Translations under genes and position numbers: made by a program | Shown here: positions 1 to 36,392 of the stretch, one piece after another | How the letters are laid out: each line of letters opens with the position of its first letter | How positions within the stretch are numbered: the first letter of the stretch is position 1 | Source: a virus | IMG/VR virus record: IMGVR_UViG_3300010392_000555 | Coordinates: 1 to 36,392 of that record | Strand: one strand, 5' to 3' | DNA length: 36,392 nt | Notes under the pieces: generated by a model | Databases searched by the model: none | Told to the model about the DNA's origin: nothing | The model's input: only the letters and a program-made list of their open reading frames with translations

Positions 1-203
1 ACTTTCTCGTTTCTAGAAACACGGGTGTCCCGGTTAAATCCCGTGTCTACCGCACAAGTAGGGGTAGCGTCCTACCTACCGAACTCACTTTCAGCGGCGG
101 CAAGGTATTCTGTACCCTCAGTCCGTATCTTGTTGGCAATCCTGCGCGTGGTGGACATCCAACGCGAACCACGTCCGCTGAATCTTATGCGTCCCCTAAA
201 CTC
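1..203 (+). other. Non-coding hairpin-rich leader
   Basis: No convincing gene is seen here. Three potential hairpins are visible: a 7-bp perfect stem pairing 19-25 with 40-46, a 5-bp stem pairing 58-62 with 71-75, and a 6-bp stem pairing 147-152 with 168-173. The segment runs directly into the intrinsic terminator at 204-237. It may be the end of an upstream transcript, or a leader RNA for the operon that starts at 247. The segment resembling a T-arm around 26-50 does not complete a tRNA in the visible bases. Function is unknown. Confidence 0.4.
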
Positions 204-237
204 GGGGAGGTCATAGCTACGGCCTCCCCACCTTTTT
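204..237 (+). terminator. Rho-independent terminator just upstream of the first gene
   Basis: A 9-bp GC-rich stem (204-212 with 221-229, one T-G pair) with an 8-nt loop is followed by five T at 233-237. This is a good intrinsic terminator in the plus direction. It ends only nine bases before the start codon at 247, leaving no room for a promoter between them. Downstream transcription must therefore read through it, or be controlled by attenuation or antitermination. Confidence 0.7.
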
Positions 238-246
238 GGGTGTGAG

Positions 247-624
247 ATGAAAAAAACCCGTAAGAAACCCGTCAAGCATGAGGAACTATTGCAAAAAGAC
301 GTGGTTGAGTTGCTTCTGACGTATGAGGCGCAGAGAAAACTAACCTTCACGGCTGTGACAAACAATGTGCCTTATACAGGTTGGAAAGCAATCAAGAGCA
401 CCGAGAAATTTAAGGAACTTGGTATGCGTCCCGGCTTTCCTGACATGGCGATATTCAGGTTTGAAGGGTTACCTATATTCATTGAATTGAAAAGCAAAAA
501 GGGGCAACTACAGGACAACCAAGAAGACTGGCGCGACACACTGCAAGCCATGGGTTTTAGCTGGTATCTCATTCGCAGCGTTGATGACGTGAAAGAGGTA
601 TTGAAGAAAGAGGGTGTAGTATGA
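247..624 (+). CDS. VRR-NUC domain nuclease
   Basis: This 125-aa protein matches the small stand-alone VRR-NUC nucleases common in phages. The family core is visible: a G-x-PD motif with Asp66, the E-x-K pair Glu80/Lys82 in the segment PIFIELKSKKG, and Gln92 in the following helix, then a G-x-x-x-x-x-x-R-S strand near the C terminus. These fit the PD-(D/E)xK catalytic core, so a metal-dependent DNA nuclease, possibly acting on branched DNA, is expected. The ATG at 247 follows a weak ribosome site (GTGAG). The stop overlaps the start of the next gene (621), so the two are probably co-translated. The N-terminal stretch is very lysine-rich. The family call is firm; the substrate is not known. Confidence 0.85.
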   Translation: MKKTRKKPVKHEELLQKDVVELLLTYEAQRKLTFTAVTNNVPYTGWKAIKSTEKFKELGMRPGFPDMAIFRFEGLPIFIELKSKKGQLQDNQEDWRDTLQAMGFSWYLIRSVDDVKEVLKKEGVV

Positions 625-1928
625 AAAGGGTTTATAAAGAGACAAATGTTTATGATGCTTCAATAAAGCGACTTGATTTTATATTTGAAACTTTTGAGCG
701 CATATATTTGTCATTTTCAGGGGGCAAAGACAGTGGAGTCTTGCTCAATTTAGTTTTGGACTACATGAAGGAACGGTCCATTGATCGGAAGATAGGGGTT
801 CAGATTCTAGACAATGAAGCAAACTATGAATACTCCCTTGAGTTTATGCGCCAGCTTTTGGATGCAAATAGAGACTATCTCGATATTTACTGGTGCTGTC
901 TCCCCATAACCTTACCCTGCACGGTTTCTTCTTATGAGGTTGATTGGCAATGCTGGGGTATTGATGATGAACACCGCTGGGTCCGCCCAATGCCTGATAT
1001 GGATTATGTGGTTAATATAGACAATCACCCCTTTGGGGATATGTTTGAAGAAAATATGAACTATGACCATTTTTGGGATATGTTTTCAGAGTGGTACAGC
1101 CAGGGCAAACCTACCGCCAATCTTATTGGTATAAGGACGGACGAAAGTCTGAACCGTTTTCGCGCAATAATGAACGAGCGCAAAGAAACGATGAAGGGTA
1201 TGCAATGGACGAAAAGGAATACAAAACATTCTTATAATTGCTACCCCATTTATGATTGGCGGACCCGTGATATATGGGTTGCTAACGCAAAGTTTGGATG
1301 GGACTACAATAAACTATACGACACCTTTTATATGGCTGGCGTCCCAATAGGAAAAATGCGTGTCGCAAGCCCCTTTATGTCAGAAGGGAAATCATCATTA
1401 AATCTTTACCGGGTTATTGATGGGCATACATGGGCGAGGCTTTGCGCACGGGTTGCGGGCGCAAACTTTGTGGCGCACTACGGCAAACAACTAGATTACA
1501 AAAGCGTTAAGCTGCCGGATGGTCACACTTGGAAGTCGTTTGTTAAATTCCTCTTAGACACATTACCGTCCGGCCCAGCTATAAATTTTAAGCAGCGCTT
1601 CATTCAGTCCATTAAGTTCTGGGGCAGGAAGGGGCGCGGGTTAGCAAATGAGGTTATTGCAGAACTTGATAAGCATGGCGTGCGCTTTACACTTAACGGC
1701 GTAACACCTCATGGGGGGAATTCTCTTAAAAGAGTTGTTATAAAAACACCGCCTGATCATGTTGATTTTCTGTCTGGGAACAATAGCGCTGTCACGTCAT
1801 GGAAAAGATTTGCGCTAACTATTCTTAAGAACGATCACACTTGCAAATATATGGGGCTTGCGCCGACTAAAGAGCAGGCTTTGAGGCAACGGGAAATTCA
1901 AAAAAAATACAGTGGGATAAAATCATGA
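621..1928 (+). CDS. IbrA/YbdN-type PAPS-reductase-like protein (DUF3440)
   Basis: This 435-aa protein has an N-terminal adenine-nucleotide alpha-hydrolase (PP-loop) fold, with the ATP-binding motif SGGKDS at residues 33-38. It matches phosphoadenosine phosphosulfate reductase-like proteins of the IbrA/YbdN group. Its C terminus carries a TSWKRFALTILKND motif at about 392-405, as in DUF3440 proteins. Real PAPS reductases are shorter and feed cysteine synthesis. In this group, as in DndC-type enzymes, the PP-loop domain is thought to activate a substrate by adenylation, but the substrate is unknown. It overlaps the VRR-NUC gene by 4 bases and the cupin-ParB fusion by 4 bases, so they form one operon. 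IbrA-type genes normally pair with an IbrB (ParB-like) gene, which is what follows. Confidence 0.85.
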   Translation: MKRVYKETNVYDASIKRLDFIFETFERIYLSFSGGKDSGVLLNLVLDYMKERSIDRKIGVQILDNEANYEYSLEFMRQLLDANRDYLDIYWCCLPITLPCTVSSYEVDWQCWGIDDEHRWVRPMPDMDYVVNIDNHPFGDMFEENMNYDHFWDMFSEWYSQGKPTANLIGIRTDESLNRFRAIMNERKETMKGMQWTKRNTKHSYNCYPIYDWRTRDIWVANAKFGWDYNKLYDTFYMAGVPIGKMRVASPFMSEGKSSLNLYRVIDGHTWARLCARVAGANFVAHYGKQLDYKSVKLPDGHTWKSFVKFLLDTLPSGPAINFKQRFIQSIKFWGRKGRGLANEVIAELDKHGVRFTLNGVTPHGGNSLKRVVIKTPPDHVDFLSGNNSAVTSWKRFALTILKNDHTCKYMGLAPTKEQALRQREIQKKYSGIKS

Positions 1929-2845
1929 AAATTATTGATGTTGAAAATCTGCCAGAATCACGAAAGGTCATTTTTGGCACGGGCGTGAGTAATCGGATTT
2001 TATTAGAGAAGGACGGTTGTGGTTACACACTAACTCACACAACCGTATATCCAGGAGAACGGGCTTTTTGGCATTATAAAGATCACATTGAAAGCTGTTA
2101 TTGCATCAGCGGTATTGGCACTCTTGAATGCGCTCGAACAGGGGAAAAGCATACAATCACTCCTGGAATAACTTATGTTCTTGATGATTATGATGCACAC
2201 TATTTTGAGGCGCATGAACCAACAGTTTTGATTTGTGTTTTCAATCCTCCATTGCGGGGGGCAGAGGTTCACGAGGAAGATGGTTCATATCGTACAGGGT
2301 ACAAATCTCCTGTTTATGATGTTAGGGCTGTGCCAATTGAAAAGGTAACGGCTAATGACTACAACCCTAACAGCGTTGCGCCACCAGAAATGGAGCTACT
2401 AGAAACGTCTATTTGGGAGGATGGGTATACGCAGCCGGTTGTGGTGGTGAGAGACTTCGACAATGGCACATACGTTGTCGTGGATGGATTTCATAGATAC
2501 CTAACACTCAAAAACAGTAAGCGCATTAACGAGCGTGAGAATGGAATGCTTCCTGTTGTTATCTTAAACAAAGATATGTCAGACAGGATGGCCTCTACGA
2601 TTCGCCACAACCGAGCAAGGGGCACTCACAACATTGAACTAATGAGCACAATTGTTGCTGAGTTAGTGGAAATGGGGAAGGGTGATAGGTGGATTTGCAA
2701 GCACATTGGAATGTCTTCCGATGAGTTGTTGAGGTTAAAGCAAATTACTGGCCTTGCGGCTCTTTTTCAGAATCAGGACTTCTCTAAAAGTTGGGATGCT
2801 GAAGATTTTGAGGAGGCAATTTTAGAAGATGAGGCTTCCGTTTAA
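1925..2845 (+). CDS. Fusion: EctC-like (ectoine synthase-type) cupin + IbrB/ParB-like domain
   Basis: This 306-aa protein has two recognisable parts. Residues 1 to about 122 look like ectoine synthase (EctC): a cupin with YCISGIG at 59-65 and the family signature CVFNPPL at 104-110, followed by EVHEEDG at 114-120. Glu56, Tyr84 and His92 fall where the reported EctC iron ligands lie (from memory Glu57, Tyr85, His93). Residues from about 130 resemble ParB-like proteins of the IbrB/YbdM group, with DGFHR at 187-191 and RHNRARGTH at 227-235. The ATG overlaps the PAPS-reductase-like stop (ATGA), and the end overlaps the next start. No ectA or ectB is present, so it is unlikely to make ectoine for osmoprotection. 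The cupin may act on a small molecule or modified residue in concert with the PP-loop partner, which is inference. I do not know this fusion as a described architecture. Confidence 0.85.
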   Translation: MKIIDVENLPESRKVIFGTGVSNRILLEKDGCGYTLTHTTVYPGERAFWHYKDHIESCYCISGIGTLECARTGEKHTITPGITYVLDDYDAHYFEAHEPTVLICVFNPPLRGAEVHEEDGSYRTGYKSPVYDVRAVPIEKVTANDYNPNSVAPPEMELLETSIWEDGYTQPVVVVRDFDNGTYVVVDGFHRYLTLKNSKRINERENGMLPVVILNKDMSDRMASTIRHNRARGTHNIELMSTIVAELVEMGKGDRWICKHIGMSSDELLRLKQITGLAALFQNQDFSKSWDAEDFEEAILEDEASV

Positions 2846-3245
2846 GCGTGTGTGGCACCCTTACGAAAAATGGGAGGAAATCCATTTTAATATGTGGGGA
2901 ACGGTGGTTGATAGAAAAGATTTTCTAAGGCGGGCAATAGAGTTTACAGGGAACCATACTTTGTACGGGTCTTACATGATGCGCGTAGTGAAAGGGTGGC
3001 CGATTAGCTGTGAAAATGCGCTAACGGACAACACACTTAACAAAAGAGCATGGATAGGCCATGCCGCCTGTTCTTTGTATATGCGGTGTCCAGAGGACAT
3101 AACGCGGAAGGCTTGGGCGTTTTTGACAAATGAGCAACAATTACTGGCAAATAAAGAAGCACGGCGAGCAATTCAAGAATGGGCGGACCACTACAGAAAG
3201 GGTGGAGGAGTATATAAAGGTCTGGAAGACAAGATGCTATTATGA
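2829..3245 (+). CDS. Conserved hypothetical protein of the IbrAB-type cassette
   Basis: This 138-aa soluble protein is rich in Trp and basic residues. It has no signal peptide or membrane segment. Notable stretches are GWPISCENALTD at about 56-67 and an alpha-helical end with NKEARRAIQEWADH. It starts 17 bases inside the end of the cupin-ParB gene, so it is part of the same transcription and translation unit. I recognise its general look from phage gene neighbourhoods but cannot name a function. The last 116 bases overlap an open frame that continues into the next gene. Both frames look plausible as protein there, which is unusual. Confidence 0.7.
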   Translation: MRLPFKRVWHPYEKWEEIHFNMWGTVVDRKDFLRRAIEFTGNHTLYGSYMMRVVKGWPISCENALTDNTLNKRAWIGHAACSLYMRCPEDITRKAWAFLTNEQQLLANKEARRAIQEWADHYRKGGGVYKGLEDKMLL

Positions 3246-3555
3246 AGATATTCCAGATTGCGTGGACGCTTTGTTAGAACGATCTGGACGGGTTCCAAGT
3301 TACCGCCTTATTGCAATGCAAATATTACGAGGCGACCTAATGCTTTTAGGGCTAGGGTTTTCGTCCCCAGTTTCTAAATATTATTACGACCTTAAAAGAA
3401 AACCATCTAAGCAATTGGAGTTTAGGTTTAATGAGAACGCAGAAACCAGACACAGCAGCCATCCGCAGATCAATGGAATATTGGGCAAAGACAAACCCTC
3501 AATTCCTGGGAACCAACCTTTACGCTCAAATGCAAAGCACTTTGGACTGGATTGA
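3202..3555 (+). CDS. Small protein resembling the C-terminal part of DUF3440 proteins
   Basis: Taken from the GTG at 3202 this is 117 aa; an ATG at 3130 would add 24 residues and a 116-base overlap with the previous gene. Neither start has a well-spaced ribosome site. The segment VPSYRLIAMQILRGD (residues 31-45) resembles TSWKRFALTILKND near the C terminus of the PAPS-reductase-like protein at 621. The preceding KTRCYYEDIPD resembles the region before that motif in YbdN-type proteins, as I remember them. It therefore looks like a detached or duplicated C-terminal DUF3440 module working with the 621-3245 cassette. The last 125 bases overlap the next gene in another frame, so its true C terminus may be a run-on. 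Confidence 0.6.
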   Translation: MEEYIKVWKTRCYYEDIPDCVDALLERSGRVPSYRLIAMQILRGDLMLLGLGFSSPVSKYYYDLKRKPSKQLEFRFNENAETRHSSHPQINGILGKDKPSIPGNQPLRSNAKHFGLD

Positions 3556-3850
3556 CAGCCTGGGCGATTTGGGCGATGGGCCGTTCCCCGGCAAAACCAA
3601 GACATCCAAGGCAGCGGCTAAAAAGATTGCCCCGAAAGTGGGAACAATCCAGCACAAGGTTCTGGAGCAATTCAAACGCATGGCCGGTGCAGGCACTACC
3701 GACAGTGAATTGTTTGCCTTTTTCACTGAGGACCAGAACACGATTCGGGCAAGGCGCTGTGAGTTGCGGGACATGGGATTTATTCGTGACTCTGGGTGTG
3801 TAAGGCCAAATCACAAGAAGAACGATGAGACTGTGTGGGTAATCACATGA
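3431..3850 (+). CDS. Winged-helix-like small phage protein
   Basis: This 139-aa protein has an N-terminal helical region and a linker rich in Lys and Ala at about 58-72. Its C-terminal domain reads as a winged helix: VLEQFKRMAGAGTTDSELFA, then an RARRCELRDMGFI helix, then a strand pair ending VWVIT. Domains of this form occur in phage proteins that sense the arrangement of A/T-rich DNA or act as small regulators. The ATG at 3431 follows GGAG at 3417-3420, so the long overlap with the preceding frame is accepted; a later Met at 3476 is possible. It overlaps the next gene by 4 bases (ATGA). A DNA-binding role is inferred from fold only. Confidence 0.65.
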   Translation: MRTQKPDTAAIRRSMEYWAKTNPQFLGTNLYAQMQSTLDWIDSLGDLGDGPFPGKTKTSKAAAKKIAPKVGTIQHKVLEQFKRMAGAGTTDSELFAFFTEDQNTIRARRCELRDMGFIRDSGCVRPNHKKNDETVWVIT

Positions 3851-4104
3851 CCTTCACCCCAAACATGACCTTATGCATATGCCTAGCAGAAGTGGCCGAT
3901 GATACTGGTGTGAGTCCTGGGGATATTATGGGGAACAGACAGCACGCATCATCGGTTAAGGCGAGGCGACTGTTTATTAAAAAGGCATGGTTTCAGTACA
4001 AACAGCGCCAAGTTGATATAGCCGCTTTTTTAGGCATGAATGCGTTTTGGATTAATCATTTGATTCACGACACATCACACAACACAAAACGGAGGGCGGC
4101 TTAA
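3847..4104 (+). CDS. DnaA domain IV-like helix-turn-helix protein
   Basis: This 85-aa protein resembles the DNA-binding C-terminal domain of DnaA. It has VADDTGVSPGDIMGNRQ near the N terminus, a VKARRLFIKKAWFQY helix, then QVDIAAFLGMNAFWINHLIH in the position of the DnaA signature helix. The usual DHTTV-type signature is not kept (NAFWI instead), so it may bind a different sequence. The start at 3847 overlaps the previous stop as ATGA; an upstream in-frame GTG-type extension at 3835 is not needed. Small phage proteins of this kind may direct replication or regulate transcription. The domain call is moderate and the function is inference. Confidence 0.6.
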   Translation: MTFTPNMTLCICLAEVADDTGVSPGDIMGNRQHASSVKARRLFIKKAWFQYKQRQVDIAAFLGMNAFWINHLIHDTSHNTKRRAA

Positions 4105-4400
4105 TGGCTAACCCAAAGAAAGACTATGATTGGGACAAGGTAGCTGGTTTGTACCTTAAAGGCATGACTTGGCAGCAAATAGCCGATGCTATTGGCTATG
4201 AGTTTAAGCCCCGGTCTTTGCAACAAAAGTTTCAGGCAGAGCATCGGGTGCCACCACAGAAACCGCCCAAGGTTATCAATGAAAAGTGGCCGGACTTCTC
4301 AGGTGAGAATGTAACCCCGAGCAAGTCCGATGGGCGTGTGACACGTTGCCAGCCTACAGCGGAAGCCAAAACCAACGGCTCCAACATGGGTTGGGTCTAA
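4104..4400 (+). CDS. Small HTH protein
   Basis: This 98-aa basic protein has an N-terminal helix-turn-helix (residues about 9-32): VAGLYLKGMTWQQIADAIGY, of the kind found in resolvase- and GcrA-like HTH domains. The C-terminal half is low-complexity and probably disordered. The start overlaps the previous stop as TAATG. It closes the first gene cluster and is followed by the gene-free block 4401-4876, so it could regulate that region, but nothing proves this. Confidence 0.65.
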   Translation: MANPKKDYDWDKVAGLYLKGMTWQQIADAIGYEFKPRSLQQKFQAEHRVPPQKPPKVINEKWPDFSGENVTPSKSDGRVTRCQPTAEAKTNGSNMGWV

Positions 4401-4876
4401 AGGTACTATGATACCGTTGACTAAATCGCCGTAAGGCGTATTCTAAAAGAGTGAGAGCCGGACCCCTACTACAAGGTCCGACCCTCAAAACGGTTGTAAC
4501 GGGCAACCGCGCTTCAAATAACTTAATGAAGCCAAACCGCCTACACAACCAAAAAAAGGGTTTGTGGCGGTATTTTCCCCAAAGATTCGCCCACGGTGTA
4601 CGGAATCCCGGCTGAATAGCAAAATTCCACTCAATCGCGGGCAATGCGTGCCACTGTATCCCGCGCCCTTGGTAGCCCAAATTTGGGGCTTTTGAGGTAA
4701 GAGGTCTAAGGGCTTGGCAGGATTGACCCCTTGCTGGGTGCTATCGGGACCTAAAAGAACGATAGCGGGAAGATACGAGTACCAGTAATCCCTTGGTCGG
4801 GGCCTTGGTTTAACCTACGGGGTATTACCAAGGGGGAAAGTGGCTCATTGCGACTAAAAACTGAAAGGGATTGAGA
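4401..4876 (+). ncRNA. Candidate structured non-coding RNA or cis-regulatory block
   Basis: This 476-base stretch has no plausible gene on either strand but many perfect hairpins. The arms are GGACC/GGTCC near 4460-4485, CCGCC/GGCGG at 4537-4541 and 4566-4570, CGCGGG/CCCGCG around 4646-4669, the near-palindrome around 4674-4690, GCTATCG/CGATAGC at 4740-4746 and 4760-4766, and CCTTGGT with ACCAAGG between about 4791 and 4836. A possible long-range pair joins GGTACT near 4402 with AGTACC near 4780. The block lies between a complete gene and a gene with a good ribosome site. It could be a phage ncRNA, a long structured leader, a replication origin or a packaging site. I found no match to tRNA, tmRNA, RNase P or a convincing group I intron core. 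Confidence 0.45.
4537..4575 (+). terminator. Possible intrinsic terminator
   Basis: A CCGCC/GGCGG stem is extended by imperfect pairing of ACACAACC with GGGTTTGT around an A-rich loop, and is followed by TATTTT. It lies 137 bases after the HTH gene. It may end the first operon, or may be just one hairpin of the structured block. Confidence 0.35.
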
Positions 4877-4901
4877 ATGACTGACACAAGCAAGACGCCT
4901 G
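4877..4901 (+). repeat. Gene-start module, copy 1 (partner at 33891-33915, minus)
   Basis: The first 25 bases of the gene at 4877 match the first 25 bases of the minus-strand gene at 33915 with one mismatch. Both proteins begin MTDTSK. The ribosome-site regions are also alike (AAAGGGATTGAGA against GAAGGAATCAAA). The downstream protein sequences are unrelated. Confidence 0.8.
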
Positions 4902-5206
4902 CGCCGTTAAACGCCCTCAATACATTGAAACTCTGCCGTGATCGGTTCGCCGAATATGTTGTTTTGCATAGTGCAAAACAAACCATGAGCGGGAATGCGA
5001 AGGCACGCCGCCATCAGGAAATGGTTGACTTGATTGATGATACTCTTGCGGAGGAAAGCCTAAAGCAGGCAGTCAACGCGGTTGGTGAACCGCAAGAGCC
5101 ACCTAACTGGACAACTAATAAAACAGGTACTTGGTGCAATGATTGCGGAGCACACATGAAGGGACCAGCCCCCGCAATCCGCACAGCATTGGAGACAGAC
5201 AAATGA
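4877..5206 (+). CDS. Hypothetical protein with C-terminal Cys pair
   Basis: This 109-aa soluble protein is one I do not recognise. The ATG at 4877 has AAGGGA at 4865-4870 as ribosome site, better than the in-frame TTG at 4871. The middle is helical and charged. Near the C terminus the segment TWCNDCGAHMKG offers a CxxCxxH group that could bind a metal. Its first 25 bases nearly equal the start of the minus-strand gene at 33915. Its stop overlaps the next start (ATGA), so it is coupled to the replication-type gene downstream. Confidence 0.6.
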   Translation: MTDTSKTPAPLNALNTLKLCRDRFAEYVVLHSAKQTMSGNAKARRHQEMVDLIDDTLAEESLKQAVNAVGEPQEPPNWTTNKTGTWCNDCGAHMKGPAPAIRTALETDK

Positions 5207-5703
5207 CTGAATACACCAAAGACTTTGAACGCTTCTGGCTTGAATACCCAAAACGGCATAAACCCGGCGATAGTCAGAGGCCATCAAACCCTAAATTCCC
5301 GTCCTACAAGGCTTGGCTCAAAGCAATCAAGGTTGCACCCCCGGAGGTTATCATAGATAGCCTGGAGGGCTATAAAAACAGCCTTGGGGACCGATTGGGA
5401 ACGCCTTTCGTCTGTCAATGCACCACATACCTGAATCAACGCCGCTGGGAAGATTACCCACCGGGCGAGGTTCCGGCTCCACAGGAGCAAGAGGCCCCGG
5501 CCGCGCCTGATCGGCAGGAATTATTCGCAGCCTTCGGCTCAACCGACTATAATTTGTGGTTTAAAGAGGCTCACATTCTGGATAAGACCATCACTTATGC
5601 GACGGAGTTCAGGCGGAAATACGTTGAACAGCAATACGGGCCTAAATTACGGGGCATGGGGTTTGTGATTAGTGAGACGCTATCAGGACGGCAAAATGCC
5701 TGA
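5203..5703 (+). CDS. Putative phage replication protein (replisome-organiser-like)
   Basis: This 166-aa protein begins with a segment seen at the ends of many phage replication initiator and helicase-loader proteins: FERFWLEYPKR, a Lys/Pro stretch, KAWLKA, then a spaced block with PFVCQCTTYLNQRRWEDYP at about 67-85. After a Pro/Ala-rich linker, the C-terminal 55 residues (LWFKEAH through FRRKYVEQQYGPKL) resemble the N-terminal domain of DnaA-type proteins, which often mediates protein contacts. The start at 5203 is set by the ATGA overlap with the previous gene. A role in loading the host helicase is inference; no ATPase motif is present. Confidence 0.55.
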   Translation: MTEYTKDFERFWLEYPKRHKPGDSQRPSNPKFPSYKAWLKAIKVAPPEVIIDSLEGYKNSLGDRLGTPFVCQCTTYLNQRRWEDYPPGEVPAPQEQEAPAAPDRQELFAAFGSTDYNLWFKEAHILDKTITYATEFRRKYVEQQYGPKLRGMGFVISETLSGRQNA

Positions 5704-5712
5704 ATTACCAAC
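5695..5712 (+). repeat. 18-nt direct repeat, copy 1 (partner 6125-6142)
   Basis: AATGCCTGAATTACCAAC occurs here and again at 6125-6142, in both places covering the ATG and first codons of a frame beginning MPELPT. The repeats bracket two small membrane-protein genes. Confidence 0.9.
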
Positions 5713-5743
5713 TTTCATACATTATGAGGTAACTCATGGGTGA
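5696..5743 (+). pseudogene. Truncated start (stub) of the MPELPT gene at 6126
   Basis: An ATG at 5696 opens a 15-codon frame starting MPELPT, identical over six residues and 17 bases to the start of the 55-aa gene at 6126. It then diverges and stops at 5741-5743. Its beginning overlaps the stop of the replication-type gene, and its end overlaps the start of the next gene (5736). It looks like the remnant of a gene start left by an insertion, and may now act as a coupling leader peptide. Confidence 0.5.
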
Positions 5744-6002
5744 TGCTATGGGTGGGTTTATTCTTGGAGTTATGTCTGTTGTGATTTCCCAAGGCTGGCT
5801 AAGAATGGTCTGGCAGGTGTTCCGCCGTTCCAGAACCCAAAAATTCGGGGTTATGGATATATTGATTGTGGAAGCAGAGAAGCAAGCTCGTTTGGTAGAG
5901 CGTATTCGAATTCGCCGCAACATCAGAATGGTGGGTAGGAGGCGTGGAAAGGAAATGACAGACGCGGAGATCAACGTGCTTTTAGGAACGGACAATGACT
6001 AA
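5736..6002 (+). CDS. Small membrane-anchored protein with basic tail
   Basis: This 88-aa protein has one N-terminal hydrophobic segment (about residues 5-24, GGFILGVMSVVISQG) followed by a strongly basic middle with many Arg (RLVERIRIRRNIRMVGRRR) and a short acidic end. It has no recognised family. GAGGT at 5726-5730 serves as ribosome site. The end overlaps the next small membrane-protein gene by 8 bases. It sits inside the segment bounded by the 18-nt repeats 5695/6125, so it may be a recent acquisition. Confidence 0.55.
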   Translation: MGDAMGGFILGVMSVVISQGWLRMVWQVFRRSRTQKFGVMDILIVEAEKQARLVERIRIRRNIRMVGRRRGKEMTDAEINVLLGTDND

Positions 6003-6123
6003 CTGGAACGACTTGAAAAGCGCTGAGCCTAAAGGCCCCCACGCCATAGCTTTTATACTAACCGCAGTTATTGCTGGCCTGCTTGTGTTTTATGGTATCC
6101 CGGCGCTGTTTGGGGGTGGGTAA
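5995..6123 (+). CDS. Small one-TM membrane protein (42 aa)
   Basis: The frame from ATG 5995 to TAA 6121-6123 encodes 42 residues: a short polar N terminus (MTNWNDLKSAEPKGPH) and one hydrophobic helix (AIAFILTAVIAGLLVFYGI) ending GGG. It overlaps the preceding gene by 8 bases and the next start follows after 2 bases, so it fits the overlapping gene chain. Function is unknown; small phage membrane peptides of this size are often holin-like or superinfection-related. Confidence 0.55.
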   Translation: MTNWNDLKSAEPKGPHAIAFILTAVIAGLLVFYGIPALFGGG

Positions 6124-6124
6124 G

Positions 6125-6142
6125 AATGCCTGAATTACCAAC
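6125..6142 (+). repeat. 18-nt direct repeat, copy 2 (partner 5695-5712)
   Basis: This is the second copy of the repeat, at the start of the intact 55-aa gene. Confidence 0.9.
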
Positions 6143-6293
6143 CGTAAAGCTGCGTCTGGAAGTGATTTTCAGCAACAAAAACCACATTTCTGAGGAGGAC
6201 ATCACCCGGATTGCCAGCGAGCTTGCCGACAAGGCCCAGAAAATGGGGGCGGTGCGGAAGGGCACAACGGGGTGGAGTCGGTCAAAGGAATGA
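6126..6293 (+). CDS. Small hypothetical protein (55 aa)
   Basis: ATG 6126 to TGA 6291-6293 gives a 55-aa protein: a beta-strand-like start (MPELPTVKLRLEVIF), a helix (SEEDITRIASELADKAQKMG) and a basic tail. Its stop overlaps the next start at 6290 (ATGA). It has no family I can name. The duplicated start at 5696 suggests this gene once followed directly after the replication-type gene. Confidence 0.6.
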   Translation: MPELPTVKLRLEVIFSNKNHISEEDITRIASELADKAQKMGAVRKGTTGWSRSKE

Positions 6294-8023
6294 TTGCAGT
6301 CTATGACCTGAAACACGCCCCGGTTACATTTGATTTCCTGAGTTTTTTAGCTGTTGCGGACTGCACCCGGCAGTTAATGGGCCATGATGGGATAGACCTT
6401 TACATTGTGGCAGGGGAATATCGCCAATGGTCAGCGCGAGACATGGAGACATCAGACGCAGAAAAGGAATGGCGGATTTACGGAATATTGTTGGAAAGCA
6501 CAAAACTACTACCCAGCATTCAATCCGTCCACATTACCAGAGAGCGGCCTTCTGTTTATGATTTCCCGGCTCAATACCATGACACCGGGGAAGTTCCATA
6601 CCTGCCGAAAGATGTGGTTCCGCTATATGAGCAAGGTGCTGACCCGCTGTGCTTCAAAGCCCCTGCCTTTGCCGAGGAAATCACCCCGCCTTGTGATGTT
6701 ACCTTAACCCTAAGAACAAGCCGGCACTTCCCAGAACGCAATGTGGACCTGGATGAGTGGTATAAATTCCACCAACACCTAAAATCCCAGGGTAAGACGG
6801 TGCTGGTTATCCCAGACCAGGAAGACCCCGGAGAATGGCAAAAATACGACTGGAAAGCCTACCTGCCAGCGGCCTACGATATTCGCTTGAGGTTTGCGCT
6901 GTATGAACAGGCGGAGATGAATTATTGCAGCGCCAACGGTCCATGCGCTGGGTTGTTCTACTCAAACGCCCCTTATTCTCTGTTTGATTCCACCCGTGGG
7001 GTATTTAGCCCAGAAAACTACGTTTTTGCCTATGGTCAATATGGCGGGCAGCATCCATGGGCGTTGCCTAATCAGTGCCTAAAGTGGGCGGATAGCAGCT
7101 TTACAACGCTGACATCTGACAACATCACAGACCATATCCCCCCAACAGCCCCGGCCATCAAGAAAACCCGTATCACTAAAGCGGAGATATTAGACCGCAC
7201 TCGAAACATTATGGATTCGGATATACCTTCATTGAAGTCTCTCAAAAACGTATGCCATGGAGAGACGGCTATAATTGTTGGGGGTGGGCCATCGCTTGCA
7301 GATCACATGGGAACGCTGCGGAAACTCTCAAAAAAAAGAGGGCATAAAATCCTCTGCACGAATAAAACCTACGATTACCTGATTAAACGTAACTTCGACC
7401 CATGGGCTGTGGTATTGTTGGACCCGCTGCAACACGTCGCGGACTATGTTAAACTGGCTACGCCGGAAACGAGGGTTTTTCTTGCAACTCAATGTCACCC
7501 GGACACATGGAAATCCGTAGAGCACACCAAACGCTATCATTGGATAGCCTCAGACAACCGGCATGGTGACAACTTCCCTCTTGATTGGATGCGGGAGAAT
7601 TACCCGGACAGAGAATGGGTCATTAATGGAGGGGGGAATACAGGCGGATTAAGGGCTATCTATTGCGCTTATGAGCTTGGATTCAGAGACTTCCACTTGA
7701 TTGGTTTCGACTCAAGCATGAAAGACGGCAGTTTATACGCCTATGACAAAGAACACCCAAAGGATGCCGCTGAAGGTCCGGCTACCCTGGAAATGAACGG
7801 CCATATCCAAGAGTTCTACACCAACGAGCACATGGCCAAGCAGGTAGAGAACTTCGAGGACATGCTAAAGCAGATATTCCTCTATCTGGACCAGGGGACA
7901 TGGGAGCCGATCAATATGACGGTTTACGGGGATGGTATGTTGCCTAGCCTCGCCGCAGCTTATGGTCTGCATGCTGACCCTGAGATGAACAAAAGATGGG
8001 CGAAAACAGAAAAAGGTGTATAA
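6290..8023 (+). CDS. DUF115 (MptE-like) protein, possible glycosyl- or nucleotidyl-transfer enzyme
   Basis: This 577-aa protein has a C-terminal half that matches the DUF115 / 6-hydroxymethylpterin diphosphokinase MptE-like domain. The motif TAIIVGGGPSLADH lies near residue 330, followed by ILCTNKTYDYLI, WAVVLLDP and a late NGGGNTGGLRA plus FHLIGFDSS block. In bacteria such domains occur in flagellin or surface-sugar transfer proteins. The N-terminal 300 residues are less clear and may be a second sugar-binding or Rossmann-like part. I chose ATG 6290 (ATGA overlap) over GTG 6272. It lies just upstream of the terminase genes, a common place for accessory genes. It may modify host surface or phage glycans; the substrate is unknown. 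Confidence 0.7.
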   Translation: MIAVYDLKHAPVTFDFLSFLAVADCTRQLMGHDGIDLYIVAGEYRQWSARDMETSDAEKEWRIYGILLESTKLLPSIQSVHITRERPSVYDFPAQYHDTGEVPYLPKDVVPLYEQGADPLCFKAPAFAEEITPPCDVTLTLRTSRHFPERNVDLDEWYKFHQHLKSQGKTVLVIPDQEDPGEWQKYDWKAYLPAAYDIRLRFALYEQAEMNYCSANGPCAGLFYSNAPYSLFDSTRGVFSPENYVFAYGQYGGQHPWALPNQCLKWADSSFTTLTSDNITDHIPPTAPAIKKTRITKAEILDRTRNIMDSDIPSLKSLKNVCHGETAIIVGGGPSLADHMGTLRKLSKKRGHKILCTNKTYDYLIKRNFDPWAVVLLDPLQHVADYVKLATPETRVFLATQCHPDTWKSVEHTKRYHWIASDNRHGDNFPLDWMRENYPDREWVINGGGNTGGLRAIYCAYELGFRDFHLIGFDSSMKDGSLYAYDKEHPKDAAEGPATLEMNGHIQEFYTNEHMAKQVENFEDMLKQIFLYLDQGTWEPINMTVYGDGMLPSLAAAYGLHADPEMNKRWAKTEKGV

Positions 8024-8025
8024 TT

Positions 8026-8211
8026 ATGAAAATCACTCCAAAAATGGCAGAGGCCGTAAATACAGTGGTTGCCTATAACGCCAAGACTAAAGATTGCTCA
8101 GGCCAACAGCTTGCGGAGACAGTTTACATGGCCATGGAAAATCAAAGGCTTAATGACATTCAAAGAGAACGGCAGGTAGCGCCACCGCCAGGGATGGAGA
8201 ACTATCCCTAA
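8026..8211 (+). CDS. Small hypothetical protein (61 aa)
   Basis: This short helical, charged protein has no recognised domain and ends in a proline-rich tail (RQVAPPPGMENYP). ATG 8026 has AAAAGGTG at 8011-8018 as ribosome site; an in-frame ATG at 7996 lies inside the preceding gene and is less likely. It ends immediately before the terminase small subunit start, so it belongs to the packaging operon. Function is unknown. Confidence 0.6.
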   Translation: MKITPKMAEAVNTVVAYNAKTKDCSGQQLAETVYMAMENQRLNDIQRERQVAPPPGMENYP

Positions 8212-8637
8212 ATGGCTCGCAGAGGTCGCCCCACTAAATACACCCCAGAGATTGCTAACCGCATATGCAAATTACTTGCAGAAGGGTTAAGTCTAAGAGC
8301 AATTTGTGATGATGACAAATACACTTGTGATATGCCATCAAGGGAAACTGTCAGAGCGTGGTTAAAGGATAACGATGATTTTCTTGGCCAATACACGCGG
8401 GCGAGGGAAGAACAGGCGGATTTCTATGCTGATGAGATGATAGAGATTGCCGACACGACGGACGACCCAAATAAGGCCCGCTTGCAGATTGACGCTAGGA
8501 AATGGAAAGCAGCCAGAATGGCTCCCCGTAAATGGGGTGATAAGACACAGACAGAACTATCAGGCCCGAACGGCGGAAAGATTGAGGGAAACTGGACGGT
8601 TGAGTTCCTGAATGCCACACCTCCAAGTAAACCGTAA
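8212..8637 (+). CDS. terS: Terminase small subunit
   Basis: This 141-aa protein starts MARRGRPTKYTPEIANRICK, the typical opening of Sf6-like and related small terminase subunits: a basic N-terminal arm and an HTH (GLSLRAICDD, then RETVRAWLK). A helical oligomerisation region follows (EEQADFYADEMIEIADTTDD), then the end KARLQIDARKWKAARMAPRKWGD, seen in the same family. It recognises the packaging site and stimulates the large subunit. The start immediately follows the previous stop, and its end overlaps terL by 26 bases. Size and position agree with the family. Confidence 0.9.
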   Translation: MARRGRPTKYTPEIANRICKLLAEGLSLRAICDDDKYTCDMPSRETVRAWLKDNDDFLGQYTRAREEQADFYADEMIEIADTTDDPNKARLQIDARKWKAARMAPRKWGDKTQTELSGPNGGKIEGNWTVEFLNATPPSKP

Positions 8638-10072
8638 GCTAGAGCCTTTTCTAACCAAGCCTAAACCGATCAAGGTTGCTGTTGGTGGCCGTGGGTCAGG
8701 CAAATCCATAGGCTTTGGTGACATCTTCACAATGAAAATGGCGACAGAAGCGGCAGACATCTACTGCCTGCGTGAGTTCCAGGAGACTGTTCTTGATTCA
8801 GTACACAGGGTCTTCGATGACAGTATAAACCAACGCCTCAAACTAGAGGGTTGGGATGTTATGGAAAACAAGGTGGTTGCTCCGACAGGGGCGAGAACAG
8901 TCTATAGAGGCGCGGCCCGCAATCCTGATAACATACAATCCGCCCAGGGCTATAAATATTCATGGTTTGAGGAAGCACACAGAGCGTCAAAGAATAGCCT
9001 GGACAAGCTATTGCCTACCATTATCCGGAATCCAGGCGCAGAATGCTGGTTTAGTGCCAACCCACAAAGCAGCGGTGACCCCTTCAGCCAGCGCTTCATT
9101 ACGCCATACCTGAAAGAACTAGACCAGGATGGATATTATGAGGATGAGCTTCACCTGATTATCAAGGTTAATTGGCGGGATAATCCTTGGTGGAATGAGG
9201 AACAGGAACGTTTGCGCCTCTGGGACTATGAAAACCGCCCAAGACAGGAATATGACTGGATTTGGGAAGGGTCTTTCAATGACAGCGTAGAAGGCTCAAT
9301 CATCAAGCCGGAATGGTTCGACGCTGCGATTGACGCCCATTTACTGGACGAACGGACCACCAAGCTATTTGAGCCACATGGCCCGGTTATTGTAGCACAT
9401 GACCCCTTTGATGATGGCGAGGACGCAGGCGGGCTTGCTGTCAGGCATGGTTCAATCATCAAGCGTGTCTCTGAAATGGACCACGGTGTTATTGATGAGG
9501 TCTGCGATTGGGCTACGGGGGAAACCCGAAAGGCGGACGCTGATTGGTTTGTCTGGGATGGTGATGGCATGGGGACGGGCCTAAAACGTCAGGTTTCCCT
9601 GGCCTTTGAGGGTACAAGAACCCGATACCATATGTTCAGAGGCAGCTTATCCGGCAATGGCCAGGACAACGCCAAAAAGGTTTATATGCCTACGGTTGGG
9701 GATAACCACGCCAAGCAAAAGACTTATGCTGACACGTTTAAGAACAACCGCGCTCAGTATTACATCGCCTTGGCTGACCGCTTCAAAGCAACCCATGACT
9801 TCGTTGTAAAGGGTACTTATCACGACCCATCCGATATGATATCTTTGGAATCTGCGGGAATTGATGACATGATTTCTTTACGGTCGGAAATCTGCCGCAT
9901 CCCGCGCAAGCCTGACGGTAATGGGCTTGAACAGATCATGTCTAAGATTGACATGAAGAAGGCTGGCATCCCGTCGCCCAACATGAGCGATGCGGTTATG
10001 ATGACAATGTTCACCCCGCCATCGGGGCCACAAGACTTCCAACCCATTGAATTTGATGGATGGGGAACATAA
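8612..10072 (+). CDS. terL: Terminase large subunit
   Basis: This 486-aa packaging motor and headful nuclease is similar in size to Sf6-type TerL. The Walker A motif GGRGSGKS is at residues 25-32. A Walker B-like YSWFEEAH segment lies near 118 with the catalytic Glu pair, followed by WFSANP (coupling motif) near 148. The C-terminal nuclease has acidic residues in AHDPFDDGED, WDGDGMG and SPNMSDAVMM. The ATG at 8612 lies inside terS (26-base overlap), and the stop overlaps the portal start as TAATG. Confidence 0.95.
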   Translation: MPHLQVNRKLEPFLTKPKPIKVAVGGRGSGKSIGFGDIFTMKMATEAADIYCLREFQETVLDSVHRVFDDSINQRLKLEGWDVMENKVVAPTGARTVYRGAARNPDNIQSAQGYKYSWFEEAHRASKNSLDKLLPTIIRNPGAECWFSANPQSSGDPFSQRFITPYLKELDQDGYYEDELHLIIKVNWRDNPWWNEEQERLRLWDYENRPRQEYDWIWEGSFNDSVEGSIIKPEWFDAAIDAHLLDERTTKLFEPHGPVIVAHDPFDDGEDAGGLAVRHGSIIKRVSEMDHGVIDEVCDWATGETRKADADWFVWDGDGMGTGLKRQVSLAFEGTRTRYHMFRGSLSGNGQDNAKKVYMPTVGDNHAKQKTYADTFKNNRAQYYIALADRFKATHDFVVKGTYHDPSDMISLESAGIDDMISLRSEICRIPRKPDGNGLEQIMSKIDMKKAGIPSPNMSDAVMMTMFTPPSGPQDFQPIEFDGWGT

Positions 10073-12297
10073 TGCCCAACTACACAGACCATGACGCAGT
10101 TTTGAAACTTTTGACGGACTGCCAAGACGCAGACCAGGACAACCGCACCCGCGCCCTTGAGGCGCAGTGGTTCGTAGAAAAGATAGACGGGCAGTGGGAG
10201 CCGGAATGGTGGGATGCTAACAACGGAAAGCCGCGTTACACCTTTGACATGACCGGCCCGATTGTTGACCAGGTTGCCGGTGAGATTGAACAGGCTGACT
10301 TTGATATCAAGATCAAACCTGCCGGTGGAGACAGCACCAAAGAAACCGCCAGGGTTCTGGATGGCATCGTTCGCAACATTGAAACCATATCCAACGCATC
10401 GGCAGTTTATACCCACGCAGCCCGCAACATGGTTTGCTCAGGCCTTGACGGTTGGCGGGTGGTTCAGGAGTTTGTAGACGGGGATTCCTTTGACCAAGAC
10501 CTGATTATCAAGCCTATCTATAACTTCACCGAACGGGTCTGGTTTGATATTGGGTCACAGACCCGGGACCGCTCTGATTCCCGGTATTGCTTTGTTCTTC
10601 AGGCTATTCCCAAGGAAGACTATGAGGAGCGCTTTCCTGACGGTTCAGGGCAAGGTGTGTCCAGTGACCGCACCAAGTCAGCCTATTACAACAAGGCAGA
10701 CACCATTACCATCGGGCAAATCTATTACGTAAAGATGGAGGAACGCGAACTTGCCTTGATGAGCAATGGCGAGGTCATAGAGCTGAACGATGATAGCAAA
10801 AGCGTATTGGATGAGCTTGCCGCGCAGGGCATCACCGTTGAGAAGACCCGTAAGCGTAAGAAGCCATGCGTATACAGCCGTCTGTTTGATGGTGAAGACT
10901 TTCTGACCAAGCCACAAAAAACCGTGTTTTCGTATATCCCGGTCATTCCTACCTACGGCAATTTTAAGGTTATCGAGGAAAAGACTGTTTATCGTGGTGT
11001 GGTTCAGAAGCTAATCGACCCGCAACGAGTGATGAATTACTCCATGAGCAGGGAGATCGAGGAAGGCGCACTGGCACCCCGCGCTAAGTACTGGATGACG
11101 CCTAAGCAGGCATTAGGCCATGAGAACAAACTGAAAAGCATGAACACCAATTCTGACCCGGTGCAGTTTTACAATGCCGACCCGGAAGCGCCCGGAGCGC
11201 CGCAACAGAATGGTGGAGCACAGGTCAACCCCGGCCTTCGCACAATCTCTGAATCCATGCGGCAGTTGATGGGTCAAACGGCTGGAATGTTTGCCGCGAA
11301 TATGGGCGATAATCCGGGCCTTCAATCCGGCATTGCCATTGAGCGCTTACAGAATAAGGGTGATACGGGAACCATCAAATATTTCAAGGCCCAAGAGATT
11401 GCGATTTGTCATACCGCCCGGATTATCATTGACGCTATCCCCAAGGTTTATGACACGGCTCGCAAGATACGGATTCTCAAAGAGGACGGGTCGTTTGATA
11501 TCGCTGCCGTCAATCAGGTTGTGATTGACCAGCAGACCGGCAGGCAGGTTGTGGTCAATGACCTGTCTAAAGGGAAATATGATGTAACTTGTTCTGCCGG
11601 TCCCGCCTTCCAAAACCGTATGCAGGAGACTGTTTCGACCATTATGGAAATGGCGCAATATGACCCGTCTACTTTGCAAACCAGCGGGGACATCCTTTTC
11701 CAGAACATGAACGCCCCCGGAATGGATTTGATTGCCGAGCGTAAACGCCAGCAGCTATTCAGTGCCGGAATGATACCACCGGCCCAATTAACGGATGAGG
11801 AAAGGGCCATCCAGCAGCAAGCAGCAAGTCAGCCCAAGCAAGACGGCCCTGCCGAGGTTATAGCCCAGGCTGAGATGGGTAAGGCCCAGGCTGAAATGAC
11901 CATCGCTCAGAACAAGGTCAAGGAGTCCGAATCATCCCTGAACGTGAAGGCCCTTGAACTTCAAATGGCACAGCGCAAGCTGGAGCAAGCTGACGAAAAG
12001 CAAGACGATACAGTTGCTATCGAGCAAATGAAAATGCAGCACGAAACAGCGCTAACCCGCATGAAGTTGGTTGCAGATGCGCAAACAAAAATCACGTTGG
12101 AGGCTATGAAAAAAGCCAATGAGCCAACGGAAGCACCTGAACCCCAGATTGATATAGACGCTGTGGTTGGTCAGATAGCCATGGCTATTGACGGGGTTGC
12201 ACAGGCAGCAATGGCAGACCGTGCGGCAATCGTAGACCCAGAGACAGGCCGGATTATCGGAAGTCAAGTCGTTCCCCCTGACGGTATGATGAACTAA
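10072..12297 (+). CDS. Portal protein, P22-like
   Basis: This 741-aa portal is close to the length of P22 gp1 and clearly longer than lambda- or HK97-type portals. Typical features are the N-terminal DGQWEPEWW and RYTFDMTGPIVDQVAGEI segments, a middle crown/stem region (VQKLIDPQRVMNYSMSREIE, then GQTAGMFAANMGDNPGLQSG), and a long C-terminal helical barrel. The region from about 590 to 690 is a Gln/Glu/Lys/Ala-rich coiled coil, as in the P22 portal barrel. It forms the dodecameric ring for DNA packaging and exit. The start is ATG 10072 (TAATG with terL); an in-frame ATG at 10060 is less likely. Confidence 0.93.
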   Translation: MPNYTDHDAVLKLLTDCQDADQDNRTRALEAQWFVEKIDGQWEPEWWDANNGKPRYTFDMTGPIVDQVAGEIEQADFDIKIKPAGGDSTKETARVLDGIVRNIETISNASAVYTHAARNMVCSGLDGWRVVQEFVDGDSFDQDLIIKPIYNFTERVWFDIGSQTRDRSDSRYCFVLQAIPKEDYEERFPDGSGQGVSSDRTKSAYYNKADTITIGQIYYVKMEERELALMSNGEVIELNDDSKSVLDELAAQGITVEKTRKRKKPCVYSRLFDGEDFLTKPQKTVFSYIPVIPTYGNFKVIEEKTVYRGVVQKLIDPQRVMNYSMSREIEEGALAPRAKYWMTPKQALGHENKLKSMNTNSDPVQFYNADPEAPGAPQQNGGAQVNPGLRTISESMRQLMGQTAGMFAANMGDNPGLQSGIAIERLQNKGDTGTIKYFKAQEIAICHTARIIIDAIPKVYDTARKIRILKEDGSFDIAAVNQVVIDQQTGRQVVVNDLSKGKYDVTCSAGPAFQNRMQETVSTIMEMAQYDPSTLQTSGDILFQNMNAPGMDLIAERKRQQLFSAGMIPPAQLTDEERAIQQQAASQPKQDGPAEVIAQAEMGKAQAEMTIAQNKVKESESSLNVKALELQMAQRKLEQADEKQDDTVAIEQMKMQHETALTRMKLVADAQTKITLEAMKKANEPTEAPEPQIDIDAVVGQIAMAIDGVAQAAMADRAAIVDPETGRIIGSQVVPPDGMMN

Positions 12298-12500
12298 TGA
12301 CCACATGGACCGCCTCTAATTCATTCAGATATGATGACCTGACAGCCGAACAGAAGGCGGAAGGTGGTTATCGCCGGTTAGGCTTTGGTGACCATCTTTG
12401 GAACTACAACACAGGCGACCCAGAGACAGCGACTCAACGCTCATGCGTGTTTAAGCGTGTGGATGGCGTGAAGGTTTGGCAGTACAAGGACGCTGAATAA
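12297..12500 (+). CDS. Small hypothetical protein (67 aa)
   Basis: This short protein is rich in aromatic residues (RRLGFGDHLWNYNTGD). It begins with a TAATG overlap with the portal gene and ends with a TAATG overlap with the giant gene at 12500. It has no domain I recognise. Its placement between portal and the 1,099-aa protein suggests a virion or assembly role, which is inference. Confidence 0.6.
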   Translation: MTTWTASNSFRYDDLTAEQKAEGGYRRLGFGDHLWNYNTGDPETATQRSCVFKRVDGVKVWQYKDAE

Positions 12501-15500
12501 TGGCGTGGTTGCGTGGCCTAAGACCTATTGATAACTCAGGCACAAGCGTTGCTGTTGCTGTGCCGGACGAAACACAGACAGGCGACCTAGTGATTGCCGT
12601 GGTTATGGGCACGAACAACGGCAGTGGGTCTTGCAGGCCATGGTCGCATGACGGCTCCTGGGCCGTGGATGGTGGGGATTTCGGGTCTACATTAAGCGGA
12701 CGGTTTGACGGCCATTATTACTTTGATGACGCGCCCGCTACACCCTCAGACTTGAATATGACCATTACAGCCACGAATGAACGTGATGGGATTGGGGGGT
12801 TTGTTGCTGCGATTGCGGACGCTAACGTAACGGCCTCTGCGATGGACGGGGCAATCCGGTATTTCTACGACACAGGCGATAGCATAGACACGTCTCCTGG
12901 TTCTGATACCACCGTCAATAATATTTTTGTGCTTGGGTGCCTCTATACGAAATCGACCACCCAGACGCCTATATTAAACGACCCTTTTTACACTCCGCTT
13001 TATAGCAAGTTCCGGGGAAGTGGAGGCGCAAACCTGCCTATCTATGGCTACATTCCGGCCGCAGGGGCGCTCCCTAGTATCAACGCAAATGCTGGGGTTC
13101 CAGATGGCACTAATATAAATATCGGTGGGTGGATGCTCTGCATTAAAGAGGCAGACACAGGGAACCCCGTTCCCCCACCGATCTACACTGACCCTGGGAC
13201 CGGTGAGACACATTCAGAGATTTTACTACAGCCAGTCTATTCGGCGTGGAAAGACTTTAATGAAAACCACCCGAGCGCATCACCAACTCGGCCTTGGCTG
13301 GATAAGGATAACCAGGCTTATGGTGTCACCACACCGGATACAACTCTCTCGTTCACAGGGAGTAGCACCGGCTCAGGTGGGGATGTAGACACGGCAAACA
13401 GCCGGATTACGTGGACCAGTCACCCTATTGTTTCTGGTGAACCAGCGGCTTACGAATACGATCAGAACGGGGCCGGTACAGCCGTGATGACGGACGGGCG
13501 GAGGGTCACGCTCAAGTATTACGATGCCAACACGGTTGAAGTTTATGGGGCTGGGGAAAACAACCTATTTACGACACTGGAAACCCTCACGGCGGACGGT
13601 GCGGCAGGGACTCACAAGCTGCACAGTCTAAACTTTGCTGGAATAGCACAGGATTATCGGGAAACGTACTACAACACCACTGTGATGGCCAAGCGAGCGC
13701 TCCCGTATATCCAGCACTCAGACGGAGTAGAAAGGCACGCAGCGAATGTGATTGTCGGGCGTGTGCATGACCTAGGTTCTGCACGGGATATGCGGACCGA
13801 GTTTCTTATTACGCGCTATATCGTGACGCAGAGGAACGACGTATATAAGAACACGGCAGACCATGGGATGGTCTTGGGGTTAAGCGACAAGGACGGCAAC
13901 TGCCGCTGGTATGATATTGGTGGTCAGGATTACTTTCTTGGCATGGGTGAGCAGGACGTTTACTGCATTATTGACCCGTCTGATGGGGATGGCAGAGCGG
14001 TAGGAGAAGACGCGGGGTTTGATGAACAATATGTCCGTGGCATTCTTTTTGGTTCTGTGTACAACTCTAAAGCGGACGACGGCTCAAACAATATTAATTA
14101 TCTGACCTATTGGGATAACTGGCTGATACCCGGCACCTATCCGATATTAGGAGGAACGTCTGGGAACCCATTAGATGGGGATGCATTAGGTAATTATTTA
14201 CTAGACGGCGAAGGCATGAACCTAAACGCCGGAGACGGGCAGCAGATCACGACCCCGTTTGACATTGTTTTTGGGAACAACTCAGACGATATTTACGTTG
14301 ATGTTGAGAACCACTCTCTGCACCAGAAGACGGTTTATGATACGACGGGGACTAAGGTTTTTGACCATAGACCCGCAGACAGTATTGGTATTAATTATAA
14401 GGCCTCTGCTGGGAGCACGGTTAAACATCGCAACTCGATTGTAAGCAGCGACCGGTCTACGACGTGGCAGGTTGACTCTAGTGCTTCATCTAGTGCGACT
14501 TATGACTTCTCGGGCCTGACGGTGATCAACCGGACGGTCACGCTCAGAGCCTTTGTAGACTACAATTTATTGACTTTTGTCGGCTGTTCTCAGATTGATC
14601 TGGATGGGCAGACAGTCACTAATACAACATTTAAGAACCCACGGTCTGGAACAACACTGACAAAGATAGACACCCTTGGTGTCACTCTTACGGGGAACAA
14701 CACTTACTCGACAGACACGGCTGCGGACAATCTGTTGGAGATTGCCAACGGTACATCCACGGGGACGGTCACGATTGAGAACCACGACTTCACCGGGGCT
14801 ACCAAATGCATTTTGGTCAGCGGGACCAGCGGCACGGTCACGATCAATGTTGGGGCCGGTGTAACGGGTCTAGTTGATAGCTCTGACGTATCCGCGCCCA
14901 ATGGTGCTTCGGTGGTTGTTTCTAATGCTGACAGTTGGGACTTAAAGCTGACGGACGGGACCAACTTCCCCAACGGCACGCGATACCGCATTGTTGATAG
15001 CGTTGATGGACAAATCTACAACACGACCATAAGTGGAGGAACGGGCTTTAACTTCGCTGACACCACGTTGACTGCCGGTAGGACGCTCACTCTGACAACG
15101 GCCTATGTGAATGGTACGGACGTGAGGTTAGGCGGTCCCTGGGTGGCTACAGTGCCGACAGGGGGCGGTGATATAGATTGGACGGGGAACGTACCCGACA
15201 CAATCAGCGAGGCGGTCACATGGGGCATATCAAGCGCCCATGCGGACTTTAGCATTGATTACACGTCTGACCCGTTCTTTGAGGTTGATAGCCTTTCTAC
15301 GCAGATCAGTCGTAAAGAGTTTTTCTATTTCATGCTGAGTGTCCAGGCAACAAGCGACGGCATTGCAAACCTGCATAAGTGTTTGATTGTCGAGGACGCA
15401 ACAAGCGTGGTCTTTGATACGGACACGTTCTCTAATTTCATCATGGAGAATGTGAACTACACGACGGCCAACCGGAACATTGAGTGGACCGACACGGGCT

Positions 15501-15799
15501 TCCATTTCAACATGAAGGACGATTCTAACCCGCTTGGTAACGGTCAAACCATGTTTAACGCCTCGCCTAAGCAAATCGCCACAAGTTCTGGCTCTGGTTT
15601 GACGAGTGAGCAAAATACGACACTGAACAACATTGCCAGCAACGTAACCACGGTTGATACGGTGGTTGATGCGGTTAAGGCCAAGACGGACGATTTGACA
15701 TTTACAGTGTCCGGTAAAGTGGATGCCAACATAACGCACGTTAATGAGATTGAGATAACAGGCGACGGTCAAGACTCAACGCCGTTTAACCCGGTCTAA
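12500..15799 (+). CDS. Large beta-rich virion protein, probable fibre or decoration protein
   Basis: This 1,099-aa protein is rich in Gly, Thr, Ser, Asp and Asn. An N-terminal beta-sandwich-like domain (about 1-215) resembles a module found in phage and prophage structural proteins. A middle part (about 225-610) looks like a concanavalin/jelly-roll-type region, and residues 640-860 carry beta-helix-like short repeats (TGTVTIENHDF, SGTVTINVGAG). The C terminus has a helical segment, SEQNTTLNNIASNVTTVDTV, then VKAKTDDLTFTVSGKVDANI. This last pattern is familiar from the ends of phage fibre-like and upper-collar-type proteins. No catalytic motif is seen. It lies between portal and scaffold genes, an unusual place for a tail fibre; head decoration fibres are an alternative. 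Confidence 0.6.
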   Translation: MAWLRGLRPIDNSGTSVAVAVPDETQTGDLVIAVVMGTNNGSGSCRPWSHDGSWAVDGGDFGSTLSGRFDGHYYFDDAPATPSDLNMTITATNERDGIGGFVAAIADANVTASAMDGAIRYFYDTGDSIDTSPGSDTTVNNIFVLGCLYTKSTTQTPILNDPFYTPLYSKFRGSGGANLPIYGYIPAAGALPSINANAGVPDGTNINIGGWMLCIKEADTGNPVPPPIYTDPGTGETHSEILLQPVYSAWKDFNENHPSASPTRPWLDKDNQAYGVTTPDTTLSFTGSSTGSGGDVDTANSRITWTSHPIVSGEPAAYEYDQNGAGTAVMTDGRRVTLKYYDANTVEVYGAGENNLFTTLETLTADGAAGTHKLHSLNFAGIAQDYRETYYNTTVMAKRALPYIQHSDGVERHAANVIVGRVHDLGSARDMRTEFLITRYIVTQRNDVYKNTADHGMVLGLSDKDGNCRWYDIGGQDYFLGMGEQDVYCIIDPSDGDGRAVGEDAGFDEQYVRGILFGSVYNSKADDGSNNINYLTYWDNWLIPGTYPILGGTSGNPLDGDALGNYLLDGEGMNLNAGDGQQITTPFDIVFGNNSDDIYVDVENHSLHQKTVYDTTGTKVFDHRPADSIGINYKASAGSTVKHRNSIVSSDRSTTWQVDSSASSSATYDFSGLTVINRTVTLRAFVDYNLLTFVGCSQIDLDGQTVTNTTFKNPRSGTTLTKIDTLGVTLTGNNTYSTDTAADNLLEIANGTSTGTVTIENHDFTGATKCILVSGTSGTVTINVGAGVTGLVDSSDVSAPNGASVVVSNADSWDLKLTDGTNFPNGTRYRIVDSVDGQIYNTTISGGTGFNFADTTLTAGRTLTLTTAYVNGTDVRLGGPWVATVPTGGGDIDWTGNVPDTISEAVTWGISSAHADFSIDYTSDPFFEVDSLSTQISRKEFFYFMLSVQATSDGIANLHKCLIVEDATSVVFDTDTFSNFIMENVNYTTANRNIEWTDTGFHFNMKDDSNPLGNGQTMFNASPKQIATSSGSGLTSEQNTTLNNIASNVTTVDTVVDAVKAKTDDLTFTVSGKVDANITHVNEIEITGDGQDSTPFNPV

Positions 15800-16272
15800 T
15801 GGCCTCCGCCTGGGGGCAGGCTTGGGGGCAGGCTTGGGGCAATGCCTGGGGAACGATTGCCGATGCAACCCCACCTGACCCGGAAACGGGCGGCAGCGGT
15901 GGGTCAAGCAACCGCAAAAGGGGCAGGCTTAGGGTTCCGCGATACGGCGCACAGCGGGTAGATGTCCTTGATTTGCCCCCTATTCCTGGGATTGAGGAAG
16001 AACCAGCCCCGGCAGTTGTAGCCAAACCAGCCAAAAAGACGCCAAAACCCATCACAATACGGTCTTTTGAGGCGTTGCCTCTACCCATACCAGAACCACC
16101 CAAGCCCATTGCGTCAACGCTGGTTTTTGACGATTTAGCAGCCCAATACGAGGAAAGACGGCAGGCCCGAGCAGACCAAAAACAGGAACAGTCACGCCTT
16201 GCAGAGCAGGAACGGCAGAGAATACGCCAGCAAATGCTAGACGATGAGGCCGCTTTTCTCCTTTTAATGTAG
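15799..16272 (+). CDS. Low-complexity protein with AWGQ/AWGN repeats
   Basis: This 157-aa protein opens with four tandem AWG repeats (AWGQAWGQAWGNAWG, residues 4-18), encoded by an imperfect 12-base direct repeat. The middle is rich in Pro, and the C-terminal helix rich in Arg, Gln and Glu (ARADQKQEQSRLAEQERQRI) is probably a coiled coil. Similar short repeats of small side chain + Trp or Phe + Gly occur at the starts of small phage proteins next to fibre-like genes. It starts with a TAATG overlap with the giant protein, so it is co-translated with it. Function is unknown. Confidence 0.6.
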   Translation: MASAWGQAWGQAWGNAWGTIADATPPDPETGGSGGSSNRKRGRLRVPRYGAQRVDVLDLPPIPGIEEEPAPAVVAKPAKKTPKPITIRSFEALPLPIPEPPKPIASTLVFDDLAAQYEERRQARADQKQEQSRLAEQERQRIRQQMLDDEAAFLLLM

Positions 16273-16393
16273 ATTGGCTTTGTGGCAACAGGTGTGCCGA
16301 AATAGTCACACAATTATTGACAAAGCGGTCTTCTTTATTCATTCTAATGCCACGCGATGTTGTCGCGGCCTCTAAACCTTCAAAGGGCTAAAA
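16273..16393 (+). promoter_or_regulatory. Intergenic region before scaffold: weak promoter and hairpin
   Basis: This 121-base gap is the longest between late genes. It has a consensus -35 TTGACA at 16317-16322, but the only -10-like matches (TCTAAT at 16343-16348) are spaced 20 bases away. A perfect 5-bp hairpin CGCGA/TCGCG lies at 16353-16367. A promoter or processing site for the scaffold-coat unit is plausible but not proven. Confidence 0.3.
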
Positions 16394-17206
16394 GTGGAAG
16401 ACAGTTCCCAACCGCTGCCAGCGGATGAGGCTGAACCTTTAGAGGCAGAAGGCACAGAGCCTGAAGCCGAAGAAGAAGCCGAACCCGCCGAATCGTCCGA
16501 ATCAGCACCGGATAGCGAACCCGAGGAAAAAAAGACCGAGTTCACTCCTGAGCAACAGGAGGTCTTCAATAAGGTAATTGGTGAGAAGACCTTCAAGCAG
16601 AGGGAGGCGGAGCGCAAACTTCAAGCGGCAGAGAAAGAACTTGCCGATCTCCGCGCTAAACTACCGCAAGAGCAACGTCCCCAAATTCCTCAAATGCCGG
16701 ACCCCTACGATGCCGACTATGACAAGAAGGTGTTGGAACGGGATAAGGCGATTAAAGAGCAGGCAGCGTATGACGCCAGGCAACAAACCCTGCAAGAGCA
16801 GGAAGCCAACGCCATACGGATGCGGCAGGAGGCTCAACAGGCTGAATTGGTCAAACGTGCTACCACGTATGCGGAACGAGCAGAGAAAATGGGGATTGAC
16901 TCCAATGATCTGCAAAACTCCGCTAACGCATTGGCGCAATACGGGATCAGCGATGATCTAACCCAATTCATCCTGAAGGACGATCAAGGCCCGTTGCTAA
17001 CCACATATTTAGCACGGAATCCGGTCGCCCTAGAGGAGTTGCAAGGTCTTAGCCCGATTGAGTTGGGCCATCACATTGCGGTTTCTATTAAGCCAAATCT
17101 CGCACCTGCTAGGACTAGAACCCAGGCCCCCGACCCGCCTGATGTTCTGGACGGCGGTGGTTCACCACCAACAGAACGCGGGCCAAAGGGAGCCACCTAT
17201 GAATAG
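16394..17206 (+). CDS. Scaffolding protein
   Basis: This 270-aa protein is strongly acidic at the N terminus (many Glu and Pro in residues 1-45), with a predicted coiled coil at about 50-170 and a C-terminal Pro/Gly-rich end. It lies directly before the coat gene, as scaffolds do in P22-like phages, and has the expected charged, helical, low-complexity composition. The start is a GTG at 16394, with AAAGGG about eight bases upstream. The sequence does not closely resemble P22 gp8 by eye; position and composition carry the call. Confidence 0.8.
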   Translation: MEDSSQPLPADEAEPLEAEGTEPEAEEEAEPAESSESAPDSEPEEKKTEFTPEQQEVFNKVIGEKTFKQREAERKLQAAEKELADLRAKLPQEQRPQIPQMPDPYDADYDKKVLERDKAIKEQAAYDARQQTLQEQEANAIRMRQEAQQAELVKRATTYAERAEKMGIDSNDLQNSANALAQYGISDDLTQFILKDDQGPLLTTYLARNPVALEELQGLSPIELGHHIAVSIKPNLAPARTRTQAPDPPDVLDGGGSPPTERGPKGATYE

Positions 17207-17215
17207 AGGCTCAAC

Positions 17216-18487
17216 ATGGCTAACAACTTTGATTCCAACTTCACACGAAAACTTGCTCGCGTGTTCTTGGAGAAATTCGACAGCGAACGCGTCCTTTCCA
17301 AGAACGTAAACACTCAACTCCTAAAGGGTAAATTCGACCCATCGACCGGCTCGAACGTAGATTTTAAGCGGCCTACTGATTACACGTCAGTCCGTACCGC
17401 TGCCGGTGACATATCCTCAAACTCCGCATCCGACATCATCACAGGTAAGGCAACGGGTACGGTTCAGAACTACTTCACGGCTCATGTGAATTACAATGAA
17501 GCCGATGAAGCCATCAAAATGGACCAACTCGACCAGTTGCTTGCGCCCATGGCGACCCGCATCAAGACAGACCTTGAGGTGGATTTTGCCGATTACATGA
17601 TGAAGAACTGCAACCTTGTTGCCGGTTCAGTCGGTCAAGGCGTCTCCACCTGGGACCACGTTGCCGAGGCCGGTGCATTAATGCAATCTGTTGGTGTGCC
17701 GATGGATGCCGCATGGTGTTATGCGGTGAATCCGTGGACCCAACGCAGCTTGGCAAGCAATCAACGCTCGCTTTCGTCTGGCCCTGACAGTCTTGTTGGG
17801 TCAGCCCACGAGCGGGCCGTTATCACCCGCAACTTTGCTGGTTTTGACGTGATGACCGCCACAACGCTGTCAAGCTACACCACAGGCTCCGGCGCAGACT
17901 TTGCCGGTGTAGTGGCTTCAAACCCAGATGTGACCTATGTGACGGCAAAAGACACCTTCACGCAGACCATCGCGGTTTCCGGTATTACGGCAAGCCTTGC
18001 CATCCCGGCAGGCCAACCCGTTACTATCGCCCGCAATCGCCTCAATCTGTCAACCCGTCAGACCATCCTTGACGAGACAGGCACAGCGGTTACGTTTACG
18101 GGTGTTGTCACCGAGGCAGCTACGGCCAACGGCTCCGGTGAAGCAACAATCACTATCGCCGGTCCTGCCATCTTTGAATCAGCCGGGGCGTACAACACCA
18201 CCTCTGCAGCGGTTGTTTCGGGTGATGTCATTACCTTTGGCGGTGCTCAGAACACGACCATTCAACCCAACTTGTTCTGGCATCCACAGGCGTTCGCCAT
18301 CGGCTCTGTACCCATGAAGAAGCTGAACTCCACGGACACCATTGCGACTACTGAAGACGGTCTGCAATTCCGTGTCTCGAAGGGGACCAGCTTCCTTGAG
18401 AACAAGCAGCTTGTCCGGTTTGACTTCCGACCGGCATACGCCACGCTCAATCCGTTCTTTGCGGGTCAGAGTTACGGCTACACCTAA
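17216..18487 (+). CDS. Major coat protein, P22 gp5-like
   Basis: This 423-aa coat is close to the P22 coat length (430). Recognisable P22-coat features are the N-terminal helix with NFDSNFTRKLARVFLEKF, the VDFKRPTDY and FTAHVNYNEADEAIK segments, a mid-region insertion domain (about 220-330, beta-rich, with ITIAGPAIF), and the C-terminal WHPQAFAIGSVPMKKL, QLVRFDFRP and LNPFFAGQSYGY block. It assembles the T=7-type shell on the scaffold. It starts ten bases after the scaffold stop and is followed by a strong terminator, consistent with high expression. Confidence 0.93.
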   Translation: MANNFDSNFTRKLARVFLEKFDSERVLSKNVNTQLLKGKFDPSTGSNVDFKRPTDYTSVRTAAGDISSNSASDIITGKATGTVQNYFTAHVNYNEADEAIKMDQLDQLLAPMATRIKTDLEVDFADYMMKNCNLVAGSVGQGVSTWDHVAEAGALMQSVGVPMDAAWCYAVNPWTQRSLASNQRSLSSGPDSLVGSAHERAVITRNFAGFDVMTATTLSSYTTGSGADFAGVVASNPDVTYVTAKDTFTQTIAVSGITASLAIPAGQPVTIARNRLNLSTRQTILDETGTAVTFTGVVTEAATANGSGEATITIAGPAIFESAGAYNTTSAAVVSGDVITFGGAQNTTIQPNLFWHPQAFAIGSVPMKKLNSTDTIATTEDGLQFRVSKGTSFLENKQLVRFDFRPAYATLNPFFAGQSYGYT

Positions 18488-18498
18488 GACTGACAAAG

Positions 18499-18529
18499 CC
18501 GGGGGCCACGTGCCCCCGGTTCCCCTTTT
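18499..18529 (+). terminator. Intrinsic terminator after the coat gene
   Basis: An 8-bp GC stem (18499-18506 with 18512-18519, CCGGGGGC/GCCCCCGG) with a 5-nt loop is followed by TTCCCCTTTTC. It probably reduces, rather than stops, transcription into the connector genes and so keeps coat in excess. The tail T-run is interrupted by C, so termination is likely partial. Confidence 0.75.
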
Positions 18530-18545
18530 CTAGTTTGAGGTATGT

Positions 18546-18698
18546 ATGCCAGACACAATCACATGGACCCGTCCAAGCGGGTCAACAATCACCACAAGTT
18601 CAAGCGTTGAAAGCGTTAAACTTGCCGCAAAGGCCGGGTGGGAACCCAAAAAAAGCAAACCGGCCCCGGCAAAAAAGACAGCCAAAAAGTCTGACTAG
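18546..18698 (+). CDS. Small Lys/Ala-rich protein (50 aa)
   Basis: ATG 18546 to TAG 18696-18698 gives 50 residues: a short strand-like start (MPDTITWTRPSGSTITT), a helix with VKLAAKAGWEP and a Lys/Ala/Pro tail (KKSKPAPAKKTAKKSD). Small proteins with a TW-x-P-S-G start and an A-x-x-x-GW helix are common after phage coat genes. It has a good ribosome site (TGAGG), and the next gene starts two bases after its stop. It may be a head or DNA-associated basic protein; function is not known. Confidence 0.65.
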   Translation: MPDTITWTRPSGSTITTSSSVESVKLAAKAGWEPKKSKPAPAKKTAKKSD

Positions 18699-18700
18699 AC

Positions 18701-19198
18701 ATGGCGACAGTCTCCCAGGTTGCTAACGCTTCACTGAAACGCATTTTAGTCCAAGCCTCTGAAGCTCCTCTGGAAGCCGATGAGTATGAGGACTTCATGT
18801 TTGCGTTGAATAACTACATGCTCGCCCTGGATGCCGAGGGGGTTACCCTGGGCTTTACTGAAGTGAGTAGCCTGGGAGATACCGTCACTGTGCCGACAGG
18901 CGCGTTGCGCGGCATCATTGCCAACATGGCGATTGAGGTTGCACCTGACTACAACGGGGTCGTTACGCCCGGTTTAGCGAAGGCCGCACAGGAAGGCATG
19001 AAGGTAATGCGTCTGATTGGTCAAACCATCAGCGCCACATCTTACCCGTCCACGCTTCCCCAGGGCAGCGGCAATGAAGATTCAGACACATACTCAACCA
19101 GTCATTACTACTCCGGGGCCTCTGAGGCCGAAATCCTTGCCGAAACCACCGGGGCTATTGGTCTGGAAGACAACACAGCATCGGTTTCGTCAGCATGA
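18701..19198 (+). CDS. Tail accessory / head completion protein, P22 gp4-like
   Basis: This 165-aa protein matches the P22 gp4 group in size, place and layout: an N-terminal helix (ASLKRILVQASEAPLEADEY), a FALNNYMLALDAEGV helix, a TVPTGALRGIIANMAIEVAP segment, and a Gly/Ser-rich C terminus. It binds below the portal ring and begins closing the channel after packaging. It is followed, after one gene, by a gp10-like protein as expected for the P22 tail machine. Its end overlaps the next start by four bases. Confidence 0.8.
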   Translation: MATVSQVANASLKRILVQASEAPLEADEYEDFMFALNNYMLALDAEGVTLGFTEVSSLGDTVTVPTGALRGIIANMAIEVAPDYNGVVTPGLAKAAQEGMKVMRLIGQTISATSYPSTLPQGSGNEDSDTYSTSHYYSGASEAEILAETTGAIGLEDNTASVSSA

Positions 19199-20043
19199 CT
19201 ATTTCAGCACAAGGCCGCAAAAAGTCTAATTTCCCCGTTGTAACTACCGTACCGGCAGGGGCAACGCTGGATTTTGTCTCTGGTTCGACTAACTACAAAA
19301 TCACCAAGGCCAATTTTATTACAGAGATGGGGGCCACAGGTTCACTGACAGCGGTTGGTGCATCTGGCAGGACTGACATTCTCACAGGCTCCGGTTCTGC
19401 TTATGAAATCAGAGGTCTTGAGGACGGGGCAGGCATCACCTGTTCAGTAAGTGGTGATGATGGCATTGAGGTTAAAGTCAATTTCACCCAAGAGGCATCC
19501 TATACAGCGCTTTGTGATGATTTCACGGTTGCATCGCCCATAATTGCCTCACTGAGGGGCGGTGCGGGCATCTCGGTTGCCAAGGCATCCAACATCATCA
19601 CAATCACCAACACGGGGCCATTTCCCTACGGCATAACCACCATGCAGGGCAACACCACGGCCACAACCATTTCAGTAGCAGGGACGCCTGTTTTGGCTGC
19701 TGGGACTTGGGTGGTAGGGGCTGCTGATACTTTCACCCCGTCCACAGGTGGGCGGCTGACCTATACCGGAGCAGATGACTACGTTGCCACGATTGATGCA
19801 TCAGTAACAATCCTCAGGGCCGTTGGAACAGGTGAGATTGATGTAACGGCGCGGATATATAAGAACGGGGCGACGGTTGCAGCGTCTGAGGTGCTTGCAA
19901 CGTGCAGCGATACGCTAAAGGCGAACCTAACACTTCCCTACAAACTTTCTCTTTCTCAGAATGATTATATTGAGATTTACGTCACCAATGAGGACGGCAC
20001 CGACAACATCACCGTGACAGATGCAATTTTTAGGGTTGTATGA
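19195..20043 (+). CDS. Beta-rich virion protein inserted between gp4-like and gp10-like genes
   Basis: This 282-aa protein is rich in Thr, Ala, Gly and Ile. The first 150 residues look like short beta repeats (GRTDILTGSGSAYEIRGLED). The last 120 residues (TPVLAAGTWVVGAADTFTPS through IEIYVTNEDG) look like a single jelly-roll domain of the kind that trimerises at fibre tips. It lies where P22 has no extra gene, between gp4 and gp10. It overlaps its neighbours by four bases on each side. A fibre or decoration role is inferred from composition. Confidence 0.55.
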   Translation: MTISAQGRKKSNFPVVTTVPAGATLDFVSGSTNYKITKANFITEMGATGSLTAVGASGRTDILTGSGSAYEIRGLEDGAGITCSVSGDDGIEVKVNFTQEASYTALCDDFTVASPIIASLRGGAGISVAKASNIITITNTGPFPYGITTMQGNTTATTISVAGTPVLAAGTWVVGAADTFTPSTGGRLTYTGADDYVATIDASVTILRAVGTGEIDVTARIYKNGATVAASEVLATCSDTLKANLTLPYKLSLSQNDYIEIYVTNEDGTDNITVTDAIFRVV

Positions 20044-21491
20044 CCTACGTAGACCTCCCCCTAACCAACGGCTTCTATGTTAGCCGCTCTTTGCCTGTCT
20101 CAGCCCAGGGCTGTGCTAATTGGTACGTGAACCCTGTTAAGTCTGGGTTGGCGAGCGAAGTGCTGTTTGGCACTCCAGGGCTGTCTCAGTTGGCAACGGT
20201 TGGCGGGCGCAGTTTTGCCAATCGCGGCTCGCACGTTATGAACGGTATTCCCTATTTTGTGCAGGGCGAGCGGTTATTTCGCCTTGATCGGACGGTTTCA
20301 GGAACAACCGAAACCTTCTCCACCACCTTGATTGGTGCAATATCCGGCACAGGCCGGGTTAGCATGACCGATAACGGCACGCAGTTGATGATTCTGGTTC
20401 CAGGCGGCACGGGCTACATTTACACCGTGGCGGGCGGTCTTGTTGAAATCACGGATGCAGACTTTACGGCCAACGGAAACCCTCAGTATGCGGTTTATAT
20501 TGACGGCTATTTTGTCTGCACCACCGACAGCAAAAAATTCATCGTTTCGGCTCTTAATGATGGGACCAGCTACAATGCGCTTGATTTTGGCAGCGCGGAG
20601 GCAGACCCGGACGATATTGTTGCGCCCCTGGTTCACCGCAACCAACTCTTTATTGGCGGTTCTGAAACCATCGAGGCATTCCAGAACATAGGCGGCACTG
20701 ATTTTCCGTTTCAGCGGGTGCCGGGTTTTGTCATGGACAGTGGCGTTGCTGCCCCTCTTTCAACCGTCAACGCACATGGGACAGTCTATTGCATTGGCGG
20801 GGATGTAAACGAAAGCCCCAACGTCATTGCCTTTGATGGCAACAATATGGTCCCCGTTTCCGATGATGGCATTGATCTTGTATTGCAGGAATTGACGGCA
20901 GAAGAACTGTCACAGGTCTACGGGTTTTCATATAGCCAGGAGGGAGCCAAGTTTGTTGGTTGGGTGCTGCCTAACACTTGCGTTGTCTACGAGGCCACAA
21001 GCGGCAAATGGCATGAGCGAAAGTCACAAATCACGGATTCTCTAGGGACAGTCAACACCCGGTGGCGCGTTCAATCTCTTGTCTCTGCTTATGGCCGCAT
21101 CATTGTTGGCGACAGTCAGGATGGCCGGATTGGTGAGATGAGCCTGGACCATTACAGTGAGTATGGCACCCCGATAATTCGGGACATCTGCACGTTGCCA
21201 TTCAGCAATCAATCAAAGCCGGTGTTTTTTCCATCTATCGAATTGACCATGGAAAGCGGGGTTGGTGATAGCACAACCACAACGCCAAAAATGACCATGA
21301 TGAGGTCGAAGGATGGCAAGACGTGGACTGCGGCCCGGATTAGGGAGTTTGGCAAAGAGGGTGAATATACGCGGCGCGTTGTGTGGCGGCGTAATGGTCG
21401 CGCAGATCGCTTTGAGATTTTCCGTTTTCAAATGTCAGACCCGGTAAAGCCGGTGATGATTAAACTTCAAGCCGATGTGGTGGGGGCCTGA
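20040..21491 (+). CDS. Tail accessory / packaged-DNA stabilisation protein, P22 gp10-like
   Basis: This 483-aa protein agrees with P22 gp10 in length (about 470) and in repeated beta-propeller-like segments. Its start, TYVDLPLTNGFYVSRSLP, and CANWYVNP soon after are characteristic, with later HRNQLFIGGSETIEAFQN and GWVLPNTCVVYEA in line. It forms the ring between gp4 and the needle and seals the capsid. It overlaps the preceding and following genes (ATGA, TGATG), so the connector genes are translated as a chain. Confidence 0.87.
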   Translation: MTYVDLPLTNGFYVSRSLPVSAQGCANWYVNPVKSGLASEVLFGTPGLSQLATVGGRSFANRGSHVMNGIPYFVQGERLFRLDRTVSGTTETFSTTLIGAISGTGRVSMTDNGTQLMILVPGGTGYIYTVAGGLVEITDADFTANGNPQYAVYIDGYFVCTTDSKKFIVSALNDGTSYNALDFGSAEADPDDIVAPLVHRNQLFIGGSETIEAFQNIGGTDFPFQRVPGFVMDSGVAAPLSTVNAHGTVYCIGGDVNESPNVIAFDGNNMVPVSDDGIDLVLQELTAEELSQVYGFSYSQEGAKFVGWVLPNTCVVYEATSGKWHERKSQITDSLGTVNTRWRVQSLVSAYGRIIVGDSQDGRIGEMSLDHYSEYGTPIIRDICTLPFSNQSKPVFFPSIELTMESGVGDSTTTTPKMTMMRSKDGKTWTAARIREFGKEGEYTRRVVWRRNGRADRFEIFRFQMSDPVKPVMIKLQADVVGA

Positions 21492-21748
21492 TGCCGCGCA
21501 TTGTCCCACCTAACGCCGGTCAGCCGATTGTGGACGCCCGAGGTAGACCACACCAAACCTTCCGGGCATGGAGCGCACTTGTAAGCCGTCAGGGCATCAT
21601 TACCGGGTCAGGAACGCCCGAGGCGACCGTGGACGCACCTCAGACCAGCCTGTACATGGATACGAGCGGGGCGGCTGGTAGCGTGCTGTATATCAAGCGG
21701 GACACTGATATTGCGGGCGACACGACGAAAGGATGGGTGTTGGTATGA
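21491..21748 (+). CDS. Small virion-type protein (85 aa)
   Basis: This 85-aa protein contains TSLYMDTSGAAGSVLYIK followed by a GD-rich end and GWVLV. This is a motif common to the trimerised strands of phage fibre and needle-like proteins (SLY-x-x-x-x-G-x-G-x-x-LY-x-K). It sits where P22 carries the needle gene gp26, but it is too short to be a full gp26. It overlaps both neighbours by a few bases. A tail-tip or fibre-attachment part is the likely role; confidence in function is low. Confidence 0.55.
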   Translation: MPRIVPPNAGQPIVDARGRPHQTFRAWSALVSRQGIITGSGTPEATVDAPQTSLYMDTSGAAGSVLYIKRDTDIAGDTTKGWVLV

Positions 21749-22215
21749 TTGCCGAGCGCACGTATGACCCTGAATTGGTTAAATCCATTCTGACCCGGCC
21801 TGAAATTTACGAGACGATTGCAGAGGAAGGTTCTGGGGCCTTTGAGCCTGATATGGACCGCAATGTATGGCTGGCCATGCTTGTCCCTGAGATTGTCGGC
21901 ATTTACCAGATTGAGAGAATTAACGGCATTACGGCTCAAATTCATGCTAATGTGTTGCCGGAATATCGCAAGCGTTACTCAAAAGACACAGGCTGGGCTG
22001 CATTAGGATGGGTCATGGATAACCTGCCAGAAATACACAAGCTGATTGCGGTTATTCCTGTGATTTATCCGAATGTGCGGGATTTCACCTGCTCGTTTGG
22101 TTTTGTTGAGGAAGGCTTGAATAGGCAGAGCTACCAGAAAAACGGTGCCATCCATGACCAATGGATTTTAGGCATCACGCGTCCCGAGATTGGAGAGCAA
22201 AAATGGGCGGCATAG
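21745..22215 (+). CDS. GNAT-like phage protein (P22 gp14 / DUF2824-like position)
   Basis: This 156-aa protein (ATG 21745, ATGA overlap) reads as a GNAT-fold protein: a mixed alpha/beta sequence with NVWLAMLVPEIVGIYQI, ITAQIHANVLPEYR (beta4-beta5-like) and a RDFTCSFGFVEEGLNRQSYQ end that resembles the acetyltransferase C-terminal strand. In P22-like phages a GNAT-like gp14 (DUF2824) lies just before the ejection genes, so position supports this. A typical Q/RxxGxG/A acetyl-CoA loop is not obvious, so enzyme activity is uncertain. Confidence 0.6.
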   Translation: MIAERTYDPELVKSILTRPEIYETIAEEGSGAFEPDMDRNVWLAMLVPEIVGIYQIERINGITAQIHANVLPEYRKRYSKDTGWAALGWVMDNLPEIHKLIAVIPVIYPNVRDFTCSFGFVEEGLNRQSYQKNGAIHDQWILGITRPEIGEQKWAA

Positions 22216-22694
22216 TTAAAAGCATCTTTGGTGGTAAGGATAAAAGCCAGCAAAGAGAACAGATCAAGGCTAATGCCGAAAACAAGGCTTTATTCAAAGA
22301 GCTTGCGGAACAGTCCTCGACCGATGCTAAGGCTCTGCTGGGGTCTTCGGATGATAACCGCAACATTGCCTTTCAGCAGACGCTTGATTTGCTTGGTGGC
22401 ACCATTCCAACGCGCCTTGGAGCCTTTCAGCGCGGGAATGTAGGTGCTCAGAACCAGCTTATCGCCGGATTGCCGATGATTCAGGCCGCTATCATGGGGC
22501 AGCCCTTCGACATGAGTGCGCTACAGCCTACCAAGGTTTCGTATAACACTGATTACGCGACCCAGACGCTGCCGCAGTTCCAGACAAGCGCCCAAGCCTT
22601 AACCCCACCGGAAAGCGCCCAACAGCCTGATTTGTCCACGCTGTTGCAACAAGCCTATTCCGGGCAGTTCAATGGAGGGCAGTTCAATGGCTAA
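22203..22694 (+). CDS. DNA ejection protein, gp7-like
   Basis: This 163-aa protein begins MGGIVKSIFGGKDKSQQREQ, the short Gly/Lys opening common to podovirus ejection proteins. A helical middle and a Gln/Pro/Thr-rich C-terminal half follow (NGGQFNG at the end). ATG 22203 has GGAG upstream. It is likely the first of four proteins ejected ahead of the DNA (22203-27396). The end overlaps the next start at 22687. Similarity to P22 gp7 rests on position, size and the N terminus. Confidence 0.65.
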   Translation: MGGIVKSIFGGKDKSQQREQIKANAENKALFKELAEQSSTDAKALLGSSDDNRNIAFQQTLDLLGGTIPTRLGAFQRGNVGAQNQLIAGLPMIQAAIMGQPFDMSALQPTKVSYNTDYATQTLPQFQTSAQALTPPESAQQPDLSTLLQQAYSGQFNGGQFNG

Positions 22695-24069
22695 TATGAG
22701 CCTTAACGTAGCCCAACTCTTGCAGGGTGGTCAGCTTCCCCCTGAGTTATTGGCGCAGTTGCAGAATGGTGGAACGCCTGCCGCACAGCCACCCACGGCA
22801 GTTCCCGCACCGGCACCAACCCAGACGCTTCCGGCACAGCCACCTGCGCCTGTACCTAATCAAGCCGCAACAGCAGCACCACAGGTTCAGTATGGCCAGT
22901 CAGACCCATTGCAGACAATGACCCCGCCATTGCCACAGAATGCCGTTCCACAGCCCCCACAAGGCCCACAGACGGGCTTGATGGGTTCAGAGGCCGCACT
23001 ACAAGGAGGCGCTCAAGGTGCGCTCTCAGCGCTCATGCAGGGCTATGGACAGGCCCAAACAGGATTGACGGCCCGTAACCAAATGACGCCGGTTGGCCCA
23101 GCCAATATGGGTCAGGTTAATAGTGCCTTCGATCAGGGCCGCAGCGGTGTCAATTCTGCTATCAATCAGGGTGTTAATCAGGCGACAGGGTATCTTGACC
23201 CATACGCCGCGCAGGGTGCGCCCGCGCTTAACATGCAGGCGGCATTGTCCGGTGCGCTCGGGGGTGATGCACAACGCGAAGCGTATGCGAATTACAATGA
23301 ATCACCGGGTCAGCAATATCTAAGAGAACAATCAGAACGCGCCTTATTGCGTAATCAGGCCGCGCTTGGTGGCCTTGGTGGAGGTCGTGTCCGTCAGGAG
23401 TTGCAGCGCCAAGCCCAGGGTTTAGCGGCACAGGACTTCCAGAACAATTTCAACCGTCTTGGCAGCGTAGCCCAGGCGGGTCAATCGGCAGCGGGTCAGC
23501 AAGCAGGCATAACAGGGCAACTCCGGGGTCAGCAAGCAGGGCTTATAGGGCAGATGGCCGGTCAGCAAGCCGGTATTGCCGGAAACCTCGAAGGCCAACG
23601 CATGGGGCTACAGAGTCAGATTGCCGCCCAGAACATGCAGAATGAGAACGCCCGTAAATTAGCGCTTGCTAATATTGCATCAAACACCGGCCTGAATGCG
23701 GCTGATATTGCGTATAAGACCGGGGCGAACGTTGCCGGTGGGCGTGACCGTGCGGGCAGTAATATCGCCAATGCGGTTGGTGGCACATTGTCAGCCCTTG
23801 CAAATCTGTCTAATCAGCAGGGCCAGGGGATTTCCGATACGATTGGCTCAACAGCGGGTGACTTGGCAAACATCATATCCGGTGCCGGTCAGCAGCAGTC
23901 CACATCACAGCAAAACCTTGCCACCATCCTTGCCAACATCTCAGCAGGCCAGGGTTCGCAGGTTGCCTCTCTGCCGGGTATCCCAGGCATTCAAGAGACA
24001 GGCGGTATTCTTGGGAATGTGGGCAACTTCCTGAGTGGTGTTGGTTCAGTGATGAGTCCGGGAGTTTGA
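22687..24069 (+). CDS. Ejection-type protein, Gln/Ala/Gly-rich with GQQAG repeats
   Basis: This 460-aa protein (ATG 22687, strong ribosome site GGAGGG) has a Pro/Ala/Gln-rich N-terminal third. Its central region, at about 260-330, is made of repeated GQQAGI/L and GQLRGQQAGLIGQMAGQ units, followed by an Ala/Asn-rich helix and a Gly/Ser/Gln-rich C terminus. It has no signal peptide and only short hydrophobic runs. Such low-complexity, helix-forming proteins are typical of the injected internal proteins between gp7- and gp16-type genes. Homology cannot be read by eye; the call rests on context. Confidence 0.6.
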   Translation: MANMSLNVAQLLQGGQLPPELLAQLQNGGTPAAQPPTAVPAPAPTQTLPAQPPAPVPNQAATAAPQVQYGQSDPLQTMTPPLPQNAVPQPPQGPQTGLMGSEAALQGGAQGALSALMQGYGQAQTGLTARNQMTPVGPANMGQVNSAFDQGRSGVNSAINQGVNQATGYLDPYAAQGAPALNMQAALSGALGGDAQREAYANYNESPGQQYLREQSERALLRNQAALGGLGGGRVRQELQRQAQGLAAQDFQNNFNRLGSVAQAGQSAAGQQAGITGQLRGQQAGLIGQMAGQQAGIAGNLEGQRMGLQSQIAAQNMQNENARKLALANIASNTGLNAADIAYKTGANVAGGRDRAGSNIANAVGGTLSALANLSNQQGQGISDTIGSTAGDLANIISGAGQQQSTSQQNLATILANISAGQGSQVASLPGIPGIQETGGILGNVGNFLSGVGSVMSPGV

Positions 24070-24070
24070 T

Positions 24071-25189
24071 ATGGATTGGAATGTACTAGGCGGCAAACTT
24101 CAATCAATGGGGGCGGGCTTCCAGGGTCGGCTTCCTGAATATTACGCACAACAAAATCAAGCCCAGATGCTTGAGTTAAAGCGCGATGAACAGCGCCGCA
24201 AACTTACCAAAGAACGCCTAGTGGCAATGTATCAGGATGCCCGCACCGCTGACCAATTCTTAGAAATGGGTGAGAATGAACGTGCTCTTGAGTTAATTGA
24301 CAACCGTATAGGGTTCATCAATCAATATAATGGCGACCCTACCGACACGCAGGAAATACGCGACCTTGTTGCCAGCGGTGATATTGAAGCCGCCCGTCGT
24401 GAGCTTAAACTGTTCACAATGGAAGCGGAGAACAACGAGCTTTTGAAGCCTTTGTTGACTGAGGCTGAAAAGTTGGCGCGTAAGAAGTTTGAACAGGACT
24501 ATGGCCCGGATGGGTTTAAGGCAGAGGAAGCCCGCCTCAAAGAACTAAAATCCGACCTTGAAGAGCGCGAATTTAAGATGGCGCAAGATCGGTTTGAGTG
24601 GGAAAGAGAGCAGGGCCGACAAGGCACCGTTCCTCCAGGCTACCGGCTTTCTGAGGATGGAAACACACTTGAAAGGCTGGGGGGTGGTCCTGTCGAGGAC
24701 GAAGCCAACGCGGCGCAGGAAGCGCTACAGCTTGCACAGGCTGACTATAACCGGAAATTTACCATTGTTGATTCCGCGATTGATCAGGCTATCAAAATTA
24801 TTGAAACCGATGGCAGATGGGCAGCGGGTGTGGGTTCTGTTCTTTCCGGCTTGCCTGAATCATCCGCTAGAACTCTTGCCGCAAAACTTGACACGGTAAA
24901 AGCAAACCTTGGCTTTGAGGAATTGCAGACCATGCGTGCCAACTCTCCAACTGGCGGCGCACTTGGCAACGTGTCTGAAAAGGAAATTGCATTCTTACAA
25001 GCCATTCAAGGCAATCTGGACCAAGGGCTAGACCCTGGCGAACTCTATAAGGTTCTTAAATCAATTAAAGACACAAGAACTGGCTTTAAGAATGAGCGTG
25101 CAGAGATTATGGGAATCACCACCAAACCAGCCGATGACGGGTCTGTGAGTGTGGGTGGATATACCATCAAAGAGGTCAAACGAAAATAA
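24071..25189 (+). CDS. Helical ejection-type protein
   Basis: This 372-aa protein has a long charged coiled coil (about 25-190: QMLELKRDEQRRKLTKERL through EEREFKMAQDRFEWEREQG), then a linker and a helical C-terminal part with KANLGFEELQTMRANSPTGG and GNVSEKEIAFLQAIQGNLDQ. This last segment is seen in many podophage internal proteins. It starts two bases after the previous gene and its stop overlaps the next start (TAATG). It probably sits in the capsid and is ejected with the DNA. Confidence 0.62.
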   Translation: MDWNVLGGKLQSMGAGFQGRLPEYYAQQNQAQMLELKRDEQRRKLTKERLVAMYQDARTADQFLEMGENERALELIDNRIGFINQYNGDPTDTQEIRDLVASGDIEAARRELKLFTMEAENNELLKPLLTEAEKLARKKFEQDYGPDGFKAEEARLKELKSDLEEREFKMAQDRFEWEREQGRQGTVPPGYRLSEDGNTLERLGGGPVEDEANAAQEALQLAQADYNRKFTIVDSAIDQAIKIIETDGRWAAGVGSVLSGLPESSARTLAAKLDTVKANLGFEELQTMRANSPTGGALGNVSEKEIAFLQAIQGNLDQGLDPGELYKVLKSIKDTRTGFKNERAEIMGITTKPADDGSVSVGGYTIKEVKRK

Positions 25190-27396
25190 TGCCTGTCTAT
25201 GAGATAACAGGAAAGGACGGCAAACTCTACGAGGTAGAGGGGGAAACCCCTGACGGTGCTTTGGCAGCTTTGCAAGAACACCTTGGCGATGACACTGCCG
25301 TTGCCGAAACGCGAAGCATGGGCGATGAAATCAAACGCCAACTTGGCCTGACAGCAAGAATGGTGGGTGAGGGATTAGCCGGGACTGCTGGTGTTCTTTA
25401 TGACCCCATTGCGTATGTTCAAAACAAAACGTTAGGAACAAACGTTCCACCACTAGGACAGCAAGTGTCAAACCTAATGACAGAGGCGGGCGTTCCCACC
25501 CCAGAGACAGGCGCGGAGCGCGTTGCGCAGGTAATGGGTCAGGCCATGACAGGTGGTGGCGCAATGGTTAAGGGGGGGCAGATCGCGGCAAACGTGGGCA
25601 ACACGCTTGCCCGCACAGTTGCCAAGCAGTCAGCCATGGCCCCAGGGTCACAGATTACAAGCGCCGGGGCATCAGGTGCCGGTCAACAATTAATAGCAGA
25701 GGCTGGGGGAGGTCCCGTTGCTCAGTTTGTGGCTGGGGCTGTAAGTGGCACCCTTCCCAATTCAATGGCAAATCAGGGGCGTAGAATTGCCCAGCATGAT
25801 TTCAGAGGCAGGCCCTACCCGGCAGAACGCATTGAGCCAACCCTGGAGCCGTTGCCATCTAAGGAATTGACCGGATTTGCAAAATCAGCGGCAGAGGGTA
25901 ACAGCCGCGCCCAGCGCATCTTGGCGGAGGAATCCCTACCGGATGCAGAAACCGTAGCCGCTGCAAAGCGCTTAGGGATTTATGAATATTTACAGCCGGA
26001 CCAAGTGACAACCAATCAGGCGTATAGGGAGTTTGCTCAAGCGGTCAAATCAGTTCCAGGGTCAAGCGCTCGCGCCAAGGAACTAGAGAATTTTGACCAA
26101 CTTTTTAAGCGTGCGAATGATCTAGTTGAGGAAATTGGCGGCACTAACGATATGAGCGCCCTAGACAAAGGGGTAAGAAATAGAATGTTTGGAATGCAGC
26201 GCGAGCTGGACACCCGTGCCGATGGCCTTTATGCGCGGGTGCGTGCAGAAGTGGACCCATCAACCACAGGACCGGCCTCAGAAACACTTGGTTATTTGCG
26301 AAGGCAAATTGATGAGTTGGGTGGCATCAAGAACCTCAGCGCAGAGGAACGGCGCATTTACAACCGTTTAATGCCAAAGAAAATAATCAACGATGATGGG
26401 ATAGAAGAAACCATCCTGCCAACCTATGCCAACATTGACCGTTTGCGGCATGAACTAACGTCAGCCCGATCAAAAAAACAGGGACCGTTCAAAGACATGG
26501 ATGGTTATTCAGCGGGGCAGTTGGAAAGTGCATTGAGAAAAGACCAAGTTGCCTTTTTAGAGGGCAACCCAAAGGCCCTCAATATGTTTGAGGATGCTCA
26601 AACAACGGTTCGCGTTCGTAAGGGTCTTGAGAATGATATAGAGGGATTGTTTGGTAAGGGCCTTGATGGCTCCATGCTGCAAGGATTGAGAACAGGAACA
26701 ACCAAACTGTCAGCGGGTGATGTCTCGCAGTTCCGGCGCATTGTTGGTCAAATCCCCGAGGACATGCGGAGCGAGGTGGTAGCATCCAGTTTGCAAGCGG
26801 CCTTTCGCAGAAATGCCAAAGACGGCAACATGAATTTCTCAACATACTCCAAATGGTATGAGGGTCTTCGCAACAATAAGGAAGCCTATAAAGCCTTTAT
26901 GGAACACTTGCCACCTGGCGCTGACAAGATGCTGAACGACCTCTACAGGGTGTCTAGTGGTGTTGCTAAAGCATCCCGCGAACGCATCACAACGGGCCGC
27001 ATTCAGGCTGTTATGGAAGACATCAAGGGCGCGGATACATTACTACGTCGCGTTTACGATGTAACAAAGCGCAGCGCTCCTGCTGTAATTCTTGAACCCG
27101 CAGCAACGTCAATAGGGCTTCCGGGTGCCGGTGTAACGGCTGTTGTGGCCTCTGCCCTGACAAAAGGGAAACCAGATGTTCTTAAAAAGGCGGATGATTT
27201 AATTGCATCCCCACAATTCGGTAAACTCATTGAGAGTGTCAACACGGATGGGGTAGACAGTGCATCAGCAGCCGTTTTACGTTCACCAGCGTTCAAGCGT
27301 TGGGCGAATGCTGCTGGGATAGAGAAACCCCAAGAATGGATGCAGGGCGTTATTCAAGCCGCTCGCATGTCTGCCCAAAACGAGGAAGACGAATAA
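25189..27396 (+). CDS. Large ejection protein, gp16-like position
   Basis: This 735-aa protein has an N-terminal small domain starting MPVYEITGKDGKLYEVEG and ending near 45 with GALAALQEHLGD, typical for large podovirus internal proteins. Next come a Gly/Ala-rich weakly hydrophobic region (about 60-200) with MTGGGAMVKGGQIAANVG, and then long helical parts to the C terminus. It is the largest of the four ejection-gene products, as gp16 is in P22. It may form part of the trans-envelope channel. No lytic transglycosylase motif is visible. It overlaps both neighbours by one base (TAATG). Confidence 0.65.
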   Translation: MPVYEITGKDGKLYEVEGETPDGALAALQEHLGDDTAVAETRSMGDEIKRQLGLTARMVGEGLAGTAGVLYDPIAYVQNKTLGTNVPPLGQQVSNLMTEAGVPTPETGAERVAQVMGQAMTGGGAMVKGGQIAANVGNTLARTVAKQSAMAPGSQITSAGASGAGQQLIAEAGGGPVAQFVAGAVSGTLPNSMANQGRRIAQHDFRGRPYPAERIEPTLEPLPSKELTGFAKSAAEGNSRAQRILAEESLPDAETVAAAKRLGIYEYLQPDQVTTNQAYREFAQAVKSVPGSSARAKELENFDQLFKRANDLVEEIGGTNDMSALDKGVRNRMFGMQRELDTRADGLYARVRAEVDPSTTGPASETLGYLRRQIDELGGIKNLSAEERRIYNRLMPKKIINDDGIEETILPTYANIDRLRHELTSARSKKQGPFKDMDGYSAGQLESALRKDQVAFLEGNPKALNMFEDAQTTVRVRKGLENDIEGLFGKGLDGSMLQGLRTGTTKLSAGDVSQFRRIVGQIPEDMRSEVVASSLQAAFRRNAKDGNMNFSTYSKWYEGLRNNKEAYKAFMEHLPPGADKMLNDLYRVSSGVAKASRERITTGRIQAVMEDIKGADTLLRRVYDVTKRSAPAVILEPAATSIGLPGAGVTAVVASALTKGKPDVLKKADDLIASPQFGKLIESVNTDGVDSASAAVLRSPAFKRWANAAGIEKPQEWMQGVIQAARMSAQNEEDE

Positions 27397-28256
27397 TGGC
27401 TAGATACACAAACCCGCGCCCGCAGTACCTTGACGGGTCAGGCGACCCGGTAGCGTCCGGCACGCTGACATTCTACGACCCCGGCACCACTACGCCGAAA
27501 ACCACTTACTCAGACGTTAATCTGACCACGGCTAACACCAACCCGCTGGTTTTGGACGCGGATGGTAGAACACCTAACACGTTCTTTGACGGCTCTGCAC
27601 GCGTTATCCTGAAGGATTCAGCCGGAACCACCATATGGGATATTGACCCGGTTGGCGGTGCCAACATCACAGGCCCACTTTCTGAGTGGTCACCTGATGT
27701 GACCTACTCTATTGATGATATTGTGGTGACATCCACGGGCGTTCTATATCGGTCATTGATTGACGCTAACGTTGACAACAACCCAACATCAATCGCAACA
27801 GCTTGGGAAAAACTAGAGTTTCTCCAGGTCTGGAATACCAACGTGACCTATGCGCTGGGTGATACGGTCAAGGCATCTAATAATCTTTTTTATCGCTCGC
27901 TTGCTAACGGAAACCAGGGGAATGACCCAACCTCTGATGCAGTGAATTGGGGTGTGCCGGTTGATGTTCTTTTGCTGGGCCTTGCGGATGGTGGAGACAA
28001 GACTAGCAGTTTTACGGCTGCGGTTGCCACGCGCTACACGGTGTCTGGAGCGGTTACGATGACAACGCCGGGGACAAGTTCCACAAGCCCGTCAAAAGGT
28101 GATATATTTGCCTTTGGGAAGTATGGAACGGCCCAACTAACCGTTGATCTTGACGGCCTTAATTTTGAGGGTAGCTCTGCCACCCTAACGACAACTACGC
28201 CGGGTTTTAATATCTGGCAATACACCGATGCCACAACAGGATGGGTGCAGTTATGA
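27396..28256 (+). CDS. Tail spike/fibre-like protein with two carbohydrate-binding-like repeats
   Basis: This 286-aa protein starts like tailspike head-binding or fibre-base domains: YTNPRPQYLDGSGDPVASGT, FYDPGTTTPKTTYSD and an NPLVLDADGRTPNTFF strand. Residues about 95-140 and 145-190 are two similar 45-residue modules (EWSPDVTYSIDDIVVTS / VWNTNVTYALGDTVKAS, each followed by YRSL, N-x-x-N-x-PTS and W). They resemble carbohydrate-binding modules of the CBM5/12 type. The rest is a beta-rich C-terminal domain. A receptor-binding role is likely. It starts with a TAATG overlap; an upstream in-frame start at 27300 lies inside the ejection gene and is rejected. Confidence 0.7.
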   Translation: MARYTNPRPQYLDGSGDPVASGTLTFYDPGTTTPKTTYSDVNLTTANTNPLVLDADGRTPNTFFDGSARVILKDSAGTTIWDIDPVGGANITGPLSEWSPDVTYSIDDIVVTSTGVLYRSLIDANVDNNPTSIATAWEKLEFLQVWNTNVTYALGDTVKASNNLFYRSLANGNQGNDPTSDAVNWGVPVDVLLLGLADGGDKTSSFTAAVATRYTVSGAVTMTTPGTSSTSPSKGDIFAFGKYGTAQLTVDLDGLNFEGSSATLTTTTPGFNIWQYTDATTGWVQL

Positions 28257-28525
28257 GTTCTTTCTCAGGCATTAAATCAATTCAGCGCGGTACGATTACT
28301 ATTGCTGGGTCTTCGGCCACAGGCACAGCAACCATAACCGCAGTGGATACAAGCAAGACTGAATTGCGCTACCTTGGTCACTCAGACACATCAAGCACAG
28401 CCCCTGCTGGGCGGGATGTATGGTGCAGAATTGACCTCACCAACACAACCACTGTAACCGCGACAAGAGCAAACACCGGGGCCAGTCAAATAATCGTCAG
28501 TTTTGAAGTCACGGAGTATTACTAA
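28253..28525 (+). CDS. Small beta-rich tail-type protein (90 aa)
   Basis: This 90-aa protein, rich in Thr/Ser/Ala/Ile, is arranged as repeated beta strands (IQRGTITIAGSSATGTATIT, TSKTELRYLG, NTTTVTATRA). Such sequences are common in small phage tail or fibre-associated proteins. Start 28253 overlaps the spike-like gene stop (ATGA) and the stop overlaps the next start (TAATG). It most likely belongs to the tail-fibre unit. Confidence 0.6.
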   Translation: MSSFSGIKSIQRGTITIAGSSATGTATITAVDTSKTELRYLGHSDTSSTAPAGRDVWCRIDLTNTTTVTATRANTGASQIIVSFEVTEYY

Positions 28526-28692
28526 TGGCCTACTTTGTTCAGATACGCGACTCAGACGGCCTTGTGGAAGCGATTGTTGAAAGTGCCACCACACCCCCGG
28601 ATAAGACCGGCTACACACAGCAGGAACACGAAACCAGACCGGCTGTAGACGGCTACACATGGAACGGCTCTCAATTTAACCCCCCCGCCTGA
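28525..28692 (+). CDS. Small tail-fibre-unit protein (55 aa)
   Basis: ATG 28525 to TGA 28690-28692 gives a 55-aa protein: MAYFVQIRDSDGLVEAIVE, a Pro-rich middle and a Tyr/Trp end (DGYTWNGSQFNPPA). Short proteins with a Y-x-W-x-G end often follow phage fibre genes. It has the same TAATG overlap as its neighbours. It is the last gene of the structural block before the first non-coding gap of that region. Confidence 0.6.
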   Translation: MAYFVQIRDSDGLVEAIVESATTPPDKTGYTQQEHETRPAVDGYTWNGSQFNPPA

Positions 28693-28726
28693 ATAGAGTC
28701 CCGCACAAATGGCCCCATCTAGTCTA

Positions 28727-28742
28727 CTGTCATTTATGACAG
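28727..28742. promoter_or_regulatory. Palindrome, possible operator
   Basis: CTGTCAT-TT-ATGACAG is a perfect 7-bp inverted repeat with a 2-base centre, in the 84-base gap between the structural genes and the gene at 28777. It could be a dimeric repressor site. TTGCAC follows at 28748-28753 as a weak -35, but a good -10 is not seen. Too short for a terminator and lacking a T run. Confidence 0.35.
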
Positions 28743-28776
28743 GTACATTGCACCCCTAAAAGTGGTAAAGTAAGGC

Positions 28777-28968
28777 ATGAAAGTCTCTGAATTGATTGCC
28801 GAACTGGAAAAAGCGCCACGGGATATGGGTGTGATGATTGACTGTGCAGGTCGTTTGACTGAGATCAATCGGGTTGGGGTTGAGTTAGGCCCAAGCCGTG
28901 GCCAGGACCAGACTTCGGCAATTCTTGTGTTGCGTGGAATGCTGGGGAGTGGACAAAATGGATATTGA
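28777..28968 (+). CDS. Small hypothetical protein (63 aa)
   Basis: This short protein (MKVSELIAELEKAPRDMGV start) alternates strands and helices. Its beginning resembles small phage proteins with an alpha-helix, then VMIDCAGRLTEINRVGVEL. A TAAGG ribosome site lies just before it, and the 3' end overlaps the next gene by 11 bases. Its function is unknown. It opens the second cluster (lysis and accessory) after the intergenic gap. Confidence 0.6.
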   Translation: MKVSELIAELEKAPRDMGVMIDCAGRLTEINRVGVELGPSRGQDQTSAILVLRGMLGSGQNGY

Positions 28969-29269
28969 GCAAGGTTTAACGATAACCCAATGGGTTGAAA
29001 GTGTTTTCGGCCCCGCTGGGTTGATTCTGGTTATGGTCTGCTTATCTCAGGGGGCTGCAATCTATTTTGGGTTCCGTTTTATGAGTAACAAGCATGAAGC
29101 GGAACGGGTCCGATGGGCTGAGAGAGACGAGCTAAAGCGCGAAGATATGAAAGAATGTTTTAGCCAAGTTGCCGCCTTAGCGGAGGGCAGCGCCCAATCA
29201 CGCGAGAAAACCGCTCTTGCTATGCAGGAATTATCACTTAAACTAGATTTTCTCAAACCTAAGAACTGA
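28958..29269 (+). CDS. One-TM protein, candidate holin
   Basis: This 103-aa protein has an N-terminal transmembrane helix (about 20-42, AGLILVMVCLSQGAAIYFGF) followed by a charged, helical cytoplasmic or periplasmic tail (KHEAERVRWAERDELKRED). The short size, one TM and place ahead of the M15 endolysin fit a holin or a related lysis regulator. The start is ATG 28958, inside the previous gene. Other membrane proteins nearby (29542) are alternatives for the holin role. Confidence 0.5.
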   Translation: MDIEQGLTITQWVESVFGPAGLILVMVCLSQGAAIYFGFRFMSNKHEAERVRWAERDELKREDMKECFSQVAALAEGSAQSREKTALAMQELSLKLDFLKPKN

Positions 29270-29275
29270 GGTTAT

Positions 29276-29545
29276 ATGCCACAGGTTCATAAATACTCGC
29301 TTGTTTCTGGGTTTAATGAACGCCGCTCGGAAGACCGCGTAGAAAGTGACCAAGAGGACGCGGAGGTGTTGCGTGCAAAGCACAAGGCCCGGCAGGCTAT
29401 GGCAAAAGACCGAGAAAGTTGCGCGAAGCAGGAAATTGAAGTGGAGCGTTTTGCAAAAAGCGTGAAGTCTAGTTCCTCTGAATCCTTCAAAACCGAAATC
29501 GCAAAACATGCGACCCATATTGAGTGGTTACTAGGTTCAAGGTGA
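29276..29545 (+). CDS. Charged helical hypothetical protein (89 aa)
   Basis: This 89-aa protein has about half its residues charged (RRSEDRVESDQEDAEVLRAK, KHKARQAMAKDRESCAKQE) and is likely a coiled coil. The start at 29276 has a GAGG ribosome site. The 3' end overlaps the next gene (29542, GTGA). No function is evident; its position in the lysis region suggests an accessory role. Confidence 0.6.
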   Translation: MPQVHKYSLVSGFNERRSEDRVESDQEDAEVLRAKHKARQAMAKDRESCAKQEIEVERFAKSVKSSSSESFKTEIAKHATHIEWLLGSR

Positions 29546-29916
29546 GTATTTATCTTCATATATTTATGCAGGCTGGCGCGGCGATTGCGACGGGTTATGC
29601 CACCATTGCCTATTTGAGTGAGACTTGGATGCTCTATAAGAGCGAGCATGAGATACCAGAATTAACAACTCGGTTTTTTGTGGCTGGGTTCTTTTGCCTA
29701 GGCCAAGCTATTGCAACCAGTTCATTCACCTATCAGACTTTATTAGTCTTTGATGGTGTGGAGATGCAGTCCATTGTAGACCCACTTTATACGCTGTCAC
29801 GCTCTGTTTTGATTGGTGCAGCGTTCTTTTATCTTTTCCGGTCCATTCTTTTTCATGCTGTTTTCTGGATCGGCAGTGCATCAAGCATGTTGTTTGTATT
29901 GAATAGAATAGGTTAA
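29542..29916 (+). CDS. Three-TM membrane protein, holin/antiholin candidate
   Basis: This 124-aa protein starts at GTG 29542, overlapping the previous stop (GTGA). Three hydrophobic segments are visible: about 8-27 (AGAAIATGYATIAYL), 50-72 (FFVAGFFCLGQAIATSSF) and 93-120 (SVLIGAAFFYLFRSILFHAV). Three TM segments and location directly before the M15 endolysin make a class I-type holin plausible. The linkers carry charged residues, and the protein is longer than most holins. There is no family I recognise by sequence. Confidence 0.55.
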   Translation: MSIYLHIFMQAGAAIATGYATIAYLSETWMLYKSEHEIPELTTRFFVAGFFCLGQAIATSSFTYQTLLVFDGVEMQSIVDPLYTLSRSVLIGAAFFYLFRSILFHAVFWIGSASSMLFVLNRIG

Positions 29917-29919
29917 AGC

Positions 29920-30333
29920 ATGATTGGACCTACCGATGTTGAAACCGCCCAGAAATCGTGGCGCTGGCCAAGTTTTACGCCCAAGGAAATGGCGTGCAAA
30001 CATTGCAACACCGTCAAAGTTGATGAGACTTTTATGGATGAGTTGCAAAACCTGCGTGACCAATTCGGCGCAGGTCTTATCGTTACTTCTGGTTATCGTT
30101 GCCCTGACCATAACGCTTCTGTTAGCAGCACAGGCCGCAACGGACCTCATACGACAGGCAGGGCGGTTGACCTTGGGGTAATGGGTGGTGTGGCGATGGA
30201 TGTTGTACGCATTGCCCTAGACCTTGATTTCACCGGCCTGGGTGTGAATCAGAAAGGGTCCGGCAGGTTTATCCACCTGGATACATTAGAAAACGCTGAT
30301 GGATGCCCTCGGCAGTGGATGTGGAGTTATTGA
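29920..30333 (+). CDS. Peptidase M15 endolysin (D-Ala-D-Ala-type)
   Basis: This 137-aa protein is a stand-alone M15_3-type peptidase. The zinc-site pattern is visible: His77 and Asp84 in GPHTTGRAVDLG, and His119 in RFIHLD. Upstream is the family-typical VTSGYRCPDHNASV. N-terminal Cys26 and Cys29 with His28 (ACKHCNT) are also typical of phage M15 endolysins. It lacks a signal peptide, so release depends on the holin. It cuts peptide cross-links in the host cell wall at lysis. It lies three bases after the candidate holin gene, and its stop overlaps the next start. Confidence 0.88.
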   Translation: MIGPTDVETAQKSWRWPSFTPKEMACKHCNTVKVDETFMDELQNLRDQFGAGLIVTSGYRCPDHNASVSSTGRNGPHTTGRAVDLGVMGGVAMDVVRIALDLDFTGLGVNQKGSGRFIHLDTLENADGCPRQWMWSY

Positions 30334-30650
30334 TGAAAAACGCTGTTAGAATAGGGCGGGTGAGGTTCAAAAACGGTGCGGATGTTTCCATTCTTAGACG
30401 GCCTGAAGTGGACGAATTGCAACAAGACCTGATGCGTGATGCTGGGATAATTTCCGGCTATTACAAACCAGGGGATATAGATGGGTTTTTTATTGTCGCA
30501 TGGGATAGGGACGGAGGCTATTCGATTGCCAAACGTATTTCTGGTAATGGCTTGGGGGGCACTCTAGCGGCCACCTTTGTGTCTAATGTTTTACAGCGAG
30601 AGATTACAGAAACCGGAGTCCTTGAACAAATCTCGTATGGAGATTTTTGA
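30333..30650 (+). CDS. Small hypothetical protein (105 aa)
   Basis: This soluble alpha/beta protein is one I do not recognise. It contains ISGYYKPGDIDGFFIVAWDR and the Gly-rich RISGNGLGGTLAA. ATG 30333 overlaps the endolysin stop (TGATG), so it is coupled to lysis-gene translation. It is followed at once by a spanin-like stub and then the 87-aa gene, so it lies where accessory genes were added between endolysin and spanin. Confidence 0.6.
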   Translation: MKNAVRIGRVRFKNGADVSILRRPEVDELQQDLMRDAGIISGYYKPGDIDGFFIVAWDRDGGYSIAKRISGNGLGGTLAATFVSNVLQREITETGVLEQISYGDF

Positions 30651-30715
30651 ATGCCATGCTTACAGCCCTAAAAGCCGCTCCATTCATCGTTATAGCCCTC
30701 ATGGGGGCTTATTGA
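30651..30715 (+). pseudogene. Stub resembling the start of the inner spanin gene
   Basis: From ATG 30656 the frame reads MLTALKAAPFIVIALMGAY and stops at 30713-30715. Aligned to residues 3-21 of the spanin at 30956 (LLAALKFAPWVLLALASGY), about ten of nineteen residues are identical and most others are similar. An alternative ATG at 30651 matches the spanin start codon but is one base out of frame. It appears to be a decayed copy of the spanin start, left upstream of the inserted 87-aa gene. Its stop overlaps that gene's ATG. Confidence 0.5.
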
Positions 30716-30978
30716 TGTTTAGGTATCCAACAGATTTTGTAAGAGGTGATGGGATATGCTTCGGGCCGAATATCTATTACCCCTACTCACCTCCTGGAGA
30801 TGAGTTGCCAAACGCAATTCTACATACCAACCCGGCAGAAGAAATTCCCCTAGGAGAAACCCAGACCTTTTATGACATTTTAAGCGACCATATTATGGAA
30901 ATCCGCAGAGACAGATACAGGCGGTTGCACCTTAATATTAAGCCAAGGACGGATTATGCCCCTTCTTGCAGCCCTTAA
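30715..30978 (+). CDS. Accessory protein between endolysin and spanin (87 aa)
   Basis: This 87-aa protein (ATG 30715, TGATG overlap with the stub) has FGPNIYYPYSPPGDELPN, a charged helical end (YDILSDHIMEIRRDRYRR) and no known family. The 3' end overlaps the spanin gene by 23 bases. Because it sits between a spanin-like stub and the intact spanin gene, it looks like a cargo gene inserted at the spanin start. An upstream in-frame ATG at 30637 is possible but would read across the stub. Confidence 0.55.
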   Translation: MFRYPTDFVRGDGICFGPNIYYPYSPPGDELPNAILHTNPAEEIPLGETQTFYDILSDHIMEIRRDRYRRLHLNIKPRTDYAPSCSP

Positions 30979-31429
30979 ATTCGCTCCCTGGGTACTCTTA
31001 GCCCTGGCAAGCGGCTATATCGCCATCCTGCGGGCCAATATTGAGGCGTCAGAGGCCAGGGAGGCTATTCATATAGCCAACACCCAGAGACTAGAGACGG
31101 CTGTCAGTGAGCAAAATCAGCGCATCGAAAGCTATGTTGTAAAAACAGCACAGGACCAGATCAAGATACGGTTTGAGCATGACCGGGCAAACAAGGCAGA
31201 AAGACAGAGAGATGAGGAAATTGCGGCGATTAACAGTTGGAGAGACAGTCTTTCTAAAGAGATTGGGGAGCGTCCTAAAGTCGTTGCGCGTGCTGCCGGT
31301 CTTGGTTCTAGGCGGATGTTCCGTGCTATCGAAGCCGCCACCACCCCCGGTAGAGGTCAAGACGGTAGAGATTCCGGCTCCGAGGTATCATCCTCCACGT
31401 CCAGCCCCGATAACCAGCCCGCAGATTGA
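30956..31429 (+). CDS. Inner-membrane spanin (Rz-like)
   Basis: This 157-aa protein has an N-terminal membrane anchor (about 3-24: LLAALKFAPWVLLALASGYI) followed by a long charged coiled coil (RANIEASEAREAIHI through RQRDEEIAA). That is the usual layout of an i-spanin. Its C-terminal third is basic, then Gly/Ser-rich. The overlapping lipoprotein gene in another frame (31212-31616) is the classic Rz1-in-Rz arrangement and supports the call. It bridges inner and outer membrane and disrupts the outer membrane in the last step of lysis. Confidence 0.75.
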   Translation: MPLLAALKFAPWVLLALASGYIAILRANIEASEAREAIHIANTQRLETAVSEQNQRIESYVVKTAQDQIKIRFEHDRANKAERQRDEEIAAINSWRDSLSKEIGERPKVVARAAGLGSRRMFRAIEAATTPGRGQDGRDSGSEVSSSTSSPDNQPAD

Positions 31430-31616
31430 TAGCCGCACGTTCTTTACGGCCCTGACACCTGACACGGCCAGAGAGAAGTTGGACAGCGGAGAACCCTTTT
31501 CCTATTTCTGCATGAGCGAGAATAGTTATCTCACGCTAGGGTCATTTATGCAGGATGTGCTAAGATACGTTAAACAGACCAATTCAATTCTGGACTACTA
31601 TGAGACAACCGATTGA
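31212..31616 (+). CDS. Outer-membrane lipoprotein spanin (Rz1-like), partly embedded in the inner spanin gene
   Basis: This protein has a lipobox, LPVLVLGGC, with the lipidated Cys encoded at 31317-31319, directly followed by a proline-rich stretch (SKPPPPPVEV, then PAPRYHPPRPAPI). Signal-peptidase II signals plus proline-rich tails are the hallmark of o-spanins. From ATG 31212 it is 134 aa, with 35 residues before the Cys; a TTG at 31263 would give a more usual 18-residue signal peptide. The first 218 bases overlap the inner spanin. The mature part is longer than Rz1 of lambda, with a C-terminal SRTFFTALTP to DYYETTD domain. Confidence 0.75.
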   Translation: MRKLRRLTVGETVFLKRLGSVLKSLRVLPVLVLGGCSVLSKPPPPPVEVKTVEIPAPRYHPPRPAPITSPQIDSRTFFTALTPDTAREKLDSGEPFSYFCMSENSYLTLGSFMQDVLRYVKQTNSILDYYETTD

Positions 31617-31668
31617 TATAGGAGACTTCACAGGTAGGACCAACTTCTCCCTGTCCTTATGGCGCTGA
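31600..31668 (+). pseudogene. Truncated gene start before the HNH insertion
   Basis: A 22-codon frame begins at ATG 31600, overlapping the o-spanin end (MRQPIDIGDFTGRTNF, stop 31666-31668). IDIGDF and its DNA (ATTGATATAGGAGACTTC) resemble the LDIGDF segment (ATTGGACATAGGAGATTTTC) of the gene resuming at 32177, on the other side of the HNH gene. It looks like the 5' part of that gene, left behind by the insertion. Confidence 0.45.
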
Positions 31669-32098
31669 CTTGCGCCTTGCTAATTCCGTACTTGTTCATA
31701 AGTTTTCTTGCGGGGATGTTTGAGTATTTAATTACCATGGCCTGCACCTCTGTTAATTTGGCCCGTGGGTTCAAATCACCTTCGAATTGCCCATCCCTGC
31801 CTTTTTGGTTCCTGTCGCTTATGTTTTCTTGATGACTCCCAAGGAACAAGTGTTCTGGATTGACGCATAATCTATTGTCGCACTTATGACAAACACAAGC
31901 GCCATGATACCCCTCCCATTCGGGTATCTCTCCATGATGAATTTCCCACGAAACACGATGCGCGGCTCTAGCCTTGCCGTCCACACCTAACCGGCCATAA
32001 CCTTGAGTGCTTATAGCAGCCGTCCACTCCCAACACCCGGTTTTGGTGTTGACTTTGTATTTCTCAGAGAATCGTTGTAAGATGGTTTTCTGGGGCAT
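31628..32098 (-). CDS. HNH homing-type endonuclease
   Basis: This 156-aa protein on the opposite strand to its surroundings has an HNH core: CWEWTA near 22, AHRVSWEIHHG near 46, and CHKCDNRLCVNPEHLFLGSH at 70-89. The Cys pairs, the first His (His71), Asn80 and His83 fit the HNH_3-type zinc-ribbon HNH motif. A C-terminal helix-turn-helix-like segment (NPRAKLTEVQAMVIKYSN, then KYGISKAQVSAIRTG) probably binds DNA. Such free-standing HNH genes insert next to their own cleavage sites in phage genomes. It splits the spanin-to-32102 region and overlaps the truncated frame at 31600 antisense. Confidence 0.88.
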   Translation of the reverse strand: MPQKTILQRFSEKYKVNTKTGCWEWTAAISTQGYGRLGVDGKARAAHRVSWEIHHGEIPEWEGYHGACVCHKCDNRLCVNPEHLFLGSHQENISDRNQKGRDGQFEGDLNPRAKLTEVQAMVIKYSNIPARKLMNKYGISKAQVSAIRTGRSWSYL

Positions 32099-32101
32099 TG
32101 G

Positions 32102-32362
32102 TTGTCCTTTCCAGCCAATTTGGGTGCGGTTGCTCTAACAGCCGCTCCACCCACTATAACACAAGGTTGCTTCAAATTGGACATAGGAGATTTTCAAATT
32201 TCAATCTGGGACAAGACCACAGCCGACGAGAAAATTCTGGAGTTCCTGCAAAGCAAAGGAACCACGCTTCTCAACTTCTATCGTGCCAAGCCGGTTGCCA
32301 TGGGAAGCCTGACCGCCGTTCTGTTATTGGCAGGTTATGTCATCGGGCGGATTAGCGCATGA
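32102..32362 (+). CDS. Small membrane protein resuming after the HNH gene
   Basis: Eighty-six aa are encoded from TTG 32102, or 61 aa from TTG 32177 (LDIGDF start). A C-terminal hydrophobic helix (SLTAVLLLAGYVIGRISA) follows an amphipathic part (KILEFLQSKGTTLLNFYRAK). No ATG start exists before the TM region and no strong ribosome site is seen, so the 5' end was probably lost to the HNH insertion. The stub at 31600 may be the original start. It might still be translated weakly. The 3' end overlaps the next start (ATGA). Confidence 0.5.
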   Translation: MSFPANLGAVALTAAPPTITQGCFKLDIGDFQISIWDKTTADEKILEFLQSKGTTLLNFYRAKPVAMGSLTAVLLLAGYVIGRISA

Positions 32363-32796
32363 CCTACCCAACGTGGAGGCGTGAGGTTGTTCATACTCCG
32401 CAGTTAGACGTGCCGATTGCCCAGGACGGCAAGGTAAGGGTTGCAATGATTATTGATAACCCCGAAAACGCACCTGCCTTTGGTCTAGTATGGCAGCAGG
32501 TAGGAACCACCAAACCCGAGGAGTGGTCTTGGATAGGCGGTAGAATATGGGCGCTGTTTACGGACCAGACCACGGTATACACGCGGCCTGACGGTGTAGC
32601 CATTAGCGGCAAGTTTGACGAAATCCTAAAGCGAGAAGGGGACCAAATGGTGTTTGGTTGGATTGATGAAATGAACCGCCGACTGAGAGGGTTTTTTGGC
32701 TTGAACCAGTCAGACCCAGACCCTGTTGGGATTGATACCCTATATGCTGCAATGCGGTCCCTTAGCTTTGATGCTGGTCAGGTGGTGAGGCGGTAG
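32359..32796 (+). CDS. Hypothetical protein, last plus-strand gene
   Basis: This 145-aa soluble protein has an aromatic-rich middle (WQQVGTTKPEEWSWIGGRIW) and a helical C terminus (GWIDEMNRRLRGFFGLNQSD). I do not recognise the family. The start overlaps the previous stop (ATGA). Its end meets the minus-strand operon head-on, overlapping the convergent gene at 32762-32977 by 35 bases. It completes the plus-strand late unit. Confidence 0.6.
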   Translation: MTYPTWRREVVHTPQLDVPIAQDGKVRVAMIIDNPENAPAFGLVWQQVGTTKPEEWSWIGGRIWALFTDQTTVYTRPDGVAISGKFDEILKREGDQMVFGWIDEMNRRLRGFFGLNQSDPDPVGIDTLYAAMRSLSFDAGQVVRR

Positions 32797-32977
32797 AGGC
32801 TAAGAGAGCGGGCTTCCACCACTTTTTCATCGGCACATACCCCCTCCCTGGAATGAGCATTTGTAAGTCTGGCACTTCACCTTCCCTACACGGGCGATAG
32901 TATTCTTTTACTTCTACTGTGTCGGCCATCATCCATACTTTCATTTGCTGTAATGCGACCTGATACCCCCAGGTCAC
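32762..32977 (-). CDS. Small hypothetical protein, end of the minus operon
   Basis: This gene begins at GTG 32977, which overlaps the preceding stop as TAGTG. It encodes 71 aa with KVWMMADTVEVKEYYRPCRE, a Pro/Gly turn (LIPGRGYVPMKKWWKP) and a weak tail that runs into the convergent plus-strand gene. A start at an internal ATG (MKVWMMAD) is possible. There is no recognisable family. Its overlap with the convergent late gene makes the last 12 residues doubtful. Confidence 0.45.
   Translation of the reverse strand: MTWGYQVALQQMKVWMMADTVEVKEYYRPCREGEVPDLQMLIPGRGYVPMKKWWKPALLASTASPPDQHQS
32782..32827 (+). terminator. Weak terminator candidate at the end of the late unit
   Basis: GTGGTG at 32782-32787 can pair with CACCAC at 32817-32822, followed by TTTTT. 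The stem is short and the loop long (29 bases), so it is a weak candidate, listed because a stop to the late transcript is expected at this convergence. Confidence 0.3.
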
Positions 32978-33212
32978 TAAGGGGTCTTGTCCGTCTCAGG
33001 AAGCCGGTCTTCATACGCCGCTCGCTCAAGCTCGGTTAATTCCGCACCCCACCCCGAAAAATGAAATCGGGTTCATAGCCCGTTATTTCTTTGTAAGCCT
33101 TGGCAACAGCTTGGCGCATAGGAAGGTCGCTGCCCTTCGGTAGAAGCTCACTACCTACCTCACCAATTTTGCATACCCAAATTCTTAAATCGTCTTTTTC
33201 GTCACTCATCAT
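32977..33212 (-). pseudogene. Small phage gene split by a one-base frameshift
   Basis: From ATG 33212 (ATGA overlap with the previous gene) the frame encodes 58 aa and stops at 33036. The adjacent frame, entered by one extra base at the five-A run 33057-33061 (five T on the coding strand), continues SGWGAELTELERAAYEDRLP and stops at 32977-32979, overlapping the next start by one base. Joined, this gives 78 aa. The SGWG and LTELERA motif is familiar from the ends of small phage proteins, so the joined form is likely ancestral. The cause could be a sequencing error, a real mutation, or ribosomal slippage on the T run. Confidence 0.55.
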
Positions 33213-33493
33213 CGTTTCCTTTTCTGTAGGTCCCTCTCCAATTCCTCGATCCGCTTGGCTTGGGCTACAACCTGTATGTGTTCATTAGCAGCGGCCTTGA
33301 GCCAGTAGTCGCGGCTCTCGTTTGCTGCTTTCAGGTCTTTGGCTTGGGCGTCTATGTGGGAAAGGAGTTCTTCGCGGTCTTTTTGGATTAGATCAACCCA
33401 CTCTTTCAGTGCAGGGGAAAGGTTCATTTTCTTGACGCACTCTGCCATATCAGCGGTTTGGGCGCATATTTCTTCCAGTCGTTCAAGTCTCAT
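33209..33493 (-). CDS. Coiled-coil protein (94 aa)
   Basis: This 94-aa protein is almost entirely helical, with heptad-like patterns (MRLERLEEICAQTADMAECV; EWVDLIQKDREELLSHIDAQ; IEELERDLQKRKR). The ATG at 33493 has GGAGA eight bases upstream. The stop overlaps the next gene start (ATGA). No catalytic motif is seen. Short coiled-coil proteins in phage early operons are often inhibitors or scaffolds; nothing more can be said. Confidence 0.6.
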   Translation of the reverse strand: MRLERLEEICAQTADMAECVKKMNLSPALKEWVDLIQKDREELLSHIDAQAKDLKAANESRDYWLKAAANEHIQVVAQAKRIEELERDLQKRKR

Positions 33494-33494
33494 T

Positions 33495-33542
33495 TCAGTT
33501 CTCCAATGCGGCAACGCGCTCTTTCAGTGTGGGGTTAGTCAT
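33495..33542 (-). CDS. Tiny reading frame (15 aa), coupling peptide or remnant
   Basis: ATG 33542 to TGA 33495-33497 encodes MTNPTLKERVAALEN. It starts with an ATGA overlap with the 67-aa gene and ends one base before the ATG at 33493. It could be a translated coupling leader, or the remnant of a longer coiled-coil gene. Its small size keeps confidence low. Confidence 0.25.
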   Translation of the reverse strand: MTNPTLKERVAALEN

Positions 33543-33742
33543 GGCTTATCATTCCTTGGCCTGAATAGCTCGCCGCCAATCAACATCACGCAAGAGAAAT
33601 ACATGAACAGCACTAGAAAAACGCTCTGTGTTTTCCACTCGTCTATGTCAATCAACCACCAAGCCACTAGAAAATGATAAGCAGCCCAGCCCAAAGAGAT
33701 AAAAGCACACGGTCCACCAATCAGAAATAATAATCTCCACAT
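33539..33742 (-). CDS. Two-TM small membrane protein (67 aa)
   Basis: The start is ATG 33742 (TGATG overlap, strong GGGAGGGGG just upstream). Two hydrophobic segments are seen: about 3-26 (RLLFLIGGPCAFISLGWAAY) and 40-59 (VFLVLFMYFSCVMLIGGELF), separated by the polar turn WLIDIDEWKTQ. Early-operon phage membrane proteins of this size can exclude other phages or block host functions; the role is inference. The end overlaps the next tiny frame (ATGA). Confidence 0.6.
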   Translation of the reverse strand: MWRLLFLIGGPCAFISLGWAAYHFLVAWWLIDIDEWKTQSVFLVLFMYFSCVMLIGGELFRPRNDKP

Positions 33743-33915
33743 CACCCCCTCCCTGGCTGGCGGATGGCGGCGTTGTGGGCGCATGATACTTTTACCGCTT
33801 GCATATGCGTCCCGCAGACAAGACGTTCATTATGTTCAGTTACTACTGCGTGATTTTCCGAGTACCACTCTCCGCACACCGGTTCCGCGTCAGGCCTCTT
33901 GCTTGTGTCAGTCAT
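33742..33915 (-). CDS. Small Cys/His protein (57 aa)
   Basis: ATG 33915 to TGA 33742-33744 encodes a 57-aa protein with Cys14, Cys34, His37, Cys45 and His47 (segments PVCGEW, LVCGTHM, VSCAHN). This pattern could bind zinc. The first 25 bases nearly equal the start of the plus-strand gene at 4877 (both MTDTSK). The stop overlaps the 67-aa gene (TGATG), and the start overlaps the previous gene's stop by four bases. It belongs to the minus-strand chain. Function is unknown. Confidence 0.6.
   Translation of the reverse strand: MTDTSKRPDAEPVCGEWYSENHAVVTEHNERLVCGTHMQAVKVSCAHNAAIRQPGRG
33891..33915 (-). repeat. Gene-start module, copy 2 (partner at 4877-4901, plus)
   Basis: These are the first 25 bases of the minus-strand gene starting at 33915. 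They match 4877-4901 on the plus strand with one mismatch, so the same start has been attached to two unrelated genes in opposite orientations. Confidence 0.8.
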
Positions 33916-34037
33916 TTTGATTCCTTCACTCTCTCAAACAAATCCGGGTTTGGTCTGTCCTGTTCCACGTCACCCAGAACCGCAAAGGCGAGGGCTGCAA
34001 GTAAACCAATCAAGGCGGCGTTAAAGTATTGGGTCAT
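33912..34037 (-). CDS. Small membrane-anchored protein (41 aa)
   Basis: ATG 34037 to TGA 33912-33914 encodes 41 residues: an N-terminal hydrophobic helix (NAALIGLLAALAFAVLG) and a polar acidic tail (DVEQDRPNPDLFERVKESK). It starts and ends with ATGA overlaps, which supports it as a translated gene. Function is unknown. Confidence 0.55.
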   Translation of the reverse strand: MTQYFNAALIGLLAALAFAVLGDVEQDRPNPDLFERVKESK

Positions 34038-34288
34038 GACTTACCTGCTAGGCCGCAGTAGCCGCCCGCCGTCTTCTCATTTGGTTGATACGTCATTCCC
34101 ACGCGGCCTCGTTTTTCCGCTTCCTCTGGTGTCACAATCCATTGCCAAGCCATACACTCGGAGGCTATGCACGTTATGTCTCCATAGGGCATATTTGTTT
34201 CTGATTGTCCAACGTCTGCTGCCGTTGCATTAATCACGTATTCCCGCGCCATGGGACACCATTTGGTTTTAGCTTCGTCTTCGGTCAT
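34034..34288 (-). CDS. Four-cysteine small protein
   Basis: This 84-aa protein has Cys11 (WCPMAR), Cys40 and Cys45 (CIASECMAWQW), and Cys78 (GYCGLAGK). I recognise this spacing as a recurring small phage protein type. Four conserved cysteines suggest a zinc or iron-sulfur site. No membrane segment is seen. It starts (overlap with 34285) and ends (34034) with ATGA overlaps inside the minus operon. Function is not known. Confidence 0.6.
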   Translation of the reverse strand: MTEDEAKTKWCPMAREYVINATAADVGQSETNMPYGDITCIASECMAWQWIVTPEEAEKRGRVGMTYQPNEKTAGGYCGLAGKS

Positions 34289-34701
34289 GGCTTTATCATC
34301 CCTTCAATTTCTCGCTTCAGGTCGCCTTCATCTAGGTTGGGGATTACCTCGCTACACACAAACTCCACAACCCTTTCGAAGTATTCGTTAAACTCTGTCT
34401 GGTCCATCGCCTCAAAAGAGGTTGAATCGTAAACCGTGTATTGCTCACCGTTTTTTCGGGTTTTCTTGTGCGCATACCCCGTCGCCAGTTTTACCGCTTG
34501 GTGCAGGTGGTCCTTTGTTGTGAAGTAGGATTGGTTCTCAAACACAAGGCGGATTAAACCCCAATATAACCTTTGGTGAGCAAGTGACCTGGGCCGGGAG
34601 TAAGTGACCTTAACAACATCTCCCACCGGCACCCTTGGCGGGCCTTCCCCATCCGCTGGTTCAAAACCGTTTAGGTTACGGCGCATGAATGTTTCAGGCA
34701 T
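34285..34701 (-). CDS. DUF1367-like phage protein
   Basis: This 138-aa protein resembles DUF1367-type proteins found next to recombination genes in lambdoid phages. It has TYSRPRSLAHQRLYWGLIRL near 33-52, TTKDHLHQAVKLATGY near 61-76, SFEAMDQTEFNEYFERVVEF near 94-113, and a helical end. The family has no established function. Its place beside SSB supports a recombination-region role. The similarity is judged by eye and is moderate. It ends with an ATGA overlap with the next gene. Confidence 0.6.
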   Translation of the reverse strand: MPETFMRRNLNGFEPADGEGPPRVPVGDVVKVTYSRPRSLAHQRLYWGLIRLVFENQSYFTTKDHLHQAVKLATGYAHKKTRKNGEQYTVYDSTSFEAMDQTEFNEYFERVVEFVCSEVIPNLDEGDLKREIEGMIKP

Positions 34702-34703
34702 AT

Positions 34704-35105
34704 CTAAAAAGGTATTTCATCGTCAGGGAAGGATTCTTCATTAGGCGGCCCCCCATCGCGGGGCTTATCAAGCATGACCATTTTGCCGTTGAATCCTTGT
34801 AGAACAACTTCCGTGGTATATTTGTCCTGGCCGGATTGGTCTTTCCACTTTCGGGTTTTGAGTTGGCCTTCTAGGTAAACCTTTGAACCCTTGGCCAGAT
34901 ACTTTTCTGCAATCTCAGCAAGTTTCCCAAATAGCACAACACGGTGCCACTCTGTCTTCTCTTTGCGCTCTCCGCTGTTTTTGTCTTTCCAAGATTCAGC
35001 CGTTGCGAGGCTTAGGTTGCACACTTTGTCCCCGCTGTTAGTGGTTCTCACATCCGGGTCGCGGCCTAGGTTTCCGATGAGTGTTACTTTGTTGACTGAT
35101 GACAT
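34704..35105 (-). CDS. ssb: Single-stranded DNA-binding protein
   Basis: This 133-aa protein is an OB-fold SSB. It starts [20 protein letters not shown], with [20 protein letters not shown] in the middle and a [17 protein letters not shown] strand. A short linker leads to the acidic tip ending DDEIPF, which in bacterial SSBs binds partner proteins. It coats single-stranded DNA in replication and recombination. It lies two bases upstream of the DUF1367-like gene and nine bases after the annealing-protein gene, in one operon. Confidence 0.95.
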
Positions 35106-35114
35106 TGTTTTTCC

Positions 35115-35768
35115 TTATGCAGCGTTGTCAATTCGGGCGTTGGTTTGGTTGATGGTTGCTTCAACGGGGTCGTAGCGCCCCTCTTTTTTAAGCCAGTCAA
35201 GCATCCCCATATTATCGGCTTGCAGGGATTCAACCTCCTGCTTGTCTTGGGCTTGTTCCATGAGATGTGTCCATTCTCTGAGCCATTTATTTACGGTCTT
35301 TTTTTCACCGTTGGCGAGTGTGGTGGAAACGGTAAAATCCCCGTCATCAATCCCACTATCCTCTGCGGCATCCCTACTTAATCTGGGCTTTGGTTTGAAG
35401 TCGTCAGCTTCTTCCTCTGAATACAGAACACCATGCAGACCTAGGAATTTAAGAACAACTCTGTCTTTCGCCCGCTTCTCAGCCATAGCGTAAGGGTATG
35501 CGTTTTTGTTGTTCTGCGGCGCGGCTTCACCGATGGACCAGTGAGTTGTCTCGCCATCATTCCCCTGCACTGACAGGGCAACGCATTTGGCGGGTCCGTT
35601 AGCTTCTAGGATTTGTGGAGCCTCAAAAAAGATGCCCTTGGCGACAGCGACTCTTTCAAGCGCCCAATGATAAACGACCCACGTTCCATGGCAGTTCCAG
35701 ACAGCATCCGTGCCAAGGCCACATTCTTTAAGTGCTGTCCCAACCTCCTCTGGTAACTTACTTGGCAT
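35115..35768 (-). CDS. Putative single-strand annealing (Rad52-like) recombination protein
   Basis: This 217-aa protein has an N-terminal domain with GLGTDAVWNCHGTWVVYH and the block HWSIGEAAPQNNKNAYPYAM, then AEKRAKDRVVLKFLGLHGVL and YSEEEADDF. I associate this pattern with phage proteins next to SSB that are taken to be Rad52-like or related annealing proteins. The C-terminal third is helical (KWLREWTHLMEQAQDKQE). ATG 35768 has AAGGA upstream and is preferred over TTG 35774. Direct neighbourhood with SSB supports a recombination role. The family name is tentative. Confidence 0.5.
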   Translation of the reverse strand: MPSKLPEEVGTALKECGLGTDAVWNCHGTWVVYHWALERVAVAKGIFFEAPQILEANGPAKCVALSVQGNDGETTHWSIGEAAPQNNKNAYPYAMAEKRAKDRVVLKFLGLHGVLYSEEEADDFKPKPRLSRDAAEDSGIDDGDFTVSTTLANGEKKTVNKWLREWTHLMEQAQDKQEVESLQADNMGMLDWLKKEGRYDPVEATINQTNARIDNAA

Positions 35769-35961
35769 TCTCAATTTTCCTTATCCATTGTTGACTCTTA
35801 CGTGTGTTAATACAGGCGTCCCGGTAGAATTGGGCCATCATCCTATGTTGGGCCTGTTCTCTTGGGTGAACGGTACACGCGGCCCTAGCCCTGTGCATCT
35901 TGTAGAATTTCAGATCACGCCTGAACCTTGCCGCTAGGCTGTTTGCTTGCAGTTCCATCAT
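35758..35961 (-). CDS. Small basic protein (67 aa)
   Basis: This basic helical protein (LAARFRRDLKFYKMHRARAA) has three His and a net positive charge. It has no recognised family. ATG 35961 overlaps the preceding stop (ATGA). The 3' end overlaps the annealing-protein gene by 11 bases. It may bind nucleic acid; this is guessed from charge. Confidence 0.5.
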   Translation of the reverse strand: MMELQANSLAARFRRDLKFYKMHRARAACTVHPREQAQHRMMAQFYRDACINTRKSQQWIRKIENAK

Positions 35962-36392
35962 TGCTTCCCCACACTTTCGATGTGTTTTTGTGCGAGTTTA
36001 AGAACAAGTTTGAGCGTGTCTTTGTGGTTTAAATACTCAAAGCCCGCTGCCTCTACGATTGACCGCTTATTTTCTTTCCAGTGCTCCAGGGTGTGAAACT
36101 CACAGCCTATCCGTAAGTGTTTGTCTGTGACTGTGACCGGATAAAGCAGGCCGGTTATAACTATGGGTGACACTGAGGTGCCACCGGACACCCAAGCATT
36201 ACCGGACACCCAAGCATTACCGGACACCCGAGCATTACCGGACACCCAAGCATCACCAAACACCTGAGCATCACCGGACACCCGAGCATTACCGGACACC
36301 TGAGCATTACCAAACACCCAAGCATCACCGGACACCTGAGCATTACCAAACACCCGAGCATCACCGGACACCCGAGCATCACCGGACACCTG
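35958..36392 (-). CDS. Hexapeptide-repeat (left-handed beta-helix-like) protein, 5' end beyond the window
   Basis: The frame is open to the window edge, so the start is not visible. At least 144 residues remain. The first about 70 are tandem six-residue units of the form V-S/F-G-D/N-A-R/Q/W (DARVSG, NAQVSG, DAWVFG and variants), typical of left-handed beta helices. A conserved-looking C-terminal part follows (GGTSVSPIVITGLLYPVTVT, then HLRIGCEFHTLEHWKENK). Proteins with this repeat plus tail are seen in phage early regions. The role is unknown. A repeat number change would lengthen or shorten the helix in phase. Confidence 0.65.
   Translation of the reverse strand, partial: QVSGDARVSGDARVFGNAQVSGDAWVFGNAQVSGNARVSGDAQVFGDAWVSGNARVSGNAWVSGNAWVSGGTSVSPIVITGLLYPVTVTDKHLRIGCEFHTLEHWKENKRSIVEAAGFEYLNHKDTLKLVLKLAQKHIESVGKQ
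36183..36392 (-). repeat. 18-base tandem repeat (about 11.7 units), extends past the window
   Basis: Units like ACCGGACACCCAAGCATT (plus strand) recur with small changes from 36183 to the window end. Each unit encodes six residues and two sets of variants alternate (ACCGGACACC and ACCAAACACC), so the array is coding, not a CRISPR. The true length cannot be seen. Confidence 0.9.

Follow-up and report, generated by a model that had tools for sequence, protein, structure and literature searches.

The early genes of a P22-like phage contig (IMG/VR record IMGVR_UViG_3300010392_000555; the whole 36,392 nt stretch analysed is referred to here as the window) raise the question of what an ectoine synthase-like cupin fused to a ParB-like domain does in a phage. 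The fusion is the second gene of a cassette at 621–3555, in which four ORFs on the + strand (621–1928, 1925–2845, 2829–3245 and 3130–3555) overlap consecutively by 4, 17 and 116 nt; these coordinates agree with the four overlapping genes described in an earlier note on this DNA, whose domain assignments were all correct, with the PP-loop and ParB motifs having profile support. From profiles and model folds we annotate g1 (621–1928) as ibrA of the 'long' type, a predicted adenylating enzyme with a PP-loop, from the DUF3440/IbrA/YbdN family, and from profiles and alignment g2 (1925–2845) as a fusion of an EctC-like cupin (1925–2293) with an IbrB domain of the ParB/Srx fold (2306–2845). These are followed by g3 (2829–3245), a small all-helical conserved partner protein, and g4 (3130–3555), a free-standing DUF3440 C-terminal module. 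A VRR-NUC nuclease gene (247–624, + strand; PF08774, 1.8e-10) shares 4 nt with the start of ibrA and is possibly an operon neighbour of the cassette in the window; VRR-NUC is found near the cassette in ~22 other loci, never at this position, and lies outside the conserved cassette.

The mosaic nature of phage early regions would allow these to be unrelated accessory genes, adjacent by coincidence, but the counts refute this reading and we give it a negligible probability. IbrB accompanied 104/106 distinct EctC-type cupins (the remaining two contigs end first), IbrA was present in all 97 cupin loci with room for it (upstream in 96), and g3 and g4 were both present in 92/92. Permuted and split forms occur, including the order g2–g3–g4–ibrA in locus L244, and the cassette is common to otherwise different phages, among them the P22-like window, Mycobacterium phage Gaia and Pseudoalteromonas phage XCL1123. 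The IbrA and IbrB trees each placed every cupin carrier in one clade. Chance adjacency is excluded because the whole cassette is conserved, and rather than a scatter of unrelated genes we have almost certainly a functional unit. When viral contigs were scanned with a bona fide EctC sequence as a control, there were no matches, and the scan is therefore silent on the frequency of unlinked viral EctC. The EctC of MT835761, from a 'phages' collection, adjoins an ectB-like aminotransferase on a contig that looks bacterial.

An SF2 helicase was found near 85/152 cupin loci, and PD-(D/E)XK, YqaJ, VRR-NUC or RecT genes near cassettes; such recombination and helicase surroundings could simply be the phages' usual site for accessory genes. 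The search for defence systems with PADLOC gave only weak matches to DndC, BrxP and PDC-M38A.

The closest known relatives are cupin-less IbrA/IbrB pairs (YbdN/YbdM; PF11922 plus a ParB-like protein), which share the adjacency and ~35–47% (IbrA) and 50–72% (IbrB domain) identity, but the ordinary IbrAB loci (n = 30) are without the cupin, g3 and a free g4. Gaia genes 103–107 (KJ567043) form the same cassette as in the window, except that a GIY-YIG-like ORF lies between g2 and g3 in Gaia; gene 104 is annotated there as an 'ectoine synthase/ParB multidomain protein', with g3 and g4 as hypothetical. The fusion has thus been annotated already, whereas the system and its chemistry are new relative to the papers we searched: these open-licence papers describe no function for the cupin–IbrB fusion, and neither the cassette nor its chemistry, the main text of a 2025 survey of ParB-fold proteins mentions neither cupin nor ectoine, and no description of a biochemical role for IbrA/IbrB was found in the literature searched.

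No significant Pfam, PHROG, NCBIfam or PADLOC family was found for g3. Its AlphaFold model is confident (pLDDT 91.4) and all helical, and had no structural match in the PDB (best E 2.2); on this model g3 is a helical protein of new fold. It is conserved in the cassette and also adjoins short-type IbrA. In the case of g4, the likeness to a DUF3440 C-terminal module seen in the earlier note was borne out by PHROG (phrog_15645, 0.0036) and by alignment with the IbrA C-terminus (hhalign 94%, E 1.1e-7), and a g4 HMM matched almost every cupin-less IbrA at its C-terminus; past residue ~100, g4 is an extension specific to the window. Within the g3/g4 overlap of 62 distinct g3 genes, 1 stop occurred in 2558 codons of the g4 frame, compared with 398 stops in 6157 codons of that frame upstream of the overlap. 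This test rules out g4 as a spurious ORF over g3, and the 116-nt overlap is genuine double coding.

The IbrA of the window combines DUF3440 (PF11922, 189.6 bits against a Pfam cut-off of 25, E 5.6e-56) with a PP-loop domain (PAPS_reduct, PF01507, 41.5 bits, 1.9e-10) and an adjoining ibrB, by which we assign it to the family, and it matches phrog_2302 (1.5e-110). The SGGKDS PP-loop motif (residues 33–38; 717–734, + strand) is invariant among 35 IbrA sequences. PDB sequence searches with IbrA or an IbrA profile found nothing useful, but the predicted model, of moderate quality (pLDDT 80.7, pTM 0.64), matched the folds of CysH, CysD and FAD synthase (E 1e-6 to 1e-5). A CysH-type PAPS reductase was rejected, with the C-terminal catalytic ECGxH cysteine motif absent from 35/35 IbrAs and the window protein scoring 18–21 bits against cut-offs of 154–165. 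The earlier note had also drawn an analogy with DndC, and a DndC/SspD-like DNA phosphorothioation system might be suspected from the PAPS-reductase-like PP-loop class of IbrA, its weak matches to DndC profiles, and the DGxHR motif of IbrB, which resembles the DGQHR family of DndB. The window IbrA scores only 20.2 bits against the DndC equivalog cut-off of 290.4, however, C93 is the sole invariant cysteine, no cysteine desulfurase was seen, and a cyclodehydratase would have no role; we consider such a system highly improbable, so that common PP-loop ancestry is the part of the analogy that survives. We note that IbrA resembles PAPS reductase, CysD and FAD synthase and not any known base-modifying ligase, which counts against the reading we prefer below.

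The IbrB domain (g2 residues 116–299; phrog_2159, 4.9e-78) carries a DGFHR motif (2483–2497) found in 24/24 IbrB sequences, and ends in an HTH-like segment. Structure comparison found SbnI and ParB weakly similar, at the level of fold only, and both identities were rejected on score, partition ParB with 21.8 bits against a TIGR00180 cut-off of 58.45, and the SbnI/SerK free serine kinase with 18.7 against an equivalog cut-off of 350 bits.

The N-terminal part of g2 (residues 1–123) matched Ectoine_synth (1.2e-37; 129.4 bits against a Pfam cut-off of 27), scored just above the NCBIfam ectoine synthase cut-off (129.7 against 128 bits) and found ectoine synthases in the PDB (5onn, 1.8e-28). The PlEctC iron ligands E57, Y84 and H92 (E56, Y84 and H92 in the window), which are essential in EctC (PMC6344544), are kept in 102/102 cupins, as are S23, R25, T40 and Y52, while F106 is mostly kept. 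The cupin shares its fold and these residues with EctC (P. lautus 5onn, S. alaskensis 5bxx), but differs in the loss of Trp21, the replacement of Asn38, the fused or adjacent ParB domain and the absence of ectAB partners. Trp21 is conserved across 582 known EctC-type proteins, both bona fide and orphan (PMC6344544), and is found in 0/102 cupins (F in 78, gap in 24), with Asn38 replaced by Thr in 95/102; in the window the Trp21 position is empty and the Asn38 position is Thr. Because the iron ligands and most substrate contacts are kept in all 102 sequences, we predict from the alignment that the cupin is probably a catalytically active EctC-type enzyme. Position 38 is variable in true EctCs (it is His in SaEctC) and most copies have a Phe near the Trp21 position, and so the cupin may accept host-made N-acetyl-diaminobutyrate as substrate.

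An active enzyme sits poorly with the annotation of IbrA/IbrB in E. coli ECOR-9 as co-activators of prophage gene expression, on which the cupin would be a ligand sensor and not an enzyme. The naming of IbrAB as regulators, the HTH-like end of IbrB and the sensor domains known among cupins are in keeping with this, but the invariant iron site, the invariant IbrA PP-loop, the cupins that are separate ORFs (18/104 loci) and the recruitment of EctD-like enzymes next to the cupin all speak for catalysis, and we think a co-activator role rather improbable. Even less probable is an auxiliary metabolic gene (AMG) whose ectoine would protect the infected host from osmotic stress: the cupin clears the ectoine synthase cut-off, and a viral 'ectoine synthase' has been called a salinity-adaptation AMG (PMC13079714), but IbrA, IbrB, g3 and g4 accompany the cupin wherever contigs allow, Trp21 is gone from every copy, EctA and EctB were not found in the records searched, and the cupin is also present in the soil mycobacteriophage Gaia.

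EctD-like ectoine hydroxylase genes lie beside the cupin in three loci, between ibrA and the cupin in L274 and L321 and 3′ of the cupin–IbrB gene in L084; none was seen in the window, and the likeness to EctD (3emr, 4mhr) is confined to its relatives. The L274 and L084 proteins match PDB EctD (9e-44 and 2e-69, respectively), and the latter scored 371 bits against an NCBIfam ectoine hydroxylase cut-off of 336.5. The EctD-like proteins have 31–45% identity to SaEctD and keep the iron ligands and most product-binding residues (PMC6890836), with Q127, H144, T149, W150 and R280 all kept. Searches for EctD in 2.9 million viral contigs, run without using IbrAB, recovered two EctD-like genes, both in cassettes and both encoding proteins that score under the ectoine hydroxylase equivalog cut-off. 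Together with the invariant iron site, the adjoining hydroxylases strongly support the suggestion of the earlier note that the cupin adds an enzymatic step, and because product-binding residues are kept in these neighbours it is likely that the product contains an ectoine-like ring. Promiscuity is a known trait of EctD, and counts against the reading we prefer below. We found no EctA in 27 cassette records (many of which are fragments) and no class III aminotransferase in two EctD-bearing records, which argues against free ectoine as the product.

The product might still be ectoine-like but separate from nucleic acid, as a free small molecule or a conjugate, and serve in host takeover or counter-defence (for instance as an inhibitor, a decoy or an altered amino acid). 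The usual substrate of EctC and EctD is a free small molecule, the EctD product-binding residues are kept, and the ParB/Srx fold takes in SbnI (annotated as an O-phosphoserine synthase), to which IbrB is weakly alike. This would leave the obligatory tie to IbrA, IbrB and the docking-like g3 and g4 unexplained, along with the helicase and recombination neighbours, and the precursor genes EctA/EctB were not found in the records searched; we regard it as unlikely.

Our preferred explanation, which we hold tentatively, is that the cassette is a multi-enzyme system building an ectoine-like cyclic amidine with a six-membered ring (a tetrahydropyrimidine), most probably on phage nucleic acid or nucleotide. 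The earlier note had offered nucleic-acid or small-molecule modification, anti-defence and a superinfection system as possibilities. A nucleic-acid target, for which we put the chances at slightly under even, is suggested by the SF2 helicases, the nearby nuclease and RecT-type genes, and the precedent of phage CmoY, an AMP-forming amide ligase that hypermodifies DNA and many of whose neighbourhoods contain ParBc genes (PMC12783734). We infer that the IbrA PP-loop would activate a carboxyl group or a base carbonyl by adenylation and so drive amide or amidine formation with a diamino-acid-like group, and that the iron-bound cupin would close this amide onto a neighbouring amine with loss of water, the ring being made on a conjugate and not from free N-acetyl-diaminobutyrate. 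In some phages the EctD-like dioxygenase would then hydroxylate the ring, and a methyltransferase-like insert, found in one cassette locus, may decorate it further. IbrB would be an NTP-binding partner that loads the enzymes onto the target or gates the reaction, and g3 and the g4 module would dock IbrA/IbrB on the target, often with an SF2 helicase. A more specific form of this explanation, possible but doubtful, is that phage DNA or tRNA is hypermodified with a (hydroxy)ectoine-like tetrahydropyrimidine through IbrA activation, an EctC-type cyclase and an optional EctD-type hydroxylase and methyltransferase, with IbrB, g3 and g4 responsible for targeting and ordinary IbrAB a simpler form of the same class.

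Two known systems offer partial likenesses. The CmoA–CmoX–CmoY phage DNA hypermodification system resembles the cassette in its AMP-forming amide ligase and nearby ParBc genes (PMC12783734), but CmoY is an asparagine-synthetase homologue and not PAPS-reductase-like, and the system has no cyclase and requires the CmoX methyltransferase. In the Dpd 7-deazaguanine system (DpdA/DpdB), a ParB-like ATPase partners a DNA-modifying enzyme (PMC12839542), whereas the cassette has no TGT/DpdA and IbrA is unrelated to DpdA.

IbrA and IbrB are widespread in phages and prophages, and the recruitment of an EctC-type cyclase, and sometimes of an EctD-type hydroxylase, narrows their chemistry sharply, as the product should hold an amide/amine pair able to close to a cyclic amidine. 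The cassette also brings to light, in g3, a conserved protein without a known structural relative. Gaia, grown on M. smegmatis mc2 155, is a cultured phage in which the chemistry of IbrAB becomes testable. Our reading would correct the view that the viral 'ectoine synthase' gene serves in osmoprotection.

The window, a 36,392-base linear viral contig, belongs to a P22-like podovirus with portal, coat and tail accessory proteins of the P22 type, and carries four overlapping genes on the + strand at 621–3555. The first, ibrA (g1, 621–1928, 435 aa), encodes a member of the DUF3440/IbrA family whose PP-loop domain is of the PAPS-reductase-like kind (PF11922, 5.6e-56; PF01507, 1.9e-10; phrog_2302, 1.5e-110), and the second (g2, 1925–2845, 306 aa) encodes an ectoine-synthase-like cupin and an IbrB-type ParB domain in one protein (PF06339, 1.2e-37; phrog_2159, 4.9e-78), with the cupin scoring above the NCBIfam ectoine synthase cut-off. 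These are followed by g3 (2829–3245, 138 aa), for which family searches returned no significant match, and g4 (3130–3555, 141 aa), which resembles the C-terminal end of DUF3440; the domain assignments of the earlier note were all correct. Further along, 6272–8023 encodes a 583-aa MptE-like protein (PF01973, 4.5e-20) just upstream of the terminase region. The IbrAB pair was known beforehand, and the Gaia record already carries an annotation of the EctC–ParB fusion; in the open-licence literature we found no paper on the four-gene system, on how g3 and g4 relate, on the modified EctC site or on the link with EctD described here.

Using g2 as a query against 2.9 million viral contigs we recovered 186 relatives, and in the loci read first the usual order was ibrA, cupin–ibrB, g3, g4, with Mycobacterium phage Gaia and Pseudoalteromonas phage XCL1123 among the carriers. 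Independent scans with g3 alone and with the cupin alone reached the same cassette. After removal of duplicates, 106 distinct cupin sequences were used for linkage counts: IbrB accompanied 104 (the remaining two contigs stop right after the cupin), ibrA lay upstream of the cupin in 96 of the 97 loci with enough sequence, and g3 and g4 were both present in 92/92 distinct cupin loci. The sole apparent ibrA absence (L244) is a permuted operon, g2–g3–g4–ibrA. The cassette of PP-loop, cupin–ParB and two small genes described in the earlier note is conserved as a unit. Cupin and IbrB are fused in 86 cases; in 18 others, including XCL1123 and a Planctomycetota contig, they are separate neighbouring ORFs, so their functional linkage is independent of fusion.

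The IbrA tree and the IbrB-domain tree both place all cupin carriers in a single clade (100/100 support), so the cupin was probably gained a single time and later spread among different phage backbones. Two loci have GIY-YIG-like ORFs, probably homing endonucleases, at differing cassette insertion points (L002:6890–7264 and L030:2532–2852). Another (L158:3736–4485) has a 1-Cys peroxiredoxin gene (AhpC-TSA, 2.6e-24) between ibrA and ibrB, where the cupin normally lies, and as its IbrA nests within the cupin clade, the cupin there seems to have been replaced; this swap is curious as sulfiredoxin and IbrB have a common fold.

EctC-type domains occur in 5 of 50,697 phage records. Four carry this cassette, and the fifth, MT835761.1, labelled ‘Bacteriophage sp.’, is a bacterial-looking contig with ectB-like and ectC genes. 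A 2026 survey listed viral ‘ectoine synthase’ among genes for salinity adaptation (PMC13079714). In Paenibacillus lautus EctC, the iron ligands Glu57, Tyr84 and His92 are all essential, the substrate is contacted by Trp21, Arg25, Asn38, Thr40, Tyr52 and Glu57, and Trp21 is kept in 437 EctCs encoded in operons and in 145 orphan ones (PMC6344544). The three iron ligands, Ser23, Arg25, Thr40 and Tyr52 were invariant across 102 distinct phage cupins, whereas Trp21 was found in none (Phe in 78, a gap in 24). Position 38 was Thr in 95/102, a change that carries less weight, as the S. alaskensis EctC has His at this position. In the window cupin the iron-site residues are E, Y and H, position 38 is Thr, and a gap replaces Trp21. 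With the iron site invariant and Trp21 lost, the cupin is probably a working enzyme whose substrate has shifted; the pattern is what one would expect from an EctC-type cyclodehydratase that does not use free N-gamma-acetyl-diaminobutyrate as its substrate.

EctD-like genes accompany the cassette in three loci. Scans of viral contigs for EctD-like proteins, run without reference to IbrAB and with a pattern scan that was not exhaustive, gave two matches, L274 (EctD-like gene between ibrA and g2; PDB EctD 3emr, E 9e-44) and L321 (ibrA, EctD-like, cupin, ibrB, g3, g4). The third locus, L084, lies on a contig of an Acidobacteria MAG and has its EctD-like gene after cupin–IbrB (PDB 4mhr, E 2e-69; 371 bits against an NCBIfam ectoine hydroxylase cut-off of 336.5). 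All three proteins keep the 5-hydroxyectoine-binding residues Gln127, His144, Thr149, Trp150 and Arg280 (PMC6890836), and the loci are spread over two or more branches of the cupin clade. This striking association points to an ectoine-like ring. A search of 27 records, several of which are fragments, found no EctA, and the two viral records with EctD-like genes showed no class III aminotransferase; nothing therefore indicates that these phages produce the usual precursor themselves. The L274 g2 (3512–5011, 499 aa) has an extra ~190-aa domain between cupin and ParB which looks like a class I SAM methyltransferase by motif; a Pfam search made no call on it.

The predicted g3 fold is all-helical (pLDDT 91.4), and a PDB search with the model found no relative (best E 2.2). 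A divergent g3 query gave 493 viral relatives, and the 80 loci kept for reading included a recurring cupin-less order, ibrB, g3, ibrA(short), in which the short IbrA carries a g4-like module at its own end (cultured examples are Pseudomonas phage Amjad_SA and Microcystis phage Mwe-JY13); g3 is therefore not restricted to the cupin version. Both g3 and free g4 were absent from 30 cupin-less IbrAB loci, mostly bacterial genomes with long IbrA. From this distribution g3 accompanies the g4 module, whether fused to short IbrA or free beside long IbrA. L266 (220–4033; long ibrA, ibrB, g3, short ibrA) is a likely evolutionary intermediate, from which we infer that g4 is the remnant of an additional IbrA of the short type. 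Where g3 and g4 overlap (116 nt in the window, mostly 116–131 nt elsewhere), both frames are coding, with g4-frame stops in 1 of 2558 codons against 398 of 6157 codons in the same frame upstream.

A structure search with the IbrA model (pLDDT 80.7) matched three enzymes that bind or transfer adenylyl groups: PAPS reductase, CysD and FAD synthase (E 1e-6 to 1e-5). Despite this likeness to CysH, IbrA lacks its ECGxH motif and has only a single invariant cysteine, and we propose adenylation on these grounds: IbrA would adenylate, followed by amide or amidine formation, the cupin would close the ring, and hydroxylation might follow as an optional step. IbrB has a DGxHR motif (24/24) and shows a weak relationship with SbnI and ParB; members of its fold bind CTP, ATP or GTP (PMC12704722).

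Cupin-less IbrAB of Flavobacterium, Streptococcus and Fusobacterium phages adjoin SNF2/ResIII-type helicase genes, which suggests that a helicase link is general to IbrAB. The last of these, Fusobacterium phage phiFN37, also has a second ParB-like gene (L184:8754–9275) immediately ahead of a gene for queuine tRNA-ribosyltransferase; the two form a Dpd-like pair and lie ~3 kb away from its IbrAB. An SF2 helicase lies near 85/152 cupin loci and DUF3799, YqaJ and VRR-NUC recombination nucleases recur near the cassette, neighbours compatible with a DNA target. The phage AMP-forming ligase CmoY, many of whose neighbourhoods include ParBc genes, can hypermodify phage DNA and provides a precedent (PMC12783734), and DNA may be the target of this cassette.

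Follow-up and report, generated by a model that had tools for sequence, protein, structure and literature searches.

A gene that joins an ectoine synthase (EctC)-like cupin to a ParB-like domain raises the question of what an EctC-type fold is doing in a viral genome and whether it still acts as an enzyme. We analyzed such a gene in the window, the whole 36,392-nucleotide stretch of the IMG/VR virus record IMGVR_UViG_3300010392_000555 (positions 1 to 36,392), together with its neighboring genes (Table 1) and related phage and plasmid loci. The data support an EctC-family ancestry of this cupin and its membership, as a dedicated part, in an IbrA-IbrB operon.

Table 1. Genes and domains of the operon in the window.
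Feature	Position	Strand	Basis or remark
IbrA-like protein, PP-loop (PAPS-reductase superfamily) with DUF3440	621-1928	+	Pfam, PHROG 2302
EctC-type cupin + IbrB (ParB/Srx-type) fusion	1925-2845	+	306 aa
EctC-family cupin domain	1925-2293	+	Pfam, alignment, model versus 5bxx
IbrB domain, ParB/Srx-type fold by sequence	2306-2803	+	conserved TIRHNRARG, then helical HTH-like part
geneC, all-helical protein, unnamed family	2829-3245	+	overlaps fusion end
geneD, short protein resembling part of IbrA	3130-3555	+	PHROG 15645; 116-nt overlap with geneC

The fusion gene and its two halves

The fusion gene is an uninterrupted ORF from ATG to stop. Residues 1-123 of its product matched Pfam Ectoine_synth (PF06339) with an E value of 1.2e-37 (129.4 bits, cut-off 27) and scored 129.7 bits against the NCBIfam model of ectoine synthase (cut-off 128), and the second half matched PHROG 2159 with an E value of 4.9e-78 over residues 116-299. 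These searches confirmed the earlier note, which had described an EctC-like cupin fused to a ParB-like domain, and the four segments it cited were located at residues 104-110 (CVFNPPL), 114-120 (EVHEEDG), 187-191 (DGFHR) and 227-235 (RHNRARGTH). A model of residues 1-112 overlaid on EctC 5bxx with a Z score of 19.4 and an rmsd of 1.0. EctC structures ranked first (Z 17.9-19.4) and the best non-EctC cupin reached 13.2; with the profile searches, this ruled out a different cupin family. The structure model of the IbrB half was poor (pLDDT block means 33-80, overall pTM 0.44) and its fold lists were filled by cupins, and it was not used to assign a fold to this part. By sequence the second half scored slightly below the cut-off of Pfam ParB_N (25.6 versus 26.3 bits) and below those of the canonical ParABS ParB model TIGR00180 (21.8 versus 58.45 bits), the SbnI equivalog (18.7 versus 350 bits) and, using the ParB half alone, the SerK model (11.9 versus 380 bits), the last two representing free serine kinases. 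Thirty other IbrB domains aligned with that of the window at 50-86% identity. The IbrB profile also matched designed helical repeat proteins in the PDB through the HTH-like part, one of which ranked first, and these matches were taken as chance.

The same single ORF was found in 79 of 80 retrieved IMG/VR relatives (the exception, L022, has two ORFs) and in phages Gaia and Nebkiss, and an assembly join at about position 2300 is therefore very unlikely. The GenBank label for the Gaia protein is "ectoine synthase/ParB multidomain protein". The earlier note knew of no description of the fusion, which is, however, already named in GenBank records KJ567043 and MN313256 and so is not wholly undescribed; searches of the openly licensed (CC) literature found no paper with the fusion as its topic by title and none on ectoine synthase with PAPS reductase in phage. 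Added here are the stand-alone cupins, the loss of Trp21, the GNAT-like alternative to the cupin and two co-travelling genes. At E <= 1e-5, matches to one or other half of the fusion protein occurred in 221 phage and 761 plasmid records, not all of which need be IbrB, and the cupin alone matched 5 phage and 120 plasmid records. MT835761, a candidate for another phage carrying an EctC-like gene, was rejected, as it carries an EctB-like gene with an ordinary EctC and is probably bacterial DNA; its EctC is counted among the 64 other EctC rows used below.

The ibrAB operon and the slot between its genes

In the window ibrA lies upstream of the fusion with a 4-bp overlap, and the same placement was observed in 79 of 80 fusion loci. 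The IbrA product matched Pfam DUF3440 (E 5.6e-56), PAPS_reduct (E 1.9e-10) and PHROG 2302 (E 1.5e-110). In whole-genome searches DUF3440 was found in 5/299 and 4/247 genomes. Motifs of both IbrA and IbrB are conserved; SGGKDSG is kept in IbrA, and across 151 aligned rows, made up of the window sequence and 150 of the 235 unique IbrA sequences, Cys93 is conserved in 99% and Cys408 in 98%. The pair PHROG 2302 and PHROG 2159 provides the same two neighbors in the same order as a known IbrA-IbrB pair, and by description it resembles E. coli K-12 YbdN-YbdM, of which YbdN has DUF3440 and YbdM is ParB-like (PMC9068703). Dnd/Ssp phosphorothioation (DndC with DndB) likewise places a PAPS-reductase-like protein beside one of ParB/Srx type, with a weak match to DndC (PADLOC E 2.7e-6; NCBIfam TIGR03183 20.2 bits, cut-off 290.4) and Dnd genes sought among five proteins. 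Phage proteins in which a ParB-CTPase fold is joined to other domains have been described, one acetyltransferase-ParB fusion of this kind bound GTP, and the terms cupin, ectoine, DUF3440 and IbrB do not occur in the main text of that report (PMC12704722).

The order ibrA-cupin-ibrB-geneC-geneD was observed in 80 loci, including the window. After dereplication geneC was present in 21 of 22 cupin loci versus 2 of 94 others, and geneC and geneD kept company with the cupin even when moved upstream of ibrA (L253-L256). GeneC occurred where no cupin was detected in L224, L088 and phage Amjad_SA. The window geneC had no Pfam or NCBIfam match and only marginal PHROG matches (best 0.00064, 1/36 members); its model (pLDDT 91) had no PDB fold match at E <= 0.001, and a BFVD search returned one close relative, which carries no name. 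PHROG 15645 matched geneD with an E value of 0.0036 and IbrA with 9.1e-35.

In most retrieved viral loci the cupin is fused in frame to ibrB, and in ten contigs (seven distinct sequences), among them XCL1123, it is a gene of its own between ibrA and ibrB. A separate scan placed 7/7 cupins between the two genes, one of them on the query's own contig. A split supported at 100/100 set the operon cupins, fused and stand-alone together, apart from 53 other EctC rows, with some stand-alone cupins at the base of the operon group. The tree of IbrB nests one stand-alone locus, L091, among fused ones, so that a stand-alone-first order is not clean.

Other sampled ibrAB operons hold a GNAT-like protein in the same slot, never alongside the cupin, suggesting a position for exchangeable specificity subunits. 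The exclusion is weak: after dereplication the GNAT was present in 0/22 cupin loci versus 19/94 others (Fisher 0.022). The 40 unique GNAT-like rows comprise 38 profile matches plus L183 and L085, whose GNATs escape the profile and are tabulated as "no GNAT". Among eight candidates scanned, L111, L133, L183, L229 and L085 passed the Pfam cut-off and L134, L148 and L160 fell below it. The canonical CoA-loop was found in 2/40 rows and RxxGxF in 5/40, and 33/40 fitted neither pattern, a few of these having near-forms such as RKQGVL and RGKGVC. This weakened a model in which the slot alternates between two enzymes, an EctA-like GNAT and EctC. The ibrA-ibrB pair stood without a detected cupin or GNAT in 124 of 269 tabulated loci, and these 124 also lack geneC and geneD; the loci were picked by similarity to the queries, and these counts are not prevalences.

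An EctC active site that lacks its tryptophan

The window cupin shares with EctC (PF06339; 5BXX, 5ONM/5ONN/5ONO) the fold, the iron ligands, Ser23, Arg25, Thr40, Tyr52 and Phe106, and the C-terminal FNPPL...EVH. The operon cupins differ in lacking Trp21, which is replaced by Phe or Tyr, in standing apart in the tree, and in belonging to an ibrAB operon in which no ectAB was seen. In P. lautus EctC, whose residue roles are described in PMC6344544, the iron ligands are Glu57, Tyr84 and His92; the window has Glu56, Tyr84 and His92 at the aligned places and also keeps S22, R24, T39, Y51 and F106. The earlier note was right about the iron ligands and overlooked the absence of the catalytic "piston", Trp21, in whose place the window has Gly20, and Phe17 where a shifted Trp would be; Asn38 has become Thr37. 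In P. lautus numbering, Ser23, Arg25, Thr40, Tyr52, Glu57, Tyr84, His92, Glu114 and His116 are unchanged in 76/76 unique operon cupins and Phe106 in 75/76 (Trp in XCL1123), a fuller count that supersedes the view that only the iron site is kept. Trp21 is missing in 76/76 and present in 63/64 other EctC rows; at -2 from Ser23, where the Trp usually stands, 62/76 operon cupins have Phe, and at the shifted place (-5) 14/76 have Phe or Tyr. The Asn38 position is Thr in the window and in 63/68 fused rows, and is not family-defining in this sample, as other EctC rows have Asn in only 2/64 and His in 48.

Trp21 is conserved in 437 EctCs from ect clusters and, sometimes at a shifted place, in 145 orphans, and the W21A variant of P. 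lautus EctC keeps 9.7% activity; no Phe variant at this place is reported in the available text of that source (PMC6344544). Orphan EctC-type proteins likewise lie outside ect clusters and may have the Trp shifted (PMC6344544); Trp stands at the shifted place in 13 of the 64 "cellular" EctC rows here, whereas the operon cupins have no Trp. No ibrAB was seen beside five annotated plasmid ectC genes without ectAB within 3 kb (L319, L320, L321, L325 and L326). Orphan EctCs on two plasmids sit in AMP-ligase/ACP/acyl-CoA-dehydrogenase clusters, and recruitment outside ectoine clusters would therefore have parallels.

Among the ten metal, substrate and product residues listed in PMC6344544, eight were invariant in alignment A1 versus 24 of 123 cupin columns overall (hypergeometric 2.5e-5), with 99/123 columns variable; a separate figure for the eight residues alone omits Trp21 and Asn38. 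The median dN/dS of the cupin was 0.11 over six usable pairs, none of which includes the window and all of which come from one group of related contigs; the value for the IbrB part was 0.016. Because the active-site columns are invariant and dN/dS over these pairs is low, a degenerate relic was ruled out. EctCs in general keep the conserved residues too, and their conservation therefore reveals constraint without telling which function is constrained.

Possible roles of the cupin

The earlier note had proposed that the cupin was recruited for another cyclization or as a ligand sensor controlling the ParB part. Recruitment away from ectoine synthesis is supported, because the cupin sits in an ibrA-ibrB operon (its window neighbors are ibrA and geneC), forms a group set apart, lacks Trp21 throughout and has no EctA- or EctB-type partner in sight: the 28 scanned window ORFs, from a record that may be incomplete, contained no Pfam family named aminotransferase or acetyltransferase. 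That absence, the missing Trp21 and the recurrent linkage with ibrA, ibrB, geneC and geneD make it very improbable that the gene is metabolic cargo with which the phage makes ectoine to protect the infected cell, as EctC family membership might suggest. The earlier statement that EctC alone makes no ectoine from ordinary precursors needs a rider here, since H. elongata EctC can, in a side reaction, form ADPC by cyclizing glutamine (PMC6344544), and ADPC could be the product of such cargo. We also consider it unlikely that the cupin is a structural module, a dimer interface or scaffold joining IbrA and IbrB with its active site kept by descent. EctC is a dimer (PMC6344544), and a location flanked by ibrA and ibrB, where gene ends overlap or lie next to each other, would suit a bridging role; the active-site columns, however, are invariant while most cupin columns vary, and many ibrA-ibrB loci have neither a detected cupin nor a GNAT.

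For the choice between sensing and catalysis, the evidence is closer. The cupin could bind ectoine or a related solute (or iron) without turnover and switch IbrB as a gene regulator, a possibility that we hold to be real and somewhat doubtful. AraC-type cupins behave in this way. The ectoine-contacting Ser23, Tyr52 and Glu57 are kept in every operon cupin, and Phe106 in all but one, while the catalytic Trp is gone and the CoA-loop pattern is absent from most GNAT-like proteins of the slot; IbrB relatives are annotated as "co-activator of prophage gene expression" among the database matches and in a table of PMC4490671. Against sensing, Thr40, to which PMC6344544 assigns proton transfer, is retained throughout, the three retained iron ligands fit an enzyme at least as well, and in the seven unique free-standing cases the cupin could not switch IbrB in cis. 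Judged from sequence, the retained active-site residues lean towards catalysis, and we give about an even chance to an EctC-derived cupin that is probably a catalytic third component of the IbrAB system with an altered substrate. The loss of Trp21 counts against an enzyme, as does a slot alternative mostly without the CoA-loop, which indicates that the slot need not hold an enzyme, and a cupin dN/dS far above that of the IbrB part.

If the cupin is an enzyme, its domain would still bind Fe(II) and perform the chemistry of EctC, the attack of an amine on a metal-polarized amide with release of water. The substrate would be something other than N-gamma-acetyl-diaminobutyrate, handled by the same operon: IbrA may activate it with ATP through its PP-loop, IbrB may supply NTP binding and perhaps contact with nucleic acid, and the fusion would keep the intermediate local. 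The product could then be a cyclic amidine, borne by a small molecule or by a nucleotide or DNA. A more specific and speculative model, which we consider rather unlikely as a whole, treats IbrAB operons as modular systems of modification that phages carry and whose middle slot is exchangeable. In the cupin version the EctC-derived enzyme, together with PP-loop IbrA, NTP-binding IbrB, geneC and geneD, would cyclize a nucleotide- or DNA-linked amine to an amidine ring.

PAPS-reductase-type genes of phages have been treated as auxiliary metabolic genes (PMC10434257; PMC10232697, the latter for XCL1123). A metal-enzyme-like cupin in the operon argues instead for a dedicated multi-gene system. The EctC-type pocket with its defined Trp to Phe/Tyr change offers a handle on the chemistry, so that a ligand can be sought, and carriage of the operon by Gaia, a phage isolated on M. 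smegmatis mc2 155, a laboratory strain, makes it experimentally accessible. If the modification model is true, ectoine-type chemistry would have shifted from osmoprotection to phage genome modification or host takeover.

The cupin-IbrB fusion gene and its viral relatives

The earlier note had read one gene of the window as an EctC-like cupin joined to a ParB-like part, and profile searches bore this out. The N-terminal domain (fusion residues 1-123) fell to ectoine synthase and not to another cupin family: Pfam matched it at E 1.2e-37, and the NCBIfam ectoine synthase model scored 129.7 bits (cut-off 128). Residues 116-299 matched the ParB-like PHROG 2159 (E 4.9e-78), and phage relatives of this second half are annotated as IbrB. 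An AlphaFold2 model of the cupin half was confident to about residue 110 and, in overlay, fitted EctC structures best (Z 17.9-19.4 vs 13.2 for the next cupin). The structural genes of the window (36,392 bases) were P22-like. The fusion ORF start shared four bases with the stop of the gene for an IbrA-like PP-loop/DUF3440 protein, and PHROG 15645 was matched by both geneD and IbrA. The overlap of geneC and geneD may be real because a geneD-like protein at locus L028 begins with a similar YWQ segment.

Features of the fusion operon and a further gene in the window
Feature	Position	Strand	Observation
IbrA-like gene	621-1928	+	DUF3440 E 5.6e-56 (Pfam)
cupin-IbrB fusion	1925-2845	+	ORF, 306 residues
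geneC	2829-3245	+	downstream of fusion; without Pfam family
geneC/geneD overlap	3130-3245	+	116 nt, different frames
geneD	3130-3555	+	matches PHROG 15645
MptE-like (6-hydroxymethylpterin diphosphokinase-type) domain protein	6272-8023	+	583 aa, upstream of terminase; Pfam 72.6 bits vs cut-off 34.6

The same fusion was sought in other phages using a viral-contig scan, which returned 186 relatives, and the best 80 of 186 were used. Cupin and IbrB formed a single ORF in 79/80, the sole exception being L022 with two ORFs. An upstream ibrA was present in 79/80 of these best loci, mostly overlapping or adjacent (L025 has a gap of 87 bases, L028 one of 322); the contig of L072 begins too near the fusion to show it. 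The fusion was found in the cultured phages Gaia and Nebkiss, and in phage XCL1123 the two parts were adjacent separate genes. The suggestion that the fusion was undescribed held for papers, as none describing it was found in the literature searched, and failed for names: the fusion is already known by label because GenBank records KJ567043 and MN313256 call it 'ectoine synthase/ParB multidomain protein'. In a 2025 survey of ParB-fold fusions (PMC12704722), cupin and ectoine had zero occurrences in the main text.

Operon make-up and the slot between ibrA and ibrB

IbrB loci were chosen by similarity (279, near-duplicates and re-fetched copies included) and the 269 with genes on the + strand were tabulated.

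Gene order in the tabulated IbrB loci
Order	Loci	Remark
ibrA-ibrB alone	124/269	
ibrA-cupin-ibrB-geneC-geneD	80/269	window among them
ibrA-GNAT-ibrB	37/269	7 with ibrA split into two ORFs
GNAT elsewhere in operon	6/269	
ibrA-cupin-ibrB	5/269	
geneC-geneD-ibrA-cupin-ibrB	4/269	
rare or cut forms	13/269	

A separate scan from the stand-alone cupin locus L247 placed the cupin between ibrA and ibrB in 7/7, including the query's own contig. Dereplication at 90% left 116 loci, among which geneC occurred in 21/22 cupin loci vs 2/94 others and GNAT never occurred together with the cupin (0/22 vs 19/94, Fisher 0.022). Cupin loci missing geneC were L090 (a 3.2-kb contig, re-fetched as L264) and L247/L250-L252. 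Conversely, L224, L088 and phage Amjad_SA (where it adjoins IbrB) had geneC but no detected cupin.

Mapped onto the IbrB tree, the GNAT label had to change 12 times, and well-supported branches alone called for at least 9 changes, so on this tree GNAT was gained and lost many times. Pfam cut-offs were reached by only part of the GNAT-like proteins and the CoA-loop pattern was absent from most in the slot, which argues against a slot simply for tailoring enzymes. GNAT-likes between ibrA and ibrB in L111, L133, L143-L157, L159-L163, L165-L169, L228, L229 and L239 shared the segment FY..G..F..R...IYDD..K.W. On a plasmid of the archaeon Halomontanus rarus (L085), four genes stood in a row: ibrA, ibrB, a GNAT whose CoA-loop pattern was canonical, and a second gene of the PAPS-reductase family. 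In L188 and L194 the IbrB ORF was continuous with an N-terminal stretch resembling, by eye, an HNH homing endonuclease.

Active site and origin of the operon cupins

The comparison covered 140 unique cupins of EctC type. Of these, 76 were operon cupins (68 fused, 1 split, 7 stand-alone) and 64 were 'cellular' rows, taken from genomes, plasmids and a single phage record that was mislabelled. Residue roles (P. lautus EctC numbering) were taken from PMC6344544. Ser23, Arg25, Thr40, Tyr52, Glu57, Tyr84, His92, Glu114 and His116 were identical in 76/76 operon cupins; among these are the iron-ligand residues Glu57, Tyr84 and His92, whose retention in the window protein the earlier note had claimed. 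Substitutions were Cys104 to Ser in 6/7 stand-alone operon rows, Phe106 to Trp in the XCL1123 cupin, His55 to Arg in one fused row and Asn38 to Thr in 63/68 fused rows, Asn being found in just 2/64 cellular rows. Trp21 was absent in 76/76 operon cupins and was found in 63/64 cellular rows (50 usual place, 13 shifted). In its stead, 62 operon cupins had Phe at the usual place and 14 had Phe/Tyr at the shifted one. The exception among the cellular rows, L309, was an EctC-type protein with Phe for Trp21 and a very long branch in the tree. PMC6344544 gives 9.7% activity remaining for P. lautus EctC with Trp21 changed to Ala. In alignment A1 (34 rows, 123 cupin columns), 24/123 columns were invariant overall, as were 8/10 residues named in that paper (2.5e-5), the other two being Trp21 and Asn38. 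Active-site invariance shows constraint and not a new function, because EctC proteins in general conserve the same residues. Six usable pairs, which all came from a single group of related contigs, gave a median dN/dS of 0.11 (cupin) and 0.016 (IbrB).

In a 92-cupin tree built on 126 columns, which left many forks unresolved, 39 operon and 53 cellular cupins fell on opposite sides of a 100/100 split. The stand-alone operon cupins L247 and L092, and less firmly L091 and L253, lay at the base of the fused cupins; XCL1123 was nested inside them and, by this placement, is a secondary split of the fusion. On the IbrB tree the cupin label needed two changes, one for a 21-row clade (100/97) and one for L247, which lay in a different IbrB lineage. 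L091 was nested among fused loci there, which does not fit a simple 'stand-alone first' order for this locus. Five stand-alone loci were read (L083, L247, L253, L091, L092), and in these the cupin stop adjoined or overlapped the ibrB frame. The simplest account is a single recruitment of an EctC into the ibrA/ibrB slot, one inter-lineage transfer, in-frame fusion at the junction and occasional splits.

Possible role of the cupin

Both Trp21 and an ectAB context were tested; the operon cupins lack the residue and no EctA- or EctB-type family was hit in 28 scanned window ORFs, so the window domain belongs to the EctC family and is not to be filed as ectoine synthase. Plasmid 'ectoine synthase' genes from Burkholderia, Streptomyces, Aliiroseovarius and Agrobacterium (L321, L325, L326, L319) also had no ectAB within 3 kb; their neighbours were genes of AMP-ligase/adenylate-forming, ACP, ketosynthase or acyl-CoA dehydrogenase type, which suggests that they serve the biosynthesis of something other than ectoine. 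In MT835761 ('UNVERIFIED: Bacteriophage sp.'; L087/L089), which is probably bacterial DNA, an EctB-like gene (by eye) adjoined an ordinary EctC.

IbrA retained the PP-loop SGGKDSG with Cys93 and Cys408 nearly invariant, and IbrB retained DG[FY]HR and TIRHNRARG; an IbrB profile run against solved structures found Noc and ParB, and SbnI and SerK weakly. IbrA as ATP user, IbrB as NTP binder and the cupin as an EctC-type metal site could form a small pathway, with ring closure on an amide/amine substrate as the cupin's step. That the cupin is instead a ligand sensor stays a serious rival, because the operon cupins retain the residues that contact ectoine but have lost the catalytic Trp. The cupin probably functions in the manner of EctC-type metal cupins but with an altered ligand, as third part of an IbrAB-type operon. 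Its interest is that it makes IbrAB chemistry testable.
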